64,000 bases of DNA, taken from positions 1-64,000 of the forward strand of contig CANJXF010000008.1 of the NCBI GenBank assembly GCA_947478865.1, read 5' to 3'. Each line of letters starts with the position of its first letter. Position 1 is the first letter of the stretch. Below the pieces are notes generated by a model, which was not told the DNA's origin, did not search any database, and saw only the letters and a list, made by a program, of their open reading frames with translations. The position numbers were made by a program, and so were the translations under genes. This document shows, piece by piece, positions 1-64,000 of the stretch. This DNA is from Verrucomicrobiales bacterium. Its GTDB lineage: Bacteria; Verrucomicrobiota; Verrucomicrobiia; Limisphaerales; CANJXF01.

Positions 1-93
1 ACGCCAACGAATTCGCGTTCCGCTGGAACACGCGCCATGACTCCGATGGAATTCGCCTGGCGAAATTCGTCGGATGCATCCAAGGCAAGCGTC

Positions 94-321
94 TCATCTA
101 TCGCCACCTGTCCCAAACTTTATGCGTTTGCTAAGTATACAAGCCCAGTAAAGAGTGTCACCAGACAGAACCAGTCCAGCAAACGGATACGCGCCGTCGC
201 TGGTGAAACTCAAATTGTGCAGATTTACAAACGATTGCGCCGCAAGCCGATTGGTCGAAGCAAAACCAAGAAGCGCAACGAGCACAGGCAGTAATGAATT
301 TTTTTTAAAGCTGGTTCTCAT
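94..321 (-). pseudogene. Decayed N-terminal fragment of a GloVer-type repeat secreted protein
   Basis: A 75-codon frame opens with a signal peptide (hydrophobic LLPVLVALLGFAST, then AQS) and continues with FVNLHNLSFTSDGAYPFAGL followed by LSGDTLY. That pattern of a Phe/Leu-rich start, SDGA-P-AGL and LSG-TLY is the first repeat of the GloVer family of anchored repeat proteins common in Verrucomicrobia. After TLY the usual Gly-rich continuation is lost, and the frame ends about 17 codons later. No further repeats are seen before the left edge. I read it as a truncated, frameshifted relic rather than a working gene. The family assignment is from memory of the repeat pattern. Confidence 0.5.
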
Positions 322-475
322 GAATTTGGTTCACTAGAACAAACGATAGATCATTCTGGGTCCGAAACAAGTTTGCGCGCTGTTTCGCCCGTTGATTATG
401 TGGCGCACGGGATGCGACGAGGCATTCTTGCCAGTTTCACCGTCGAAAAAACAACGAGTGGAGCCAGAACCAAAC
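322..475. other. Intergenic, no feature seen
   Basis: This stretch separates the GloVer-like relic from the trpB stop codon. No gene, tRNA or convincing hairpin was found. A trpA gene would be expected after trpB in many trp operons, and it is not here. Confidence 0.5.
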
Positions 476-1690
476 CTATTTCGGCATTTCCAATTTCAGC
501 TTATCCGCCGCTTGCGCCACATCTTTGTCGCCGCGGCCGGAGAGGTTCACGATGACGAGCGAGTCCTTCGACATGTTCGGGGCGCGTTCGATGACAGCGG
601 CGATGGCATGTGAGGATTCAAGCGCCGGAATAATTCCTTCGAGTCGCGCCAATTTAATGAATGCCTTGAGCGCTTGATCATCAGTGGCGTAGCCGTATTC
701 GGCGCGATTCTGATCACGCAACCAGGCGTGCTCAGGCCCGACGGCGGCGTAATCGAGCCCCGCGCTGACGCTGTGGGTCGATTGAATCTGGCCATTTTCA
801 TCTTGTAGAATATAGCTGCGCGTCCCCTGCAAAACCCCGAGGGAACCACCTTGAAAACGGGCGGCATGTTTCTCTGGAAAAATTCCTTCGCCACCCGCTT
901 CGATGCCAAGCATTTTCACCGATTCATCGTTGAGAAACGGATAAAACAGCCCAATCGCATTTGAACCCCCGCCGACGCACGCGACGAGCAGATCTGGCAA
1001 TCGCTCTTCCTTCTCCAAAATTTGCCGGCGCGCTTCGTCGCCAATGACGCGTTGAAAATTACGCACCATCACTGGATATGGGTGCGCGCCGTAAGCCGTC
1101 CCCAAGATGTAATGAGTGCTGCGGACGTTCGTCACCCAATCGCGCATTGCTTCGTTGACCGCTTCCTTCAGGGTGCGCTGACCCGCTTTGACCGACACAA
1201 CGTCTGCGCCGAGCATTTTCATGCGATAAACGTTGAGCGCCTGCCGCTCGCAATCTACTTCGCCCATGTAAATCACACACTTCAAACCAAACATCGCGCT
1301 CACCGTCGCGGTCGCGACACCATGTTGTCCCGCGCCGGTTTCGGCGATGATTCGGGTTTTGCCCATGCGTTTGGCCAAAAGGATTTGGCCCATCGCGTTG
1401 TTGATTTTGTGCGCGCCGGTGTGCAGCAAATCCTCGCGCTTGAGATAGATTTTCGCGCCACCCAATTCTTTCGTGAGCCGCTCGGCGAAATAGAGCGGCG
1501 TGGGGCGCCCGCAGAATTCGCGGAGATAATAATTCAATTCCCGCTGAAACTCGGGATCCTGTTGGGCGCGAAAATATTCTTCCTCCAACTCCTTGAGCGG
1601 ATGCATCAACGTCTCGGGCACATAGCGCCCGCCGTAAGGGCCAAAGTGGCCGTGGGCATCTGGAAGAGTTTCGGTGGCAGTTGCGCTCAT
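476..1690 (-). CDS. trpB: Tryptophan synthase beta chain
   Basis: TrpB condenses indole with L-serine to make tryptophan, using pyridoxal phosphate, in a cytosolic alpha2-beta2 complex. The N-terminus [13 protein letters not shown], the PLP lysine in [13 protein letters not shown] (about Lys95), the ETGAGQHG loop and the phosphate-binding [10 protein letters not shown] are all present. The length of about 404 residues is normal. I start at the ATG at 1690 (SATATET...). A TTG six codons upstream is possible but adds non-conserved sequence. trpF lies 68 bases upstream on the same strand, so the two are probably co-transcribed. No trpA follows within the remaining 475 bases. Confidence 0.97.
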
Positions 1691-1758
1691 CCGGGAATTT
1701 TCATGCAAAGCAACGGGAGGCGCAAAACATTTTCTTCTCCACCTTTGAGCGAGGCGCG

Positions 1759-2376
1759 TCAGGCCTTCCGGGCCACTTCGATGAACTTCCAGATTTTGGC
1801 GTGATCTTTTTTCCCCGGCGAAATCTCCACTCCGCTCGAAACATCCACGCCGAACGGACGCACTTCCGTAATCGCCTCGGCGACGTTCCTCAGGGTCAGC
1901 CCGCCAGCAAGGAAGATCGGTTTGCCAAATTTCTTGGCCTCAACTGCGAGCGGCCAGTTGAATTTTTCGCCGGTGCCGCCGAGTTGTCCGGCGACGTAAC
2001 TGTCCAGCAGAAAAACATCGGTGCGAAAATCTCTCATCGGTTCGAGTGACGAAGCGTCTTTGATGCGGAACGCTTTCATGCTCATCACGCCGAAGCTGGA
2101 GCAAAACTCCGCCGATTCATCACCATGAAACTGCAACAAGTTCAATCCGCAATTCCCCAGCGCGCTCATCACGAGATCTGAATCAGGATTGACGAAGACG
2201 CCGACTTTCAACATCCAGGTCGGAAGCTCCCGGACGATCTGCGCGACCGTTTCGACCGCGACACGGCGCGGACTTTGGTCGTAGAACATAAACCCCAACG
2301 CGTCCGCGCCCGCTTCCACGGCAACATTCGCATCTTCCAGATTCGTGATGCCGCAAATTTTGATTTTTAAATCCAT
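1759..2376 (-). CDS. trpF: Phosphoribosylanthranilate isomerase
   Basis: TrpF performs the Amadori rearrangement of N-(5-phosphoribosyl)anthranilate in tryptophan synthesis. The protein begins with KIKICGITN, which carries the catalytic cysteine, and continues with [16 protein letters not shown]. It ends with the phosphate-binding [11 protein letters not shown] and the GVDVSSGVE motif with the general-acid aspartate. From the ATG at 2376 it has 205 residues, which is typical. A longer frame to 2478 adds 34 non-conserved residues and is not preferred. It sits directly upstream of trpB, so the pair forms a partial trp operon. Confidence 0.96.
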
Positions 2377-2509
2377 GTGTGAACGGCGCAAGTTCCCATG
2401 AAGCGGAAAAAAAAGCCAATTCTGTTTTGAAAGGATCGGCGACGAACCGATTGCTTTGATTGTCTCACCCGATTCCAAGAGATGTTGTCAGTGCGTTCCG
2501 GGCTCGGGT

Positions 2510-2537
2510 TTGACACAAATAGAACTTCTCCTAAACT
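2510..2537 (+). promoter_or_regulatory. Candidate sigma-70 promoter of the 2548 gene
   Basis: TTGACA at 2510-2515 is followed after 16 bases by TAAACT at 2532-2537, which matches TATAAT at four of six positions. The ATG lies ten bases further on, so the transcript would have almost no leader. Confidence 0.45.
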
Positions 2538-2547
2538 GACGGCGCTG

Positions 2548-2970
2548 ATGAACATCTCCTCCCATGAGCAAACGTTTAATCGCGTTGCCACCATTTCCAT
2601 CGCGCTTTCATTTGGCATTGTGGCCGCCTTGGTCGGTTCGATTGAGGAGATTGCACCTGTTTTGAAACTGCAAATGTCCATGGGTGTGCCGATCGGGTTT
2701 GCCCTTGGATCAACCGCCGGCTGGAAGCTCTGGCAAACAGTTTGGAACGCCAGAAAAGGGTTGGCCGGTTCCCAGCGGAAGATCATCTGGTGGGGATTGA
2801 TCCTCTCGCTATTCACCCTAGGTTCATTTGCCTACGGATTGCGCGGCAGTTCGCGCGAAAAAATAATTGAGTTCGCCATCGGCACAGCCACAGCCGCCGT
2901 TTTTCTAACGGTTGGCGGTTTCCTGCTCTATTCGGTTATCAAATATTTTCACAACGAGGAACCGAAGTAG
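2548..2970 (+). CDS. Hypothetical four-helix membrane protein
   Basis: I do not recognise a family for this protein of about 140 residues. It has four hydrophobic segments: FGIVAALVGSIEEIAPVL, a second around VPIGFALGSTAGW, a third at IIWWGLILSLFTLGSFAY and a fourth at TATAAVFLTVGGFLLYSVI. A basic, Trp-containing loop (WKLWQTVWNARKG) sits in the middle. I start at the ATG at 2548 because a promoter-like TTGACA/TAAACT pair ends only ten bases before it. A longer frame from 2482 would run through that promoter. It is divergent from trpF and shares no obvious operon with the rhodanese 80 bases downstream. Confidence 0.6.
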   Translation: MNISSHEQTFNRVATISIALSFGIVAALVGSIEEIAPVLKLQMSMGVPIGFALGSTAGWKLWQTVWNARKGLAGSQRKIIWWGLILSLFTLGSFAYGLRGSSREKIIEFAIGTATAAVFLTVGGFLLYSVIKYFHNEEPK

Positions 2971-3049
2971 CCGTTCGCAATTCTTGTTTCCGAGGTCTCA
3001 ATTACCAGAGGCGGAGGAACTTTTCTCCGCTCCCATTGTTTGATGTTCT

Positions 3050-3556
3050 ATGAAGACGACCATCATCACACTCGGTATGGGCGCAATTGCCGCAGCGGCA
3101 CTGGCAGGCGATCCGATTCCAAACGCCCTCATCAACTACGATAAATTTCAACGGATCGTCACAGAATCCGCCAACGAGCGACAATCGCGACGACTTACCG
3201 AAGACAGTTTTCTGGCCAGAATGAAGGAACCAGACGTCATCGTTTTGGATGCCCGCAGTGAATCCAAATACCGCCTGCGTCATATCAAAGGAGCCATTAA
3301 TCTGCCGTACACGGAGTTTACCGAGTCAATACTTGCCCATCTTGTCCCGGAAAAGGGGTCGAGAATCCTGATCTATTGTAACAACAATTTTCTGGGCAGC
3401 CCGAACGCGTTTGCTTCCAAAACACCCGCGGCATCGCTCAATCTTTCGACCTACACTTCGCTGAAGGCATACGGCTACACCAATGTATTCGAACTCGGGC
3501 CGCTGCTTAATATCTCAAATACAAAAATCCCATTTGAAGGAACCGAAGTGAAATGA
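3050..3556 (+). CDS. Secreted rhodanese-like domain protein
   Basis: A signal peptide (residues 1-20, hydrophobic with an Ala-rich end) precedes a single rhodanese domain. The CH2A-type pattern VIVLDARSESKYRLRHIKGA and the active-site loop with Cys110 (LIYCNNNFLG) are clear. Rhodanese domains carry sulfur as a cysteine persulfide or act as phosphatase-like and redox modules. The loop sequence C-N-N-N-F-L differs from the usual C-R-x-G-x-R of thiosulfate sulfurtransferases, so the substrate is uncertain. Export to the periplasm is inferred from the leader. No partner gene is adjacent. Confidence 0.8.
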   Translation: MKTTIITLGMGAIAAAALAGDPIPNALINYDKFQRIVTESANERQSRRLTEDSFLARMKEPDVIVLDARSESKYRLRHIKGAINLPYTEFTESILAHLVPEKGSRILIYCNNNFLGSPNAFASKTPAASLNLSTYTSLKAYGYTNVFELGPLLNISNTKIPFEGTEVK

Positions 3557-3614
3557 AATGACGCAAAAATTTTCGGAAATCGACAAATTCCCGGTGAAGC
3601 GAGGCAATTTAGCC

Positions 3615-3806
3615 TTATGATCGATTTCCGTTTGACCGATCCCGGTGCTGTCGTTTGTGACGCATCAGCAATTTCATCATGCGAACATAGTCGATGACGA
3701 GGTAACTGATGAACGCGAGGGCAATAATGCTCACTATCACTAAAAACATCGCCGAAGCGAAATTATCGCGGAAGGTCTCCTTCAAAAACTGAAACAGCTC
3801 TGACAT
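3615..3806 (-). CDS. Small single-pass membrane protein
   Basis: This is a 63-residue protein with an amphipathic N-terminus (ELFQFLKETFRDNFASA), one strong membrane helix (MFLVIVSIIALAFISYLVIDY) and a very basic tail rich in Arg, Lys and His. No family is recognised. The layout suggests an inner-membrane peptide with its basic end in the cytoplasm. The start at 3806 is the only ATG that keeps the whole N-terminal helix. Its last codons overlap the second arm of a ten-base inverted repeat (3574-3583 with 3621-3630) that separates it from the convergent rhodanese gene. Confidence 0.5.
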   Translation of the reverse strand: MSELFQFLKETFRDNFASAMFLVIVSIIALAFISYLVIDYVRMMKLLMRHKRQHRDRSNGNRS

Positions 3807-3961
3807 GTTTTGTGTCAGAATGGACAGCGTTGAACGAAAGATTGTTCAACAAGAAGAGAAAAAAGAACACCCCGATGAGCGCCACTTTTCAAGAATCAGC
3901 CAAGCGATTTCTGTCGTAATCACCCGCGCATTTCTCGCGTCAGGAAACCATCTACCGCTCG

Positions 3962-4885
3962 TTATTTGGGTTCAGTCGCTTTGAGCAATGGAGCAAGTTG
4001 CATTTCAATTTCGTGCTCGCTGCCACCGACTTTGCTCTTGAATAAAAACCATTGCTCCAGATGTTCAACCGTCGCACCTGGCTGAATCTTGTGGAGCGGC
4101 CCAACGGTTTCCACTTCGATCATGTCTCCACACGTGTAGCATTCCGTGTTGCAACCGAAGTCGGGATAAACTCCATTCGGATCGAAGCCGAATCGTTTAA
4201 TAAAAACCCTTTCGTCGCGGGCATAAGCCGCCCAACCGAGCGTATTCATGACGCCAAATTTCTGCGGTTTGGCGGCGGAGGGATCGCACTTGAGCTGGAT
4301 AAATTTTGTTCCCCAATTCCAGCGCGGGTCGTGCATATCGGTGTAACCCCACAACGACAGGGGACGAACCGGCAGTAATTGATTTGTCGGCGGTTCATGG
4401 GGAACAATTGCCATGCCAGGCCCGCGCATCACAGTCAACGCCCATGGCGCAACTTCGACGGCCCAGGCGTTCCTGTTGTTCAGCCGGTGCAAAACGGAAA
4501 CGCGATTTGCCGATGCATCCAGCGTGATCTCGATTTCCTTTTGAAGACCGGTGCTTGCTTCCACCGGCTGGATGAGTTTTAGGGTTCGTCCGTCCCAGCT
4601 GTGGTCGATGGGCGAATTGTCGGGAGCGTAACTTCGCGGCATCACTTCCGGTGCATGCCAGAGGCGATGCCCGCCGTATGATTTCCATTCGTTGCCGCCG
4701 GTTGTTCCAAGGTGTTCAGGAACTTCTTTAAAGAGATTTGGTTCTCCCACAAAGCCAAAGCGAATAATGCGCGGGCCGATGTCTGTGGTGGCAATCAATT
4801 CGATCTGGCCGTTGCTCAATTGAAGGCAATTTGGCCAACCGGCATAAGCGGTCTTTTGCATTTGAATTGGGGAAGATAAATTCAT
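3962..4885 (-). CDS. Mutarotase-like beta-sandwich protein (DUF4380-like)
   Basis: This 307-residue protein has no signal peptide. Its opening, with a Trp-Pro-Asn-Cys-Leu stretch and LSNGQIELIATTDIGPRIIR, followed by GGHRLWHAPE, resembles galactose-mutarotase-like proteins of the DUF4380 type, which bind carbohydrate in a beta-supersandwich. A catalytic pair cannot be assigned with confidence. The gene starts 11 bases after the DUF155-like gene on the same strand, so the two are probably co-transcribed. The role could be sugar epimerisation or sugar sensing. The family call is from general pattern only. Confidence 0.6.
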   Translation of the reverse strand: MNLSSPIQMQKTAYAGWPNCLQLSNGQIELIATTDIGPRIIRFGFVGEPNLFKEVPEHLGTTGGNEWKSYGGHRLWHAPEVMPRSYAPDNSPIDHSWDGRTLKLIQPVEASTGLQKEIEITLDASANRVSVLHRLNNRNAWAVEVAPWALTVMRGPGMAIVPHEPPTNQLLPVRPLSLWGYTDMHDPRWNWGTKFIQLKCDPSAAKPQKFGVMNTLGWAAYARDERVFIKRFGFDPNGVYPDFGCNTECYTCGDMIEVETVGPLHKIQPGATVEHLEQWFLFKSKVGGSEHEIEMQLAPLLKATEPK

Positions 4886-4896
4886 TTTAAATCTAA

Positions 4897-5970
4897 TTAT
4901 TTCAAGCCGAGCAGGAGAATGACGACATCGATGATGAACAACAAAACAATTGTGAGTTCCAGGATCATCATCCAGCGATTGTTCAAATCCTGGTTGAGCA
5001 ACTGGTAAAGGTTGTCGAGTGTTTTGAGTTTCTCGTCGATCGTGCGATGCCAGTCTGAGAGATGGAATCGCGCCGAAATTTTTTCATAAATACGGGCGAG
5101 ATGCCAGTCGCCAAAAAACTTAGTAATGTTCGACAGCTCGTCGCTGAAGCGGGCCAGGTCAATCCGGATTTCCCGCAATTCGCGCATGATTTCCGCGCGG
5201 CCACGGCGGCTTGGCTTCGACAGGTCTCGGTAGGAGCGTTCCAGCGAATCGTCGAGCAGACGGTCGTAGGATTCGAGTTCAGCGAGTTGCAGGTTGGCGA
5301 GTTCCAGGACGTGTAAAGTTTCGTCGAGATTGGCCGGTTCTTCGACGACGAGCGCAGCATCCCAATCGATGACTGCGAGATCATTTTCGTAATAGCTGAG
5401 ATACAGCCCGGTGGATTCATTGGCTTCCTGCCGCGACAATTGGTGGATGTCGCTCTCTTGCGTGAGCAGCGCCGCCACTTCGCGGCGATGATCCTGAAGC
5501 CAATCTTCTGCGCTGAGCGCCGCGCCATTCTCGGTGATCAAAGGCGCATCGATACAAAAAACGGTGTAGGCTTCCTCCTCCATGATGTGAGGCACCGGAC
5601 GGACCCAGAAGAGAGCCAGCTCCCGGCGAACTTCTTCCGCCAGCGACCGAACCTCCATTTGCAAGGAGCCGTTGTTGAATTCCAAATCATGGTAGGCCAC
5701 GAGTTCTTCGATCGTGTCCACAACGAAGGGAACGCTCACCGTGATGCTGATCGCGCCGACGGGCAAAAGCTTGACCGTCCGCTGAACACTGATGCTGCCG
5801 TGCGGGCCAATCCGCTCCATGAGGGGAAGCCGGACCATTTGGGGCCGGTAAAAAAAGAGGTGGCGCGGACTGCGCTTGCTGGCATCAACGGAGAATTGCG
5901 CGACCGGTTGCCCGAGGAGCTCACGCACGGGCTGCCGAGTCATCTCGTAGGCAGCATCAAAGGCGTACAT
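4897..5970 (-). CDS. C-terminally membrane-anchored protein, possibly DUF155/RMD1-like
   Basis: The protein has a soluble N-terminal beta-rich half (including VGAISITVSVPFVVD), a long helical middle (ELANLQLAELESYDRLLDDS, then REIRIDLARFSDELSNITKF) and a C-terminal membrane anchor (ILELTIVLLFIIDVVILLLG). A soluble domain followed by helices, NRWMMILEL-type residues and a terminal helix matches the layout of DUF155/RMD1 proteins, but I cannot confirm the family by sequence. I choose the ATG at 5970 because AAGGTGG lies at a proper distance upstream. The open frame continues to 6102 without conserved features. It is followed at 11 bases by the mutarotase-like gene. Confidence 0.55.
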   Translation of the reverse strand: MYAFDAAYEMTRQPVRELLGQPVAQFSVDASKRSPRHLFFYRPQMVRLPLMERIGPHGSISVQRTVKLLPVGAISITVSVPFVVDTIEELVAYHDLEFNNGSLQMEVRSLAEEVRRELALFWVRPVPHIMEEEAYTVFCIDAPLITENGAALSAEDWLQDHRREVAALLTQESDIHQLSRQEANESTGLYLSYYENDLAVIDWDAALVVEEPANLDETLHVLELANLQLAELESYDRLLDDSLERSYRDLSKPSRRGRAEIMRELREIRIDLARFSDELSNITKFFGDWHLARIYEKISARFHLSDWHRTIDEKLKTLDNLYQLLNQDLNNRWMMILELTIVLLFIIDVVILLLGLK

Positions 5971-6153
5971 GAAAACCACCTTTCCCGAATATTTTTTCAC
6001 GCGGTGAGAATTCCCTTTTCGTAAGGCATGCCGTGATTGTGCTGGAGAAATCATTGCATTAAAAAATACGCCAGCCAGAAAAGGATGTCTATGGCCGGGC
6101 AACCGAGATTTTCCCGAGCAATTTTACCGGTTTTGCAAGGGGCTAAGCCCTGC

Positions 6154-7695
6154 TTACTCCCACTCAATCGTTGCCGGCGGCTTGCTGGAAATATCGAGGC
6201 AAACGCGGTTCACGCCCTTCACCTCGTTGATAATGCGACTGGAAAGTCGCTCGAGCAAATCGTACGGCAATTTGACCCAGTCGGCGGTCATCCCGTCCTG
6301 TGATTCCACCGCGCGAATCGCAATCGTATAATCATAAGTGCGTTCATCGCCCATCACTCCAACGCTCCGCACTGGCAGCAGAACCGCAAAGCTTTGCCAG
6401 ATTTTGTAATACCAATCCGTCGCTTTCATCTCTTCAACGACAATGGCATCGGCGTTGCGCAAAATGGAGCAGCGCGACGGCGTGACTTCGCCCAAAATAC
6501 GGACGGCCAGCCCAGGTCCGGGAAACGGTTGGCGATAAACAATTTCCTTGGGCAAACCGAGTTCCAGCCCGAGCAAGCGCACTTCGTCCTTGAACAAACA
6601 TTTGAGCGGCTCAATCAACTTGAACTTCATGTTCTTGGGCAGACCGCCGACGTTATGATGGCTCTTGATCATCGCCGCCGGATTGCCGCCAATCGGCACG
6701 GATTCGATGACGTCTGGATACAACGTGCCCTGCGCGAGAAATTTTGCGGCGCCCGCCCGCTTGGTTGCCGCTTGGAAAACCTCAATGAAGGTTTTCCCGA
6801 TGATTTTTCGTTTGCGCTCGGGATCCGTGACGCCTTTGAGCTTGGTTAGGAAAACCTTCGACGCTTCTTCGTATTGCAGCTTGATGTGAAAATGGCGTCC
6901 GAAAACCTTGCGCACAACCTCCGCTTCATTCGCGCGCAGCAGTCCGTTATTGACGAAAATGCACGTGAGCTGATCGCCGATCGCTTCATGCAAAAGCGCC
7001 GCGGCCACACTGGAATCCACCCCACCGCTCAACCCAAGAATAACCTTCTCCTTGCCGACTTCGCGGCGAATTTCCTCAACCGCCTGCTGCACGTAATTCC
7101 GCATCGTCCAATTCTTTCCGCATCCGCAAATCTCATGCACAAAATTGCTGATGAGTTCCCGGCCATGCGGCGTGTGGGCCACTTCCGGATGAAACTGGAG
7201 TCCGTAGAAATGCTTGGCACGATTTTCGATGGCGGCGTAATCCGAGTTTTCCGTGGCTGCGACCGGATGAAAGCCATCGGGCAACTTGGTCAACTTGTCA
7301 CCGTGGGAATTCCAGACCTGCAACGCCGCCGGCAAACCACGGAACAGAGGACAACTATCGTCTTTGACCGTCAGCGTTCCTTTTCCATATTCGCGTTTCT
7401 GTCCGCGCTCCACTTTGCCCTTCAAAAAATGCGCGAGCAACTGGAGGCCAAAGCAAATTCCGAGCATCGGCACGCCGAGTTTAAAAACTTTTGGATCGGG
7501 CAACGGTGCCTCGGGCGAATAAACGCTGGAAGGGCCGCCTGAAAGAATGATCCCCTTTGGGCTGAGTTTGGCGATTTCCGCGGCGGGCGTGTCGTAGCGG
7601 AGAATGGTCGAATAGACGTTGCACTCGCGAATCCGCCGGGCAATCACCTGCGTGTATTGGGAACCGAAATCGAGGATAACAATTTGCTCAAGCAT
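6154..7695 (-). CDS. guaA: GMP synthase (glutamine-hydrolysing)
   Basis: GuaA converts XMP to GMP using ATP and glutamine-derived ammonia. The class I glutaminase domain has the nucleophile Cys81 in [10 protein letters not shown] and the His-x-Glu in QFHPEVAHT. The ATP-pyrophosphatase domain has the P-loop [12 protein letters not shown], and the C-terminal dimerisation domain ends [12 protein letters not shown], the family's classical ending. At 513 residues it is full length. The ATG at 7695 starts directly on the first strand ([15 protein letters not shown]). It stands alone, with the DUF155-like gene downstream and a lipoprotein gene upstream on the same strand. Confidence 0.98.
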
Positions 7696-7755
7696 AAATG
7701 TGGGGAAAAACAGAAGTGATAACGACTGGGTAAAATGTTTTTTGCACCGAAGAAA

Positions 7756-8124
7756 TTACTCCTTCACGACGCTGACTTTGCCTTCCTTTGCGTCATACTG
7801 AAGTTTGGTTCCTAAAGGCGGGACCGGCAATTTCCCCAAATATTTTTTGGTCACAAGTTCGTTGAGATCTTTTGGAAAACTGCCCTCCTGCGCGCCAAAC
7901 AGTTGAATGGCGTTATTGATTGCAGCGGTATCAATATTTTTTTGCATGGATTGTTCCGCTTTGGCGGAAGCCGCCAGATAATTCACCGGAGCCGTGGCGA
8001 GGCTTTCTGCGGGAACACCGGCATTTTTCTCGGGCGCGGTCGGAACCGGAAAACCCTCCTTCTTGCGGCATCCGAGGATGAGGAAAGCCGCAAGCAGAAC
8101 TACGGTAAAAAATGCGCGTTTCAT
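7756..8124 (-). CDS. Hypothetical lipoprotein
   Basis: This 122-residue protein has a lipoprotein signal peptide: a basic start (KR), a hydrophobic core (AFFTVVLLAAFLI) and the lipobox LGC with Cys at about 19. A basic RKKEG stretch follows, so outer-membrane sorting is likely. The mature part has a helical segment with NTAINNAIQLFGAQEG-like composition (IDTAAINNAIQLFGAQEGSF), then PKDLNELVTKKYLGKLPVPP. That arrangement recalls the C-terminal part of pilin-like or pseudopilin-like proteins found in Verrucomicrobia. Function is unknown. It lies 60 bases upstream of guaA on the same strand. Confidence 0.65.
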   Translation of the reverse strand: MKRAFFTVVLLAAFLILGCRKKEGFPVPTAPEKNAGVPAESLATAPVNYLAASAKAEQSMQKNIDTAAINNAIQLFGAQEGSFPKDLNELVTKKYLGKLPVPPLGTKLQYDAKEGKVSVVKE

Positions 8125-8189
8125 GTGGCGAACCTAAACGAGGAATTTAAAAAGCCAAGTGCGAACAAAGTCGAAATCGTGTCGTGAAT

Positions 8190-8234
8190 AGCATCAAAAA
8201 ACAAAAGCCCGAGCGAATTCGAAAATTCGCCCGG
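8190..8234 (-). terminator. Rho-independent terminator after the small lipoprotein
   Basis: Read on the minus strand, CCGGGCGAATT and AATTCGCTCGGG form a stem of seven plus three pairs around one mismatch. It is followed by a run that is nearly all T (TTTTGTTTTTT). It lies about 40 bases after the stop of the 41-residue lipoprotein gene at 8273. Confidence 0.7.
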
Positions 8235-8250
8235 ACAGTGTCGATTAGCG

Positions 8251-8266
8251 GCTTGCAAGCAAGCCG
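8251..8266. repeat. Short perfect hairpin GGCTTGC/GCAAGCC
   Basis: GGCTTGC, a two-base loop and GCAAGCC form a perfect seven-pair hairpin just after the small lipoprotein stop codon. There is no T-run, so it is not a terminator by itself. It may stabilise the mRNA end or be a REP-type unit. Confidence 0.4.
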
Positions 8267-8272
8267 ACTAAA

Positions 8273-8398
8273 TCATTTAGCAGGTGCGTTCGTTGGCGGG
8301 GTAGGAGTTGCGGGCATACCCGTGTCTTTCTTTTCACAACCCACGAGCACAAAAGTGCTCACCAATGCCAGAACGAGGAAACTTAGTAGTTTTTTCAT
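8273..8398 (-). CDS. 41-residue lipoprotein
   Basis: The minus strand encodes a very short lipoprotein from the ATG at 8398 to a TGA at 8273. It has a KK start, a hydrophobic core (LLSFLVLALVSTFVLV), the lipobox VGC with Cys21, then EKKDTGMPATPTPPTNAPAK. The Pro/Thr-rich tail resembles other verrucomicrobial entericidin-like or filler lipoproteins, but no family is assigned. A good terminator (8190-8234) follows, which supports a real transcript. It lies between recG and the longer lipoprotein gene on the same strand. An open frame on the plus strand across it is a shadow. Confidence 0.7.
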   Translation of the reverse strand: MKKLLSFLVLALVSTFVLVGCEKKDTGMPATPTPPTNAPAK

Positions 8399-8443
8399 GC
8401 CTGCGATGATTATCTCTGTCACAAAAAAAAAGCAATAGGAGGA

Positions 8444-10465
8444 TTATTTATTTTTTTTGAGGTTTTCCCTGACCAATTCCCGGGCCTGTTCCACAAGGAG
8501 CCGGTCCTTTCGCAGATCCGCAAAACGAAACGGCGGCAATCCGCTCTGTTGCTGGCCAATCAATTCTCCTGGCCCGCGCAATCGCAAATCCTCCTCCGCA
8601 ATCCGAAATCCATCACGGCTCTCCTCGAGCACCCGCAGTCGTGCGCTCGCCGAATCGGTCTTTTCTGACGCAATTAAAATGCAAAATGAATCTTCCGCGC
8701 CGCGGCCAATGCGCCCGCGCAACTGATGCAACTGAGCCAGCCCGAATTGCTCGGCGTTCTCCACCAGCATTACCGTTGCATTCGGAACATCGATTCCCAC
8801 CTCGATCACGGAAGTCGCGAGGAGCATCTGAATTTTGTTGGCACGAAACGCGGACATGACGGATTCCTTTTCGCTGGAGCGCAATTTCCCGTGGAGCAAA
8901 CCGATCTCGTAAGGCGCAATAATTTTTTTAAGCTTCACGAATTCTTTCGTTACCGCCTTGATTCCGGCTTTCTCGTCGGCTTCTTCCAATCGCGGATAGA
9001 CGACGTAGGCTTGCCGGCCTTCCGAAAGCTTCTCGCGAATAAACTCCCAGACTTTGGGCAACTTTTCTTCCGCGCGAACATAGGTTTTTATTCGCGCTCG
9101 CCCAGCCGGGAGTTGGTCGATTACCGAGATGTCGAGATCGCCATATAAAGTCAGGCCCAGCGTGCGTGGAATCGGCGTCGCCGTCATCACCAGCAAGTGC
9201 GGGTAGATTCCTTTGCGCAATAACTTCTCGCGTTGCGCCACGCCAAACTTGTGTTGCTCATCGATGATGACCATCCCGAGCTTCTCGGGAGCGAAGGCAT
9301 TCTCGATTAATGCATGCGTTCCGACGTAAAGCGTCGCAGTTGGTTTGTCGGCGGGCGCGGCACTGAGTTTCAGCGAATCCTGTTTTGCAGCCCTTTCGCC
9401 CGTAGTTTTGGTGCTTCCCGTCAGCAACTCCACGGAAATGCCGAGCGAAAGAAACCAATTCTGAAAGTTTTTGAAATGTTGTTCGGCCAGAATCTCCGTC
9501 GGCGCCATCAAGGCAACATCGTAACCGCTCTCGAGCGCCATCAAGGCCGCGCTGGCGGCAACCACCGTCTTGCCGGAACCAACATCGCCCTGCAGCAAAC
9601 GTCGCATCGGATGCGCACCGCCCACGTCGGCTCGGATTTCGCGCAAAACTTTGGTCTGTGCTTCGGTCAGTTGAAAACCAAGTTGCGCCAGAAATTTCCG
9701 GATCAATTGATTCGTTCCAGAGCAAGGCAACCCGCGCGAATTCGCTTCCAATCGTTTGCGCCGCTTCTGGATTGTCGTCTGCAAATCGATCAATTCGTCC
9801 AGGGCCAAACGGCGGCGTGCGATTTCCGTGTCGTCCATTTCCTCGGGGCAATGAAGCAGACGTATCGCGTGGGCTCGACCGGGCAAACCGGCAATCATCA
9901 TTCCGGGATGCGGTTCGGCAATCTTGCTTTCAAACTGCTCGACCGTCCGCGAGATCAGGGAACGGATCCAACGCTGCGGCAAGCCTTCCGTCAGCGGATA
10001 AATGGGAACGATGCGATTCAGATGAATCAATGCTTCGAGCGATTCCACGACTTCCGTTTCGGGGTGGTCGATCGTGCGCGGTTTAAGCGAATTCAATTTT
10101 CCGTAAACGAGAATCTCATCGCCGACTTTGAAATAATTCTGCATGTAAGGCAGGTTCCACCAGCGGCAATGAAGTCGGGCGCTGCCGTCGTCTAAAATAA
10201 ACTCGAAGACGGATTTCGCTCCGCCCCGCCAGCGTTTCAAACCGGCGGCAATGATTTTCCCACGAGCGGTCGCGGCTTCGTTCATTTGCATTTCGGCGAT
10301 GGAAATAAAATGTCGCCGATCTTCGTAACGACGCGGGCGATGCAGCAACAAATCGTCGACGGTGCGGATGTTAAGGCGGGCCAGCTGTGCGGATCGCTCA
10401 GCCCCGACTCCGCGCAGTTCGCCAAGAGGCAAAACCGCAGGCGAAGATGGCGTCGGCACAGACAT
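8444..10465 (-). CDS. recG: ATP-dependent DNA helicase RecG
   Basis: RecG reverses stalled replication forks and branch-migrates Holliday junctions. The N-terminal wedge domain, with an OB fold, starts around LRGVGAERSAQLARL. The helicase core has Walker A in LLQGDVGSGKTVVAA, the APTEILAEQHF motif, the RecG-typical DEQH box (VIIDEQHKFG), TATPIPRTL and LLATSVIEVGIDVPNA, and the Q-L-R-G-R-I-G-R-G motif VI. I start at the ATG at 10465, giving 673 residues, normal for RecG. The open frame runs on to 11098, but that part is not RecG-like and collides with two plus-strand genes. The gene is divergent from the 45-residue lipoprotein gene. Confidence 0.96.
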   Translation of the reverse strand: MSVPTPSSPAVLPLGELRGVGAERSAQLARLNIRTVDDLLLHRPRRYEDRRHFISIAEMQMNEAATARGKIIAAGLKRWRGGAKSVFEFILDDGSARLHCRWWNLPYMQNYFKVGDEILVYGKLNSLKPRTIDHPETEVVESLEALIHLNRIVPIYPLTEGLPQRWIRSLISRTVEQFESKIAEPHPGMMIAGLPGRAHAIRLLHCPEEMDDTEIARRRLALDELIDLQTTIQKRRKRLEANSRGLPCSGTNQLIRKFLAQLGFQLTEAQTKVLREIRADVGGAHPMRRLLQGDVGSGKTVVAASAALMALESGYDVALMAPTEILAEQHFKNFQNWFLSLGISVELLTGSTKTTGERAAKQDSLKLSAAPADKPTATLYVGTHALIENAFAPEKLGMVIIDEQHKFGVAQREKLLRKGIYPHLLVMTATPIPRTLGLTLYGDLDISVIDQLPAGRARIKTYVRAEEKLPKVWEFIREKLSEGRQAYVVYPRLEEADEKAGIKAVTKEFVKLKKIIAPYEIGLLHGKLRSSEKESVMSAFRANKIQMLLATSVIEVGIDVPNATVMLVENAEQFGLAQLHQLRGRIGRGAEDSFCILIASEKTDSASARLRVLEESRDGFRIAEEDLRLRGPGELIGQQQSGLPPFRFADLRKDRLLVEQARELVRENLKKNK

Positions 10466-10553
10466 TCGCTGCACAATATTCAAAGCTGGGAAAACGTCAA
10501 AGTGGGAATCCGAACCATTGCAAACTGCGACCATGCAAAATAGAGTCCAAGCC

Positions 10554-10691
10554 ATGAAGCGTGAACCGAATATTGGGCAGATAGCGTTCTCCCTGGTTTT
10601 GCCAGCCCTCCTCCTGTTGGGATGCCGCCTCTGGAACGACCAAAAGGGCACGCCGATTGAATTCAATTTTGAAGTTCCTCCAACCTCATAA
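10554..10691 (+). CDS. 45-residue lipoprotein
   Basis: From the ATG at 10554 the frame encodes a start with KRE, a hydrophobic stretch (IAFSLVLPALLLL), the lipobox LGC with Cys24, and a short tail ending FNFEVPPTS. It ends two bases before the ATG of the next gene, so the two are very likely co-transcribed. No family is recognised. An ATG seven codons upstream (10533) is possible. The signal sequence and the tight spacing to its neighbour are the main support. Confidence 0.6.
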   Translation: MKREPNIGQIAFSLVLPALLLLGCRLWNDQKGTPIEFNFEVPPTS

Positions 10692-10693
10692 TC

Positions 10694-11302
10694 ATGCCCA
10701 AAGATTCTGAATCTCCCATCGATCGACTTTGGCTTGAATACAGCCTCGTCTTCAAAAATTTCGACGACCACACCCTGGCGCGCTGGATGGCGCAAACCTT
10801 GGGCCAGCTCGAAGGTTCGGCGTGGCGAATGTCGCATCCATTGCTCGGCGCATATCGTTTGGCCGCGCAACTCGCCCACGACCGGCAGATCTGGCTCAAA
10901 CGGCTTGCGACCGCGCCATCGGCTTACCCGGAATCGCCTTGTTGCCGCGCGCCGATGCTCGCGCTGCTGACCCGCGACGTCGTGGAATCCGGATTGATTT
11001 GCCAGCATTGCACCGGCACAGCGGTCGCCTTTGAAGATATTCCCGATGCTCTGCAAAGCGAACTGCGAAAATGGGCCGAGGAATATGCGCCAGTTCACGC
11101 GGTTTCACATTGGGACGAACGCGAACGCAAAAATGTCCGCGACTTCGAAGATGCCTGTGAAAATGCCGCGCTCCACGCCGAGAAGTTACTGAGCCGAGCC
11201 GGCGCTGAACTCGCGCCAAAATTGTTGGAATATTATCCCGCCATCGTTTGGGAAGATCAGGACGAATGCCTTGAAGTGCGCCCGGAAGACATCGAACTCT
11301 GA
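10694..11302 (+). CDS. Hypothetical protein with a Cys4 zinc-ribbon-like site
   Basis: This is a 202-residue soluble protein rich in Trp and acidic residues. Four cysteines in the middle (Cys83-Cys84 and Cys103-x2-Cys106, the latter in ICQHC) could bind zinc, although the first pair is adjacent rather than C-x2-C. Helical segments rich in Ala, Glu and Leu flank the site. I do not recognise the family. It starts two bases after the small lipoprotein gene, so they probably share a transcript. nagA lies 67 bases downstream on the same strand and may be part of the same operon. Confidence 0.65.
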   Translation: MPKDSESPIDRLWLEYSLVFKNFDDHTLARWMAQTLGQLEGSAWRMSHPLLGAYRLAAQLAHDRQIWLKRLATAPSAYPESPCCRAPMLALLTRDVVESGLICQHCTGTAVAFEDIPDALQSELRKWAEEYAPVHAVSHWDERERKNVRDFEDACENAALHAEKLLSRAGAELAPKLLEYYPAIVWEDQDECLEVRPEDIEL

Positions 11303-11369
11303 TCCAAGATTGCTCCAGCAACTTTAGAAATTCCTGTTCATTCCATAAATTCTGTCAAAAATTTACTTC

Positions 11370-12512
11370 ATGAACGAAGGCAAAATCTGCGCGAAACATT
11401 TCTCCACCGGCAAACCAGTTCGTGTCCGTTGGAAAAACGGGATCATCGCCAGCGTCGAGGAAAATTCTTCCGCCCCGGAAGATCTTTGGATCGCGCCCGG
11501 CCTCTTTGACGTGCAAGTAAACGGCTACGGCGGAATTGATTTCCAACAGGATGGAGTTACAAGGGAAGAATTGCTCAAAGCGGCGCGCCAAATTCGTCGC
11601 GATGGTTGTGGGCAGTTTTTGCTGACGCTCATCACGGATGAATGGATGAAACTCACGTCGCGCTTCCGACATTTTAAAAAATTGCGTGATGAGTCGTCAG
11701 AGCTAAAACAGGCCATCGCGGGTTGGCACATCGAAGGTCCTTTTCTTTCGGACCAACCCGGCTTTCACGGCGCACACAATCCTTTGGCGATGTGCGATCC
11801 GTCGCCGCAAAAAATTCGCGAACTGAGGGAAATTGTCGGGACTGATCCACTCCTGCTAACCCTTTCGCCGGAACGTTCTGGCTCGATCGACGCCATCACG
11901 CTGGCGAGGTCATTGGGAATTATCATCAGTCTTGGCCACACAAATGCATCGGCGGAAATTCTGCAACGCGCGATTGCCGCGGGTGCGACGGCTTTCACCC
12001 ACCTCGGCAATGGCTGCCCGCGCGAACTGGATCGGCAGGACAATATTCTTTGGCGCGTTTTTGATGCACCGGGAATCACGGCCAGTTTTATCCCTGACAA
12101 AATCCACGTTTCCCCTGCCCTGTTTCGACTCGCGCATCGGGCCATGCCCAAAGAAAAAATTATCTACACGACCGATTCGATGTCGGCTGGAGGCGCGCCG
12201 CCCGGGAAATATAAAATCGGCCACATGGAAGTGGAGGTTGGCGCCGATCAGATTGTGCGGCAGCCAGGCAAAACAAATTTCGCAGGGTCCGCGTTGCGTC
12301 CGATCGATGGAATTTTCCGCGCGGCGGAAATGTTGAACTGTTCGTGGCAGGAAATCTGGCCAAATTTTTCTACTCAACCCGCGCGCATGGTCGGCTTGAG
12401 CAACGAGTTGGCGGTGGGGAATGCAGCAAATTTCTACACGCTCAAAATCACGAATGAAAATCAATTGCAGGAATTGAAACTGGTGGCGAATAAAATGGAT
12501 ATCCGCGAATAA
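11370..12512 (+). CDS. nagA: N-acetylglucosamine-6-phosphate deacetylase
   Basis: NagA removes the acetyl group from GlcNAc-6-phosphate in amino-sugar and cell-wall recycling. The amidohydrolase barrel is recognisable from GLFDVQVNGYGGIDF, HIEGPFLSDQPGFHGAH (metal-binding Glu), SLGHTNASAE (metal His) and YTTDSMSAGG (catalytic Asp). At 380 residues the length is normal. One difference is FTHLGNGC where most NagA proteins have HLFNAM, a substrate-loop change that may alter specificity. No nagB or transporter is nearby. A hairpin repeat pair lies directly after the stop. Confidence 0.9.
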   Translation: MNEGKICAKHFSTGKPVRVRWKNGIIASVEENSSAPEDLWIAPGLFDVQVNGYGGIDFQQDGVTREELLKAARQIRRDGCGQFLLTLITDEWMKLTSRFRHFKKLRDESSELKQAIAGWHIEGPFLSDQPGFHGAHNPLAMCDPSPQKIRELREIVGTDPLLLTLSPERSGSIDAITLARSLGIIISLGHTNASAEILQRAIAAGATAFTHLGNGCPRELDRQDNILWRVFDAPGITASFIPDKIHVSPALFRLAHRAMPKEKIIYTTDSMSAGGAPPGKYKIGHMEVEVGADQIVRQPGKTNFAGSALRPIDGIFRAAEMLNCSWQEIWPNFSTQPARMVGLSNELAVGNAANFYTLKITNENQLQELKLVANKMDIRE

Positions 12513-12515
12513 AAC

Positions 12516-12625
12516 GGAGCGCCGGTTTCTAAACCGGCTTATGGCGTGGTATTTTCGAGCGGCTGGTTTTTATTCGATCCGACTTGGTTTGATAGAACGT
12601 TAAGCCGACGGCACGTCGGCGCTCC
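12516..12625. repeat. Inverted pair of REP-like hairpins
   Basis: Two imperfect palindromes are arranged head to head. The left unit (12516-12541) has GGAGCGCCG at its outer end, a GCCGGTTT/AAACCGGC stem and CGGCTTA at its inner end. The right unit (12601-12625) has TAAGCCG, a GCCGACG/CGTCGGC stem and CGGCGCTCC. The outer nine bases and inner seven bases of the two units are exact reverse complements. The layout matches bipartite REP (BIME-like) elements. No tyrosine transposase is visible in the window. Confidence 0.6.
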
Positions 12626-12675
12626 GGCGTGACTGCGACTCCGTCGCGTTTGGTTTGAGGGTCCAGCGAGTTTTC

Positions 12676-13158
12676 TCAGGCGGGCTTTGCTTCTTCCTCG
12701 TCGGAGCGAAATAACCGGGCGTTTTCCTTTCGCGCCAGCACGTAATCTACCGACCATCGGCCCGCTCCGTAGATTGAAATCATTACCAGCAGGAAGAGAA
12801 TCAGCGTGGTGAATTCAAGATCCTGCCGCGACTCGACCGCGCTAAATGCTTTAGGCAAATGGACGTAAAAAACCGCCATCGCCATAACGGGAATCTGCAC
12901 CAGCGCGGCCACTCTTGTGATCAAACCGATCGTCAGAAAAAATCCACCGGCCAGATGCGCGAGAATGACGAGATGCGCAATCATCCCGGATGCGATCCAT
13001 AAGTTGCCGGATTCTTCCATGAGCCGGACGAGGTCAGCTGTGTGCGACGCAAAATAAATCCCTTTCAAAAACAGAACCACGCCGAGGTAAATGCGGATGA
13101 GATCCAAAAAAATATCGCCGTGAATCTTAAGCCAATGATTGGTGTGTTCGGTGTTCAT
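12676..13158 (-). CDS. DoxX family membrane protein
   Basis: The 160-residue protein has four hydrophobic helices: FLDLIRIYLGVVLFLKGIYF, AHLVILAHLAGGFFLTIGL, AALVQIPVMAMAVFYVHL and FTTLILFLLVMISIYGAG. The R-I-x-x-G-x-x-F-x-x-K-G start of helix 1 and the GGxxLxxGLxTR motif in helix 2 fit DoxX/DoxD-type integral membrane proteins. Family members include a thiosulfate:quinone oxidoreductase subunit and redox-stress components. The exact role here cannot be told. It is transcribed toward the REP-like element and stands alone. Confidence 0.85.
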   Translation of the reverse strand: MNTEHTNHWLKIHGDIFLDLIRIYLGVVLFLKGIYFASHTADLVRLMEESGNLWIASGMIAHLVILAHLAGGFFLTIGLITRVAALVQIPVMAMAVFYVHLPKAFSAVESRQDLEFTTLILFLLVMISIYGAGRWSVDYVLARKENARLFRSDEEEAKPA

Positions 13159-13319
13159 TGCTGCTCCTTTCAGGGTTGATAAACCACGATAGAATGCGTC
13201 CGCCCAAAACGCAAATGGCGGCGGGCAACTCCGTCAGCCAGATAACCACTCAGCGATGAGGTTGAACACCCATTGTGAAAAGGCCGCGTGGGAATAGTTT
13301 CAGTCAAAAGGAGAACATT

Positions 13320-13577
13320 ATGGGAATCATCACCACACTCATTATTGGATTAGTCGTTGGAGCGGTCGCAAAGCTGTTGATGCCTGGAGATGATCCGGGC
13401 GGAATCATTATCACAATGCTGCTCGGCATTGCGGGCGCGTTCGCCGCCAAATTCATTGGGGAGGCTTTCGGCTTTTACAACGAAGGAGAAGCGGCGGGCT
13501 TCATTGCCTCCGTGGTCGGCGCGATGCTGCTGCTGTTTTTGTATCGTCTCATGGCTCGACGACGGATCAGCAAATAA
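13320..13577 (+). CDS. GlsB/YeaQ/YmgE family stress-response membrane protein
   Basis: This is an 85-residue protein with three membrane helices and the family's Gly pattern: [14 protein letters not shown] near the start, [12 protein letters not shown] in the middle and [14 protein letters not shown] at the end. GlsB/YeaQ proteins are small stress-induced inner-membrane proteins of transglycosylase-associated type. I start at 13320 because AAAAGGAGA lies just upstream of that ATG. The frame open from 13275 has no such site. It lies upstream of uvrB on the same strand, but uvrB has its own promoter-like sequence. Confidence 0.88.
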
Positions 13578-13614
13578 ACGAAACAGTCCCACACCATTCG
13601 GCGAGGTCGTCGCG

Positions 13615-13643
13615 TTGACACTCCTGGCCGGCGCTCGTAAGTT
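13615..13643 (+). promoter_or_regulatory. uvrB promoter, probably giving a leaderless mRNA
   Basis: A perfect TTGACA at 13615-13620 is followed after exactly 17 bases by TAAGTT at 13638-13643. The uvrB ATG begins seven bases after that, so the transcription start should coincide with the start codon. No Shine-Dalgarno sequence is visible. Confidence 0.6.
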
Positions 13644-13650
13644 CGCGGCG

Positions 13651-15681
13651 ATGTTCGAACTCGTTTCGTCTTACCAGCCCGCCGGAGATCAACCGCAAGC
13701 GATTGCGAAGTTGACGGAGAATTTTCTTGCCGGCACGCGACATCAAACGTTGCTCGGCGTGACCGGTTCGGGGAAGACGTTTTCCATCGCGAACGTCGTT
13801 AAGAACATCCAGCGTCCGACACTGGTTATTTCCCACAACAAAACGTTGGCGGCACAGCTTTACGCTGAATTCAAAAGCTTCTTCCCGAAAAACGCCGTGG
13901 AATATTTCGTCAGCTATTTCGATTACTACCAGCCGGAAGCCTACATCCCGCGCACCGACACATTCATCGAAAAAGATTCCAGCGTGAACGAGGAGATCGA
14001 GCGGTTGCGGCTTTCCACGATGAGCTCCCTCTTTTCCCGCCGCGACGTTCTGGTGGTGGCGAGTGTGTCGTGCATCTACGGCATCGGCAGCCGGGAAGAT
14101 TATGAAGCGCTGGTCATTGGCCTTCACGTCGGCATGGAAATGTCGCGCGAACAATTGCTCAGCCGTTTCGTCAGCCTGCTTTATTCGCGCAACGACATTG
14201 CCTTTGAGCGCGGAGAATTTCGCGTGCGGGGCGACACCGTCGAAATCCGTCCGTCGCATTCTGAGGAGGGTTTGCGCATCGAGTTTTTTGGCGACGAAAT
14301 CGAGCGCATCACCCGTTTTGATCCCTTGACCGGCGACAAATTGGAGTCGCTGCAATCGACCGTGGTTTATCCCGCGAAACAATTCGTCACCACCGAGAAT
14401 AAGACGAAGCGCGCCATCCTGAGCATCCGCGAGGAACTGGGCGATCGTATCGCGCAGTTCGAAAAAGTCGGCAAGCTGATCGAAGCGCAACGCATCAAAA
14501 TGCGCACCGAATATGATTTGGAAATGATGGAGGAAATGGGGTTTTGCTCCGGGATTGAAAACTATTCACGCCACCTCAGCGGACGTCCTCCGGGCTCGAT
14601 TCCGAACACGCTGCTCGATTTTTTCCCGGAGGATTTTCTGCTCGTGGTTGATGAATCGCACGCGACGATTCCGCAAATCGGCGGGATGTATGCCGGTGAC
14701 CGTTCGCGCAAAGAGGTTTTGGTCGAGCACGGATTTCGCCTGCCCAGCGCAATGGACAATCGCCCGCTGAACTTTTTGGAATTTCAATCGCACCAGAATC
14801 AAACCATCTACGTCAGCGCGACGCCCGGACCGCAAGAACTCGAATGGTCGAAGGGGCGTGTCGTTGAACAGATTGTGCGCCCCACCGGATTGATTGATCC
14901 AAAGATTACGGTGAAACCGCTGTCGGGTCAGATCGACGATTTGATCAACGAGGCGCGAAAGCGAGTCGAGTCCAAAGAGCGAATTCTCGTCACCACGCTG
15001 ACCAAACGCACCGCGGAAGAGCTGACTGATTACCTTCGCGATGTCGGGATCAACGTTCGCTATCTGCACAGCGAAATTGACGCAATTGAACGGGTGGAAA
15101 TCTTGCGGTCGCTTCGCAAGGGCGAGTTCGATGTGTTGGTCGGGATCAATCTTTTGCGTGAAGGATTGGATCTGCCGGAGGTTTCGCTCGTGGCGATTCT
15201 CGATGCGGATAAGGAAGGCTATTTGCGGAGCGCCACCAGCTTGATCCAGACCGCAGGACGCGCCGCCCGGCACCTCAACGGAGAGGTCATTCTCTACGCG
15301 GACGTGATGACGCAAAGCATTCAGAAATTTCTCGCGGTCTCAAATTATCGCCGGGAAAAGCAAGTCGCCTACAACAAGGAACACAACATCACCCCGCGCA
15401 GCGTCAGCCGGGCGGTGGAAGACAGCCTCGCCGTATATCACAGTGCCAAACGCAAGGCCGCCATGGTCCTGAACGAAGCGGGCGGAAACATTGACGTCAC
15501 CGAGACCATTCGCGAATTGGAGGCAGAGATGATCGAGGCGTCGAACAATCTGGAATTTGAAAAGGCCGCTTTAAAGCGCGACCAGATTCGCGAACTCAAA
15601 CGAGGCTTCAGCGATTCCAAAGAGCCGGCGGGCGAACCGGTCAGCTATAAAAAAACGAAGAAGCGCAAGCAGCGTGCTTGA
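13651..15681 (+). CDS. uvrB: Excinuclease ABC subunit B
   Basis: UvrB is the damage-verifying helicase-like core of nucleotide excision repair. It has Walker A in GVTGSGKTF, the DNA-clamping beta-hairpin [16 protein letters not shown], the Walker B variant [16 protein letters not shown], motif VI in [11 protein letters not shown] and a C-terminal UVR motif ([22 protein letters not shown]). From the ATG at 13651 it is 676 residues, the normal size. The open frame runs upstream to 13390, but that part overlaps the GlsB-type gene and is not UvrB-like. A promoter ends seven bases before the ATG. Confidence 0.98.
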
Positions 15682-15726
15682 TCGGTGCGCGGTCGAGAAG
15701 TTTTCTCTCAATCCTCATCTCACAAA

Positions 15727-15762
15727 AAGCAGCAGAGCCTGAACATTTCCAGGCTCTGCCGG
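15727..15762 (-). terminator. Rho-independent terminator of the di-haem peroxidase gene
   Basis: GCAGAGCCTG (15732-15741) and CAGGCTCTGC (15750-15759) form a perfect ten-pair stem with an eight-base loop. On the minus strand it is followed by TGCTTTTTG. It lies between the convergent uvrB and peroxidase genes and may also limit uvrB transcription. Confidence 0.8.
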
Positions 15763-15783
15763 ATTAATGCTCTTTAATTCAAG

Positions 15784-17172
15784 TCAGTTTGAATCTCCGT
15801 AGTTGAACGGGTCGGAGAATTTCTCATCGGTGGTCACGCTCAAGTCGGTGAGAGTTTTCAGGAACGCAACGAGCGCCGCCTTTTGTGCAGTTGTCAGATT
15901 CAAGCGCAACGCCTGGCCGTTGGGTCCGCGCAACGGCGGAGAGAGGTTCGGATTGCCCACCACGCCGGAACTATAGAATTCAACGACTTGCTCCAAGGTA
16001 GCGAAACGTCCGTCGTGCATGTAAGGCGCAGTGAGTTCGATGTTTCGCAGCGAAGGCACTTTGAATTTTCCATCGTCCGTGGCGAGGCCTGTGATTGCTC
16101 CCACGCCCTTGTCCACGAATGGAAATTCCAGCCCGTTATTGTTGAGCGCCGGTCCTGGAACAAAGTTGTCGGTGCCGTGGCAGGCGGCGCAAGTCGCATT
16201 GCCAACCTGACCGAGGAAAACTTGCCGACCCAGGCTCTCCTGCGGCGTGAAATTGGCAAAATTATTTGTGACGCCCACATCATATTTCGACCTCACCGAG
16301 ACGATGGACCGAACGAACTGGGCCAGCGCGCGGGAAATGCGCTCCGAGCTGACAGCGGGCGTGCCGAACGTTTTCGTGAAGAGATTGGTGTAGAACGGTT
16401 CGGCGGCGAGACGATTAGTCAACGCAGTCAACGTCATGCCCATCTCTACGGAATTTTGAATCGGTAGGAGCACTTGGTCTTCAAGCGTGTTGGCCCGTTC
16501 GTCCCAGAAGAAATGCCGGCGTTGATACCAGCGCGCGTTGCTCAACCCCATGGAATTGCGTCCGGTCAGACCGCCATTGAATCCAACGCTGAACTGGCGC
16601 GAATCGGAAAACCCATGCTCCCGCTGATGACACGAAGAGCAGGAAACTGTTTGATTGGTGGAAAGACGCTTATCATAGAAGAGAACGCGCCCCAGCGTCG
16701 CGCCGAGGTTGGTCGTCAGATTTGTCAAAGGCATGTTGTCCTGCCCGAGAATCGGTTGCGCCAAAAAGTTTGCCGGCAAGGCTGGCGCGGCATAATTGAA
16801 CGACGTTCCGGGCAGTAGCAGGGCGCTCTCCGTCGTGCTGAAAACATTCTGGCGAGACGCATCGAAATAGACTCGAAAAAATGCATTGGGCACACTGGCA
16901 TCGCGCGGGACGGCACGTTGAAAATTTCCATTGTGGACCTTTAATGCCTCGACCTCTGTCCAGCTCGTCAGGTCACTGGTGCGTTGCAATATCCAGACGT
17001 AATCGTTGGCATCGGAGATTTTGACCGTGACGACGTTGGTGCCCGTCGCAGGGCGAACTTCCAGTGATGGACTCTGCGGGAAACTCACCGCCGCAGATGA
17101 AACATTGATAGCCAGCAGTAACGCCGCAGTCACAACAGTGGCTTTCGAGATATCGATAAGCTTCGTTTTCAT
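15784..17172 (-). CDS. Secreted di-haem cytochrome c peroxidase-like protein with extra N-terminal domain
   Basis: After a signal peptide (residues 1-27), residues about 30-108 form a small domain with the pattern WILQRTSDLTSWTEV...FFRVY, which recurs in verrucomicrobial secreted proteins. The rest is a CcpA/MauG-type di-haem protein with two haem c sites, CSSCH (178-182) and CAACH (328-332). The typical LGRVLFYDKRLS, GRNSMGL and PSLRNIELTAPYMHDG motifs are present, the last at the distal haem region. Family members reduce hydrogen peroxide or oxidise protein residues in the periplasm. A terminator follows. A CATAAT box lies seven bases before the ATG. Confidence 0.9.
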   Translation of the reverse strand: MKTKLIDISKATVVTAALLLAINVSSAAVSFPQSPSLEVRPATGTNVVTVKISDANDYVWILQRTSDLTSWTEVEALKVHNGNFQRAVPRDASVPNAFFRVYFDASRQNVFSTTESALLLPGTSFNYAAPALPANFLAQPILGQDNMPLTNLTTNLGATLGRVLFYDKRLSTNQTVSCSSCHQREHGFSDSRQFSVGFNGGLTGRNSMGLSNARWYQRRHFFWDERANTLEDQVLLPIQNSVEMGMTLTALTNRLAAEPFYTNLFTKTFGTPAVSSERISRALAQFVRSIVSVRSKYDVGVTNNFANFTPQESLGRQVFLGQVGNATCAACHGTDNFVPGPALNNNGLEFPFVDKGVGAITGLATDDGKFKVPSLRNIELTAPYMHDGRFATLEQVVEFYSSGVVGNPNLSPPLRGPNGQALRLNLTTAQKAALVAFLKTLTDLSVTTDEKFSDPFNYGDSN

Positions 17173-17179
17173 GTGGCGG

Positions 17180-17185
17180 ATTATG
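17180..17185 (-). promoter_or_regulatory. Candidate -10 box of the di-haem peroxidase gene
   Basis: CATAAT on the minus strand ends seven bases before the ATG at 17172. The -35 region is weak. The spacing would give a leaderless or very short-leader mRNA, as for uvrB. Confidence 0.35.
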
Positions 17186-17340
17186 CTTAAGCCAACCTTA
17201 AGAAAACGTGAAGACTAACTTATCGGCAACTCAGCTCCGCGCCATCCTCTCCTCTCTAAGATGCCGGAACGTCCGAGAATCAGGACCAGATTCGGCCTGG
17301 AAAGATTTTTCGAATTCGGCAGCTGACCGGATCGGAAAGT

Positions 17341-18117
17341 TCAGCAGACCGTCATCCCGCCGTTCACATGCAACGTTTGACCCGTGATGAAGGAAGCGGC
17401 TTCACTTGCAAAGAATACGACTGCTTCACCCACGTCGCCAGGCACGCCCCAGCGATTGGCTGGAATCAGTGCGCGATACGCATCCTTGGCCGACTGCGAG
17501 TCGTTCTCGTGCCGCTCAACCGGAATCCAGCCGGGACAAACCATGTTCACGGTAACGCCAAAGGGCGCCACTTCGGTTGCCAATCCCCGATGGAATCCAT
17601 TCTGGCCGCCCTTGGCCGCGAGATATGCTGTGAAGTTAGGCACACCACGCTCGACCACTTCAGAGCCGATATTGATGATGCGTCCCCAGTTTTGCCGTTT
17701 CATGTGGGGCAGGCAGGCTCGCGAAAGCAGAAACGGACTCTTGACGAAGAAGTCCAACATCTTTTGATACAACGCCCAATCATATTCCTCGATCGGCTTT
17801 TGAGGCTGATCGCAAGTGGCGTTGAGAACTAGAATATCCACGGGCCCGAGCCGCTGAGCGATTTCCTCAATGATCCGCGGAGCCTCGACTTCGCTGGTCA
17901 CGTCGCCTCGCACTAGTGCGCCATGACAGCCCGCCGCCTGAACCTCCGCCAGCGCCTTTTCCGCGCGCGCCGCGTTGTGCTGATAGTTCAAGGCCACGGC
18001 GGCGCCTGCCTGCCCCAATGCAAGTGCCATCGCCTTCCCCAGGCCGGTGCTGCTACCGGTGACCAAGGCCACGCGTCCGGCAAGAGAAAATGGATTACTG
18101 GTTTTTTTGAGCGTCAT
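17341..18117 (-). CDS. Short-chain dehydrogenase/reductase
   Basis: This is a classical SDR of about 258 residues. It has the cofactor motif TGSSTGLG at the N-terminus, VLNAT in place of the usual NNAG, the catalytic Ser in INIGSEVV, Y-L-A-A-K and the C-terminal VNGGMTVC. An Asn-Tyr after the second strand (VALNYQHNAARAEK) and the following basic residue suggest NADP(H), as in FabG-like enzymes. It acts on an alcohol or ketone substrate that cannot be named. I chose the ATG at 18117, which has GGAAG upstream, over the open frame to 18189. It is divergent from the beta-propeller gene. Confidence 0.9.
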   Translation of the reverse strand: MTLKKTSNPFSLAGRVALVTGSSTGLGKAMALALGQAGAAVALNYQHNAARAEKALAEVQAAGCHGALVRGDVTSEVEAPRIIEEIAQRLGPVDILVLNATCDQPQKPIEEYDWALYQKMLDFFVKSPFLLSRACLPHMKRQNWGRIINIGSEVVERGVPNFTAYLAAKGGQNGFHRGLATEVAPFGVTVNMVCPGWIPVERHENDSQSAKDAYRALIPANRWGVPGDVGEAVVFFASEAASFITGQTLHVNGGMTVC

Positions 18118-18229
18118 GATTGCAATACTTCCTTTTCTAATTTTGCGGCGGAGTTTGAACGTCGACGTCCACGGCGTCAATCCGAACACAAGTCAAAGAA
18201 AACGATTTCAATCGCTGCTTGGGTTTTGC

Positions 18230-18235
18230 TAACCT
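18230..18235 (+). promoter_or_regulatory. Candidate extended -10 box of the beta-propeller gene
   Basis: TGCTAACCT provides an extended -10 (TG-n-TAACCT) whose last base is six bases before the ATG at 18242. The -35 match (TTTCAA) is poor. Confidence 0.3.
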
Positions 18236-18241
18236 GCTTCA

Positions 18242-19189
18242 ATGAAATTTACTCACATGCGCTCGCTCGAACTAGCTGCATTGACCATTATCTGCCTAGC
18301 CCTGCCCCTTCACGCGGAACAAACCGGTAAAGGTCGGCGTCTGCTCGCGGGGGATGATTCGACGCAACGCCTGGCCATAATCGCACCGGACAGCACAATC
18401 GAATGGGAGCTTAAGGTCGGCGGCATTCACGATGCGTCCGTGTTGCCCAATGGCAACATCCTCTTGCAGCAGGGCTGGCAAAAAGTCGTCGAAGTGACGC
18501 CAGGCAAAAAGACCGTGTGGGAATATGACTCCGGAAAAATGAATGGCAACGAAGGCAAACGCGTGGAGGTTCATGCCTTTCAGCGCGTCGAGAAAGGCAT
18601 GACCATGATTGCGGAGTCCGGCCCGGCCCGGATCATCGAGGTGGATAAAGATGGAAAAATTCAGCACGAGATAAAACTCAAAGTCAACCACCCCAACGCT
18701 CATAGCGACACGCGCCTCGTGCGCAAAATCGCCAAGGGTCATTACCTGGTCACTCACGAAAGTGACGGCGCGGTGCGCGAGTATGACCAGAGCGGCAATG
18801 TGGTTTGGGAATACGAAGTGCCCCTGTTTGGCAAAGCGCCAAAGGGCGGTCACGGTCCCGAGGGTTTCGGCAACTCGGTTTTCAGCGCCATCCGCCTGCC
18901 GAATGGCAACACGCTGATCGGCGGAGGCAACGGCCATTGCGTGTTGGAAGTCACACCTAAAAAAGAAATCGTCTGGAAGGTGGAGCAAAACGATTTACCC
19001 GGCATCACGCTCGCCTGGGTGACGCGCGTCGAACGTCTGCCCAACGGGAACACGATGATCGGCAATTGCCACGCTGGACCGGACAACCCGCAGTTCATCG
19101 AGGTGACGCCGGAAAAAAAGGTAGTCTGGACATTCAAGGACTTTAAAAACTTCGGCAACTCGACACCAGTCCAGGCGCTGCTGAAATAG
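18242..19189 (+). CDS. Secreted beta-propeller protein (PQQ/ASST-like repeats)
   Basis: This 315-residue protein has a signal peptide ending near HAEQ. The mature part is built of repeats with the pattern LPNGNxLI-G-GNGHCVLEVTPKKEIVW, seen at least four times (for example DASVLPNGNILLQQGW, AIRLPNGNTLIGGG and RVERLPNGNTMIGNC). Such repeats form the blades of beta-propellers found in arylsulfotransferase-like proteins. It ends two bases before the start of the PSD1 gene, so it belongs to the same transcript as PSD1, DUF1501 and probably the Gfo/Idh gene. A role in binding or sensing the substrate of that operon is inference. Confidence 0.8.
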   Translation: MKFTHMRSLELAALTIICLALPLHAEQTGKGRRLLAGDDSTQRLAIIAPDSTIEWELKVGGIHDASVLPNGNILLQQGWQKVVEVTPGKKTVWEYDSGKMNGNEGKRVEVHAFQRVEKGMTMIAESGPARIIEVDKDGKIQHEIKLKVNHPNAHSDTRLVRKIAKGHYLVTHESDGAVREYDQSGNVVWEYEVPLFGKAPKGGHGPEGFGNSVFSAIRLPNGNTLIGGGNGHCVLEVTPKKEIVWKVEQNDLPGITLAWVTRVERLPNGNTMIGNCHAGPDNPQFIEVTPEKKVVWTFKDFKNFGNSTPVQALLK

Positions 19190-19191
19190 CA

Positions 19192-22131
19192 ATGCCAGTC
19201 GCACGCGCTATCCCGTTCCGGCTGATTTGCCTCGCCGTGTTTGGTCTCGTCTGGCGGATTTCCGCAGCCGAACCGAGTGCGGCCGGCCTTGAGTTTTTCG
19301 AGCGCAAGGTTCGCCCGCTCCTGGCAGAGAATTGCTATTCCTGTCACGGCGAAGAGAAACAGAAAAGCCATCTGCGGCTCGATTCCCCGGCCACGATTCG
19401 CGCTGGAGGCGAAGGCGGTGTCGTCATCGTGCCAGGGCAACCGGATCAGAGCCGGTTGATAATCGCAGTCGCCTATGAGAACGAAGACCTCAAGATGCCG
19501 CCGAAGAAAAAACTTTCTCCCCGGCAGGTTGCGGACCTAAGCGAGTGGATAAAGCTCGGCGCACCGATGCCTGCCGACGACGCGGTCGTCGCAACTCCGG
19601 CGAAGAAGGATCACCTCATAAGCGATAAAGACCGGGCGCATTGGTCGTTTCAAACACTCAAAAAACCCGTTGTCCCAGGTGTGACGAAGAAGGACTGGGT
19701 CGCAAATCCGATCGACGCATTTCTCCTCGCGAAGCTGGAATCCAAGGGTTTTGCACCGAATTCGCCCGCCACGAAGCGGGAGTTAATTCGCCGCGCTCAC
19801 TATGATTTGCTTGGGCTGCCGCCGTCTCCCGCAGAAGTGGAAGCATTCCTCGCCGACACCGCGCCGAACGCATGGGAGAAGTTGATCGATCGCCTGCTGG
19901 ATTCACCCCAATACGGGGAAAAGTGGGGTCGCCACTGGTTGGACCTGGTTCGATATGCTGATACCAACAGCTACGAGCGTGACGGCGACAAACCGCATGC
20001 GTGGCGCTATCGGGATTACGTTATCCGCTCCTTCAATACCGACAAACCTTACGACCGTTTCCTACGCGAACAACTCGCTGGCGACGAGTTGCCCAGCCCA
20101 AATAGCGATACAATCATTGCCACCGGGTTCTACCGTCTGGGTATCTGGGACGACGAACCGGCGGACCGCGAACTCGCGCGCTATGATCACTTGGATGACA
20201 TCGTAGCCACTACGGGACAGGTATTTCTCGGACTGACGGTGGATTGCGCGCGCTGTCACAATCACAAGCTCGATCCTATACCGCAGAGCGACTACTACCG
20301 GCTGCTTTCGTTTTTTCAAAACATTAATCACTATCGCAACGGCGGTCCGACCGATGAAATCCCTTTCTACGAGAACGACGCGGAGAAAGTCACCTATGAA
20401 AAGGCTGCTCGTGAACTGGAGAAGAAGCGGAATGACCTTCAGGCCGCGATCACGCAAACCGAGGATCTATTCCGCGCCCGTCATTCCAAAGGCGAACGCG
20501 CAGAACCTCCCGACCTGGATGACCTCCACTTTCGCTTCTATCGCGACACATGGGACAAGCTGCCAGACTTCAATCAATTGAAACCCGAGGCAAGCGGCCA
20601 ATTAACGTCAGGCCTGTTCGATATCGGCCAACGCACGCGGGATGCCGCATTTGGTTTTGTCTTCGAAGGCGTGCTCATCGTGCCGCACGAGGGAGACTAC
20701 ACGTTCTTTGTCGATTCGGATGATGGCTCGCGCCTAACGGTGGACGGCCAGCAGGTCATCCTCTATGATGGCATTCACGGCGTTGGAACTGAACAGAAGA
20801 AGACCTCTCACCTTCGGCAGGGCCGACTTCCGATCAAGCTGGAGTATTTTCAACAGGTTGGCGGACTGGGGTTGAACGTCGAGTGGTCCGGTCCTGAGTT
20901 TAGTCGGCGCGCCCTTTCGGCTCCAGTTGAATCAGCCGTTGAACCGCCACCGAAGTTGTCAAAAAAAGATTTTAACAGGCTAATCCAGGAAGAGGGTCGT
21001 CGCACGCTTGGGGTAGAGCCGTTCAAGCACTACCAGCAGCTGAAAAAAGAATTGCAGGGGTTAAAGGAGGTTCGAGGTTCAGAACAAAAGGCGCTCGCTG
21101 TCACTGAAAGCGGGAAGAACGCCCCGGAAACGTTCGTGCTCGTTCGGGGCAATCCAAACGTCAAAGGGGATAAAGTTGAACCGGCGTTTTTCGAAGTGCT
21201 CAACGCGCCACGCCCGCAAATTGAGCCGCCGTCCCCTGGAGCGAATACCACGGGGCGCCGCACCGCGCTTGCGAACTGGGTCACCTCCCCGCAAAACCAA
21301 CTCACAGCCCGCGTGATGGCCAATCGCATTTGGCAATATCATTTTGGGCGGGGCATTGTTCGTTCGCCGAATAATTTCGGATTGCAGGGCGATGCGCCCA
21401 CGCACCCGGAACTGCTTGACTGGCTGGCGTCCGAGTTCATAGCGCAAGGCTGGCGCATGAAACCGATGCACCGGTTGATCATGACCTCCAACGCCTACCG
21501 GATGTCGTCGCAGGGGCAAACCGAGCCGCTTAAGGTCGATCCCGCCAACGACCTTTTCTGGCGCTTCGATATGCGCCGTTTAACCGCTGAAGAAATCCGC
21601 GATTCCATCCTCGCCTTCACCGGCACGTTGAATCTTAAAATGTCCGGCCCTGGTATTTTCGTGGATATTCCCAAGGAAGTAACCTCGGGCCAATCGGAAC
21701 CTGGAAAAGGCTGGGGAAAATCCGATGCCGCCGAGCAGGCGCGCCGCAGCATCTACATCAAGGTAAAGCGCTCACTGATCACACCGCTTCTGGCGAGCTT
21801 TGACTTCGCTGAAACCGACCGCTCAGCCCCGGCGCGCTTCAACACCGTTCAACCAACCCAGGCGCTAGGAATGATCAACGGCGAGTTCCTGAACCTGCAA
21901 GCTGAAGCATTGGCCGTTCGCTTGCGACGTGAAGCGCCAGACGACGTTCGCCAGCAGGTTCGCCTTGGACTCTACCTTGTCACTTCGCGGCCGCCGACCG
22001 ATGTTGAACTCAAACGCGGCGTAGGTCTCATTGAGGCAATCCGTAACAGTGATTCCGCGACGGCTGAACGCGCGCTACATTATTTTTGCCTGATGGCGCT
22101 GAATCTAAATGAAATGATTTACCTCGATTAA
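19192..22131 (+). CDS. PSD1/DUF1549/DUF1553 planctomycete-type cytochrome c protein with PA14 domain
   Basis: This is a 979-residue secreted protein. After the signal peptide (to about residue 26) comes a haem c domain with C-Y-S-C-H (48-52), then DUF1549 (about 150-355, with HWLDLVRYADTN). A PA14 carbohydrate-binding-type domain follows at about 469-570 (HEGDYTFFVDSDDGSRL, VEWSGPEF). DUF1553 (about 690-950) has ANRIWQYHFGRGIV and MRRLTAEEIRDS. These proteins are abundant in Planctomycetes and Verrucomicrobia and are always near DUF1501 proteins. Their biochemical role is not established, though polysaccharide breakdown has been proposed. The second copy in this window lacks the PA14 insert. 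Confidence 0.92.
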   Translation: MPVARAIPFRLICLAVFGLVWRISAAEPSAAGLEFFERKVRPLLAENCYSCHGEEKQKSHLRLDSPATIRAGGEGGVVIVPGQPDQSRLIIAVAYENEDLKMPPKKKLSPRQVADLSEWIKLGAPMPADDAVVATPAKKDHLISDKDRAHWSFQTLKKPVVPGVTKKDWVANPIDAFLLAKLESKGFAPNSPATKRELIRRAHYDLLGLPPSPAEVEAFLADTAPNAWEKLIDRLLDSPQYGEKWGRHWLDLVRYADTNSYERDGDKPHAWRYRDYVIRSFNTDKPYDRFLREQLAGDELPSPNSDTIIATGFYRLGIWDDEPADRELARYDHLDDIVATTGQVFLGLTVDCARCHNHKLDPIPQSDYYRLLSFFQNINHYRNGGPTDEIPFYENDAEKVTYEKAARELEKKRNDLQAAITQTEDLFRARHSKGERAEPPDLDDLHFRFYRDTWDKLPDFNQLKPEASGQLTSGLFDIGQRTRDAAFGFVFEGVLIVPHEGDYTFFVDSDDGSRLTVDGQQVILYDGIHGVGTEQKKTSHLRQGRLPIKLEYFQQVGGLGLNVEWSGPEFSRRALSAPVESAVEPPPKLSKKDFNRLIQEEGRRTLGVEPFKHYQQLKKELQGLKEVRGSEQKALAVTESGKNAPETFVLVRGNPNVKGDKVEPAFFEVLNAPRPQIEPPSPGANTTGRRTALANWVTSPQNQLTARVMANRIWQYHFGRGIVRSPNNFGLQGDAPTHPELLDWLASEFIAQGWRMKPMHRLIMTSNAYRMSSQGQTEPLKVDPANDLFWRFDMRRLTAEEIRDSILAFTGTLNLKMSGPGIFVDIPKEVTSGQSEPGKGWGKSDAAEQARRSIYIKVKRSLITPLLASFDFAETDRSAPARFNTVQPTQALGMINGEFLNLQAEALAVRLRREAPDDVRQQVRLGLYLVTSRPPTDVELKRGVGLIEAIRNSDSATAERALHYFCLMALNLNEMIYLD

Positions 22132-22149
22132 ACGTCAAAGAATTTTGTT

Positions 22150-23634
22150 ATGAGCGACCCAGCCTTCGATCCATCAAAAGCGCCTGCCGACTTCTGCCGC
22201 CGCACCCGTCGAGAATTTCTTTGGGAAGCCGGCGCGGGTTTCACCGGCTTGGCGCTCTCGGGATTATTGTCGCTGGACAAGACTTTCGCTGCTGAAGCCA
22301 AACCGGCCATAGTCGCCCCCAAGTTTATCAACCCACTCGCGCCCAAAGCCCCGCACTCTGTTGCAAAGGCCAAAAGCGTCATTTTCCTTTTCATGTACGG
22401 CGGGCCAAGCCAGGTGGACACGTTTGATTATAAGCCGGCGCTCTACCCCCTTGATGGCAAAACGATTCCAGTCAAAACCTTCGGACGCGGCGGCAAGAAG
22501 AACGAGGGCCGCGTCGTCGGACCTAAGTGGCAATTCAAGCAATACGGGCAATGCGGCAAATGGGTTAGCGACCTCTTTCCCAATCTGGGGACATGCGTGG
22601 ACGACATCGCATTCGTCCACTCCATGATGGCCGATTCGCCGATTCACGGTTCAGCCATGCTCCAGATGAACACCGGCAAAATCCTTTCCGGCAGTCCATG
22701 CCTCGGTTCATGGGTCAATTACGGCCTGGGCAGCATAAACGAAAACCTGCCTGGTTTCGTGGTCATGCTCGATCCAACTGGCGGTCCCATCAGCGGATCC
22801 AAGAACTGGTCCAGTGGTTACATGCCTGCCACCTATCAGGCGACCATGATGCGATCCGCAGGCGAACCTATCCTTGACCTCCGCCGCCCCGAAGGCATGA
22901 GCGAAACATCCCAGCGACGCTTTCTCGATACACTCAAAGAGTTTAACTCGGAACACCTGACTTCCCGCGCCGATAACAGCAACCTGGCAGCGCGCATTGC
23001 CAGTTACGAAATGGCTTTCAGCATGCAAAGCCACGCACCCGAAGCCGTTGACCTCAGCAAGGAAACCGAGGCCACCTTGAACATGTATGGGGTGAACGAC
23101 AAGCGCACCGCAGATTTTGGCCGGCGCTGTCTCCTGGCGCGCCGCCTGGTCGAGCGCGGGGTTCGGTTCATCCAACTCTACGCTGGCGGTGCGCACAACG
23201 ACGACAATTGGGATGCACACGGCGACCTGGAGAAAAACCATAGTTACCACGCGGGACGGACGGACAAGCCAATCGCTGGCTTGCTCCAAGATCTCAAGCA
23301 ACGCGGCTTGCTCGACAGCACCCTCATTATCTGGGGCGGTGAATTTGGCCGCCAACCCACCGCGGAAAATGCCAGCGGAACCGGCCGTGACCACAATGCC
23401 TATGGCTTTACCATGTGGATGGCCGGGGGCGGAGTCAAAGGCGGCACGACCGTGGGAGAGACCGACGAACTCGGCTCCGCGGCGGTGACCGATCGCTGCC
23501 ACGTCAAGCATCTCCACTCCACTGTTCTCACTCAGATGGGTCTGGATCCAGACAAGCTGACCTACTTCTACGGCGGATTGAACCAGAAGCTAGTGGGGGT
23601 CGAAGGTGCCGATCCGATCCGGAAGATCATCTGA
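22150..23634 (+). CDS. DUF1501 family protein with Tat signal
   Basis: This 494-residue protein carries a Tat-type leader (TRREFLWEAGAGFTGLALSG). The body is sulfatase/phosphatase-superfamily-like: FLFMYGGPSQVDTFDYKP near the start, FVHSMMADSPIHG in the middle, and IIWGGEFGRQPTAEN with HNAYGFTMWMAGGGVKGG near the end. DUF1501 proteins occur next to PSD1 proteins as a fixed pair. It lies 18 bases after the PSD1 gene on the same strand. The enzymatic activity is unknown. Confidence 0.93.
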   Translation: MSDPAFDPSKAPADFCRRTRREFLWEAGAGFTGLALSGLLSLDKTFAAEAKPAIVAPKFINPLAPKAPHSVAKAKSVIFLFMYGGPSQVDTFDYKPALYPLDGKTIPVKTFGRGGKKNEGRVVGPKWQFKQYGQCGKWVSDLFPNLGTCVDDIAFVHSMMADSPIHGSAMLQMNTGKILSGSPCLGSWVNYGLGSINENLPGFVVMLDPTGGPISGSKNWSSGYMPATYQATMMRSAGEPILDLRRPEGMSETSQRRFLDTLKEFNSEHLTSRADNSNLAARIASYEMAFSMQSHAPEAVDLSKETEATLNMYGVNDKRTADFGRRCLLARRLVERGVRFIQLYAGGAHNDDNWDAHGDLEKNHSYHAGRTDKPIAGLLQDLKQRGLLDSTLIIWGGEFGRQPTAENASGTGRDHNAYGFTMWMAGGGVKGGTTVGETDELGSAAVTDRCHVKHLHSTVLTQMGLDPDKLTYFYGGLNQKLVGVEGADPIRKII

Positions 23635-23738
23635 GCCAGCCAGGCAGGCATGGTTCTTTGGCGAGGCAAAATGCGTGCAGAAACCAGACGAAAAATTTGG
23701 AGTGAACTCCCAAGCCACCTTCGGTTAGTTTTATCGGA

Positions 23739-24812
23739 ATGAAACCCAAACGCTGGCGCGTCGCCGGAATTAATTTCGATCACTTTCACATGGGCGATTT
23801 GCTTCGCTTCACCCGTGAACATCCGCACGCCGATATTGTTGGCATCTCGGACGAACAACCGGAACGGATGGAGGAGGCTATTTGCAAATTGGGTATTTCC
23901 AGGAAACAAAGCTTCTCCGACTACCGATCCTGTCTGGAGGAAACAAAACCGGACATCGTCCTGCTCTGCCCAGCCGCCGCCCGGCATGGCGAGTGGGTCA
24001 AGAAAGTGGCACCCTTCGATGTTCACATCATGGTAGAGAAGCCGTTTGCAGGCTCGCTCAAGGAAGCAGACGCTATGACCCGCTCGATAGTTCCAGGCAG
24101 GACCTTGATGATTAACTGGCCCGCGCAATGGGATGCAGGACATCAGAAAGCCTATGAGGTGATTCAACGAGGGCAGATCGGAGAGGTATTGAACGTCTGG
24201 TACTTTGGAGGCAACCGCGGCCCGCTCCTTCATGGTGCGGACAAGGCCAAGAAAACACCCGGTGCGGTGGAGAAGTCCCGCTCCTGGTTCTACAGCAAGG
24301 AAGCGGGCGGAGGGTCATTGCTGGACTACCTCGGCTACGGCACGACGCTCGGCACCTGGTATCAAGGCGGCCGTCGCCCCATCGAGGTTACGGCGATGGT
24401 GGATGAACCTTCAGGACTTGAAGTGGACGAGCATAGTATCGTGGCGGCTCGTTACGCCCATGGGTTATCAAAATTTGAAACTCGTTGGGGAACCTTCACT
24501 GACCCTTGGATCATTCAACCTCAGCCGAAGTGCGGGTTTATCATTGCAGGAACGGAAGGAACTCTTAGTAGCTACGGTCACGAGAAACTTGTCACCTTGC
24601 AAACCACCAAGAAGCCGAAACCTCACAGTATTCTAACGCGTGGATCCAAGGCTCCGGTCCAAAACCCAGTTCAATATCTGATTCATTGCCTCGAGAGAAA
24701 CCAATCTCTTGAAGGTCCAGTTTCCCTATCCATCAGCCGCATTGGCCAGGAGATCGTCGATGCAGCCGTTAAAAGTGCGAGGCTCAAACGCACGATCCGG
24801 CTTCCCAGCTAA
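23739..24812 (+). CDS. Gfo/Idh/MocA family oxidoreductase
   Basis: This 357-residue NAD(P)-dependent oxidoreductase lacks a signal peptide. The N-terminal Rossmann domain has an atypical start: VAGINFDHFHMGDLLRF replaces the usual G-x-G-x-x-G. It has the family lysine in MVEKPFAGSLKEADAM. The C-terminal alpha/beta domain includes GGSLLDYLGYG. Family members oxidise sugars, inositols or modified amino sugars. It follows the DUF1501 gene at about 100 bases on the same strand, and the shared setting suggests it handles a sugar released by that operon. The substrate is unknown, and the missing canonical glycine motif is notable. Confidence 0.85.
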   Translation: MKPKRWRVAGINFDHFHMGDLLRFTREHPHADIVGISDEQPERMEEAICKLGISRKQSFSDYRSCLEETKPDIVLLCPAAARHGEWVKKVAPFDVHIMVEKPFAGSLKEADAMTRSIVPGRTLMINWPAQWDAGHQKAYEVIQRGQIGEVLNVWYFGGNRGPLLHGADKAKKTPGAVEKSRSWFYSKEAGGGSLLDYLGYGTTLGTWYQGGRRPIEVTAMVDEPSGLEVDEHSIVAARYAHGLSKFETRWGTFTDPWIIQPQPKCGFIIAGTEGTLSSYGHEKLVTLQTTKKPKPHSILTRGSKAPVQNPVQYLIHCLERNQSLEGPVSLSISRIGQEIVDAAVKSARLKRTIRLPS

Positions 24813-25242
24813 TCTTCGAAACTTTCGACCGCCAGCTCCAAAAAGGCCCTCCATTGCCCCAAAGCATCTTGCTGTGGGAGAGGCTTTTCATGACTAATTC
24901 CACAAACGGTCCACAATCCGATTAGATATTTCTAGTTGCAGCCTAAGTCAGCCTGCCTTCCTGCAGGTTGATACGGGGGGAACCAATTCCACAGCGATGT
25001 GGATGGGGCGTACAATGACGCGACCCGTTATTGAGGTCACTTTCAAGACCTAGCTCGTCGGCACTTGGAAAAGCGACCCTCTAGGTCCACATGTAGTGGC
25101 ACCCAAGATTTCCCCTTTAAAAAATTCTGTAGCGGCGCTCTATAGACGTTGCTGGAAGTGCATTTGCGCGCCAACCCAACGCGGCAGACCGGGGCCACAC
25201 CTTTCGTATTTGCAAGCGTAGGTAAAATGTTGATTATAGCTC
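24813..25242. other. 430-base gap without a recognised feature
   Basis: No gene, tRNA or strong hairpin was found in this gap between the Gfo/Idh and GH5-like genes. Only short reading frames cross it, none with a leader or family pattern. Confidence 0.5.
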
Positions 25243-26406
25243 ATGCTCCGTCACCTGGTTCTGACTTTTTTAATTTGCTGCACACTTGGCGCGTCTGCAG
25301 CGGAGACCGCCGGTTCGAAGCCATCGGGCTTGTCGGCAGGGCCAAACGGCACCGTTTTAAAAGACGGCAAAACCTACCGCGCCATCGGCGTTAATTACTT
25401 TGACTGCTTTGTGCGCACATTGAGTGAAGGCCATGACACCAGTTACGACGCCGGTTTTGCGACGCTAGCAGCGAAAGGCATCCCATTCGTTCGCTTCTGC
25501 GCCACCGGCTTTTGGCCGAAGGACATGCAGCTTTATCAAACCAATCGGGTGGACTACTTCCATCGACTCGACGGCGTGGTGAAGTCGGCAGAGAAGCATG
25601 GAATAGGACTTGTGCCCTCGCTGTTCTGGTACTATTCGTGCATCCCCGATCTGGTCGGCGAATCGATGGACCAGTGGGCAAATCCAAAGAGCAAAACCCA
25701 GGCATGGATGCGCGAGTATGTGCGAGAGGTGATCACACGGTATTGCAACAGTTCATCCATTTGGGCGTGGGAATTTGGCAATGAATACTCATTACAAGCG
25801 GACTTGCCGAATGCCAGAGAACATCGCCCCCCGATTCATTCCACGCTGGGCACTGCCAGCACCCGGGGCGAGCGCGATGACGTTACCTCCAGCATGGTCC
25901 GCGCCGCGTTCACCGCGTTCGCTGACGAGGTGCGAAAATATGATCGCCACCGTCTCATTCTTACGGGCGACAGCTTCCCCCGCCCGAGCGCCTGGCATCA
26001 GGAACGCGATGGCACATGGACAAAGGACACGCTGGAGCAATTCGCCGAATCGCTCACCAAAGCGAATCCAGATCCGATCAACGGCATCAGCCTCCATCTT
26101 TACGAGAACGAAGACGCGCGTTTGGCAACGGCGGTGGAGGTATCTCGGAAGCTAAATAAACCAATCTTCATTGGCGAGTTTGGGTCGCAGGGCGAATCCG
26201 CTGAGCAGGCTGCAAACTGTCGCCGTCTGCTCAAGTCCATCTTAGATCTTGAAATTCCCTTAGCCGCTTTGTGGGTTTTTGATTACGCCAGTCAAAAGGA
26301 ATTTAATGTGACCTCTAACAACCTGCGCTCCAATCAACTGGAAATCATTGCCGGGGCAAATCAAAACCTAAGAAACCGCCCCCTAATCAAATCAAAATCC
26401 AACTGA
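25243..26406 (+). CDS. Secreted glycoside hydrolase, GH5-like
   Basis: This is a 387-residue protein with a signal peptide (LVLTFLICCTLGASAAE). The mature part is a (beta/alpha)8 barrel of the GH5/cellulase clan. The acid/base Glu181 lies in WEFGNEYS and the nucleophile Glu312 in IFIGEFGSQGES. The substrate-cleft residues R-F-C-A-T-G-F-W-P and HLYENEDAR are of the clan type. Such enzymes cut beta-mannans, glucans or related glycans, and the exact subfamily cannot be set by eye. The protein has no carbohydrate-binding module. It stands alone and is convergent with the Cache-domain gene. Confidence 0.85.
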   Translation: MLRHLVLTFLICCTLGASAAETAGSKPSGLSAGPNGTVLKDGKTYRAIGVNYFDCFVRTLSEGHDTSYDAGFATLAAKGIPFVRFCATGFWPKDMQLYQTNRVDYFHRLDGVVKSAEKHGIGLVPSLFWYYSCIPDLVGESMDQWANPKSKTQAWMREYVREVITRYCNSSSIWAWEFGNEYSLQADLPNAREHRPPIHSTLGTASTRGERDDVTSSMVRAAFTAFADEVRKYDRHRLILTGDSFPRPSAWHQERDGTWTKDTLEQFAESLTKANPDPINGISLHLYENEDARLATAVEVSRKLNKPIFIGEFGSQGESAEQAANCRRLLKSILDLEIPLAALWVFDYASQKEFNVTSNNLRSNQLEIIAGANQNLRNRPLIKSKSN

Positions 26407-26477
26407 CGGGTTGTTCTTGAAAAGCGACCAATCGAACATCGCGGGCTTTTTCCTCCCTTTGGAAGGAAGAAACCGTT

Positions 26478-27302
26478 CTATGGTTTTTTTCCCTTATTCG
26501 CTTCCTCCGCCTCCGAAGAACTCGATCCCAGAATGCGTCCGTAAGCAACACGCCAGCCGGTCATTGGCGACGTTGTAAAAATAACGTGTCGAGCAGCGCC
26601 TCGGAAGATGTAACTCGCTTGCCCTGAAGGGTGGTCCAGAATGTTTTGCGCCGCCTGCCGGAGCGTTCCGCTTTGGAGCTGGCGCGGATCTACAAAGTCG
26701 AGCGTGGGATCAATATGAAAACTCGTTAGTCCATTTGGAGCCAATCCGTAGAAGACTGACCCCCGAGGTAGTTTAAGAATGCGATTGAGAATTCGGCTAA
26801 AATCGTCAACAAAAATGGAAGCACCGATTCCGCCAATAATCTTTCCATCTCGGTAAACCGGAACTGCTAAAATGATTGACTTTTTACCTGTCGATTTGCT
26901 GACCACCAACTCGCCAACAATCCGTTCGCCATCCATAAGCTTCGAGAAATAGGGCCGATCGGCCAACTTCTGGTCCAACAAGCCCTTTTCAGAGCTGTAA
27001 TAAGTCCCATCAGGCTGCACGAACCAAAGAATCTCGGGCAGCTCGGAGGTCATGGCAGCTCCTACCAACTTCTGCATCTCGTCCCATTTCCCCGATTTAA
27101 CTTCGGCACTTTCAGCCAGGACTTTCAGGGTTCGATCAACTTGCAGCAGATGGGCATCAACCAGCCCGACCAATGCCGAGAGAATTGCTTGATCGTAATC
27201 CTCGTTGGCAGCGACGGGAGTAACTTCCGCCCGACCGCTTGGCAAATTCACCAAGTTGAGCGCCACAATTAAGATACCGATCAGCCAGCGAATTCTATCC
27301 AT
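26478..27302 (-). CDS. Secreted or membrane-anchored Cache (PDC-like) sensor-domain protein
   Basis: The protein of about 274 residues has an N-terminal hydrophobic segment (WLIGILIVALNLVNLPSG) that may be a signal peptide or anchor. The rest is one double Cache domain: ILWFVQPDGTYYSSEKGL and LADRPYFSKLMDGERIVGE, with SIILAVPVYRDGKIIGGIGA and a second half with PLTGWRVAYG-like residues (SPMTGWRVAYGRI). Cache domains bind small ligands outside the cell. No signalling module follows, so it is a free sensor or binding protein. The ATG at 27302 is preceded by GGAGGAGG, which decides the start over 27317. Confidence 0.8.
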   Translation of the reverse strand: MDRIRWLIGILIVALNLVNLPSGRAEVTPVAANEDYDQAILSALVGLVDAHLLQVDRTLKVLAESAEVKSGKWDEMQKLVGAAMTSELPEILWFVQPDGTYYSSEKGLLDQKLADRPYFSKLMDGERIVGELVVSKSTGKKSIILAVPVYRDGKIIGGIGASIFVDDFSRILNRILKLPRGSVFYGLAPNGLTSFHIDPTLDFVDPRQLQSGTLRQAAQNILDHPSGQASYIFRGAARHVIFTTSPMTGWRVAYGRILGSSSSEAEEANKGKKP

Positions 27303-27525
27303 AAAGACCTCCTCCATGATTTGCTACATGCCTTCCTCTTTGAAGAACTGGTACGCTTGCAATCCGACTTTGTCAAAGCACACCTCACTATCTCCCGAAG
27401 TTAATTTGGATCAGGCTTCTCCCACGCCCTTCATACGGAAAACTCAGTGAACCTGGCCGCTTCAACTCGAAGCGGGTCCGTCAAACCTCAGCGGGAGGTC
27501 GGAAAGGCTCGATCACGAAGATTGG

Positions 27526-27553
27526 TTGACAGCACCCTGCTGGCCACCAAAAT
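27526..27553 (+). promoter_or_regulatory. Candidate promoter of the ceramidase-like gene
   Basis: TTGACA at 27526-27531 is followed after 16 bases by CAAAAT at 27548-27553. The ATG lies 30 bases downstream, an ordinary leader length. Confidence 0.3.
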
Positions 27554-27583
27554 CCAAATGGCCTTGGACTCGGCCAATTTACC

Positions 27584-29104
27584 ATGAAAAAATATTTATT
27601 GCGGATTCTTCGCTGGAGCACGGGCCTGCTCCTAGTGGTTTTGATTGGGTTGTTTGGGCGCGGCGTTTATGCCTTCCGCGATCGCACGCCCGGCTACAAA
27701 ATCGACTTAAAAATTAACCCGGCGAAGACTTACGCAGAGGCACGCCCGTTGCGGGTCGGTTTTGGGCGCATAAAAATTAATCCCGATCTCTCGGATCCTA
27801 AACGGCCCGTCTGGGTGGCGGGGTTCAGCCATCACCGCGCCGCCACAGCCATTCACGACGACCTTTGGGCAATTGCTTGCGTGATAGACGATGGTCATAC
27901 GCGAGTGGGGATGGTCGTCCTGGATGCTATCGGCTTTTTCCATGACGACGTCGTGGCAGTCCGCCGTGGGTGCGCGGCGGAATGGAAGCTTGATTACACC
28001 ATCGTCTGTTCAACCCACAATCATTCCACGCCGGACTTGATGGGCTTATGGGGCCCGGACGTTCTTCACACGGGCGTGGACCCAAATTACCGCCGACAAG
28101 TTATTGCCTCCGCCACAAAATCCTTGGGCGATGCCGTCGCTGCACTCCAGCCCGCTCGCATGGCCCTCCATGAAATCTCAACCCCTTCCGAAGGCCTCGT
28201 TGCCGACACGCGAAAACCAACTGTCTTCGATCCGGATATTCGAGTGATGCATTTCACAAATCCCTCCTCAGGCGCCACGATTGGGAGCATCGTTGGTTGG
28301 GCCAACCATCCGGAAACTCCGTGGGGCAACAACACTGAAATCACCTCAGATTTTTGCGGCTACGTTCGCGAGACGCTGGAGCATGGATTCACCCACGAAG
28401 GCAAGCCGATGGCAACGGGCGTGGGCGGCATCCATCTTTATGTCAACGGCGCCGTCGGTGGCCTAATGACCACGCACCCGAGCGTGACGGTGCGCGATCC
28501 ATATTTGCAAAAGGATTACAAAGAGCCTTCGCACGAAAAATCCCGCGCCGTCGGACACCAACTCGCCGCGCGGATACTTCCCCGATTTGCCGACACCAAC
28601 GCCACGTCAACGAATGTCGCAGCGATCGGCATCCGCGCGCGCACGCTTGAAATTCCCATTGATAACAATTTGTTCCTGGCCGGGGCCTACCTTGGCCTGA
28701 TTGATCGAGGTCATGTGCGCTGGAAAACGATGCGAACGGAAGTGGCCGTGGTGACGATCGGAGATACCAGCATCGCATGTGTGCCGGGCGAGATTTATCC
28801 CGAGATCATCAATGGCGGCATCGAACGTGCGCCCGGCGGAGATTTTGAAATCGAACCGCTGGAGGTGCCACCGGTGCGCGAACTCATGCCTGGCCGCGTC
28901 AAATTTGTATTCGGCCTGGCCAACGATGAACTCGGCTACATCATTCCCAAAAGCGAATGGGATGTGAAGCCACCCTATATTTACGGTTCAAAAGGACACG
29001 TTTACGGCGAGGTAAACTCCTGTGGTCCCGAGACCGCACGACTTGTACACTCAGCCATGGCCGATCTGCTTCGAGATACCAAAGCGGCTCAACCCACACG
29101 ATGA
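27584..29104 (+). CDS. Neutral/alkaline non-lysosomal ceramidase-like protein
   Basis: This 506-residue protein has an N-terminal membrane anchor or signal peptide (LLVVLIGLFGRGVYAF). The body follows the N-terminal domain of neutral ceramidases: VWVAGFSHHRAATAIHDDLW, the zinc-site region CSTHNHSTPDLMGLWG, and WANHPETPWGNNTEITSDF at the active site. Neutral ceramidases split ceramide into fatty acid and sphingosine. Many bacterial members of this superfamily act on unknown substrates, so the activity is tentative. It is transcribed alone and followed by a degraded transporter fragment. Confidence 0.85.
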   Translation: MKKYLLRILRWSTGLLLVVLIGLFGRGVYAFRDRTPGYKIDLKINPAKTYAEARPLRVGFGRIKINPDLSDPKRPVWVAGFSHHRAATAIHDDLWAIACVIDDGHTRVGMVVLDAIGFFHDDVVAVRRGCAAEWKLDYTIVCSTHNHSTPDLMGLWGPDVLHTGVDPNYRRQVIASATKSLGDAVAALQPARMALHEISTPSEGLVADTRKPTVFDPDIRVMHFTNPSSGATIGSIVGWANHPETPWGNNTEITSDFCGYVRETLEHGFTHEGKPMATGVGGIHLYVNGAVGGLMTTHPSVTVRDPYLQKDYKEPSHEKSRAVGHQLAARILPRFADTNATSTNVAAIGIRARTLEIPIDNNLFLAGAYLGLIDRGHVRWKTMRTEVAVVTIGDTSIACVPGEIYPEIINGGIERAPGGDFEIEPLEVPPVRELMPGRVKFVFGLANDELGYIIPKSEWDVKPPYIYGSKGHVYGEVNSCGPETARLVHSAMADLLRDTKAAQPTR

Positions 29105-29105
29105 C

Positions 29106-29336
29106 TTCATTTTGCAGGCGAGGTTAAAACTCACGCCGTTCGGCCGCATTCCTCCAATACCCAGGCCAATGAAAAATCGCAACAGCAACTTCTGATCGAG
29201 CGAAGTAACGAAGCATCCCGCCGGCAAAGAGTGAATAAAAAAGAATCTGACGCCCAGCGCGCGGGTGCGTCCAATACGATCTCCGAGCTAACCGAACCAG
29301 AAGCCGCCGACTGCGGCGCCTAGGGAAACGGACGAA
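29106..29336 (-). pseudogene. Relic of a major facilitator superfamily transporter
   Basis: One minus-strand frame reads SVSLGAAVGGFWFG, a stop, LGDRIGRTRALGV, then SLDQKLLLRFFIGLGIGG and MRPNGVSF. The order (Gly-rich helix 2, the G-D-R-x-G-R loop motif A, then helix 4 with R-F-x-G-L-G-I-G-G) is the signature of MFS transporters. A stop codon interrupts motif A, there is no start codon, and the rest of the gene is missing on both sides. It is a short decayed remnant of a transporter gene. Confidence 0.75.
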
Positions 29337-29633
29337 ATGGTGGAGGTCCCCCCCGCGACTCGGCTGTGGCAACGGCGGCCGGCATCGTCGTCGCTTTACT
29401 CGAGAAAAAGGCGAAGTTTTGCCGCAATTAGAATCTTCGCCTTCAGACTGCGACGAATCAACTTGCCGGAAACTCGAATCCGCGCAAAATACTGTCTTGA
29501 TGGCATTTGCTGGACCGAGTTCGCATATAAACTATTCCACCAAACGGAGTCGTTTTCTTCGTTTGTTTACTTGCTGATATCAGATTTGCAATTTGATTCG
29601 TTTCCGTCCAGGAAGAGCCATTTTATCACAGTT
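29337..29633. other. Intergenic region with a hairpin (29407-29443)
   Basis: AAGGCGAAG and CTTCGCCTT form a nine-pair stem. On the minus strand a run of T residues follows, so it looks like a terminator left without a gene, since the nearest minus-strand sequence is the MFS relic beyond it. The rest holds only the upstream region of the tRNA gene. Confidence 0.4.
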
Positions 29634-29710
29634 GCGCCCGTAGCTCAGTTGGATAGAGCATCTGCCTTCTAAGCAGAGGGTCCCGCGTTCGAGTCGCGGC
29701 GGGCGCACCA
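29634..29710 (+). tRNA. tRNA-Arg (anticodon TCT)
   Basis: The 77-base gene folds as a full cloverleaf. The acceptor GCGCCCG pairs with CGGGCGC. The D-arm contains AGCTCAGTTGGATAGAGCA. The anticodon stem TCTGC/GCAGA encloses CTTCTAA, which gives anticodon TCT for AGA codons. The T-loop GTTCGAGTC is canonical and the 3' CCA is encoded. Confidence 0.97.
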
Positions 29711-29754
29711 CTTCTCATTTACGATTCGGATTTTGCGCTTTACGATTTCCCCCA

Positions 29755-30642
29755 ATGTTAACACTGGAACAACTCGCCGACCTGTTTGAAAAAAATCGCG
29801 CCGCATCGGCTACGCGCGTGCAAGAGTTTTCCATCGGATCCCAGTTTTTCCCTTTCAATTCCAAACCGGCCATCATGGGGGTGGTCAATCTCTCGGCGGA
29901 TTCCTGGTATCGTGAGAGTGTTTGCCTCTCCACGGAAAGCGCAATTCAACGCGGAAAAATTCTCGCAGCTCAAGGTGCCGATCTGATTGATATCGGGGCG
30001 GAATCATCTTTGGCCACTGCCAGTCGCGCCGATGCCGCCATGCAAAACAGCAAGCTCCTTCCCGTAATTCGCGGGCTGCGCTCTGAAAAAATCCTAGTCT
30101 CGGTCGAAACCTACCAGCCTTCGGTGACGCGGGCTTGTTTGGAAGCGGGGGCGAATGTTCTGAATTTGACGGGCAAGGCCGGGAGCGAGGAGATGTTCCG
30201 CATGGTCGCTGCACATGGAGCGGCGGTGATCATCTGCTATGTCCAAGGAGAAAATGTGCGCACGGTCGGCGATTTCGATTTCAGCGGCGATCCAGTTGCT
30301 TCGATGCACGATTATTTTTCACAGCAGATCGAATTGGCGGTCCGCGGCGGCGTGGAGAAAATATTCATCGATCCCGGTCTTGGTTTTTATTATCGCAACC
30401 TGCAGGACAGCGCCGTACGGGTGCGCCATCAGATGAGCGTTTTTCTGAATACGTTTCGCCTGCGTGCTTTGGGTTTTCCCATCTGCCACGCTCTGCCGCA
30501 TGCGTTTGAATTTTTTGGGGACGAAGTCCGCTCGGCGGAACCGTTTTTTGCGGTCCTCGCGGCCCTCGGAAAAACCGATCTATTCCGCACTCACGAGGTT
30601 CCAAAAACGCGTGCGGTGCTGGACACGTTGAGCGTGTTCTAG
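29755..30642 (+). CDS. Dihydropteroate synthase-like TIM-barrel protein, divergent
   Basis: This 295-residue protein follows the DHPS barrel: MGVVNLSADSWYRES in place of MGILNVTPDSFSDGG, DIGAESSLA in place of D-x-G-x-ESTRPG, FIDPGLGFYY, and FRTHEV at the end (Arg and His kept). It departs from DHPS at several substrate residues. VSVETY replaces I-S-V-D-T-x, LNLTG replaces the V-N-D-I-S loop, and no G-x-SRK lysine loop is seen. A canonical role in folate synthesis is therefore doubtful. It may bind another pterin or corrinoid-type substrate. It lies 45 bases after the tRNA gene and overlaps the convergent methyltransferase gene by four bases. Confidence 0.6.
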   Translation: MLTLEQLADLFEKNRAASATRVQEFSIGSQFFPFNSKPAIMGVVNLSADSWYRESVCLSTESAIQRGKILAAQGADLIDIGAESSLATASRADAAMQNSKLLPVIRGLRSEKILVSVETYQPSVTRACLEAGANVLNLTGKAGSEEMFRMVAAHGAAVIICYVQGENVRTVGDFDFSGDPVASMHDYFSQQIELAVRGGVEKIFIDPGLGFYYRNLQDSAVRVRHQMSVFLNTFRLRALGFPICHALPHAFEFFGDEVRSAEPFFAVLAALGKTDLFRTHEVPKTRAVLDTLSVF

Positions 30643-31628
30643 CCCGCCTTGCGGCAAAGAAAAACACCTTCCTCTTCCGAGCGTGTGATCCATTGATCAA
30701 CGACGGTTATTCCATTTTCGGCCAGCAACGACGCGATTCGTTCAGGTGTGTGCCGATAAGAAAAAAACAATTGAATCTTTTCCCCTGGCGCAAATTCAAA
30801 TCGCCGTTCAGGCAAGTCGATTACAACCCGTTTTTGAAATACAAAATGCGCGGCCACCCGTTTCAGCTGCATTCCCGAAGAGCCATCGTCCACGGAGAAT
30901 TTTATGTCTCCATCGTCCTTTTCCACACCCAAGTCGGTGAGAAATGTTTGCAGCCAATCGCGGGTCAGATCGTTGTCATAGAGCGGCAGGATTTTTTCCA
31001 TGCCGGCTAAATAGTCAGATCCTGGGGCAAGATTCGCGCTAAAAAGAAGCAGGTCCGCAGAACGCAGCAGCGCGGTGAGCTTTGGCAAAATGATCTGCGG
31101 TTCGAAGTTTGGAATCATTCCGAAGAATGTGAGCAAGCGCTGCGCGTCGCTCTGAACAAGTTGTGAAAAATTTTCACCAATCTGATTCGCGGAGCCGAGA
31201 TCGCAAACAAAAGGAAAACAGTTTTCCTGCGCCACCACCGAATGAGCGGTTTGCTGAGCGACTAAAACCATCGCCACGCTCACATCAGACGGGGTGTAAA
31301 AGAGCTTCTTCCCCTGCCCTTGTAACAATTTTAAGAGCCGCGTGTCTTTTTGGCCACCTCCGCAGCCAAGTCCAACGAGGTGAACAGCCGGAGATTCGAT
31401 CTGCGCTGCAGCCCTTGCAAAACCCTTTTCATAAATCGTTAAGCAATCCGCATCGGTGCGCGAAGGCGAATAAGCCTCGTGCAGGCCCAGCCATTTTTGG
31501 GTTTGCTTAATGCTGTCATAGTGGAATTTGTGACTAACGCGCCGGGAGCGAAGCGACTCGAGCAAATCTGCGCGGACCGCATCAGGAAATTGGCTTGGAT
31601 GAATTTTGACCGAAACAGCGCTCGACAT
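30639..31628 (-). CDS. EgtD-like SAM-dependent histidine-methyltransferase family protein
   Basis: This 329-residue soluble protein fits the Methyltransf_33/EgtD family. It has a helical N-terminal part (SHKFHYDSIKQTQKW), the SAM-binding motif HLVGLGCGGGQKDTRLL, a second SAM residue at DVSVAM, and FFGMIPNFEP, which matches the F-x-G-S-x-I-G-N-F region of EgtD. EgtD trimethylates the alpha-amino group of histidine to make hercynine. The loss of the usual S-x-x-GN motif makes that substrate uncertain. No egtB lies in the window. It is convergent with the DHPS-like gene and overlaps it by four bases. Confidence 0.75.
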   Translation of the reverse strand: MSSAVSVKIHPSQFPDAVRADLLESLRSRRVSHKFHYDSIKQTQKWLGLHEAYSPSRTDADCLTIYEKGFARAAAQIESPAVHLVGLGCGGGQKDTRLLKLLQGQGKKLFYTPSDVSVAMVLVAQQTAHSVVAQENCFPFVCDLGSANQIGENFSQLVQSDAQRLLTFFGMIPNFEPQIILPKLTALLRSADLLLFSANLAPGSDYLAGMEKILPLYDNDLTRDWLQTFLTDLGVEKDDGDIKFSVDDGSSGMQLKRVAAHFVFQKRVVIDLPERRFEFAPGEKIQLFFSYRHTPERIASLLAENGITVVDQWITRSEEEGVFLCRKAG

Positions 31629-31719
31629 ACAAAAGATTTGGAAGGTTAAACTGTTTCCACCGGAAACAACGAGCAGATTTGACCATTAACTCCAATAACA
31701 CTGATACATACGCGCCGCG

Positions 31720-31748
31720 TTGACTTGAGATAAGGGCACGGTCATATT
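31720..31748 (+). promoter_or_regulatory. Promoter of the UVR-motif gene, probably leaderless
   Basis: TTGACT at 31720-31725 is followed after 17 bases by CATATT at 31743-31748 (four of six matches). The ATG is six bases further on. The geometry is the same as for uvrB. Confidence 0.5.
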
Positions 31749-31754
31749 CGCATT

Positions 31755-32513
31755 ATGAACTTCGACATTTCGCACATCCTGGAGCATTGGGATTACGAGC
31801 CAGGACAGGTCGTGGTTAGAAAATTTAAGGGCAAAGATGGCCAGGAGAAAATCCAATTGAGGGTTGATCTCGGGCTTTTGCAAATGAACGCCACCGGCCG
31901 CCCGGATGGCAAACGACCTTTTGGACAACAATCATTGTTGGACCATTATATTTCTCAACTGGAAAAATACCGCGAAGCGAACAACGGCGAGGACGAAAAT
32001 TTCTTACTGAAAGGCGAGGACTGCTCCAAGCTCCAACAGGAAGCGATTCAGTATCATCACCGCTATATTTGCCTGTTCCAACTGGAAGATTACGAAGGCG
32101 TAATTCGCGACACGGAACGAAATATCGAAGCTTTTGATTTTGTCCAGCACTACTCGGAATCCGACGAGATGGCTTGGGCGCTGCAACAGTTCCGCCCGCA
32201 GTTGTTGATGATGCGAATTCGCGCGCGCGGCGCGGTGGCGTTGCGTGACAACGATTACGCCAAAGTCATTCAGTTGATTGAAGAAGGGCTGGACGAAATT
32301 CGCAATTTCTACCGCGAACATAGTCGCCACGAACTGCTAGAGCAGAGTGGCGAAATCCAGTCTCTCGAAATCTGGCTTCAGGAAATCAGCGCGAAACGGC
32401 CGCTCACAGAACGCGAAAAACTCGAGAGCGCCCTCGACGAAGCGGTGAAAGCGGAAAACTACGAAAAGGCCGCCCAAGTTCGCGACGCCTTGCGGAATCT
32501 GAAAACGACTTAG
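31755..32513 (+). CDS. UvrB/UvrC (UVR)-motif protein
   Basis: This is a 252-residue soluble protein. The N-terminal part has FDISHILEHWDYEPGQVVVR and a QLRVDLGLLQMN strand, the middle is helical and TPR-like (YHHRYICLFQLEDYEGVIRD), and residues about 220-250 form a UVR motif (ALDEAVKAENYEKAAQVRD). UVR motifs mediate protein contacts in UvrB and UvrC and occur in stress and protein-arginine-kinase adaptor proteins such as McsA. The function here is unknown. It is followed by the GatB/YqeY gene at 57 bases on the same strand. Confidence 0.75.
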   Translation: MNFDISHILEHWDYEPGQVVVRKFKGKDGQEKIQLRVDLGLLQMNATGRPDGKRPFGQQSLLDHYISQLEKYREANNGEDENFLLKGEDCSKLQQEAIQYHHRYICLFQLEDYEGVIRDTERNIEAFDFVQHYSESDEMAWALQQFRPQLLMMRIRARGAVALRDNDYAKVIQLIEEGLDEIRNFYREHSRHELLEQSGEIQSLEIWLQEISAKRPLTEREKLESALDEAVKAENYEKAAQVRDALRNLKTT

Positions 32514-32570
32514 GCTCCCTCTAAGCATTTCGCATGATCAACATTCACTCAGAATCGGTTTACTAGAAAT

Positions 32571-33017
32571 ATGACTCTCCAGGAACGTCTCTCGCAGGAA
32601 ATTAAATCGGCCATGCTCGCCAAAGACGCGGATCGGCTGGGCACGTTGCGGCTGCTAAAATCGGCGCTCGGTTATGCCCAGATTGAGAAAAAATCCGAGA
32701 CCACATCCGACGCTGACTTCGTGGCGCTCGTGCAAAAGGAAGTAAAGAAACGACGCGATTCCATCGAACAATTTGAAAAGGGCGGCCGCGCCGAACTCGC
32801 CGTGAAGGAGAACCAGGAAATTGCTGTGCTTGAAACGTTTCTTCCGCAAGCGATGCCGGAAGCCGAGTTGCAGAATCTGATTCAGGCGACCATCCAAGAA
32901 CTGGGAGCCACGAGCAAAAAAGATATGGGACCGGTCATCAAAGCAATTCAGGCCAAAGCAGCCGGACGCGCCGATGGGAAAACGATCAGCGGAATGGTCG
33001 GACGGTTACTCCCTTAA
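32571..33017 (+). CDS. GatB/YqeY domain-containing protein
   Basis: This 148-residue YqeY-type protein has two helical subdomains. It opens with LQERLSQEIKSAMLAKDADRL and LRLLKSAL, then carries KEVKKRRDSIEQFEKGGR and ends with KAAGRADGKTISGMVGRLL. The fold matches the tRNA-binding tail of GatB in the Asp/Glu-tRNA amidotransferase, but free YqeY proteins have no settled function. The ATG at 32571 begins directly on the first helix. Its TAA stop shares the sequence TTAA with the stop of the convergent DUF420 gene. Confidence 0.92.
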   Translation: MTLQERLSQEIKSAMLAKDADRLGTLRLLKSALGYAQIEKKSETTSDADFVALVQKEVKKRRDSIEQFEKGGRAELAVKENQEIAVLETFLPQAMPEAELQNLIQATIQELGATSKKDMGPVIKAIQAKAAGRADGKTISGMVGRLLP

Positions 33018-33439
33018 TGCTGAGGAAATATCCGGTAGAGCAGAAAATAAATAAGCACGCCGGTCACGGAAACGTACATCCAGAGCGGCCAAGTCCACCG
33101 CGCCAGCTTCTTGTGCAGTTCATAACGGGCTTTTACCGCGCGATGGAAAGTCATTAAAATCATCGGCACAATCACCACTGCCAAGACAGTGTGAGTTAAG
33201 AGCAGGGTCAGATAAATCGGCCGGAACCACTCGGGATTTTTGAAAACAGTGCGCCCCGCGTGAAAGTGGTAATAAAGATAGCACGCCAGAAACAGTGCTG
33301 AAGTACAAAGCGCGGCACTCATGCAATAGCGGTGTGCCCCCTGTTTTCCTCGTCGGATAAAAACAAACCCGAACAATAGAAAAATTGCGCTTAAGGAATT
33401 CAAACCGGCGTTGATCCCGGGCAAATCGGATAGAGTCAT
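33014..33439 (-). CDS. DUF420 domain membrane protein
   Basis: This 141-residue protein has four hydrophobic helices: AGLNSLSAIFLLFGFVFI, LCTSALFLACYLYYHFHAG, LTLLLTHTVLAVVIVPMIL and WTWPLWMYVSVTGVLIYF. The HR-x-C-M, CYLYYHFHAG and LLTHT patterns mark DUF420, which is commonly linked to cytochrome oxidase (CtaM-like assembly). It overlaps the Sco gene stop by four bases (ATGA), so it is translationally coupled to it. It is the last gene of the oxidase cluster. Confidence 0.88.
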   Translation of the reverse strand: MTLSDLPGINAGLNSLSAIFLLFGFVFIRRGKQGAHRYCMSAALCTSALFLACYLYYHFHAGRTVFKNPEWFRPIYLTLLLTHTVLAVVIVPMILMTFHRAVKARYELHKKLARWTWPLWMYVSVTGVLIYFLLYRIFPQH

Positions 33440-34074
33440 GGTTGTCTTTCGTTAAGTAGCGTTTTGACGGCGCTGAGGATGGCTAATTTTGATTCCGGCT
33501 TTTCACCATCGAACCAGCCGCGAACGCGCCCCTGCTGATCCACCAGAACAAATTTTGTGCTGTGCAGGAAAAGGTCTGCTGGAACTTCGCGTTCGCCGGG
33601 CTTCTTTTCGTAAATAACCAATTTGAGGCTCTCAACGGCCAGATGGTTAATCTCAGAGCGAGGCCCAGTCAGAAAATACCAGCGCGCTTCATCCGCCCCG
33701 TATTGCAGCCCATACGATTTCAAAGCCTTCGGCTGATCAAACTCCGGATCAGCGGTGATGGACACAAATTTGACCGGATTCTGTTTTGGCAAGGCATCCT
33801 GCAATTCGCGCAGACGCTTGGTCATGCGGACGCATTGCAGAGGACAGCGGGTAAAGATTACATCGGCAATCCAAACCTGGCCTTTGAGTTTGTCGGCCGA
33901 AATCGTCGCACCGTTTTGATTTGTAAGTGAAAATGCGGAGATCGAATTATAAACCGCCAAGGGTGGACCGCCCACGTCGAGCTTGGTCCGGATGAACGCA
34001 CCGACAATGGCCAGGCTGACCAGCAGCAATCCGCCCCAGACGAGAATTTCGACGCGTCGGAGATTTGAATTCAT
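33436..34074 (-). CDS. Sco-family copper chaperone
   Basis: Sco proteins deliver copper to the CuA site of cytochrome oxidase subunit II and act as thiol-disulfide reductases. This 212-residue copy has one N-terminal anchor helix (ILVWGGLLLVSLAIVGAFI), the copper-binding C-x3-C motif Cys77-P-L-Q-Cys81 (FTRCPLQC) and the third ligand His171 in FLHSTKFVLVD. The thioredoxin-like fold is clear. It lies between coxB and the DUF420 gene, where assembly factors usually sit. The start at 34074 has an AT-rich upstream region. Confidence 0.95.
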   Translation of the reverse strand: MNSNLRRVEILVWGGLLLVSLAIVGAFIRTKLDVGGPPLAVYNSISAFSLTNQNGATISADKLKGQVWIADVIFTRCPLQCVRMTKRLRELQDALPKQNPVKFVSITADPEFDQPKALKSYGLQYGADEARWYFLTGPRSEINHLAVESLKLVIYEKKPGEREVPADLFLHSTKFVLVDQQGRVRGWFDGEKPESKLAILSAVKTLLNERQP

Positions 34075-34149
34075 TTAAAAAATTAAGGAGCAGTCCACCC
34101 GGCGGTGACGCTGCTTCTTTAAACCGAACGAGGCAACAGGCTATACGCG

Positions 34150-34920
34150 TTATTCGAAAGTAGTCGCTCCGCCGCCCTTGGATTTCTCCGCCATCCATTT
34201 GCTGTAATCTTCAGCCGTATCCACGTAAAAATTCCCATCCATGGTCGAATGACCGTTGCCGCAGAGTTGTGCGCATTGCAATTGGTAATGACCAACCCTG
34301 ATCGGGGTAAAATGAAGTGGAATTTTCATTCCCGGAATCGCGTCCTGCGTAATGCGCATCGGATCCAGTTGGAAAGAATGGATCACATCTTTGGACGTGA
34401 GATAGATGACAACCGGCTTATTGACCGGAACATGAATCTCCTTCATTGGAGGAGTCACATCATCTTTTCCAGCGGGATCGTTGACGACATATCCCAAGGG
34501 ATTGCTGCCGCTGACGGCTTTGATGTCTTGCGCACCGAAAACTCCATCCGCTCCCGGATAGCGAGAGTTCCAGCTGAATTGTTCAGCCGTGACGCGGATC
34601 ACTGTCGCTTCACTGGCGGAGGGGAATTTATCCACCTTCTTAGCCCACAGTGGAATCGCCACGAACAAGAGCAGCACGGCTTCAACGCCGGCAACGGCGA
34701 CTTCGATGTAAGTTGAGGCATGGGTCTTCGAACCGACGTAATCGGCCTTCGGATTCTTCGATTTACGGAAGCGATAGATGGCGTAGAAAAAATAAGCGAT
34801 CCACCCGACAAACAGGGAAATCATCAACCAGTGCACGTAGATGATGAGGCTATCGACGCCTTTGCCGTGTTCGGATGCCAGCACGGGCAAGGAGAGGAAT
34901 CTGGAAAGATACTGATTCAT
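34150..34920 (-). CDS. coxB: Cytochrome c oxidase subunit II
   Basis: Subunit II receives electrons from cytochrome c at its binuclear CuA centre. This 256-residue protein has two membrane helices (about 24-50 and 72-92) and a periplasmic cupredoxin domain. All CuA ligands are present: His181, Cys216, Cys220, His224 and Met227 in the pattern CAQLCGNGHSTM. Gln218 replaces the Glu often found there. No fused haem c domain is present. The gene lies downstream of subunits I, III and IV, which is an uncommon order. It is separated by four bases from the small gene upstream. Confidence 0.96.
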   Translation of the reverse strand: MNQYLSRFLSLPVLASEHGKGVDSLIIYVHWLMISLFVGWIAYFFYAIYRFRKSKNPKADYVGSKTHASTYIEVAVAGVEAVLLLFVAIPLWAKKVDKFPSASEATVIRVTAEQFSWNSRYPGADGVFGAQDIKAVSGSNPLGYVVNDPAGKDDVTPPMKEIHVPVNKPVVIYLTSKDVIHSFQLDPMRITQDAIPGMKIPLHFTPIRVGHYQLQCAQLCGNGHSTMDGNFYVDTAEDYSKWMAEKSKGGGATTFE

Positions 34921-34924
34921 TGAA

Positions 34925-35164
34925 TTATACGTTCTTCGTTTCTGCGGAAGTGGTTTGGGCTGATTTTTTCGAAAGGAAAAAGAAGAAACCAGCGATGCCG
35001 GAGAGCATGCAAGTTATAACGATCAAGAGACTAAAAATGCCCCAATTCATTCCCTGAGCCATGGGAGAATCTGAAGCGCCAAAACAAGTTGCGCACGCCA
35101 TTGCGGATGGGGCAGTGGACAAGCCAACGAGAAGGAATGAGAAAAAAAATTTCATGAAGTTCAT
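34925..35164 (-). CDS. Small secreted/membrane protein with CATCFG motif
   Basis: This 79-residue protein has an N-terminal signal peptide (FFFSFLLVGLSTAPSAMA), a short C-A-T-C-F-G-A-S-D-S-P segment and one membrane helix (IFSLLIVITCMLSGIAGFFFFL). The C-x2-C pair just after the leader would face the periplasm and could bind copper or form a disulfide. Similar small proteins occur in verrucomicrobial oxidase loci. I infer a role in oxidase assembly. The start codon overlaps the stop of the upstream gene (ATGA). Confidence 0.7.
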   Translation of the reverse strand: MNFMKFFFSFLLVGLSTAPSAMACATCFGASDSPMAQGMNWGIFSLLIVITCMLSGIAGFFFFLSKKSAQTTSAETKNV

Positions 35165-35367
35165 AGGTAACTAATGTGCTTCATCTTTTTCAAGACTGCT
35201 TTGCCATAAACGATCAGTCCGATGCCCGCAACCAGCGACCCGACTCCCATCACGATGGATTGGGTTTGGCCCGTGACAAAGTAGTTGTTCAACTCCCATG
35301 CACCAAAGCCAAACGCCAGCAGCGTTGAAGCAGTGACAAAAACAATATGAAAGGCTTTGAGAGACAT
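35161..35367 (-). CDS. Small two-helix membrane protein of the oxidase locus
   Basis: This 68-residue protein has two hydrophobic helices (IVFVTASTLLAFGFGAW and SIVMGVGSLVAGIGLIVYG) joined by a short loop, and a basic C-terminus. No family is recognised. Its position between subunit IV and the CATCFG gene, with a four-base overlap, suggests an accessory or assembly factor of the cytochrome oxidase. Confidence 0.65.
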   Translation of the reverse strand: MSLKAFHIVFVTASTLLAFGFGAWELNNYFVTGQTQSIVMGVGSLVAGIGLIVYGKAVLKKMKHISYL

Positions 35368-35375
35368 AACTTGTC

Positions 35376-35702
35376 TTACTTAAAGTGGATCAAATTTTGC
35401 GGCTCCATCGACCAAATCGTAAGGTACATTAGCCCTACAAAAAAGAAACCGGTGAAAGCGAGGATCGAGTAGATCAATTTCTTCTCGGAAATCAAATGCA
35501 TGAAGTAGCCGGCGACCAGAAATGCTTTCGTGCAGGCGATAACCATTGCGACGGCAATGTTGGCCACGTTGCTATCCTTGTTACCGAAGTGAATATAGGA
35601 AGCCCAAACGGTCAAAACCGTTCCTACTAACAGCGCGACGAAGACAAGGATGTAGCCGCGAACATGTTTACTAACGTCGTGATCAGAATGTTGGTCGCTC
35701 AT
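35376..35702 (-). CDS. Cytochrome c oxidase subunit IV
   Basis: This 108-residue protein is of the prokaryotic COX4 type with three helices (ILVFVALLVGTVLTVWASYI, ANIAVAMVIACTKAFLVAGYF and LIYSILAFTGFFFVGLMYL). The A-K-A-x-L-V-x-x-Y-F-M-H-L signature is present. It stabilises the oxidase complex. It lies four bases downstream of subunit III. Confidence 0.92.
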   Translation of the reverse strand: MSDQHSDHDVSKHVRGYILVFVALLVGTVLTVWASYIHFGNKDSNVANIAVAMVIACTKAFLVAGYFMHLISEKKLIYSILAFTGFFFVGLMYLTIWSMEPQNLIHFK

Positions 35703-35706
35703 ATTT

Positions 35707-36474
35707 TTAGAGAAGATAAAGCACTGGGAAAAGGAAGATCCAAACTAGATCGACAAAGTGCCAGAAGAGTCCAGAAACTTCGATTCGATTGGTAAAACGT
35801 TCGGGGTCGGTCTTCCACATCTTACTGCCCGGCCCCCAAAGGAAACCGATGACCACGGCACCACCGATGACGTGCAACGCGTGCAATCCGGTGAGGGTAA
35901 AATAAATTGCCAGATAGGTGCTGTGCCAAGGCCCGTAGTTCTCCATCTTCTTGATTTCAGCCGTGGGAACGGTGATCTCCGTATGCTCGGGCGTGTGCGA
36001 GCCGTGTTCCACTTTTTCGCTCGGGTCGATGACGTGACCACTCAAAATCACGTGGTCTTTCGTTTTTTCAACGAGATGGCCATCAACGATTTTTCCATCA
36101 GTGCGGACGATTTCGTAGTGACTGAATTTATCCTTATATTCAAAACTCTTAATTCCCAAAAAGCCGAGGGCGCAAAGTAGTGTGACGCCCTGATAAACCT
36201 TGAACCGGCCGAACTGATTCAACTTAAGCGAAACCCACGCCATCACGACGGTGATACTCGACGTGATCAGGACCAGCGTATTGATCGTTCCCAGCGGCAC
36301 GTTCAGCAAACCGTGAGGCCACGTGCCTGCGGCAGCGCCGACGCGCAACAAAATATAGGCGGAGAACAACGCGCCGAATAACATCACTTCGGACGCCAGG
36401 AAAAGCCAGATGCCGACTTTTGCATTGTAAAGCCCTGTGTCTGGACGCGGTTTAACTGTGTATGGAATTTCCAT
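35707..36474 (-). CDS. coxC: Cytochrome c oxidase subunit III
   Basis: This 255-residue subunit III has the conserved start KVGIWLFLASEVMLFG and the FTLTGLHALHVIGG segment near the end, with a C-terminal helix ending VWIFLFPVLYLL. Between helix 4 (ALGFLGIKSFEY) and the GPWHSTYLAIYF helix it carries an insertion of about 60 residues (about 117-180) that is charged and His-rich (with GHVID, VEHGSHTPEH). Typical subunits III have only a short loop there. Subunit III supports proton pumping and stability. It is followed at four bases by subunit IV. Confidence 0.94.
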   Translation of the reverse strand: MEIPYTVKPRPDTGLYNAKVGIWLFLASEVMLFGALFSAYILLRVGAAAGTWPHGLLNVPLGTINTLVLITSSITVVMAWVSLKLNQFGRFKVYQGVTLLCALGFLGIKSFEYKDKFSHYEIVRTDGKIVDGHLVEKTKDHVILSGHVIDPSEKVEHGSHTPEHTEITVPTAEIKKMENYGPWHSTYLAIYFTLTGLHALHVIGGAVVIGFLWGPGSKMWKTDPERFTNRIEVSGLFWHFVDLVWIFLFPVLYLL

Positions 36475-36479
36475 GGAGA

Positions 36480-38327
36480 TTAATGAGATTTTGCGGAAGC
36501 GGTTTGTGATGCGCCACGTTCAGGTTCGTTCTGTGGAGTAAAATCTTTAGAGTGGCCAGGCACGCTGTATTCGTAAGGTCCGCGATAGACGTGCGGTTCC
36601 TTCAGAAAATTTCCGTGCGGCGGAGGCGTGGGTGTCTGCCATTCAAGAGTAGTCGCATCCCATGGATTATCTGAGGTGACTTTCTTGCCGTTCTTTATGC
36701 TCCAGAAGAAATTGATGATGAAGGGAAGCTGTGACAACGCCAATGCCCAAGCGGCGTGCGAGATCATTTTGTTAAGATCGAGGAAGAATTGCGGAATTCC
36801 GACCATTCCACCAGCAGCAGGCTCTGCGAGCCCGGCATAGGTCGCACCGCCATCATAAAGGCGGCGATTCAAACCGGCCAAGCCCTGGACGAACATCGGT
36901 TGGAAAATCAAATTCATGAACAGCAAGGAAAGACTGAAGTGAACTTTACCCCAGAACTCACTCATGTGCCGACCGGTTGCCTTGGGATACCAATAATAAA
37001 TTCCAGCAAAGAGGGCAAAGATTGTGCCTGGCGCAACCACATAATGGAAATGAGCGATGACGTAGTAGGTATCGTGCAAATAAAGGTCGCTGAAATTGAA
37101 GCCGAGCGGCAGACCCGTCAGCCCGCCAATCCCGAACATCGGCAAAAACGAGAGGCAAAAAAGCATCGGGGTGTTGAAGCGAATCGATCCGCCCCAAAGC
37201 GTAATGAAGAAACAAGTCAGGATGATCACAGATGGAATGGAAATGATCATCGTGGTCGTCTGGAAGAACGTACTTATTTTGGTTCCCATTCCAGTCAGAT
37301 ACATGTGATGCGCCCAAACGATAAAGGAAAGAAATCCGATCGCCAGCGAGGAGTAAACCAAGGATTTATAACCCCAGATTGGCTTGCGGGTGTTGTTTGC
37401 AATCACTTCGCAAACGATACCCATGGCTGGAAGGATCAAAACGTAAACTTCCGGGTGACCTAGGAACCAGAACAAATGCTGCCAGAGCAGCGGGCTGCCA
37501 CCACCGCTAATTGCTGCAATTTGTCCGGAGACAACCAATCCGGTGGGAAGGAAAAAGCTGGTGTGAGCCACCTTGTCCATCAGCTGCATGATGCCTGCGG
37601 CTTCGAGGGGAGGAAACGCGAGGAGCAATAGGAACGCGGTAACAAATTGAGCCCAGACGAAAAACGGCAGGCGCATCCAGTTCATTCCCGGTGCCCGCAT
37701 TTGAATAATCGTCGCGATAAAATTAACCGCACCAAGCAGCGACGAGGTGATCAGGAAAACCATCCCGACCAGCCAGAAGGTTTGGCCTTGCGTGGGGATG
37801 ACTGTGGCCAAGGGAGAGTAGGAAGTCCACCCGGCTTGTGCCGCGCCGCCAGGAATAAAAAAGCTGACCATCATGATCACGCCGCCGATGACAAAGACCT
37901 GATAGCTCGCCATGTTGATACGAGGGAAGGCCATGTCGCAGGCGCCGATTTGCAACGGAACGACGAAATTTCCAAATGCGGCAAATGCGAGCGGCACAAC
38001 ACCAAGAAACACCATGATCGTTCCGTGCATGGCGCCGAACGCGTTATACAAATCCGCAGACATCACGCCGTTTGCAGCCGCATCACCCAGCACTTTTTGC
38101 AAAAGGCCGCCGATGATTGGAATTGCTTTGCCGGGATATGCAAGCTGCCAGCGCATCGCCATGATCAGCGAGAAACCAAGCAAGAGGAAAATCAATGACG
38201 TTACGGCGTATTGGATACCGATAACCTTGTGGTCGGTGGAGAAAACGTATTTGCCCCAAAAACCCGGCTCGTGATGATCATGAGCGTGGCCGTGGTCGTG
38301 ATGTGCGTCGTGTTTAGTTTGCTGCAT
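36480..38327 (-). CDS. ctaD: Cytochrome c oxidase subunit I (A1-type, aa3)
   Basis: Subunit I holds haem a and the haem a3/CuB oxygen-reducing centre. This 615-residue protein has at least twelve membrane helices. The motif FLGHPEVYVLILPAMG carries the CuB His and the Glu typical of A1 oxidases, and VWAHHMYLTGM carries two further CuB His ligands. HFHYVVAPG carries the haem ligands. The N-terminus starts with a His-rich stretch (H-x-A-H-H-D-H-G-H-A-H-D-H-H) before EPGFWGKYVFSTDHKVIG. The gene starts the oxidase block after the haem synthases and is followed by subunit III. Confidence 0.97.
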   Translation of the reverse strand: MQQTKHDAHHDHGHAHDHHEPGFWGKYVFSTDHKVIGIQYAVTSLIFLLLGFSLIMAMRWQLAYPGKAIPIIGGLLQKVLGDAAANGVMSADLYNAFGAMHGTIMVFLGVVPLAFAAFGNFVVPLQIGACDMAFPRINMASYQVFVIGGVIMMVSFFIPGGAAQAGWTSYSPLATVIPTQGQTFWLVGMVFLITSSLLGAVNFIATIIQMRAPGMNWMRLPFFVWAQFVTAFLLLLAFPPLEAAGIMQLMDKVAHTSFFLPTGLVVSGQIAAISGGGSPLLWQHLFWFLGHPEVYVLILPAMGIVCEVIANNTRKPIWGYKSLVYSSLAIGFLSFIVWAHHMYLTGMGTKISTFFQTTTMIISIPSVIILTCFFITLWGGSIRFNTPMLFCLSFLPMFGIGGLTGLPLGFNFSDLYLHDTYYVIAHFHYVVAPGTIFALFAGIYYWYPKATGRHMSEFWGKVHFSLSLLFMNLIFQPMFVQGLAGLNRRLYDGGATYAGLAEPAAGGMVGIPQFFLDLNKMISHAAWALALSQLPFIINFFWSIKNGKKVTSDNPWDATTLEWQTPTPPPHGNFLKEPHVYRGPYEYSVPGHSKDFTPQNEPERGASQTASAKSH

Positions 38328-38437
38328 GGCTTTTTATAATTTCGCCGCCGAAAAACTGAAATTTCCAAAATGAAATTTTAGGGGCGCTAGTAAACTTTGC
38401 GTTTGTTTCAGTGTCAACGGCAGAATTAGATTCATTG

Positions 38438-39343
38438 TTAATATTTCACTTTATCGAGAACCATTAGGCCGAGTAACAAGGGCAAATAGATGATCGATAC
38501 GAAGAAAAGTTTTCTCGCGGAAGGTATTGTGAGCTGGCGCGAAAATTGAATGGCTGACCACAAAAAGACGCCGCCGAGCAGAATTGCTCCAGCACAATAA
38601 AACCATCCGGCCAAACCAAGCAGCACCGGAAATAAACTAACGGAAAGCAATCCGAGTGTGTGACTCACGGCCTGCCGTCCCGTTCGAACCCCATCGGGAT
38701 CAATGATCGGCAACATGACGAAACCTGCTCGCGCATAATCTTCGCGATACATCCAGGCAATCGCAAGAAAGTGCGGGAGTTGCCAGAAAAATAAAATGAC
38801 GAAGAGCGACCAGCCTTCGAGGCTGATGACTCCGCGAGCGGCCGTCCACCCCATCAAAGGGGGCAAGGCACCGGGAATCGCGCCGATGGCGGTGTTTAAC
38901 GAGGTAACACGTTTCAGGGGCGTGTAAACGAATAGGTAACTGATCAGAGTGACAATGCCGAGAATGCTGGTCAGCAGATTGACTTTCCAAGCGAGATAAC
39001 CGAGGCCGGCGCTCGACATAATTCCGCCGAGGATCAAAACGGTTCCGGGCTGTAATCGGCCAGCGGGCAACGGGCGATCTTCCGTGCGGCGCATTTTGGA
39101 ATCGTGTTCGCGCTCGATAAGTTGATTGAGCGCCGCGGCGCCGCCCGCCACCAGTGCGGTTCCAAGCAGAGTGTGGACGAACAGAAAGTAATCGATCGCC
39201 CCCCGCACCCCAACGTAGAAGCCCACGGCTGTGGTCAGCAATACCAAGGTAGTCAGGCGCGCTTTAAGCAGTTCGGAAAGAATTGTGAAAGCGGTTTTTT
39301 CAACCGCTGGCGCGACGCTGATTGGTTGCACAGATGCTTTCAT
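38438..39343 (-). CDS. ctaB: Protoheme IX farnesyltransferase (haem o synthase)
   Basis: CtaB transfers a farnesyl group to protohaem to make haem o, the precursor of haem a. It is a UbiA-family membrane protein of 301 residues with about nine helices. The Asn-rich active site is seen as AALNQLIEREHDSKMRRT followed by ED-R-P-L-P, and the second acidic site near YREDYARAGFVML. The start overlaps the ctaA stop (ATGA at 39340-39343), so the two haem-modifying enzymes are coupled. Confidence 0.95.
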   Translation of the reverse strand: MKASVQPISVAPAVEKTAFTILSELLKARLTTLVLLTTAVGFYVGVRGAIDYFLFVHTLLGTALVAGGAAALNQLIEREHDSKMRRTEDRPLPAGRLQPGTVLILGGIMSSAGLGYLAWKVNLLTSILGIVTLISYLFVYTPLKRVTSLNTAIGAIPGALPPLMGWTAARGVISLEGWSLFVILFFWQLPHFLAIAWMYREDYARAGFVMLPIIDPDGVRTGRQAVSHTLGLLSVSLFPVLLGLAGWFYCAGAILLGGVFLWSAIQFSRQLTIPSARKLFFVSIIYLPLLLGLMVLDKVKY

Positions 39344-40566
39344 TTCCCGGTGGTCAACGCCGCTTTGAAATTGGAAACAGGTTTGACCGACGAATGGGGG
39401 GAAACATGCAGCATTCGATTCTGTGGTTCAACGGAAATTTTCTGCGCTAGGATGGTCAGGATGGATCCAATGACCAGACTGGCTGCACCAAGAACAACGT
39501 GCGCCGTGGCGATATCCGCCGGTTTATTCTTTAGGACAGTGAAGATGCCAAGAATGAGCTGCGCACCAATCATTCCAAGCCAGATCAACGAAATCCGTGA
39601 CAAAAGGGCCTTGGCGCCCAAGGTCCGTCGCACTCCAAAGGCCAGGAACGCAGTGCCGAACAAAATCAAGAACGCAGTCACACGATGGGCCATGTGAACC
39701 AGAATATGCGCAGCCGTAATTGGATTGGGATCACGGATTTCAAGACGGTTTTGGTTAATGGACTGAATCGCAGCAGGATCCGTCGCGGGCCACAGTTTTC
39801 CGTAAGCCAACGGAAAATCCGGAATGGCCAATCCCGCGTGTTGATGCCGCATGGTTGCGCCAAGGATTAGCTGGGAGAAAACGAGAAACGTCACGATCGT
39901 GGCAAGCCACCGCAAATTGCGCGACAGGCCGAGAGATTCCTTGGATTCAGAAAAACTTTGCCACCATTTGCCCGTGAAAACGGTGATGGAGGAGATCAGC
40001 ACTAAAAAAAGTTGAGCGAGAGTCGCGTGGAAAATGCCAATTTCATCTTTGTAAAGGACGACGCGAAGTCCCCCGAGAATGCCCTGCAGCACGACGGCGG
40101 AGAGGGCCACGATTCCGAACCACCGCAGTCCAGAGGTTTGTTTGATTTTGAAGAATCCAAAAACGATTCCGCATAAGCTGACCAGAGCGATGGAGACAAA
40201 TACGGGATTTTTTCGCACGCCCATCATTCCGCCAACCACGAACAAAATTCCGAGAATCACGAGAGCGCCGTTCCTGCGTGTCTTGCCGCGGGTTTCCCAA
40301 ACCCACAGCCAGATCGCAAGGATTGCCGTCAGCAATCCAACGGTCGAGGCAATCAACCGATGGGTGTGTTCGTGAAACGCGCCGCCCTGCCAGAATTTGA
40401 AAGGGAGCGCGAACATGTTGTAGCCGTAGCTGGTGGGCCAATCGGGGACCGACATTCCCGCTTCATTGCTCGTCACTAGTCCGCCCACTCCGATCAGAAG
40501 CAACGTAGCCAGCGCGGTTAGCAGCGAGAAGCGATGCAGCCAGGCATTGTTGGTTGATTCGGCCAT
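39340..40566 (-). CDS. ctaA: Haem a synthase (COX15/CtaA family)
   Basis: CtaA oxidises the C8 methyl group of haem o to a formyl group, giving haem a. This 408-residue protein has eight helices. Haem-binding His residues occur in FHEHTHRLIAS and GATMRHQHAGLAIPDFP, and in HMAHRVTAFL. The N-terminal LATLLLIGVGGLVTSNEAGMSVPDWP and the G-x-x-x-R-x-x-x-AGL pattern are typical. It sits upstream of ctaB with a four-base overlap. A terminator lies between it and the cupredoxin gene upstream, so it starts a new transcript. Confidence 0.95.
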   Translation of the reverse strand: MAESTNNAWLHRFSLLTALATLLLIGVGGLVTSNEAGMSVPDWPTSYGYNMFALPFKFWQGGAFHEHTHRLIASTVGLLTAILAIWLWVWETRGKTRRNGALVILGILFVVGGMMGVRKNPVFVSIALVSLCGIVFGFFKIKQTSGLRWFGIVALSAVVLQGILGGLRVVLYKDEIGIFHATLAQLFLVLISSITVFTGKWWQSFSESKESLGLSRNLRWLATIVTFLVFSQLILGATMRHQHAGLAIPDFPLAYGKLWPATDPAAIQSINQNRLEIRDPNPITAAHILVHMAHRVTAFLILFGTAFLAFGVRRTLGAKALLSRISLIWLGMIGAQLILGIFTVLKNKPADIATAHVVLGAASLVIGSILTILAQKISVEPQNRMLHVSPHSSVKPVSNFKAALTTGK

Positions 40567-40579
40567 GTTCGGTTAAAGA

Positions 40580-40616
40580 AGAAAACCGCTGCGGCTTTCG
40601 CCCCAGCGGTTTTTTG
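40580..40616 (-). terminator. Terminator after the cupredoxin-like gene
   Basis: AACCGCTG (40584-40591) and CAGCGGTT (40604-40611) form the stem. A/T runs flank both sides, so it can work in both directions. It lies between the cupredoxin gene and ctaA on the minus strand. Confidence 0.8.
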
Positions 40617-40628
40617 AAATCGTAAAAA

Positions 40629-41336
40629 TTATTTCACTTCGAGCACGACGTCAGCGGTCACAGATTGATCTTTGACTTCGATTTCCTTAGTGACAGCGGC
40701 ACCAATCGGAGCAGCTTTGCGATGGAGAACTTCCAAGGTGTATTTGCCCGGCGGAACATTGGCGATCTTGAAGCTGCCATCTTTGCCGGTGACGGCGAAA
40801 TAAGGATGATCAAAAACGCTGACGTAGGAAAACATCCAGGGATGCACGTCGCATTTAAATTTCAAAAACGGCTCGGGAGTTGCAAACGCGAATTCCAGGT
40901 CTGGCGCCTTTGGCATTTGCGCTTTGTTGGCTTCTTTGTTGCCAGCGGCTGCCGGGAGAGCATGAACGTTGTGCATGAACGGATCCGAGTTTTTCACCAG
41001 GAGTTTTTGGCCAGCCTGCACTGCGGCAACATAGGGAACATATTCGCAACCGACTTGATCGAGGACAACGGGGGTTGCAGGAGCGCCGGAGGCCTTGACA
41101 CCAGCGCCTTTGAGCGAAACGACAACATCCGCCAATTGCGCTTTATCGTTGACGGCGTAAAAGCGGGTTTTCACCGGGCCGGCATGCAATTTTCCGCAGT
41201 TCGCATCCATCGGGATGTCCTTTTCTGGGGGAGGTGTGCCCTTGAGCGTGATGGTTCCGGTGACGTCAGCAGCAGTAGCTGAATGAAGAGCAACCGAAAG
41301 GGTTAGAAATGCGATCCAACGAGCCTGATTTTTCAT
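40629..41336 (-). CDS. Secreted cupredoxin-like protein with carboxypeptidase-regulatory-type domain
   Basis: From the ATG at 41336 this protein has a signal peptide (FLTLSVALHSATAA), about 140 residues of cupredoxin-like fold and a C-terminal peptidase-regulatory-type beta domain (GKDGSFKIANVPPGKYTLEV). The copper-site pattern is present: His122 or His125 (DPFMHNVH), Cys162, His165 and Met168 (KCDVHPWM), close to the C-x2-H-x4-M of type 1 copper proteins. It lies upstream of the cytochrome oxidase locus but behind a terminator. It may carry electrons or copper to the oxidase. The open frame upstream to 41420 is not conserved. Confidence 0.75.
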   Translation of the reverse strand: MKNQARWIAFLTLSVALHSATAADVTGTITLKGTPPPEKDIPMDANCGKLHAGPVKTRFYAVNDKAQLADVVVSLKGAGVKASGAPATPVVLDQVGCEYVPYVAAVQAGQKLLVKNSDPFMHNVHALPAAAGNKEANKAQMPKAPDLEFAFATPEPFLKFKCDVHPWMFSYVSVFDHPYFAVTGKDGSFKIANVPPGKYTLEVLHRKAAPIGAAVTKEIEVKDQSVTADVVLEVK

Positions 41337-41523
41337 AGATTTTGATTTATTCGTGTCAACTATTGCGAAACTAACATTGGGCCTAATAACTCTCAAGTGA
41401 GATTTTGTGAATTTTTTCACAAGCGATTTGACGAGGCAGTCTGGAAAAAATTCACCGGTTTAAATTGCGGCTCTTCAACCGGTTCTCCATTGCATCGAGA
41501 TGATGCGCTGGCGCGATTTCGGA

Positions 41524-42909
41524 TCAAGCCAGGATGGCTTTCACCACGTTCCCGGAAATATCGGTGAGCCGATAATCGCGACCCGCGTGGCGGAAGGTGA
41601 GTTTCTCGTGATTAAATCCCAGGAGATGAAGAATCGTTGCGTGGAAATCGTGAACATGGACCGGGTTTTCAACGATTCGTCCGCCGATATCATCAGTCTT
41701 GCCATAAACAGTTCCACCTTTTACGCCGCCTCCTGCAAGCCAGGAGGAAAACGCCGATGCATGATGACCTCGCCCGTTGGTGCTCTCGCCTTGCGGGCTG
41801 CGACCGAATTCCGTGGTCCAGACCACGAGCGTGTCATCCAACATGCCGCGCGATTTTAAATCTTTCAGCAAACCTGCGATTGGTTGATCCACGTTTTTCG
41901 CGAGCGGTCCGTGGGATTCCATGTTCGCATGCGCATCCCAATTGCTATGCGAACCGATATCAATCAATTCGATGAAGCGCACTCCGCGTTCCGCCATGCG
42001 CCGTGCCACGAGGCACTGCCAAGCGAAACCTTTCGTGCTGCCGCGCTCCAATCCGTAAAGGTTTAGCGTCGCGTCGGTTTCCTTGGAAAGATCGAGAACG
42101 TCCGGCATCGTTTGCTGCATGCCGAAGGCAGTTTCAAAGGATTTGATTCGAGCGCTTAGGACCGAGTCTTCCGGGCGTTTTTGCCGATGTTTTCGATTGA
42201 AGCGATCCAGCAAACCAAGTTCGAGTTCCTGAATTTTTGCCGAAGGCGAACGCCGGTTGAGATCAGGAATCGGCTCGCTGCCGGAGGAAACGCGGGTGCC
42301 TTGGTGCGCTGCGGGTAGAAAATCGGAACTCCAAACCTGGCTTCCGGCGTAGGGCAAATCCGGCGCCAGCACGACGAACGACGGCAGATTCTGACTCTCA
42401 GTTCCCAGACCGTAGCTGACCCACGAACCGAGACTGGGCCGGGCGACGGTCACAGAGCCCGTGTGAACTCCAAGCGTCGCCTGAAAATGGTCGTTGTGAT
42501 CTCCGCGCATGGAGCGGACCAGGCAGATGTCGTCCATGCACTCGCGCACGTACGGAAACAAATCGCTCACTTCCGTTCCACATTTCCCCCCGGGCTTAAA
42601 GTCCCAAAGTGGCGCGAGATATTTTGGACCCTTCTGATTTTTCGTGGCCGCTTTTCCGCGTTCCGCAAACAGCTTTGGCTTCGGATCAAACGAATCCATG
42701 TGCGAGACACCACCCGTCATGTAGAGAAATATCACGCGCTTCGCTGTGCCTGGAAAATGCGGAGCTTTAGGCGCGAGCGGATTGGAAACGTCCAATCCAC
42801 CGCCTTCATCCGCAAGAATCTGCGACAAAATACCGGGCAAAAGAATTGATCCACTGACCAGCGAACGAATCGCCTGGCGCCGAGTAAATCCAGATTGAAA
42901 ATGGCTCAT
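41524..42909 (-). CDS. DUF1501 family protein with Tat signal
   Basis: This 461-residue protein begins, from the ATG at 42909, with a Tat leader (TRRQAIRSLVSGSILLPG). The body shows the DUF1501 marks: VIFLYMTGGVSHMDSFDPKP, the D-L-F-P region (TEVSDLFPYVRECMD), LVVWTTEFGRSPQGES and FSSWLAGGGVKGG. It follows the PSD1 gene on the same strand with one base between them. It is a paralogue of the 22150-23634 gene, so the pair occurs twice in this window. The activity is unknown. Confidence 0.93.
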   Translation of the reverse strand: MSHFQSGFTRRQAIRSLVSGSILLPGILSQILADEGGGLDVSNPLAPKAPHFPGTAKRVIFLYMTGGVSHMDSFDPKPKLFAERGKAATKNQKGPKYLAPLWDFKPGGKCGTEVSDLFPYVRECMDDICLVRSMRGDHNDHFQATLGVHTGSVTVARPSLGSWVSYGLGTESQNLPSFVVLAPDLPYAGSQVWSSDFLPAAHQGTRVSSGSEPIPDLNRRSPSAKIQELELGLLDRFNRKHRQKRPEDSVLSARIKSFETAFGMQQTMPDVLDLSKETDATLNLYGLERGSTKGFAWQCLVARRMAERGVRFIELIDIGSHSNWDAHANMESHGPLAKNVDQPIAGLLKDLKSRGMLDDTLVVWTTEFGRSPQGESTNGRGHHASAFSSWLAGGGVKGGTVYGKTDDIGGRIVENPVHVHDFHATILHLLGFNHEKLTFRHAGRDYRLTDISGNVVKAILA

Positions 42910-42910
42910 A

Positions 42911-45358
42911 TTAATCGACAAATAAAAACTCGTTGCTGCTGAACAAAACGCGACAATAACTGGCCCACGCAGCGCGCGGCTGTTTTTCCGCCGGCAGATC
43001 GGTTGCTTTCAAGTCGAGGGCGCATTCTTGCAAATACGCCTTCGCTGTTTTGATCTCGTCGCGAGTTGCGTTCCGGCCCAACGCCAGGCGATAGGCATTG
43101 TCGACTCGCTTCGGAGTCTCGACATGCGCCATCGCAATTCGCACCGCGAATTTATCCGCCTGCTCATGGGCAAATGGATCGTTCATCAGGAACAGCGCTT
43201 GAATCGGCGTCGTGCTCATCGCGCGCACGTCCGTCGTCGCATTCGGATCCGCTCCGTCGAAAACTTCCAGGAACGGCTGCTTTTTAATTCGCTGCTGCAT
43301 CAAATAAATTCCACGGCGATTTGTATCATAAACAGCGACAAATGGCGTGTGCTGAGTATACCGCCAATCGCTTTCTTTTGGGAATGGATGTTCTGCGCCC
43401 ATCGTCGGATCAAGCATTCCGCTGACGGAGAGCATCGCGTCGCGCAATTCTTCCGCGTCGAGCCGGCGGCGACTAAATTTCCAAAACAAATTGTTGCCGG
43501 GATCAATGCGGGAATTCTCCGCCTGTGCCAGACTGCTGGCCTGATAGGTTTGCGACAACATCATCAACTTGTGCATCTGTTTGATCGACCAACCACCGCG
43601 CTGGAAACGGGTCGCCAAATAGTCCAACAATTCAGGGTGGCTCGGCGCTTTTCCCCTCGCCCCAAAATCATTGGGGGTTTCCACCAGGCCGCGACCGAAG
43701 TGATGTTGCCAAATGCGATTCACCATCACTCGCGCGGTGAGCGGGTTTTTCGGATCGGCCAGCCACGTTGCTAACTCCAGGCGCCCGCTCCCCTGCTCCG
43801 CCGCCGCCAACCGCTGGCCACCGAGCACTTGCAAAAATCCGCGGGGCACCGTCTCCCCGAGGCTCAGCGGATCGCCTTTTTTCTGAATTCGCGCGTCGCC
43901 GGCCTTGCCGTCGGCCACAGCGTAAGCTTTTTCAATGGCGGGCGGACGCGACTCAAGTTTTTTCTGGCGCGTCCGGGCGTCTTCCAAATCGGCTTTGATT
44001 TTCAGCAAACGATCTTCCGCCTCTTTATCCACCTCCTCTTTTTCTTCTTCAACCGCAGGCTTCTTTTTGCTGTCTTTCGGCGGTTTTTCCAACGCACGTT
44101 TTTGATCCATCAACTTCTCAATTTGCTCATCAAGCGCCGCTAACTGCTCCTGATATTCAATCACGAATTGCACATTGGTGCCGGTCGCCAGCGGAACGAA
44201 ATTCTTGGGATGCCGAAAGATTTCCGTTCCCGGAAATGCGTAACGCGTGCTGCTGAAAATTCCGTAAAGCGCGTAATAATCCTTCGACGAAACCGGATCA
44301 AATTTGTGGTCGTGACACCGCGCGCAGCCCAAGGAAAGGCCCAGCACGGCTTTGCCCAGGTTGTCGATCGTGTCCTCGATTGTAAGATGAAATTCATTTG
44401 CGCGAGAACCAAACCGCCGCGAGGTCGCCAGATAACCTGTGGCGATAATTCGCTCGAACGTTTCCTCATTATTTGCGCCCGGCATTAAATCGCCCGCGAT
44501 TTGTTCGCGCACAAATTGATCAAATGGTTTGTCGTGGTTGAACGACTGGATTACGTAGTTGCGATATTTGTAAGCCGACGGAATCGGGAAATCGGAGTTG
44601 CAACCCGAAGTATCGGCGTAGCGCACCACATCCAGCCAGTGACGTCCCCAACGTTCGCCGTAGTGGGGCGACGCAAGAAGCCGATCCACCACCTTTTCGA
44701 ATGCGCGCGCCGATTTGTCGGAAATAAAGCTGTCAATCTCCTCCGGCGTGGGCGGCAAGCCGATCAAATCAAAGGTGGCGCGGCGAATTAAAGTCAATTT
44801 ATCGGCCGGCGGCCCGGGCATCACCTTTTGGGTTTCCATCTTCGCCAGAATAAACTGATCCACCGGATTCGTGGCCCGGCCTTGATTTTTTACGGCGGGA
44901 GGAGGCGCATCTTTGACCGGTTGAAATGCCCAATGACTGATCGAATTTGAATCACTGCGCTGCGCGACAGCCGCCACCCTTGGATCGGGCGCCCCGATTT
45001 TCACCCACGTTTCGAAGGCTTTAATTTCTACAGCCGAGAGCGCCTTTTTCGGCGGCATTTGCAAATCAGGATTCGTGCGACGAATGGCTTTGATGAGCAA
45101 ACTTTTTTCCGTTTCCCCAGGAATCATGGCAGGACCGGTCTCGCCGCCTTTCAAAAGATGTGCTTTTGAATCCAGACGTAACCCGCCTCGAATTTTCTCG
45201 GCCTTTTCGCTGTGGCATTTGTAACAGCGCTCAACGAGAACCGGGCGGATATTTTTCTCGAAAAATTCGAAGTCCTCCCCAGCCTGCGCGACCCATCCGG
45301 CGAGCATCCAAGGGAGCAAAATCGTCAGAGCGAACTTGAATTTTCGAAAATACTGCAT
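42911..45358 (-). CDS. PSD1/DUF1549/DUF1553 planctomycete-type cytochrome c protein
   Basis: This 815-residue secreted protein has a signal peptide (to about 26) and a haem c site C-Y-K-C-H (45-49). A DUF1549 domain follows (RHWLDVVRYADTSG, ARCHDHKFDPVSSKDYY), then a helical charged linker rich in Lys and Glu (around 415-470), and DUF1553 (NRIWQHHFGRGLVETPND, SRRRLDAEELRDAML). It lacks the PA14 domain of the first copy. The DUF1501 gene follows directly. The product is probably exported and acts with its DUF1501 partner. Confidence 0.93.
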   Translation of the reverse strand: MQYFRKFKFALTILLPWMLAGWVAQAGEDFEFFEKNIRPVLVERCYKCHSEKAEKIRGGLRLDSKAHLLKGGETGPAMIPGETEKSLLIKAIRRTNPDLQMPPKKALSAVEIKAFETWVKIGAPDPRVAAVAQRSDSNSISHWAFQPVKDAPPPAVKNQGRATNPVDQFILAKMETQKVMPGPPADKLTLIRRATFDLIGLPPTPEEIDSFISDKSARAFEKVVDRLLASPHYGERWGRHWLDVVRYADTSGCNSDFPIPSAYKYRNYVIQSFNHDKPFDQFVREQIAGDLMPGANNEETFERIIATGYLATSRRFGSRANEFHLTIEDTIDNLGKAVLGLSLGCARCHDHKFDPVSSKDYYALYGIFSSTRYAFPGTEIFRHPKNFVPLATGTNVQFVIEYQEQLAALDEQIEKLMDQKRALEKPPKDSKKKPAVEEEKEEVDKEAEDRLLKIKADLEDARTRQKKLESRPPAIEKAYAVADGKAGDARIQKKGDPLSLGETVPRGFLQVLGGQRLAAAEQGSGRLELATWLADPKNPLTARVMVNRIWQHHFGRGLVETPNDFGARGKAPSHPELLDYLATRFQRGGWSIKQMHKLMMLSQTYQASSLAQAENSRIDPGNNLFWKFSRRRLDAEELRDAMLSVSGMLDPTMGAEHPFPKESDWRYTQHTPFVAVYDTNRRGIYLMQQRIKKQPFLEVFDGADPNATTDVRAMSTTPIQALFLMNDPFAHEQADKFAVRIAMAHVETPKRVDNAYRLALGRNATRDEIKTAKAYLQECALDLKATDLPAEKQPRAAWASYCRVLFSSNEFLFVD

Positions 45359-45421
45359 TGGTGAATGCAGACATTTTAAAGAGGCAATCGGTTACGAACA
45401 AACGAATTCCGTGGAAACCTC

Positions 45422-46867
45422 TCAACGCACGAGAGCTGCCTCAGATTTTGCTTTCCCGTTATTCTTAAATGGCCTTGGTTGCTGGAGACTCTTTTTCAAA
45501 GTGATCTTGTTTTCCAGGGTGCAGGTAATAGTCGTCCCTTCACTTTTTTCACTCTCAACCTCAAGTGTGGCGCCAATCATCCGCGCCCGATGCTGCATCA
45601 CGCGTAAGCCCATTCCTTTGTCTTTAATTTTGTCCTTGGCGAAACCGACGCCGTCATCGCGCACTTTCAACACGATCGCTCGATCCGCCTGCTTGAGGCT
45701 GATCCAGATTTTCTTCGCATGACCATGCTTGATGGCGTTGGTCGTCGCCTCCTGAGCGATTCGATAGAGATGCACCGCCACGGCGTTGTCTTTGATTTCA
45801 ATGGCTGGATCACAGTTGGCGTGCGCCGTAACGGAGAAATATTTCTTTAGGTTTTCGGAAAGCTGATCCAGTGCAGCTTGAATATCGTTTGTGTCCAGAA
45901 CGGTCGGGCAAAGGCCTCGGGCCACTTCACGTGCCTGGAGCAACGCTTGCTTGATCAATTTAACAATCAAGGCCGCGTCTTTTTCTTCGTCCAACTTTTT
46001 CGACGCCAGCTTCTGTTGCAAAACTTTCGTGAGAAAACTGATTCCGGTCAGGGATTGGCCGAGGCCGTCATGCAGATCCTGGCCGAGCCGACGCTGTTCT
46101 TTCTCGCTGATCTCCTGAATTTCTTTCTCGAGGTTGCGACGTTCGGTGATGTCGCGAAGAATATTCAGGTTCAAATTGGGCGCAAATTGGCAGGCGGAAA
46201 ACTCAGCGAAGCGTTGCTCGCCCGTCGGCAAGGTAAACGAAAGTTCTCCAAACGATTGGTCCTGTAAATCGTTCGCAATGTTCCCGGATTTGGTCGAAAG
46301 CAGATCGGACATTTTCATCTCCAGCAATTTGTCGTGCAAATAGCCGAGCAATTGGCAGGCAGCGCCGTTGACTTCGATGATTTTCCCCTCGTCGTCGGAA
46401 ATTAAAATCGCGTCCAGGCTCCGTTCGAAGAGCAAACGAAAACGCTCATGACTTTTCCGCAACGCCTTGAGCGTGGCAAAATGCTGCATCGAATAGCGAA
46501 TCGAGCGTTCCAGCATCGCCGCATCGAGGTGGTCCTTCACCAGGAAGTCAGCCGCGCCCATCCGCATGGCCTCGAGGTCAACCTTCGGGTCGTCCGCGCC
46601 CGTGAGAATAATAATTGGGGCCGAGGCCTGGAAAGAAATGGCGTTGCGCAACAGGTCCAAGCCGCTTTCCGCCCCAAGCCGGTAATCAACAAGGTAAACA
46701 TCATGTTGCTGTCGCCGAATGGCTCTTAGACCCGCGTTGTAACTGGAAGCCCATTCAACATCAAAATGCTTTCGGGAAATCTTGGAAAGCAGCCGACGCA
46801 ACAAGAGGAAGGCGGATTCGTCATCATCCACCAGGAGAACGCGGACAGGAAATTGGTCTAGATGCAT
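45422..46867 (-). CDS. Receiver-PAS-histidine kinase (NarX/LiaS-type, HisKA_3)
   Basis: This 481-residue protein has an N-terminal receiver domain with acidic D14-D15-D16, phospho-acceptor Asp61, Thr89 and Lys111. A PAS domain (about 145-240) follows, with a HisKA_3 dimerisation domain carrying the phospho-His266 (RRLGQDLHDGLGQ). The HATPase_c domain has N-box NAIKHGHAK, G1 DDGVGF and G2 GMGLRVM. It has no membrane helix, so it senses cytoplasmic signals or is controlled by its own receiver. No response regulator with a DNA-binding domain is nearby. The layout, with the receiver in front, suggests it is the middle of a phosphorelay. Confidence 0.9.
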   Translation of the reverse strand: MHLDQFPVRVLLVDDDESAFLLLRRLLSKISRKHFDVEWASSYNAGLRAIRRQQHDVYLVDYRLGAESGLDLLRNAISFQASAPIIILTGADDPKVDLEAMRMGAADFLVKDHLDAAMLERSIRYSMQHFATLKALRKSHERFRLLFERSLDAILISDDEGKIIEVNGAACQLLGYLHDKLLEMKMSDLLSTKSGNIANDLQDQSFGELSFTLPTGEQRFAEFSACQFAPNLNLNILRDITERRNLEKEIQEISEKEQRRLGQDLHDGLGQSLTGISFLTKVLQQKLASKKLDEEKDAALIVKLIKQALLQAREVARGLCPTVLDTNDIQAALDQLSENLKKYFSVTAHANCDPAIEIKDNAVAVHLYRIAQEATTNAIKHGHAKKIWISLKQADRAIVLKVRDDGVGFAKDKIKDKGMGLRVMQHRARMIGATLEVESEKSEGTTITCTLENKITLKKSLQQPRPFKNNGKAKSEAALVR

Positions 46868-47051
46868 TGGAAATATGTTTTAACGACGAGACTTAGTTTT
46901 ACCCGAGTTAATATTCGGTTCAACCCTAAGTAGATAACCAACAAACCCTGTATTCTAGTCAGGCTTTCCCTGATCAATCGCCCATTTGCGCGGCGTTTCG
47001 ACTGAAGCGAGATTGTATCGCGTTCTAAACTTTTCAGAACAAAGGCAAATC

Positions 47052-47384
47052 ATGATTCCAAGAAACAAACAAAATCGAAAAATGCGCATCAGCCTCACTT
47101 GCAATGGCTGCGGGATGTCCCTTGCCAACGCGGAAACTCAAGGCTTCGTTTTGAAGAACGACACTTACTGCTGCCGAGGGTGCGCGGAAGGCACCGGTTG
47201 CACGTGTGAAGAAAGGCAGATTCCTGCCCAAAAAGCGGGAAATCGTCGTGGCGACATCGGGCAGCGCAACGCGAGCGGTTCATTGCCAAAAGAGGCGAAC
47301 GGATCGACGGCTCCAAAGCGAAAGCCCGTGGCAATCAAAAGGAATTCCCGCCAACAGGGTCCCGGACAAATGGCGCGGCGATAA
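47052..47384 (+). CDS. Small Cys-rich metal-binding protein
   Basis: This 110-residue protein has seven cysteines in its first half: Cys17 and Cys20 (CNGC), Cys40-Cys41 and Cys44 (CCRGC), then Cys50 and Cys52 (GCTC). They probably form one or two zinc or iron sites. The C-terminal half is basic and of low complexity. It resembles short metal-binding ribbons of the YHS type, but no family is assigned. I start at 47052, preceded by AAAGG. An internal ATG at 47082 begins directly at the ribbon. It stands alone between the histidine kinase and the ThuA gene. Confidence 0.55.
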   Translation: MIPRNKQNRKMRISLTCNGCGMSLANAETQGFVLKNDTYCCRGCAEGTGCTCEERQIPAQKAGNRRGDIGQRNASGSLPKEANGSTAPKRKPVAIKRNSRQQGPGQMARR

Positions 47385-47407
47385 TTTGCCGCGCATCCGC
47401 CGACGCG

Positions 47408-48208
47408 TTAGCGAACGTTTCTTGCAGGGTTTGGATCGCGCCGGAGGGTGGCTTCGTCGCGGCGGGTCGTCCAGAAAACCGCATTCGCCAGCAGACGTCG
47501 AAAGCTCTCCTGTGCGAAATCTTCCGGCACGCCGAGCGAGGTGTAGAAGATCCGGCTTCCATGGAATTGACGGATCCATGCCACAGGTTCGCGATACGCC
47601 GGAGTGGATGCATCGAGCAGAACGAGCGCATCGTCAGAGATCGCTGCGTTCTTGTAGAGCTTGCGAGTCGGGAACGGTTTCACACCTGCCATCAATGAAT
47701 TCTCCGATCGCCCGGCGGAAATTTGCACCTCAGCCGGATCGTCACTGTGATGCCCTTTGTAACCGCCACCTAAAACCTCCTTGTCAAACTCAGGAAAGTT
47801 TTCAAACGCATGGCTGGCGGTTCGAATCCCGATCACGGCACGACCGGCGTTAAGGTGTTTGCGAATGAGCGTTAACTGCTCCTGCGGCAATTTGATTCTT
47901 CGAGTGAAAACAACCATCAAGTCGGATTTTTCCAACGCATCCAAACCGGGAAGGCTGTCGCCCTTATCCTTGCCAAAAGCGCGATAGCAAGTGACCTGAT
48001 AACGGCTCTCCAGATAGGTTTGAAATTCAGACAACGATTTTTCGGAATCATACTCCGCTGAGCCGGACAACAGGCAAATTTTCAACGAGGGCGCATCCGC
48101 GGCGAAGATCGGCGTTGCCATGATGAAAACAAAAAATGCAACGAGAGCCATGCCCTGCTGAAGCCGACGCAAAACCATCGTGTCGGAATGATAGAATTTT
48201 TTGTGCAT
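47408..48208 (-). CDS. Secreted ThuA-like protein
   Basis: From the ATG at 48208 this protein has a signal peptide (MALVAFFVFIMATPIFAAD). The mature part is a ThuA-like class I glutamine-amidotransferase-type fold: LKICLLSGSAEYDSEK, VVFTRRIKLPQEQL, VIGIRTASHAFENFPEFDKEV, and RIFYTSLGVPEDF. ThuA-like proteins are linked to trehalose utilisation and other sugar pathways. The GH2 gene lies 94 bases upstream on the same strand, so they may act on one substrate. Its C-terminus (TTRRDEATLRRDP) is basic and not conserved. Confidence 0.88.
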   Translation of the reverse strand: MHKKFYHSDTMVLRRLQQGMALVAFFVFIMATPIFAADAPSLKICLLSGSAEYDSEKSLSEFQTYLESRYQVTCYRAFGKDKGDSLPGLDALEKSDLMVVFTRRIKLPQEQLTLIRKHLNAGRAVIGIRTASHAFENFPEFDKEVLGGGYKGHHSDDPAEVQISAGRSENSLMAGVKPFPTRKLYKNAAISDDALVLLDASTPAYREPVAWIRQFHGSRIFYTSLGVPEDFAQESFRRLLANAVFWTTRRDEATLRRDPNPARNVR

Positions 48209-48302
48209 GAGATGAACGCCGGATAAGTAGAATTGAGCGATAGGATAGTTGGCCAAGGTTGTTCTGCAACTGTGGAAAAATCGGAGCGCTTCCACCGGAG
48301 CT

Positions 48303-51215
48303 TCACCACTCCACGATGACCAGGGGAGATATTGGATACCGCCCCGACTCGGTTCCGTAAATCGTCAAACCACCCACAGCCAGTCCGCCAGCCGGCACCG
48401 AGCAGCGCACGTTTAACTTGTTGTCGGAAACACTTTCAGCGACCTGGCGCAACAGGTCGCCATCGATCGCCGCGGTAATTAAATATCCATAAGCGCCCCG
48501 CCCTTTTTTGCCGCCGCTCAGGTAGCTCAGCGCGCCGCGGGAATCGTGCGGGTGATCGACTACAATCTGTTTGCAGATCGGAATTCCGTTCAATTCCACG
48601 CGCAACGTGGTTGGGTGTCGGTCCTTCTTGGTCTGGGGAGTATCCGAGCGATGTGAGGATGCTTCGCAAAGGAAGCGCAGGCGACGCGCGGTCTTCAAAT
48701 CGGAATCTTCCAGCGGCAGATTCCATTCGAAGAATCCATGGCCCAGGCCGAAGCAAAAGTGTCTGGCGCAGGCCTCCTCGCGGCTGCTGACCGGCCCGCT
48801 CCATTCGGCCCGCGACCAGTTTTGCAAGGTGGCGCGCAGGAGCAGGCTGCGCTCGGATTCTTCGCGAGGTGGCGGCGCAGTTTCGGCAACGAAGAGTTCG
48901 ACGTAATTGCTGGCCACGATTGCACCAGTTGCATCGAGGGCTTCGAGACACAATGTGCACAGCATGGGCTTGTCCGGCATTTTCAATTCAATGGTGTGGG
49001 CGCGCTCGACGCGGCGGTGAGGAAAAGCAATTGGGACAAGACCAAGTGCGATGTCCTGTTCAATGCGGCCCCACGAATCCATCCCGCCCAAACGCCAGCG
49101 CAACGAAACTTTGTCGCGCGCCACCGTAGAATAGTGGGAGGAGGCCACATCGATTTTGACCACGCTGCCCAGCGCGTGCCTCGTGATGGGCGGAAAATTG
49201 ATCGGCAGCGCGTCGCTTTCATTGATGATGCGCGGGTCGTAACCAAATTCCTTCGGCGTGCGATCGTAACTGAGGAATCCGTTGTATTCCCATTCAACGT
49301 CGTGCAGCTCGGTGTAAATATAGGCGGAGATTTGTCCGTGCCGTCGGAGTTCATTGGTCAGAAACTTGAAGCTCCAGCTGCAATCACGGTTGCCGTCGAG
49401 CGCGCCGACCCCGCCGTATTCGCTATTGATGAGAGGCTGGCCTTTGTCGCTGTAGCCGGGCACAAAATTGAAAGTGGATCCAGCATAGCTCGCGTCCACG
49501 ACCTTCTGGATGTGTTCCTTGGCGCGAAAATAATCATCAATGTAAAAGTGCCAGGAATTAATGTCCGTATCGCCGTGCGCGTAATATTCCAGGTGCTCCC
49601 AGTGCACGACGCTCATGTCTTCGACGAGCCGGGTGGGATCCAGTTTCTTGGCAAGCTCCCAGGTGATTTGCACCCAGGCATGCGCCGCGAGGTTTGCCTC
49701 GCGCTTTATCACGCGCGTCTCAGCAGCCGCTTCATCCGCGTGCAAATTGGTTTGGTCCGCAATGGAACGGTCGCCCGCCGAAACCGCCCCCGGCGCAGCA
49801 GGCCCGTCGAACTTCAAAATTTTCTTTTTTAAATCAGGAAATAATTTTACGAACTCCGCCTGCCCTCCGAATCCCCAGGTCTCGTTGAACACGCACCAGG
49901 CAATAATAGAAGGATGATTGAAATCGCGCTTGATGGCGGCGCGCATCATTTCCTCAAAACGGCGGCGGCCGACGGGCGTGTCGCCCCCCTCTCCGAAATT
50001 CGGGAAGTCAGCCATCAGCATGATCCCCAGGGTATCGGCATAATAGAGCAGCAGCGGATCGTCGATCTTGATGTGGATACGCAAGAAATTGAACCCGAAT
50101 TTTTTTGCCCAAAAGATATCTTCCTTCAAGGTCTCCACGCTGCCTGCGGTATAAACTCCGTCGGGATGATAGGATTGATAAAGCGCGCCACGGAGATAGC
50201 GAGGGACGTTGTTCAACCGCAAAACGGCCGGCGCTTTTGGATCCTCTGCTTTGCCGGAATCGATCTTGCGCATCCCAAAATAACTTTGAATGTAATCAAC
50301 CGTTCGATTCTCGTGCTCCAGCTTGAGAGCGAGTTTGTAGAGGTGCGGCTGATTCGGATTCCAAAGGTAAGGATGCGGTATTTCAAGCGTGGCGCTGGCA
50401 AAATTATTGTTCACCGGCGCGTTCAAAATCTGCACTTCACCACCGGGCGGAATGACGTAGATCTGCACCGCGGAATTTTCCGCCGCGTTCGCGCACTCGA
50501 CCTCGACTCTCGCGGATTTCTGATCGATATCGGTGAAGACCCGGAAGGTCTCGATGAACGACTTTTCCCGCGGCTCGATGTAAACGGTTTGCCAAATTCC
50601 GCTCGTGGACGTGTACCAATGCCACTGTTTTCCGACGGGCTGCTCGCGGTTGTCCATGGGGTCTTCCACGCGCAAGGTGACGAGCGCTTCGACGCTGCCA
50701 TCCGCCTGCCATGTCAAAGCTTCAGTGAGATCAAATTCAAACGGCGTGTATCCTCCCTCGTGGTGGCCCAAGTGGACTCCGTTACACCAGCAATCGGTGA
50801 AAAAATCCGCCGCACCGATCTTTAGAATGATGCGCTTGCCCTTCCATAAATCTGTACCTGGGATGTGGATGCGCCGGCGATACCAGCCAACTTCGTAACG
50901 GGCCACGTAGCTGTGATTGGCGCGATTGACTTCGAGCGGATTACGAAAAACACGGGTGGAATAATAATTTTCATTCCCGGCGGTTTCTGCTTCGCCCCAG
51001 GCCGCCAGCGATTCCCAACAAAATGGGACGATGATCTGCTCGCGCCAATCGGGACCGGTCGGCAGGTGCCAGCCATTTTCCAAGCCGGTTTTGTGGCCGT
51101 CGAAACGGAACTGCCACGGGCCATTGAGGTTGAGCCAATCCTTGCCGTCGATCGTGCCGCGTTGAAAATCAGGGCGTGGATATTCCGGGCGCGGGTAAAC
51201 GTCTTGAGTTGCCAT
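48303..51215 (-). CDS. Glycoside hydrolase family 2 protein
   Basis: This is a 970-residue protein without an obvious signal peptide. The N-terminal sugar-binding jelly-roll domain (LNLNGPWQFRFDG, FDLTEALTW) and the immunoglobulin-like domain lead to a TIM barrel. The catalytic acid is Glu445 in CVFNETWGF and the nucleophile is Glu599 in INSEYGGVG. GH2 enzymes are beta-galactosidases, beta-glucuronidases or beta-mannosidases, and the specificity here is not clear. A long C-terminal region of beta type follows. About 290 bases upstream contain no gene. It is followed by the ThuA gene. Confidence 0.92.
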   Translation of the reverse strand: MATQDVYPRPEYPRPDFQRGTIDGKDWLNLNGPWQFRFDGHKTGLENGWHLPTGPDWREQIIVPFCWESLAAWGEAETAGNENYYSTRVFRNPLEVNRANHSYVARYEVGWYRRRIHIPGTDLWKGKRIILKIGAADFFTDCWCNGVHLGHHEGGYTPFEFDLTEALTWQADGSVEALVTLRVEDPMDNREQPVGKQWHWYTSTSGIWQTVYIEPREKSFIETFRVFTDIDQKSARVEVECANAAENSAVQIYVIPPGGEVQILNAPVNNNFASATLEIPHPYLWNPNQPHLYKLALKLEHENRTVDYIQSYFGMRKIDSGKAEDPKAPAVLRLNNVPRYLRGALYQSYHPDGVYTAGSVETLKEDIFWAKKFGFNFLRIHIKIDDPLLLYYADTLGIMLMADFPNFGEGGDTPVGRRRFEEMMRAAIKRDFNHPSIIAWCVFNETWGFGGQAEFVKLFPDLKKKILKFDGPAAPGAVSAGDRSIADQTNLHADEAAAETRVIKREANLAAHAWVQITWELAKKLDPTRLVEDMSVVHWEHLEYYAHGDTDINSWHFYIDDYFRAKEHIQKVVDASYAGSTFNFVPGYSDKGQPLINSEYGGVGALDGNRDCSWSFKFLTNELRRHGQISAYIYTELHDVEWEYNGFLSYDRTPKEFGYDPRIINESDALPINFPPITRHALGSVVKIDVASSHYSTVARDKVSLRWRLGGMDSWGRIEQDIALGLVPIAFPHRRVERAHTIELKMPDKPMLCTLCLEALDATGAIVASNYVELFVAETAPPPREESERSLLLRATLQNWSRAEWSGPVSSREEACARHFCFGLGHGFFEWNLPLEDSDLKTARRLRFLCEASSHRSDTPQTKKDRHPTTLRVELNGIPICKQIVVDHPHDSRGALSYLSGGKKGRGAYGYLITAAIDGDLLRQVAESVSDNKLNVRCSVPAGGLAVGGLTIYGTESGRYPISPLVIVEW

Positions 51216-51506
51216 AGCGTGTGACCAAGTCCTTTGGCAAATAAGTTAGTCGAAAAATCCGTCCGCACAACCTGACGGGATTGATCAGCTAAGTTTGGGA
51301 CTGGCCATGAGAAAACCTACAGCGGCACCACGGAATACTCCCGTTGGATTATAAATTGCAGATGGGTCGGGGATGCACTCGGAAAAACTCAAGGGATCAG
51401 CTGAACGGAAACAATTCAAAGCGGGATCCGAAAAGCGATCATCGCCGATTGCCGGTGAATTTGAACTCTGGGTGGCCGCTGTATGCGTGGCGCACTTAAA
51501 TCCAAC

Positions 51507-51932
51507 CTAGCGCCGCCGGGTTTGCATCTGCTCGTATTGCTTGAGTGCCTCTGCGGCGCGAGCGTCCCCTTTGGCGGCACGGGCACTCAAATCGGTCATG
51601 ACCGCAGCTATGGCGTCATTCACAGCAATGCGTTGTTCAGGCGTCATTTGCGGGGTGGCGCGCAGGTTTTGCAGCCGCGAGACCGTCCCCTCGAAATTTC
51701 CGCTCTTGTAGTCCGTCACGGCTTGATTCAGCTCCTGGGCTGGCGCAGGTGCAGGCGCCGGCGCGGGTTGGCCCGGCACCGTTTCCGGGATTTGAGCGGG
51801 CGCTGGTTGTTGCAGGGCGGCGGCAGCCCTTTGAAGTTCGCCATCCACCTCGGTCTTCCGACTGCATCCTGGCAACAACATTGCATACAAACCGACGCTC
51901 AAGACGAGCACGGTTGAAAATTTGGTTTTCAT
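51507..51932 (-). CDS. Hypothetical lipoprotein with Pro/Ala-rich linker
   Basis: From the ATG at 51932 this 141-residue protein has a signal peptide with the lipobox LLPGC, then a low-complexity stretch made of PA-repeats (about residues 45-65), then a helical region (NQAVTDYKSGNFEGTVSRLQ, EQRIAVNDAIAAVMTDLSAR). The TPR-like helical part may bind a partner. The frame upstream of 51932 overlaps the end of the prepilin gene and is not preferred. It follows the prepilin gene at 28 bases on the same strand. Confidence 0.65.
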   Translation of the reverse strand: MKTKFSTVLVLSVGLYAMLLPGCSRKTEVDGELQRAAAALQQPAPAQIPETVPGQPAPAPAPAPAQELNQAVTDYKSGNFEGTVSRLQNLRATPQMTPEQRIAVNDAIAAVMTDLSARAAKGDARAAEALKQYEQMQTRRR

Positions 51933-51960
51933 TCTTAGTTTGCTCTCACTCCAAAATATT

Positions 51961-52692
51961 TCATCTGCCGTCTTTTGAATCAGGACTGCAATAGAGTCGA
52001 TTCTTAGCGACAAGGTTCGCCTCAGAATAAAATTTCACGGTTTTTAGGTACTCGATATGACCGTCCACCACGCCAACCGTGGTGCCCAGCGAATGCAGCT
52101 TGGTGATGCCTTCGTTCGGATTGCTGGATCCATCGTTGAAGTCCGATGAATTCGCTTCCAGCGCCTGCCAGAAGATGATCGAATCCTGCCGGAATTGGGT
52201 AACTTTAAACGAGCTTGGTGAAATGCGCCCAAAACCGGACACGGCGCCATTCATCAGATAACTGCTGAGCTTCTGAGAGCGCGACGACCATGTAGCAGGC
52301 GCGTTCGTTCTATCTGCCGGACATCGATATACATTTGCGTTCTTGAGGAAATCCCAGAGCAGTCCGCCCTGGTAAGCGAGTTTTGGATCGGTATTATAAG
52401 GTCTCGTCGAAGGATCGGGAACGGATCCCAGCGCAGCATCGTAGAGCCAGCCGCGGCGCAACCAGGGGGAATTCCAATTCGGCTCAGGCAGGAAATCCCG
52501 CGAATCGCCGGTATAAATGTGCATCGCCAGCGTGATCTGCTTGACGTTGTTCTGGCATTGGGCGCGGATCGCCTTGTCTTTGGCCTTAGCCAGAGCAGGC
52601 AGCAGCAATCCAGCGAGAATTGCGATGATCGCGATTACCACCAGCAATTCAATCAAAGTGAACGCTTTACTCATTCGGTGCCGGGTATTCAT
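51961..52692 (-). CDS. Type II secretion/pilin-like prepilin (verrucomicrobial type)
   Basis: This protein of 243 residues begins with a class III prepilin signal ([16 protein letters not shown] and [15 protein letters not shown]), with Glu at position +5 after cleavage. Such N-termini are found in very many verrucomicrobial proteins. The C-terminal part has a PulG-like arrangement with [16 protein letters not shown] and a [10 protein letters not shown] segment. It may be part of a type II secretion system-like or fibre structure. The start at 52692 or 52674 cannot be decided. It is divergent from the sulfatase gene. Confidence 0.88.
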
Positions 52693-52795
52693 GAAGGTGA
52701 GTTATTTAATACGTCCGCCACCAAGGCAAAATCGGATTTTAACTGAGTCGATGGCTTTCATTCATAAGATTCTAATTTGGTGCAATAATATTGGC

Positions 52796-52803
52796 AAGCG
52801 CTT
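52796..52803. promoter_or_regulatory. Possible LacI-family operator core
   Basis: AAGCGCTT is a perfect eight-base palindrome with the central CG typical of LacI/CcpA operators. It lies between the divergent prepilin and sulfatase genes. The symmetry does not extend further, so the call is weak. Confidence 0.2.
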
Positions 52804-52919
52804 AGGCAGCCGGCTCCATGCAAAAGATTCGTGGCATCTCCGGTTCGGACAAAAAATCAGTCGCCTCCGGGTTTCAATTGGTTTTGTGTTAGGCGATCAA
52901 GCTGCTATTTCTTTCTCGT

Positions 52920-54578
52920 ATGAGCCCTGTGAAAAAACATCTGCTTTGCTTTCTTTTCGGACTCTTCGCATGGGCTCATGCCGGTCGCGCCGCAGACGCT
53001 GCCCCGCGCTGGAACATCCTGTTCATTTTCGCCGATGACTGGGGCCGTTACGCCAGTTGCTACAAGGGGCTCGACGGCAGGCCGACTCTCAATGACGTGA
53101 TCAAGACGCCCAATGTGGATCGCGTCGCCCGCGAAGGCGTGCTGTTCAAGAATGCGTTTGTCAACGCGCCGAGCTGCACGCCGTGCCGCAGCTCGCTGCT
53201 CTCCGGCCGCTATTTTTTCAATTGCAACCGGGGTGCGATTCTCAACGGCGCAGTGTGGGATAGTTCAATCCCCACTTTTCCGCTGTTGCTCCGTGATGCC
53301 GGCTACAGCATTGGCAAGAGCTACAAGGTTTGGAGTCCCGGAACCCCGGTGGACGCACCGTTCGGCGGACAACAATATGCATTCGAAAAACACGGCAACA
53401 TGGCCCAGCATTTTTCCCAGCACGCCGCGCCAATGGTGCAGCAAGGGATGAGCGTCTCCCTGGCGCGAGAAAAAATTCTCGATCAAGTGCGCGGCAACTT
53501 TGAAGATTTTCTCGCGTCCCGCAAAGCCGGCCAGCCCTGGCATTATTTCTTCGGCCCCACCACGACCCATCGCACCTGGGTCAAAGGCTCGGGCAAATTG
53601 CTGTGGGGAATCGAGCCTGATTCGCTGAAAGGCAAGATGCCGAAGTTTCTTCCCGACGTGCCAGAAGTGCGCGAGGACGTGGCGGATTACCTCGGTGAAT
53701 GCCAGGCGGTGGATGCCTATGTGGGCGTGCTGCTCAAACGGCTCGAGGAAACCGGCGAGGCCAACCGCACGCTCATTGTGCTCAGCGGCGACCACGGAAT
53801 GCCGGGCGTGCCCGCAGGCAAATGCAATCTCTACGACATGGGCGTGAGCATTCCGCTGATCATGCGCGTGCCCGGAGCCAAGGGCGGACGCATCGTGGAT
53901 GATTTTGTCCGGCTGCCCGACCTTGCGCCGACGTTCATGGAAATCGCGGGTGTGGCACCGCCCGCGGGACTCTACGGGCGCACGCTGCTGCCGCTGTTAA
54001 AATCCGACAAAAATGGCCAGATCGACGCGACGCGCAACTGGGTCATCACCGGTCGCGAGCGCCACGTGGCTTCCGCACGCGAAGGCAACCTGCCCTACCC
54101 AATGCGCGCGCTGCGAACGCCGGAATTCGTTTACATTCGCAACTTCGCCCCCGACCGCTGGCCAATGGGGTCGCCGAAAGGTGTCACTCCAACAGAGATG
54201 CCGGACTTTGCCGCATTGCAAGGCGTCACCTACACCGCCTTTGCCGACATGGACGCCAGTCCGACCAAGGCTTGGCTTGTCATGCATCGCAACGAGCCGG
54301 ACTGGAAGTGGTACTACGAGTTCGCGTTCGGCAAACGTCCCGGGGAGGAACTTTACGATGTCCGCAAAGATCCTGATCAGGTGAACAACCTCGCTGCCGA
54401 TCCAGCTTTCGCCAAAATCAAACAGCAGCTCTCCCAACGTTTATTGAAAACGCTCACCGATGCGAAAGATCCGCGAATCATCGAACAACCACCGCGCTTC
54501 GAGCATCCACCCTTCACTGACATGAATGATAAGGAGACAAAAAGAGTTCCAGGCGACCCGAAGAAAACGAAGGAGTGA
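52920..54578 (+). CDS. Secreted sulfatase
   Basis: This 552-residue protein has a signal peptide (LLCFLFGLFAWAHAGRAAD) and a formylglycine-dependent sulfatase domain. The start NILFIFADDWGRYA has the metal-binding Asp pair. The sulfatase signature C-T-P-C-R has Cys86 as the residue to be converted to formylglycine, in SCTPCRSSLLSGRYF. VLSGDHGMPG provides the second metal site. Sulfatases remove sulfate from glycans or other esters. The Cys-type signature needs a formylglycine-generating enzyme, which is not in the window. PhoD follows on the same strand. Confidence 0.93.
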   Translation: MSPVKKHLLCFLFGLFAWAHAGRAADAAPRWNILFIFADDWGRYASCYKGLDGRPTLNDVIKTPNVDRVAREGVLFKNAFVNAPSCTPCRSSLLSGRYFFNCNRGAILNGAVWDSSIPTFPLLLRDAGYSIGKSYKVWSPGTPVDAPFGGQQYAFEKHGNMAQHFSQHAAPMVQQGMSVSLAREKILDQVRGNFEDFLASRKAGQPWHYFFGPTTTHRTWVKGSGKLLWGIEPDSLKGKMPKFLPDVPEVREDVADYLGECQAVDAYVGVLLKRLEETGEANRTLIVLSGDHGMPGVPAGKCNLYDMGVSIPLIMRVPGAKGGRIVDDFVRLPDLAPTFMEIAGVAPPAGLYGRTLLPLLKSDKNGQIDATRNWVITGRERHVASAREGNLPYPMRALRTPEFVYIRNFAPDRWPMGSPKGVTPTEMPDFAALQGVTYTAFADMDASPTKAWLVMHRNEPDWKWYYEFAFGKRPGEELYDVRKDPDQVNNLAADPAFAKIKQQLSQRLLKTLTDAKDPRIIEQPPRFEHPPFTDMNDKETKRVPGDPKKTKE

Positions 54579-54688
54579 TTCGAAATGAAACTAAAAACCA
54601 GATGGGCCAGATGGGATGCCAGTTCGATAACCGAATTTCTGTGCGGAAGGATTAAACAAAAAAAACGCCGCGAAAACGGCCCAATCCG

Positions 54689-56188
54689 ATGAAACGCGCC
54701 GGTGGAACCAGGCTCGCGCTGCTCGTCGCCATGCTCGGGTTGACGGGTTCGGCCATCGCGCTGGGTGATCAGATCGATCCGGTATTTCAGGCCACGGGCA
54801 TCAAGATCACGGAGCCAACCGCCACAAGCGTCAACGTATGGACTCGCCTGACCCGCGACGCAACCCGCGCCCCCGACGACCGGCCGCTGCCCATCCTGCA
54901 TGTGTTCGATCGCGCCACGGGCCAGGAACTGGCGATCCGCAATGACGCCGCTTATCCCAACGGGCGCCCCGTCATCGAATTTGCGCCCGGCTCCGATGCA
55001 GGCTCGATTCGCGGGGCGGCAGTTGGCGCGGCCGGTCAGGCGCGCGTGCGCTTTCGCACCACGGCCGCAACCGAATGGTCGGCCACTTCGTGGCGTGACG
55101 CCGATCCGCAGCGCGATTTCACCGCCGTTTTTCCGCTCACCGGGCTGCGGCCGGGCACGCGTTACGAGGTGGAAGTTGAGGCCCGGCGCAACGCAAAGTC
55201 ATCCGTCGCGAGCACCGTCATCGGCGGATTTGTCACCGCACCGCCAGAAAATGCAAATGCGCGCGTCACGTTCTGCGTCATGACCTGCCAGCAATACGAA
55301 GACCGCGACCGGCCTGACGGTTTCGCAATTTATCCCTCCATGCTGACGCTGCGCCCGGATTTTTTTGTCAACACCGGCGACGTGGTTTACTACGACCACG
55401 GCCCGGTTCACGCGCTAACGACCGATCTGGCCCGCTACCATTGGGCTCGAATGTTTGGCTTTCCCACATTGCGCGAGTTCCATCGTCAAGTCGGCAGCTA
55501 CTTCATGAAGGATGACCACGATGTGCTTGCCAACGACTGCGAACCCGGCTCGCGCACGGGCGATTTCACGTTCGAGGATGGTCTCCGCGTTTTTCACGAG
55601 CAAACCGCGCTTGCCTCCTCCCAATACCGGACGGTCCGCTGGGGAAAACATCTCCAGGTTTGGATGGTTGAAGGCCGTGACTTCCGCACCGCGCGCACGA
55701 AAGAGGCGAAGGGCGCGCCCACAATCTGGGGCGGACCGCAGATCGCATGGTTGGAACGCACGTTGGCCGCTTCCGATGCGACCTTTCGCGTTTTGATCAC
55801 CTCCACGCCGATCGTCGGCCCGGATCGCCCGCAGAAGGACGACAACTATTCCAATTCCGGCTTTGCCGTTGAAGGCGCGCGAATCCGGGCGATGCTCGGC
55901 CACCACACCAATCTCACCGTCATCACCGGCGACCGTCACTGGCAATATGTCTCCGTCGATAAAGCAACCGGCCTCGAAGAGTGGAGCGTTGGGGCCGCGA
56001 GCGATGCGCATGCCGGCGGCTGGAACGAGGAGACGCCGCGTCCCGAACACCGTTTTCTTCGCATCAAGCATGGCGGCTTCCTTTCCGGCGAGGTAACGAC
56101 CGCAGCAGCGCGCCAAACGCTCACGCTGCGCTTGCATGACACGACGGGCAAGGTCGTGTTCGAATCCACAAAAACGGGCGGAAAATAA
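54689..56188 (+). CDS. PhoD-type alkaline phosphatase
   Basis: This 499-residue protein has a signal peptide (LALLVAMLGLTGSAIALG). An N-terminal fibronectin-like domain (TATSVNVWTRL, LRPGTRYEVEVE) precedes a metallophosphatase core of the PhoD type. Metal-binding residues occur in NTGDVVYYDHG, MKDDHDVLAND and ITGDRHWQY. PhoD enzymes are calcium/iron-dependent phosphodiesterases and phosphomonoesterases that release phosphate from organic compounds. It follows the sulfatase gene at about 110 bases, so both may be in one transcript. No pho box was looked for with a model. Confidence 0.9.
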   Translation: MKRAGGTRLALLVAMLGLTGSAIALGDQIDPVFQATGIKITEPTATSVNVWTRLTRDATRAPDDRPLPILHVFDRATGQELAIRNDAAYPNGRPVIEFAPGSDAGSIRGAAVGAAGQARVRFRTTAATEWSATSWRDADPQRDFTAVFPLTGLRPGTRYEVEVEARRNAKSSVASTVIGGFVTAPPENANARVTFCVMTCQQYEDRDRPDGFAIYPSMLTLRPDFFVNTGDVVYYDHGPVHALTTDLARYHWARMFGFPTLREFHRQVGSYFMKDDHDVLANDCEPGSRTGDFTFEDGLRVFHEQTALASSQYRTVRWGKHLQVWMVEGRDFRTARTKEAKGAPTIWGGPQIAWLERTLAASDATFRVLITSTPIVGPDRPQKDDNYSNSGFAVEGARIRAMLGHHTNLTVITGDRHWQYVSVDKATGLEEWSVGAASDAHAGGWNEETPRPEHRFLRIKHGGFLSGEVTTAAARQTLTLRLHDTTGKVVFESTKTGGK

Positions 56189-56445
56189 CTTCGCGTCTCC
56201 GCCCAGTGCGCTGAACGATGCATTATATTAACAAGGTGAAATTTTCTCCGAGAAAACATCCTGAAATCTGACCTGGCCAAGGTCGGTCCGCGTCCCAAGT
56301 CACCAGAACATCAACTCGCGAAAACGCCGCCGCAACCGATCCGGTTCAGGCAATTTGCTCATACTGTTTCCTGAGGAATTTCTGGGCAAAGGTTACAGAG
56401 AAACTTCTTTGTAAGAAGGAAAAGTCGGTGCGGAGGATTAGCAAT

Positions 56446-56474
56446 TTGCCTGATGCGCGCTGAAGCAGTATAGA
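56446..56474 (+). promoter_or_regulatory. Promoter of the WXG100/FtsK-like operon
   Basis: TTGCCT at 56446-56451 is followed after 17 bases by TATAGA at 56469-56474. The ATG of the first gene is ten bases further, so the leader is at most a few bases. The 257 bases between PhoD and this promoter contain no recognised gene. Confidence 0.5.
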
Positions 56475-56484
56475 TATTCTCACT

Positions 56485-56757
56485 ATGCCGCAGGCCATCA
56501 TCGATCCGGAAGAAGTCAGGCGATTTGCCGAGGAGCTGAAACGGTTCAACGCCGATCTCCAGACAAAAATTTCTTTGCTGCAGGCGCGTTTTGCGTCGCT
56601 GGGCGATTCCTGGCAGGACCAGGAGCACACGAAGTTCTCGGAGGAATTCAAGCAGGCGGTGAAAGCGCTCAAAAAATTCAATGAGATTTCCACCCAGCAC
56701 ACGCCCTATCTCCTCCGCAAAGCGCAGCGGATCGAGGAGTATTTGAACCAGCGTTAG
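56485..56757 (+). CDS. WXG100-like small helical protein (first partner)
   Basis: This 90-residue protein is all helical, with two long helices and a turn around Ser42-Trp43-Gln44-Asp45 (the usual WXG position, with Asp instead of Gly). Its size and layout match the ESAT-6/WXG100 family of type VII secretion substrates. A second copy of the signature S-W-x-D-x5-F occurs in the third gene of the operon. No C-terminal Y-x-x-x-D/E signal is seen. It is the first gene of a four-gene operon that ends with an EccC/FtsK-like ATPase, and is probably a secreted or structural partner of that machine. The family call is from layout, not a search. Confidence 0.7.
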   Translation: MPQAIIDPEEVRRFAEELKRFNADLQTKISLLQARFASLGDSWQDQEHTKFSEEFKQAVKALKKFNEISTQHTPYLLRKAQRIEEYLNQR

Positions 56758-56761
56758 CGCC

Positions 56762-57325
56762 ATGCCGAACCGCGCCCATGTCACCTCGGTTGAAGCGCTC
56801 GAAGCGTTTCGCGCGAAACTCATTGTTTACCTGAGCAAGGCGCGCCCCACTTTGGAAGAAGTGAGCGATCAGGTGATCCGTACTCGCGTCTGGCTCGAAA
56901 GCACGCAGCGTGTTTACTGGCAGAATCAGGCGCGGCGCCGCGCCCAGAAACTTCAGGACGCGCAGCAAACGTTGTTCAGCGCCGAGCTGGCGAATCTTCG
57001 CGCGGTCACCGTGGCCGAGCGGATGGACGTTCAACGGGCCAAGCGCGCAATGGAGGAAGCGGAAGAAAAATTGAAGCGGATCAAAAAATGGGATCGCGAT
57101 TTCGGCAGCCAGGTTGAACCTTTGGCCCGGCAACTTGAAAAACTGCAAACGGTTCTGGCAAATAATCTGCCGGAGGCAATTGCCTTTCTCGCTGGAGCGG
57201 TGAAAAGCCTCGACGCCTACAATCAGGATGTTCGTTCGGGCGATTCCACCGGGGCAAGCGACGCCCCTTCCGCAACCAAAGAAGCACCCGCAGAAAACAA
57301 CAGCACGGCCCCGGAGCAGCCATGA
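56762..57325 (+). CDS. Coiled-coil protein of the WXG100/FtsK-like operon
   Basis: This 187-residue protein is mostly helical, with heptad-like coiled coil between about 30 and 150 (ARRRAQKLQDAQQTLFSAEL, QRAKRAMEEAEEKLKRIKKW). It ends in an Ala/Pro/Thr-rich low-complexity tail. No signal peptide or membrane helix is seen. It starts four bases after the first WXG100-like gene and overlaps the third gene by four bases, so it is translated with them. A chaperone, spacer or structural role in the secretion-like machine is inference. Confidence 0.75.
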   Translation: MPNRAHVTSVEALEAFRAKLIVYLSKARPTLEEVSDQVIRTRVWLESTQRVYWQNQARRRAQKLQDAQQTLFSAELANLRAVTVAERMDVQRAKRAMEEAEEKLKRIKKWDRDFGSQVEPLARQLEKLQTVLANNLPEAIAFLAGAVKSLDAYNQDVRSGDSTGASDAPSATKEAPAENNSTAPEQP

Positions 57326-57534
57326 GTTTAAACGCAAACAGAACTCGTTTGGCCGCGCTGACCAAGGCATTGTCCAACGACTGGAAGCAGACCAAGGAAT
57401 CGTGGCGCGACGCTAAGGCTCAAGAATTTGAGCAGCGTTATCTGCAAGAACTTTTCGACGGCGTGGATACGGCGGTTGCCGTGATGGACCAGCTGGATAA
57501 ACTTCTGAACAAAATCAAGACTGACTGTGAGTAA
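57322..57534 (+). CDS. WXG100-like small helical protein (second partner)
   Basis: This 70-residue helical protein carries Ser27-Trp28-Arg29-Asp30 and Phe36, the same S-W-x-D-x5-F spacing as in the 56485 gene (Ser42, Trp43, Asp45, Phe51). It is shorter and ends in a Leu-rich helix (VMDQLDKLLNKIKTDCE). The two may form a heterodimer, as EsxA and EsxB do. The ATG overlaps the previous stop by four bases. The next gene starts with GTG and overlaps its end by eight bases. No Y-x-x-x-D/E signal is present. Confidence 0.65.
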   Translation: MSLNANRTRLAALTKALSNDWKQTKESWRDAKAQEFEQRYLQELFDGVDTAVAVMDQLDKLLNKIKTDCE

Positions 57535-60500
57535 CCATTTTGGAGTAACACAAACGCTCGAACTCGTCGAAAACCTGCAACAGACGGTTGCCGAATTTGC
57601 GACGCGCGACGAAAAGTTGAATCAGGAATTCAACACGGGCATCACCGCCGAGCGGACGCGACGCGAAAAGGCGCTCGAACAAATGAACACGCGTTTGGCG
57701 GAGGCGATCGCTCAGGCGGACGCCGACTTTCAGGCGCGAAAAGAATTGGCCGAATCCAAACACAAAGCGCGCCGGGCGTGGATCAGTCGAGCACACAAGA
57801 ACAGCCAGAAAACAGCGCTCGGACGGATCGAAGATCGCGAGGGTCGCCGCAAACACAAGCTCCAGACCGAAACGATGCAGATGCATCGCAACCACGAAAC
57901 GGGGCTCGCGACGGCGGAGAAAACGATCATCGAATTCAAAACCAGCCTCGCCCAGGAGCAGGAACTTCTGGCGGGATTGGAGCTCAAGGCGCGCGATTCT
58001 TTCAAGGGTTACGGAAAATTTGTTCAACTTCTTTCGCATTCGAAGGAGCTCCCGGAGTCCGACCTGGCGAAAGATGAATATAAATTAATTGCGGAGCTCG
58101 ACACGCTGATCACGGAAACGCGCGAGGAGCTGGATCGGTTTGCAAGGATGCTGTTGCCGAAAATTTTCAAGCAGCGCATCGCGCTCTCGATCCTGGCGCT
58201 TTGCCTGATTCCGCTCGTGCCGGCGCTCCACTATTTTGGGAAGAATGTTCTTTCGTATCGCGACGCAGGAATCGCCATTGGAGGCATTTTCGTTCTCGGG
58301 TTCATTTTGCATCTTCTCGGCCGGCGTCAGGCCGAGCCGCGCGCGGCCCGCATTGCGCAATCCATCATTCGCGCGCGACGGCTTCACGATGTGTGCTATG
58401 CGAAAACCGATTCACGCTACGCTCGCGAAGTCGAGCGAGTGGAAAACGAATTCAAAGCCATAGGCCAATGGATCGAAAGCGAATGGAAAGCGGCGCTCGA
58501 AGAATCAGCGAGCGCGAAGGCGAATTACCCGGAACGGGTGGAGGACAAATTCACGCGCAGCCTCGCCAAAAATGAAGAGCTCTTTCAAGGCAGGCGGGAA
58601 CGTTTGGACGGCGATCACAAAATCGCCGTGGCGACGCTGGCGAGCGAATCAGCTTCAAAAAAGGCGGAATGGGCCAGCGTTTCCGAAGCGAAGGAAGCGA
58701 AGCTCAACGCAGACTTTCAGGCCCAGCGGCAAGCGCTTCGAGCCGATTGGGACGGCAGGCTTGTGCCGGTCTACGAAACCATTGGCGCCGTCGTTCCTGC
58801 TGCGGAAAAACTGTTTCCCAGCGCCAACCCAAGTTTTTGGAAAGAGTGGAGCGCTCCGGAGCGATTCGGGCAGGCCGCAAAGTTTGGCCGCCTCGACGTG
58901 GATGTTGAAAAACTGGCGGGCCGACTTCCGAAGGATGAATTTTTGCAATTGCCGGGACCGGCCCGGTTTCCTCTTCCGCTTTTGCTGACCTACCCGGACC
59001 AAGGCGCGTTGTTGATCGAAACAAAAGAGTCGGGCCGAACCGAAGCGATCGCCGCGCTGAATCAGACCATTCTGCGACTGCTCTCGACCGCGCCTCCTGG
59101 ACGGGTGAGCTTCACGGTGGTGGATCCAGTTGGCCTTGGACAGAATTTTTCCAGCATCATGCACATCGCGGATTACGCGGAGCATTTGATCAACAACCGG
59201 ATCTGGACGCAGCCCGGTCAAATCGAACAGAAGCTCACCGATTTGAATGAGCACATGGAAAAAGTCATCCAGATGTATCTGCGAAACGAATACGCCACGA
59301 TCGCGGAATACAACGAGCAGGCCGGAAACATTGCGGAGAAATATCATTTCCTTGTGGTTGCAGATTTTCCTTCAAATTTCACGGACGCGGCAGCCAAGCG
59401 GCTTTTAAGCATCGCGACCAGCGGCGCGCGCTGCGGCGTTTACACTTTGATTCATTGGGACCACAACCACCCTGCCCCGCTTGATTTTGTCCCGGACGAA
59501 TTGCGCAAGAGCAGCGTCACGATTCAATGCAAAGGAAATAAATTCACGCTGCTCGGCAAACCTTTGTCCGACACAAACTTGTTGCTCGATACGCCGCCGG
59601 ATGCCGAGCTGGTCACGGAATTCATCCACAAAGTCGGCAAGAGCAATCGCGATTCAAATCGCGTCGAAGTTCCGTTCTCGCACGTGGCGCCGCCCGATGC
59701 CGAGCTGTGGACCGGCGACACCACGAGCGAGCTGCGCGTTCCGATCGGCCGCACCGGCGCGACGAAGCTGCAGTACCTTTCGATCGGCAAGGGAACTCGC
59801 CAGCACGCTTTGCTCGCAGGAAAAACCGGTTCCGGAAAATCAACTTTGTTCCATGTCATCATTACGAACCTCGCGTTGTGGTGCAGTCCGGAGGAAGTGG
59901 AATTTTACCTGATCGATTTCAAAAAAGGCGTCGAGTTCAAGTGTTACGCTGAGAAAAAGCTTCCGCACGCGCGGGTGGTCGCAATCGAAAGCGATCGCGA
60001 ATTTGGCTTGAGCGTTTTGCAACGAGTGGACGACGAATTGAAGCGGCGCGGCGATTTGTTCCGCAAAGCGGGCGTGCAGGATCTTGCGGGTTACAAGAAA
60101 GGTGGCGGAACAGAAAGCGTTCCCCGCTCACTCCTGATCATCGACGAATTCCAGGAATTCTTCGTGGAAGACGATCGGATTTCGCAGACCGCTTCCGGTC
60201 TGCTCGACCGGATTGTGCGACAGGGACGCGCCTTCGGCATTCACGTTTTGCTCGGCTCGCAAACACTCGGTGGCGCCTACACGATGGCGCGCACGACGAT
60301 GGGCCAAATGGTGATCCGCATCGCGCTGCAATGTAATGAGGCCGACGCGTTTCTCATCATGGACGAAAACAATCCTGCGCCGCGCCTGCTCTCGCGCCCG
60401 GGCGAAGGTATTTACAACGATGCTGCCGGGAACATCCAGGGCAACAGCCCGTTTCAAGCGGTGTGGTTGCCGGACGAAGTGCGTGACAGCTACCTCGACA

Positions 60501-61429
60501 AAGTCACGGCGCGCGCCGCACGCGGCGAAATCAAATACCCCGGCCCCATTGTTTTCGAAGGCGACGCTCCCGCTGATGTTCGCGAGAACTTGGAGCTGAA
60601 CAGGTTCTTGAAAGCGGAAGCAGTCACGGCGGCGAGCGCCCCGCGCATCTGGCTCGGTGCGCCCAATTCGATCAAAGGGCCGACCGAAGCAGTGTTTCAT
60701 CGACAGAGCGGAAACAACCTTCTCATGGTCGGCCAGCGCGATGAGGCAATCCTCGCCATCTTATCGGTCGGCCTGATTTCTCTTGCCGCACAGCATCCGG
60801 TCGGTGCCGCGCAGTTTTTCGTCTTGGACGGCAACCCTCCTGGTTCGGCGCAGCGCGAGCTTCTCGAAAAAACCATCGCCGCAATTCCGCACAAGATCGC
60901 GCTCGTAAAACAAAACGAGTTGGCCGAGGTCATCAACGGCCTTGCGTCGGACCTGAAGGAACGCGCTGAAAGTCAGGATGCCACCTCTGCTCCATCAAAA
61001 TTCCTCTTCATTCATGGTTTGCAGAAATTCGGCAAGCTTCGTTACGAAGATGATTTCGGTTTTTCGAGCGGGGACGAAGCCACGGCGGCAAATCCGTCCG
61101 TAGAATTGAACAAGCTGATTTGCGAAGGACCGAGCTTGGGCATTCATGTGATCGCGACGTGCGACACCTATAACAACATGAATCGCTTTCTCAGCAAAAA
61201 GGCGTTCAGCGAATTCGAAATGCGCGTGCTGTTCCAAATGAGCGCAAACGATTCCGCCAGCCTCATCGATAATCCAAAGGCGGGCACGCTCGGATTGCAT
61301 CGCGCCCTCTTCTATAATGAGCAACAGGGGCATCTGGAATTGTTCCGGCCATACTCATTGCCGACCGGTGAATGGCTCCGCACGGTTGCCGCTGATTTAT
61401 CGCGCGCAATGTCCGACCGCAGCTTGTAG
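57527..61429 (+). CDS. Large membrane FtsK/EccC-like ATPase with three ATPase modules
   Basis: This 1300-residue protein starts with GTG. Residues about 1-210 are coiled coil, then two membrane helices lie at about 217-237 and 245-263, followed by a second coiled-coil stretch. Three FtsK-like modules follow. Module 1 (about 480-690) has no P-loop. Module 2 has Walker A G765-K-T-G-S-G-K771-S-T and Walker B Asp873-Glu874 (LLIIDEFQEF), with RQGRAFGIHVLLGSQ and an arginine-bearing PAPRLLSRPGEG. Module 3 (about 1040-1290) has a degenerate P-loop (VGQRDEA). EccC proteins of type VII secretion have the same three-module plan. The N-terminal coiled coil is unusual. It probably drives export of the WXG100-like pair. 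Confidence 0.85.
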   Translation: MSNHFGVTQTLELVENLQQTVAEFATRDEKLNQEFNTGITAERTRREKALEQMNTRLAEAIAQADADFQARKELAESKHKARRAWISRAHKNSQKTALGRIEDREGRRKHKLQTETMQMHRNHETGLATAEKTIIEFKTSLAQEQELLAGLELKARDSFKGYGKFVQLLSHSKELPESDLAKDEYKLIAELDTLITETREELDRFARMLLPKIFKQRIALSILALCLIPLVPALHYFGKNVLSYRDAGIAIGGIFVLGFILHLLGRRQAEPRAARIAQSIIRARRLHDVCYAKTDSRYAREVERVENEFKAIGQWIESEWKAALEESASAKANYPERVEDKFTRSLAKNEELFQGRRERLDGDHKIAVATLASESASKKAEWASVSEAKEAKLNADFQAQRQALRADWDGRLVPVYETIGAVVPAAEKLFPSANPSFWKEWSAPERFGQAAKFGRLDVDVEKLAGRLPKDEFLQLPGPARFPLPLLLTYPDQGALLIETKESGRTEAIAALNQTILRLLSTAPPGRVSFTVVDPVGLGQNFSSIMHIADYAEHLINNRIWTQPGQIEQKLTDLNEHMEKVIQMYLRNEYATIAEYNEQAGNIAEKYHFLVVADFPSNFTDAAAKRLLSIATSGARCGVYTLIHWDHNHPAPLDFVPDELRKSSVTIQCKGNKFTLLGKPLSDTNLLLDTPPDAELVTEFIHKVGKSNRDSNRVEVPFSHVAPPDAELWTGDTTSELRVPIGRTGATKLQYLSIGKGTRQHALLAGKTGSGKSTLFHVIITNLALWCSPEEVEFYLIDFKKGVEFKCYAEKKLPHARVVAIESDREFGLSVLQRVDDELKRRGDLFRKAGVQDLAGYKKGGGTESVPRSLLIIDEFQEFFVEDDRISQTASGLLDRIVRQGRAFGIHVLLGSQTLGGAYTMARTTMGQMVIRIALQCNEADAFLIMDENNPAPRLLSRPGEGIYNDAAGNIQGNSPFQAVWLPDEVRDSYLDKVTARAARGEIKYPGPIVFEGDAPADVRENLELNRFLKAEAVTAASAPRIWLGAPNSIKGPTEAVFHRQSGNNLLMVGQRDEAILAILSVGLISLAAQHPVGAAQFFVLDGNPPGSAQRELLEKTIAAIPHKIALVKQNELAEVINGLASDLKERAESQDATSAPSKFLFIHGLQKFGKLRYEDDFGFSSGDEATAANPSVELNKLICEGPSLGIHVIATCDTYNNMNRFLSKKAFSEFEMRVLFQMSANDSASLIDNPKAGTLGLHRALFYNEQQGHLELFRPYSLPTGEWLRTVAADLSRAMSDRSL

Positions 61430-61549
61430 CTGCGTGAGCGGATCAGCTTGGACGTCCAACCTTTTCACAAGCTGTTTCCAATCCGTTCCCGCCCTTTTTC
61501 TAGGGTTGAAAAGCTCCAGGGAAAGCGGATGCTTGCAAAAAAGGAATCT

Positions 61550-62608
61550 ATGCAAAACGCGCTGCCCGGAAATCAAAACGCCTCGGATCAATCCCTCTCC
61601 GATGCTCCTCTCAACAACTCGTTTACGCGAAGAGATTTTGTCAAAATAGCGGTGGCCACCGGTGTTGCGGTGACCGTCGGGCAAACTGCTTGGGGCGAGG
61701 AAACCAAAGAAGGCATTCCTTATCGGAAACTTGGCCGGACGGGCGAAAAAGTTTCGGCCATTGGCGTAGGCGGCTATCACATCGGAAATCCGGAAGAATC
61801 AGAGGGAATCAAGATCATCCGCACCGCCATCGATGCCGGGATTAACTTCATGGATAACTGCTGGGATTACCACAATGGCGGAAGCGAATCGAGAATGGGC
61901 AAAGCATTGCGCGACGGCTATCGAGACAAAGTCTTCCTGATGACGAAGATCGACGGACGCAACAAAGCATCGGCGGCAAAGCAAATCGACGAATCATTGA
62001 GTCGTCTGCAGACGGATCGAATAGATCTCATGCAGCACCACGAAATCATTCGCATGGAGGATCCGGATCGTTGCTTCGGTGAAGGCGGCGCTCAGGAAGC
62101 GATGCTGGAGGCGAAGAAGGCGGGCAAGATTCGCTTCATCGGCTTCACTGGCCACAAAGATCCGATCGTCCACCTGCGCATGCTGGAGATAGCCGCGCAG
62201 CATCAGTTTCATTTTGATGCCGTGCAAATGCCGCTCAATGTCATGGACGCGCACTTCCGTAGTTTTGAGCAGAAGGTCTTGCCGGTATTAGTGAAGAAAG
62301 AAATCGGCGTGCTCGGCATGAAACCGCTGGGCAGCGGCGCAATTTTAAAAAGCAATACCGCGACGGCGATTGAGTGTTTGCACTACGCAATGAGTCTGCC
62401 AACGTCCGTCGTGATTACCGGCATGCAGAGCATGAAAGATCTGCAACAGGCGCTGGAGGCAGCCCGGACGTTCAAGCCGATGAACCGGCAAGAGATCACA
62501 GCCCTGCTCGATCGCACCCGCAGCGCTGCGGCCTTCGGGGAATTCGAACGATTCAAGATAGCCGCCGCCTTCGACGGCACGGCGCATCATCCGGAATGGC
62601 TCGGGTAA
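61550..62608 (+). CDS. Tat-exported aldo/keto reductase
   Basis: From the ATG at 61550 (AAGGA just upstream) this protein has a Tat leader with T-R-R-D-F-V-K (26-32) and a hydrophobic segment. The mature protein is an aldo/keto reductase barrel: YRKLGRTGEKVSAIGVGG, FMDNCWDYHNGGSESRMG (Asp and Tyr of the tetrad), FLMTKIDGR (Lys) and LMQHHEIIR (His). Export of an NADPH-type enzyme by Tat fits folding with its cofactor in the cytoplasm. The substrate is unknown. It is convergent with the ribosomal-protein genes, and a strong hairpin lies between. Confidence 0.9.
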   Translation: MQNALPGNQNASDQSLSDAPLNNSFTRRDFVKIAVATGVAVTVGQTAWGEETKEGIPYRKLGRTGEKVSAIGVGGYHIGNPEESEGIKIIRTAIDAGINFMDNCWDYHNGGSESRMGKALRDGYRDKVFLMTKIDGRNKASAAKQIDESLSRLQTDRIDLMQHHEIIRMEDPDRCFGEGGAQEAMLEAKKAGKIRFIGFTGHKDPIVHLRMLEIAAQHQFHFDAVQMPLNVMDAHFRSFEQKVLPVLVKKEIGVLGMKPLGSGAILKSNTATAIECLHYAMSLPTSVVITGMQSMKDLQQALEAARTFKPMNRQEITALLDRTRSAAAFGEFERFKIAAAFDGTAHHPEWLG

Positions 62609-62628
62609 TAAACCAGTGAGGAAAATTA

Positions 62629-62662
62629 AAAATGGCGATTCGAAAATTCGAATCGCCATTGA
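62629..62662 (-). terminator. Strong hairpin terminator of the rplC-rplD-rplW transcript
   Basis: AATGGCGATTCGAA (62631-62644) and TTCGAATCGCCATT (62647-62660) form a perfect 14-pair stem with a two-base loop. On the minus strand it is followed by TTTAATTTT. It can also end the aldo/keto reductase transcript in the other direction. Confidence 0.85.
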
Positions 62663-62693
62663 GATTAAGAGCGATCAGTTGATCGCAAAGCGG

Positions 62694-62975
62694 CTAGGTT
62701 AAAACGATCTTGTCGCCTTCTTTCAAGGTGACAATCGCTTTTTTCCACGAAGGCGTCCGACCAGCGGCCGCCGTGCGTTTGCGGCGTTCTTTGCCGCGAA
62801 TATTCATGGTGTTGACACTCAGCACTTTCACTTTGAAGAGTTCCTGGACGGCTTGACGAATCTCAATTTTATTCGCGCGGCGATCGGCCACCACGGTGTA
62901 TTGGTTGAGTTTTTCAGCCTGGCGCGTTCCTTTTTCAGTGACGCGAACGGTCTTGATGATTTCGAAAGTGTTCAT
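62694..62975 (-). CDS. rplW: 50S ribosomal protein L23
   Basis: L23 lines the exit tunnel and is a docking site for trigger factor and SRP. The 93-residue protein has the family pattern IIKTVRVTEKGTRQ, QYTVVADRRANKIEIRQAV and the C-terminal KAIVTLKEGDKIVL. The length is normal. It follows rplD by two bases. The expected next gene, rplB, is absent: a terminator follows instead. Confidence 0.96.
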   Translation of the reverse strand: MNTFEIIKTVRVTEKGTRQAEKLNQYTVVADRRANKIEIRQAVQELFKVKVLSVNTMNIRGKERRKRTAAAGRTPSWKKAIVTLKEGDKIVLT

Positions 62976-62977
62976 GA

Positions 62978-63604
62978 TTAGATCTTGGCCAAACGTTCTT
63001 CAACTTTTTCAAATGCGCCACGCGTGAAAATCAATTTATCACTGCGCAATACCTGATAGGTATTGAGTTCCTCGCCAGTGGTGACTTCGACGTAGGAAAC
63101 GTTGCGGGAAGAACGAAGCAAATTCTGGTCGATTGCTTCAGAAACGATCAACGCGGTTCCATCGATGTCCAATGCGTTGAGGGCACTGAGAAAATCTTTG
63201 GTCTTCGGAGCAGCGAGCTTAAAGTCAGACACGATGGTCACATCGCCCATTTTAAGACGTTCACCCAGCGCTTTGCGCAAGGCCAGCTTCTTGGTCGAAC
63301 CATTGACTTTCTTGCTGAAGTCGCGTGGCTTCGGACCGAACACCACACCACCCCCGCGCCACAGAGGGGAACGGAAAGAACCGGCGCGAGCGCGACCCGT
63401 TCCTTTTTGTTTCCAAGGCTTTTTATTTGTTCCTTGAACTTCGCCAGCCGTCTTGGTGCAGGCGGTGCCGCTGCGTTGCGCAGCACGATAAGCGGTAACG
63501 GCATCATGAACGGCTTGCGTTCCTTTTCCGTCTTCAATCACCTCGAACTTCACTTCCAGTTCGCCGGCGCTTTTGCCTTTGATATCTTTAACAGTAAGCT
63601 TCAT
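62978..63604 (-). CDS. rplD: 50S ribosomal protein L4
   Basis: L4 binds 23S rRNA and reaches into the exit tunnel. The 208-residue protein has AVHDAVTAYRAAQRSGTACT, the tunnel loop PWKQKGTGRARAGSFRSP and GGGVVFGPKPRDFSKKVN, then LALRKALGERL. In many bacteria L4 also represses its own operon. It lies between rplC and rplW in the usual S10-operon order. Confidence 0.97.
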   Translation of the reverse strand: MKLTVKDIKGKSAGELEVKFEVIEDGKGTQAVHDAVTAYRAAQRSGTACTKTAGEVQGTNKKPWKQKGTGRARAGSFRSPLWRGGGVVFGPKPRDFSKKVNGSTKKLALRKALGERLKMGDVTIVSDFKLAAPKTKDFLSALNALDIDGTALIVSEAIDQNLLRSSRNVSYVEVTTGEELNTYQVLRSDKLIFTRGAFEKVEERLAKI

Positions 63605-63626
63605 AAAATTGTTCCTGCGAACTTAG

Positions 63627-64000
63627 TTATTTCTTAGCGGCCGGTTTCGCAGCGGCAGCTTTCGCTCCACCTTTGACTTTGCCAGGAACCCTAGGTTCCT
63701 TGCGGAGTTTTGCTGCTTCCGAGCCCTTCGGCAGTTTCTTGGATTCGCGGATGACGACGTAGCTGTTGTTGCCGCCGGGAATCGCTCCCTTAATCAACAA
63801 GAGATTGTCGCTTTCGCGAACCTGCATCACTTCGAGATTTTGCGTCGTGACCTGCACCTGACCCATGTGACCGGGCATGCGCATGCCGCGCATAACTGTG
63901 CCTGGAAACAAACGTTGTCCAATGGCACCGGGACGGCGCTTGAATCCTTTCGCACCGTGGGTCGAATCGCCACCACGAAAATTATGGCGCTTCATAACAC
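63627..64000 (-). CDS. rplC: 50S ribosomal protein L3 (C-terminal part, cut by window edge)
   Basis: Only the C-terminal 124 codons are in the window. The frame runs on past the right edge. It has the L3 pattern KRHNFRGGDSTHGAKGFKR, RPGAIGQ, GTVMRGMRMPGHMG and the NLLLIKGAIPGGNNSYVVI core. It ends in an Ala/Lys-rich tail (AAAAKPAAKK) that is longer than in many L3 proteins. It lies 22 bases upstream of rplD. Confidence 0.95.
   Translation of the reverse strand, partial: VMKRHNFRGGDSTHGAKGFKRRPGAIGQRLFPGTVMRGMRMPGHMGQVQVTTQNLEVMQVRESDNLLLIKGAIPGGNNSYVVIRESKKLPKGSEAAKLRKEPRVPGKVKGGAKAAAAKPAAKK

What the first reader, a model, noticed from the sequence alone, without database searches (positions are those of the whole stretch)
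56446..61429. Minimal type VII secretion-like operon: two WXG-like partners, a coiled-coil protein and an EccC-type ATPase
Four tightly packed genes (spacings of +4, -4 and -8 bases) encode two small helical proteins, one coiled-coil protein and a 1300-residue membrane FtsK/EccC-like ATPase. The locus has its own promoter and is bounded by unrelated genes (PhoD, aldo/keto reductase). No EccB, EccD, EccE, mycosin, EssA/EssB or LXG toxin is nearby. Verrucomicrobiota are diderm, so export across two membranes by a system with only the ATPase would need a new mechanism or unlinked parts. It could also be a non-secretion machine built from WXG100 and FtsK parts.
Basis: partly seen in the sequence, partly recalled or inferred. 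Interest (0 to 1): 0.9.

Follow-up and report, generated by a model that had tools for sequence, protein, structure and literature searches.

The report
Toxin-less minimal type VII-like operon
A four-gene operon shared by many two-membraned Verrucomicrobiota bacteria encodes the motor and the small partner proteins of a stripped-down type VII-like secretion machine, but in place of the toxin carried by its known relatives it has only a toxin-free carrier protein, so its job is unknown and testable.

Summary
Four packed genes (gaps +4, -4, -8) encode A, a WXG100 protein; B, a long helical hairpin; C, a 70-residue WXG100-like protein; and D, a 1300-residue EccC/EssC-type ATPase with a TM hairpin and three modules, only the middle one with an intact P-loop. 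The order A-B-C-D is kept in 29 of 29 loci from the same order and 68 of 71 from a wider survey, in unrelated neighbourhoods. A and D co-occur; dN/dS is low in all four genes. YukC and YukD are absent. The claimed promoter was not found.

It is not an orphan. The same A-[B slot]-C-D layout occurs in Helicobacter and Caballeronia plasmids and CoCoNuT/TerY-P defence loci, where slot B carries a nuclease plus, in Helicobacter, a SUKH immunity protein. The literature already calls WXG+FtsK a 'minimal' type VII system. New here: a Verrucomicrobiota-wide lineage whose B has no toxin or immunity gene, one locus per genome, a very conserved A, an invariant C-terminal Cys in C, and a TM hairpin lost three times. 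I favour motor-driven export of an A/B/C complex into the periplasm (0.45); an intracellular WXG-motor machine stays open (0.3). New variant of a known kind.

The parts
56189..56484 (.). intergenic gap between phoD-like gene and gene A; presumed but unproven promoter region
   Evidence: coordinates; no sigma-70-like site found
56485..56757 (+). gene A: 90-aa WXG100 protein (motif W43-Q-D45, F51), closest solved relative H. pylori HP0062
   Evidence: Pfam WXG100 E 7e-10; profile vs PDB 3fx7 E 3e-10 and B. anthracis EsxB E 3e-7; only WXG100 in the genome; 72.5% mean pairwise identity over the family
56762..57325 (+). gene B: 187-aa long helical hairpin (helices 8-76 and 84-160) with a short disordered variable tail; occupies the effector-carrier slot of related loci but has no toxin domain
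   Evidence: AF2 mean pLDDT 88.5; no family; tail 16% mean identity vs 42% for residues 1-160; slot comparison
57322..57534 (+). gene C: 70-aa WXG100-like protein (W28-R-D30, F36) ending in invariant Cys69 followed by Glu70
   Evidence: NCBIfam WXG100_ESAT6 E 0.0025, the most frequent hit, in 12 of 67 members; C profile matches the Caballeronia WXG100 (E 2e-6 among 24 proteins); invariants
57527..61429 (+). gene D: 1300-aa EccC/EssC-type membrane ATPase
57527..58156 (+). D residues 1-210: fast-evolving N-terminal coiled coil (in place of EssC's FHA domains)
   Evidence: 26% mean identity; no FHA hit; alignment
58178..58321 (+). D residues 218-265: TM hairpin with short outer loop; lost in L101, L132, L051
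58337..58786 (+). D residues 271-420: coiled-coil stalk
   Evidence: 23% mean identity
58844..59671 (+). D module 1 (residues 440-715): ATPase-like, no P-loop
59699..60481 (+). D module 2 (residues 725-985): intact FtsK/EccC motor; P-loop GKTGSGKS (59819-59842) invariant or nearly so in 84 members, Walker B LLIIDEF
   Evidence: 81% mean identity
60644..61396 (+). D module 3 (residues 1040-1290): ATPase-like, degenerate P-loop (GQRDEA)

Best explanation
A-B-C-D is a stand-alone, toxin-free member of the WXG100 / EssC-like 'minimal type VII' module family. SHOWN: gene content, conserved order, homology of A and D to known T7-like parts, one active ATPase module between two inactive ones, a TM hairpin in most members, the corresponding slot B of relatives holding nucleases, and only one such locus in this genome. 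INFERRED: A forms a hairpin dimer as HP0062 does; A and C bind the long B hairpin as a folded pre-export complex, as small WXG partners do with LXG or PPE carriers; D, a hexamer held at the inner membrane by its TM hairpin, recognises that complex through its inactive module 3 and pushes it across the inner membrane using ATP hydrolysis in module 2. Because B lacks a toxin tail and no immunity gene is present, the exported A/B/C complex is the end product, a periplasmic or envelope element rather than a weapon. How anything would cross the outer membrane is unknown, and may not be needed.
For: A is WXG100 with HP0062 and EsxB as nearest solved relatives. The modelled ATPase region (D 440-1300) matches EccC and EssC across three modules, with rank 1 4nh0 at E 8e-31 over 964 columns (730 residues aligned, Z 27). 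TM hairpin in most of 87 members. Conserved operon and overlaps, A-D co-occurrence, A-B co-occurrence across the phylum, strong purifying selection. Same layout with a WHH/colicin-DNase plus SUKH immunity in slot B in Helicobacter and a long coiled coil plus C-terminal domain in Caballeronia and in genome G269. Every B in Verrucomicrobiota is short: 155-232 aa in the operon surveys, and the phylum scan found one B per genome with open frames up to 256 aa. Literature: WXG+FtsK as minimal T7SS (PMC4978471), small WXG-like co-secretion partners (PMC11217815).
Against: No secretion has been shown for any Gram-negative WXG100/FtsK pair (PMC10765036). No channel, periplasmic or outer-membrane partner is linked, and YukC and YukD are absent. 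The TM hairpin was lost three times while A-B-C and the motor stayed intact. CoCoNuT relatives have no TM (PMC11090510). A and B showed no profile-profile similarity beyond noise, so the carrier role of B rests on position, length and predicted fold. Sequence homology of B to the toxin-bearing carriers is at best marginal (Rhodococcus, E 3.5e-5 among 24 proteins, coiled-coil bias likely).
Confidence: 0.45

Rival explanations
1. An intracellular WXG100-motor machine, not a secretion system: D pulls on or remodels a cytoplasmic substrate (nucleoprotein or protein complex) at the membrane face, with A, B and C as adaptors; the TM hairpin is only a tether. This would resemble the defence or stress-response use proposed for TerY-P and CoCoNuT loci.
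For: TM hairpin lost three times independently with everything else kept; TM-less relatives sit in nuclease/CARF/kinase defence islands (PMC11090510); middle module fits the FtsK motor as well as EccC (Z 29.3 vs 27.0-27.6); no envelope partner genes.
Against: Nearly all members keep the TM hairpin; the whole three-module chain best matches EccC/EssC; WXG100 proteins are secreted in the characterised systems (PMC3935865, PMC4010439); no defence genes flank the operon and flanks are not shared.
Confidence: 0.3
2. A contact-antagonism T7-like system with toxins encoded elsewhere in the genome, recruited through A or C; B is a docking adaptor.
For: Related operons carry nuclease plus immunity in slot B; T7SSb effectors can be unlinked (PMC10765036).
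Against: No second A-, B- or C-like domain in the genome at E<0.1; one A per genome in the order except one fragmentary MAG; no immunity-like gene next to the operon; A is highly conserved, not diversifying.
Confidence: 0.12
3. A degenerate remnant of a toxin-delivery island, kept by chance.
For: Patchy presence (23 of 40 good genomes in the order; 15 of 252 across the phylum sample).
Against: dN/dS about 0.0-0.25 in all four genes, P-loop lysine and serine intact in 84/84, conserved overlaps, present in several orders.
Confidence: 0.03
4. A DNA translocase operon (FtsK-like chromosome or plasmid segregation) with accessory helical proteins.
For: FtsK-superfamily motor; structural fit of the middle module to FtsK and TcpA.
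Against: The genome has a separate FtsK (motor in L002); profile scores favour EccC (108 bits) over FtsK (22-37 bits); WXG100 partners are not part of known DNA translocases; absent from many near-complete genomes.
Confidence: 0.1

Closest known systems
H. pylori HP0062 / HP0066 'WXG100 secretion system' and the related operon on Helicobacter plasmid pNHP190012_1
   Same: A is homologous to HP0062 (E 3e-10; WxD rather than WxG motif in both); gene order A - B slot - C - FtsK ATPase on the plasmid; Gram-negative host
   Different: Slot B there is a WHH/colicin-DNase toxin followed by SUKH immunity; ATPase 823 aa against 1300; the C-slot protein shows no clear sequence match
WXG100/EssC-like operon of TerY-P and Type III-A CoCoNuT loci (Anantharaman 2012; PMC11090510), e.g. 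Caballeronia pSBC2-5 and L165 of G269
   Same: N-terminal coiled coil, three ATPase domains with only the middle one active, two WXG100-like proteins of which one is atypical, coiled-coil protein between them; A 42% identical
   Different: There: nuclease-bearing coiled-coil protein, VWA/CARF/kinase/phosphatase neighbours, ATPase without TM. Here: no nuclease, no such neighbours, TM hairpin, stand-alone and Verrucomicrobiota-wide
T7SSb (EsxA, EssC, EssB/YukC, EsaB/YukD, EssA, EsaA)
   Same: WXG100 + EssC-type multi-module membrane ATPase
   Different: No YukC or YukD, no FHA domains on the ATPase, one ATPase module active instead of D1+D2
T7SSa / ESX (EccB-EccE, mycosin)
   Same: WXG100 pair and EccC-like ATPase with TM hairpin; EccCa is the best NCBIfam model
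   Different: No linked EccB, EccD, EccE or mycosin; different TM position, after a 210-residue coiled coil
FtsK DNA translocase
   Same: Fold of the active module (Z 29)
   Different: Three-module chain, WXG100 partners; a true FtsK exists elsewhere in the genome

Membership tests
Type VII secretion system in the broad sense (WXG100 + EccC/EssC ATPase) | WXG100 protein encoded with the ATPase | tested here: met
   Pfam WXG100 above cut-off; conserved linkage
Type VII secretion system in the broad sense (WXG100 + EccC/EssC ATPase) | FtsK/SpoIIIE ATPase of EccC/EssC type with tandem modules | tested here: met
   Best NCBIfam and PDB matches EccC; three-module match to 4nh0
Type VII secretion system in the broad sense (WXG100 + EccC/EssC ATPase) | ATPase anchored in the inner membrane | tested here: met
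   TM hairpin 218-265 in the window protein and most members, absent in 3 of 87
Type VII secretion system in the broad sense (WXG100 + EccC/EssC ATPase) | ATPase-dependent secretion of WXG100 proteins | not testable with these tools
   needs a mutant and fractionation
T7SSb | EssB/YukC and EsaB/YukD | tested here: not met
   no match genome-wide, B. subtilis control rang
T7SSb | N-terminal FHA domains on EssC | tested here: not met
   no FHA hit; coiled coil instead
T7SSa/ESX | EccB, EccD, EccE, mycosin | tested here: inconclusive
   none in the flanks; EccB not found genome-wide but its control did not ring; others not searched
WXG100/FtsK module of HP0062-HP0066, TerY-P and CoCoNuT loci | A homologue, C-slot small protein and three-module ATPase with only the middle module active, in order A-B-C-D | tested here: met
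WXG100/FtsK module of HP0062-HP0066, TerY-P and CoCoNuT loci | nuclease in slot B (with immunity gene in Helicobacter) | tested here: not met
   B is a hairpin plus short disordered tail, no nuclease; C follows directly
WXG100/FtsK module of HP0062-HP0066, TerY-P and CoCoNuT loci | VWA/TerY, kinase, phosphatase, McrBC neighbours (TerY-P/CoCoNuT types only) | tested here: not met
   flanks unrelated and not shared
FtsK DNA translocase | profile and architecture of FtsK | tested here: not met
   FtsK model 29 bits vs EccCa 113 bits; separate FtsK elsewhere

The most novel reading that the evidence does not exclude
The operon is a toxin-free, housekeeping-like WXG100/EssC machine that works without any other dedicated envelope component, and in some lineages without a membrane anchor: either a type VII-like export device reduced to motor plus substrate complex in a diderm cell, or a WXG100-based motor with a non-secretory job.
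Probability: 0.35. Interest if true: 0.85.

Novelty: new variant of a known kind. Interest (0 to 1): 0.6.

Why it matters
Whether the bare WXG100 + EssC pair can do anything on its own, and whether any Gram-negative WXG100 system secretes, are open questions (PMC10765036). This lineage gives a clean natural test: four genes, one copy per genome, no toxin and no immunity gene, intact membrane and soluble forms of the ATPase in sister lineages, and close relatives in named isolates (Verrucomicrobium sp. BvORR034 and BvORR106). It also suggests that a delivery module for nuclease effectors was either disarmed into, or derived from, a toxin-free cellular machine.

Tried and rejected
Own promoter: no sigma-70-like site. 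Conserved neighbours: none beyond A-D. Further WXG-, B- or C-like proteins as substrates in the genome: none. Phage carriage: the viral-contig scan found only generic FtsK-like matches. Known defence system: PADLOC gave only generic motor and coiled-coil matches. A-C profile-profile alignment put the WxD motifs in register but with negligible probability, so C's WXG100 kinship rests on HMM hits. B against PDB by fold gave only generic coiled coils. The Cys-Glu end of C as a by-product of the overlap with D's GTG start was rejected: Cys is kept where D starts elsewhere. A three-group ATPase tree cannot by itself root EccC against FtsK kinship. Anantharaman et al. 2012 is not held in the library and was used only as cited by others.
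Full report
WHAT IS THERE. The window lies in a 4.4-Mb, 97% complete genome (G000) whose closest named relatives are Pedosphaera, Limisphaerales and Verrucomicrobia subdivision 3 MAGs. Four genes on the + strand are packed with gaps of +4, -4 and -8: A 56485-56757 (90 aa), B 56762-57325 (187 aa), C 57322-57534 (70 aa), D 57527-61429 (1300 aa). They lie between a PhoD-like gene and an aldo/keto reductase.

THE PROTEINS. A is a WXG100 protein above Pfam's cut-off. Its family profile finds as nearest solved structures H. pylori HP0062 (E 3e-10) and B. anthracis EsxB (E 3e-7). HP0062 is an antiparallel hairpin dimer with a WRD motif (PMC3397514); A has WQD at the same place. C is a shorter WXG100-like protein (W28-R-D30...F36): weak hits to the WXG100 model in 12 of 67 members, the most frequent match, and its profile matches the Caballeronia WXG100. 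All 67 aligned C proteins have Cys69, nearly all followed by a final Glu, also where D does not overlap C. B has no family; AlphaFold2 gives one very long helical hairpin (residues 8-76 and 84-160, mean pLDDT 88.5) and a disordered tail. D has an N-terminal coiled coil, a TM hairpin (218-265), a second coiled coil and three ATPase-like modules. Only module 2 has a P-loop, kept in all 84 members counted; modules 1 and 3 are degenerate. The modelled 440-1300 region matches EccC and EssC over all modules (Foldseek rank 1, 4nh0, E 8e-31); the middle module alone fits FtsK equally well. By sequence, EccC scores far above FtsK.

CONSERVATION. A-B-C-D is complete and in order in all 29 loci of the order with room for it and in 68 of 71 named genome loci with room, including Chthoniobacteraceae, Prosthecobacter- and Verrucomicrobium-labelled records and one labelled Methylacidimicrobium. 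In the three exceptions A, or A and B, are missing upstream (L110, L123, L143). The -4 and -8 overlaps are kept in most loci. Flanking genes are different nearly everywhere. In the order, A occurs in 30 of 58 genomes (23 of 40 good ones), and every A-bearing genome has D; the D-only genomes are contig-edge or fragment cases. In a sample of 289 phylum genomes, 15 have B and all of these have A; one further genome has only a distant A. Members outside the class (L156-L158, L161, L162) have the same operon. Mean pairwise identity: A 72.5%, D module 2 81%, modules 1 and 3 54-57%, B helices 42%, C 43%, D coiled coils 23-26%, B tail 16%. dN/dS is mostly below 0.25 for all four genes in eleven close pairs.

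RELATIVES THAT EXPLAIN SLOT B. On a Helicobacter plasmid the order is A (89 aa) - 340-aa protein - SMI1/KNR4 protein - 77 aa - FtsK ATPase. The 340-aa protein ends in a WHH/colicin-DNase nuclease and the next gene is a SUKH immunity protein. On Caballeronia plasmid pSBC2-5 and in genome G269 (L165) the order is VWA - A - 436/442-aa coiled-coil protein with a C-terminal domain - 113/125 aa - 76/82 aa - ATPase, followed by CARF, phosphatase and kinase genes. This is the Type III-A CoCoNuT/TerY-P arrangement described in PMC11090510, which reports an EssC homologue with a long N-terminal coiled coil and only the central of three ATPase domains active, two WXG100 proteins (one without the motif) and a coiled-coil nuclease, and cites Anantharaman et al. 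2012 for its stand-alone occurrence as a secretion system. D of the window aligns with all of these ATPases (E down to 1e-142). Slot B is therefore, by position, the effector-carrier place. In Verrucomicrobiota it holds only the hairpin: B is 155-232 aa in the operon surveys, there is one B per genome, and no immunity gene. G269 carries both types side by side (L157 and L165).

MEMBRANE ANCHOR. The TM hairpin is present in nearly all members but cleanly missing in L101, L132 and L051, with the P-loop and A-B-C intact. On the D tree these are three separate changes. The anchor is thus dispensable at times, which weakens, but does not exclude, a role in translocation. L080 and L100 are TM-bearing sisters of two of them.

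MECHANISM. Shown: parts, order, homology, single active motor, toxin-free slot B, single locus, selection. Inferred: A and C bind the long B hairpin like small WXG partners on an LXG or PPE carrier (co-secretion partners are discussed in PMC11217815); the D hexamer recognises the complex and moves it across the inner membrane. An intracellular WXG-motor function is the main rival. Missing: YukC and YukD (control positive); EccB not found, but without a positive control.

NOVELTY. The pairing WXG100 + FtsK in Gram-negatives is known but unproven as secretion (PMC10765036; PMC4978471 calls it a minimal T7SS; PMC3397514). The described variants T7SSc-j are all Gram-positive (PMC11217815). I found no description of this Verrucomicrobiota lineage in the papers searched, which is an absence in an open-access library only. 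Hence: new variant of a known kind, interest 0.6.

Noticed in passing
57322-57534 (protein C) and its family: C ends in an invariant Cys (67/67), usually Cys-Glu-stop, even where gene D does not overlap it; a lone C-terminal Cys in a small helical protein may form a disulfide or be modified.
   Followed up: partly
L101, L132, L051 (gene D): The TM hairpin of the ATPase is precisely absent in three unrelated members with the operon otherwise intact.
   Followed up: yes
L165 (G269:C1:1714000-1733000) and L157: One Verrucomicrobiota genome carries both the toxin-free operon and a separate CoCoNuT/TerY-P locus with its own WXG100/FtsK module.
   Followed up: partly
L073, 3063-3966: What looks like a HigB/HigA-type toxin-antitoxin pair is inserted between genes B and C; identified by eye from the translation only.
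   Followed up: no
L110, L123, L143: Operons with C and D but without A (and in L110 without B) upstream; A may be lost, moved or dispensable there.
   Followed up: partly
L154 (Deinococcus plasmid), 9243-14482, and L153 (Rhodococcus plasmid), 8489-13919: Related ATPases sit with two small WXG-like proteins and a mid-size helical protein in a different order (ATPase first); the Rhodococcus one is beside TerD genes.
   Followed up: partly
window 52920-54578 and 62694-63995: A sulfatase-like gene upstream of phoD, and a ribosomal protein cluster (L23/L4/L3-like) on the minus strand downstream; both look ordinary.
   Followed up: no
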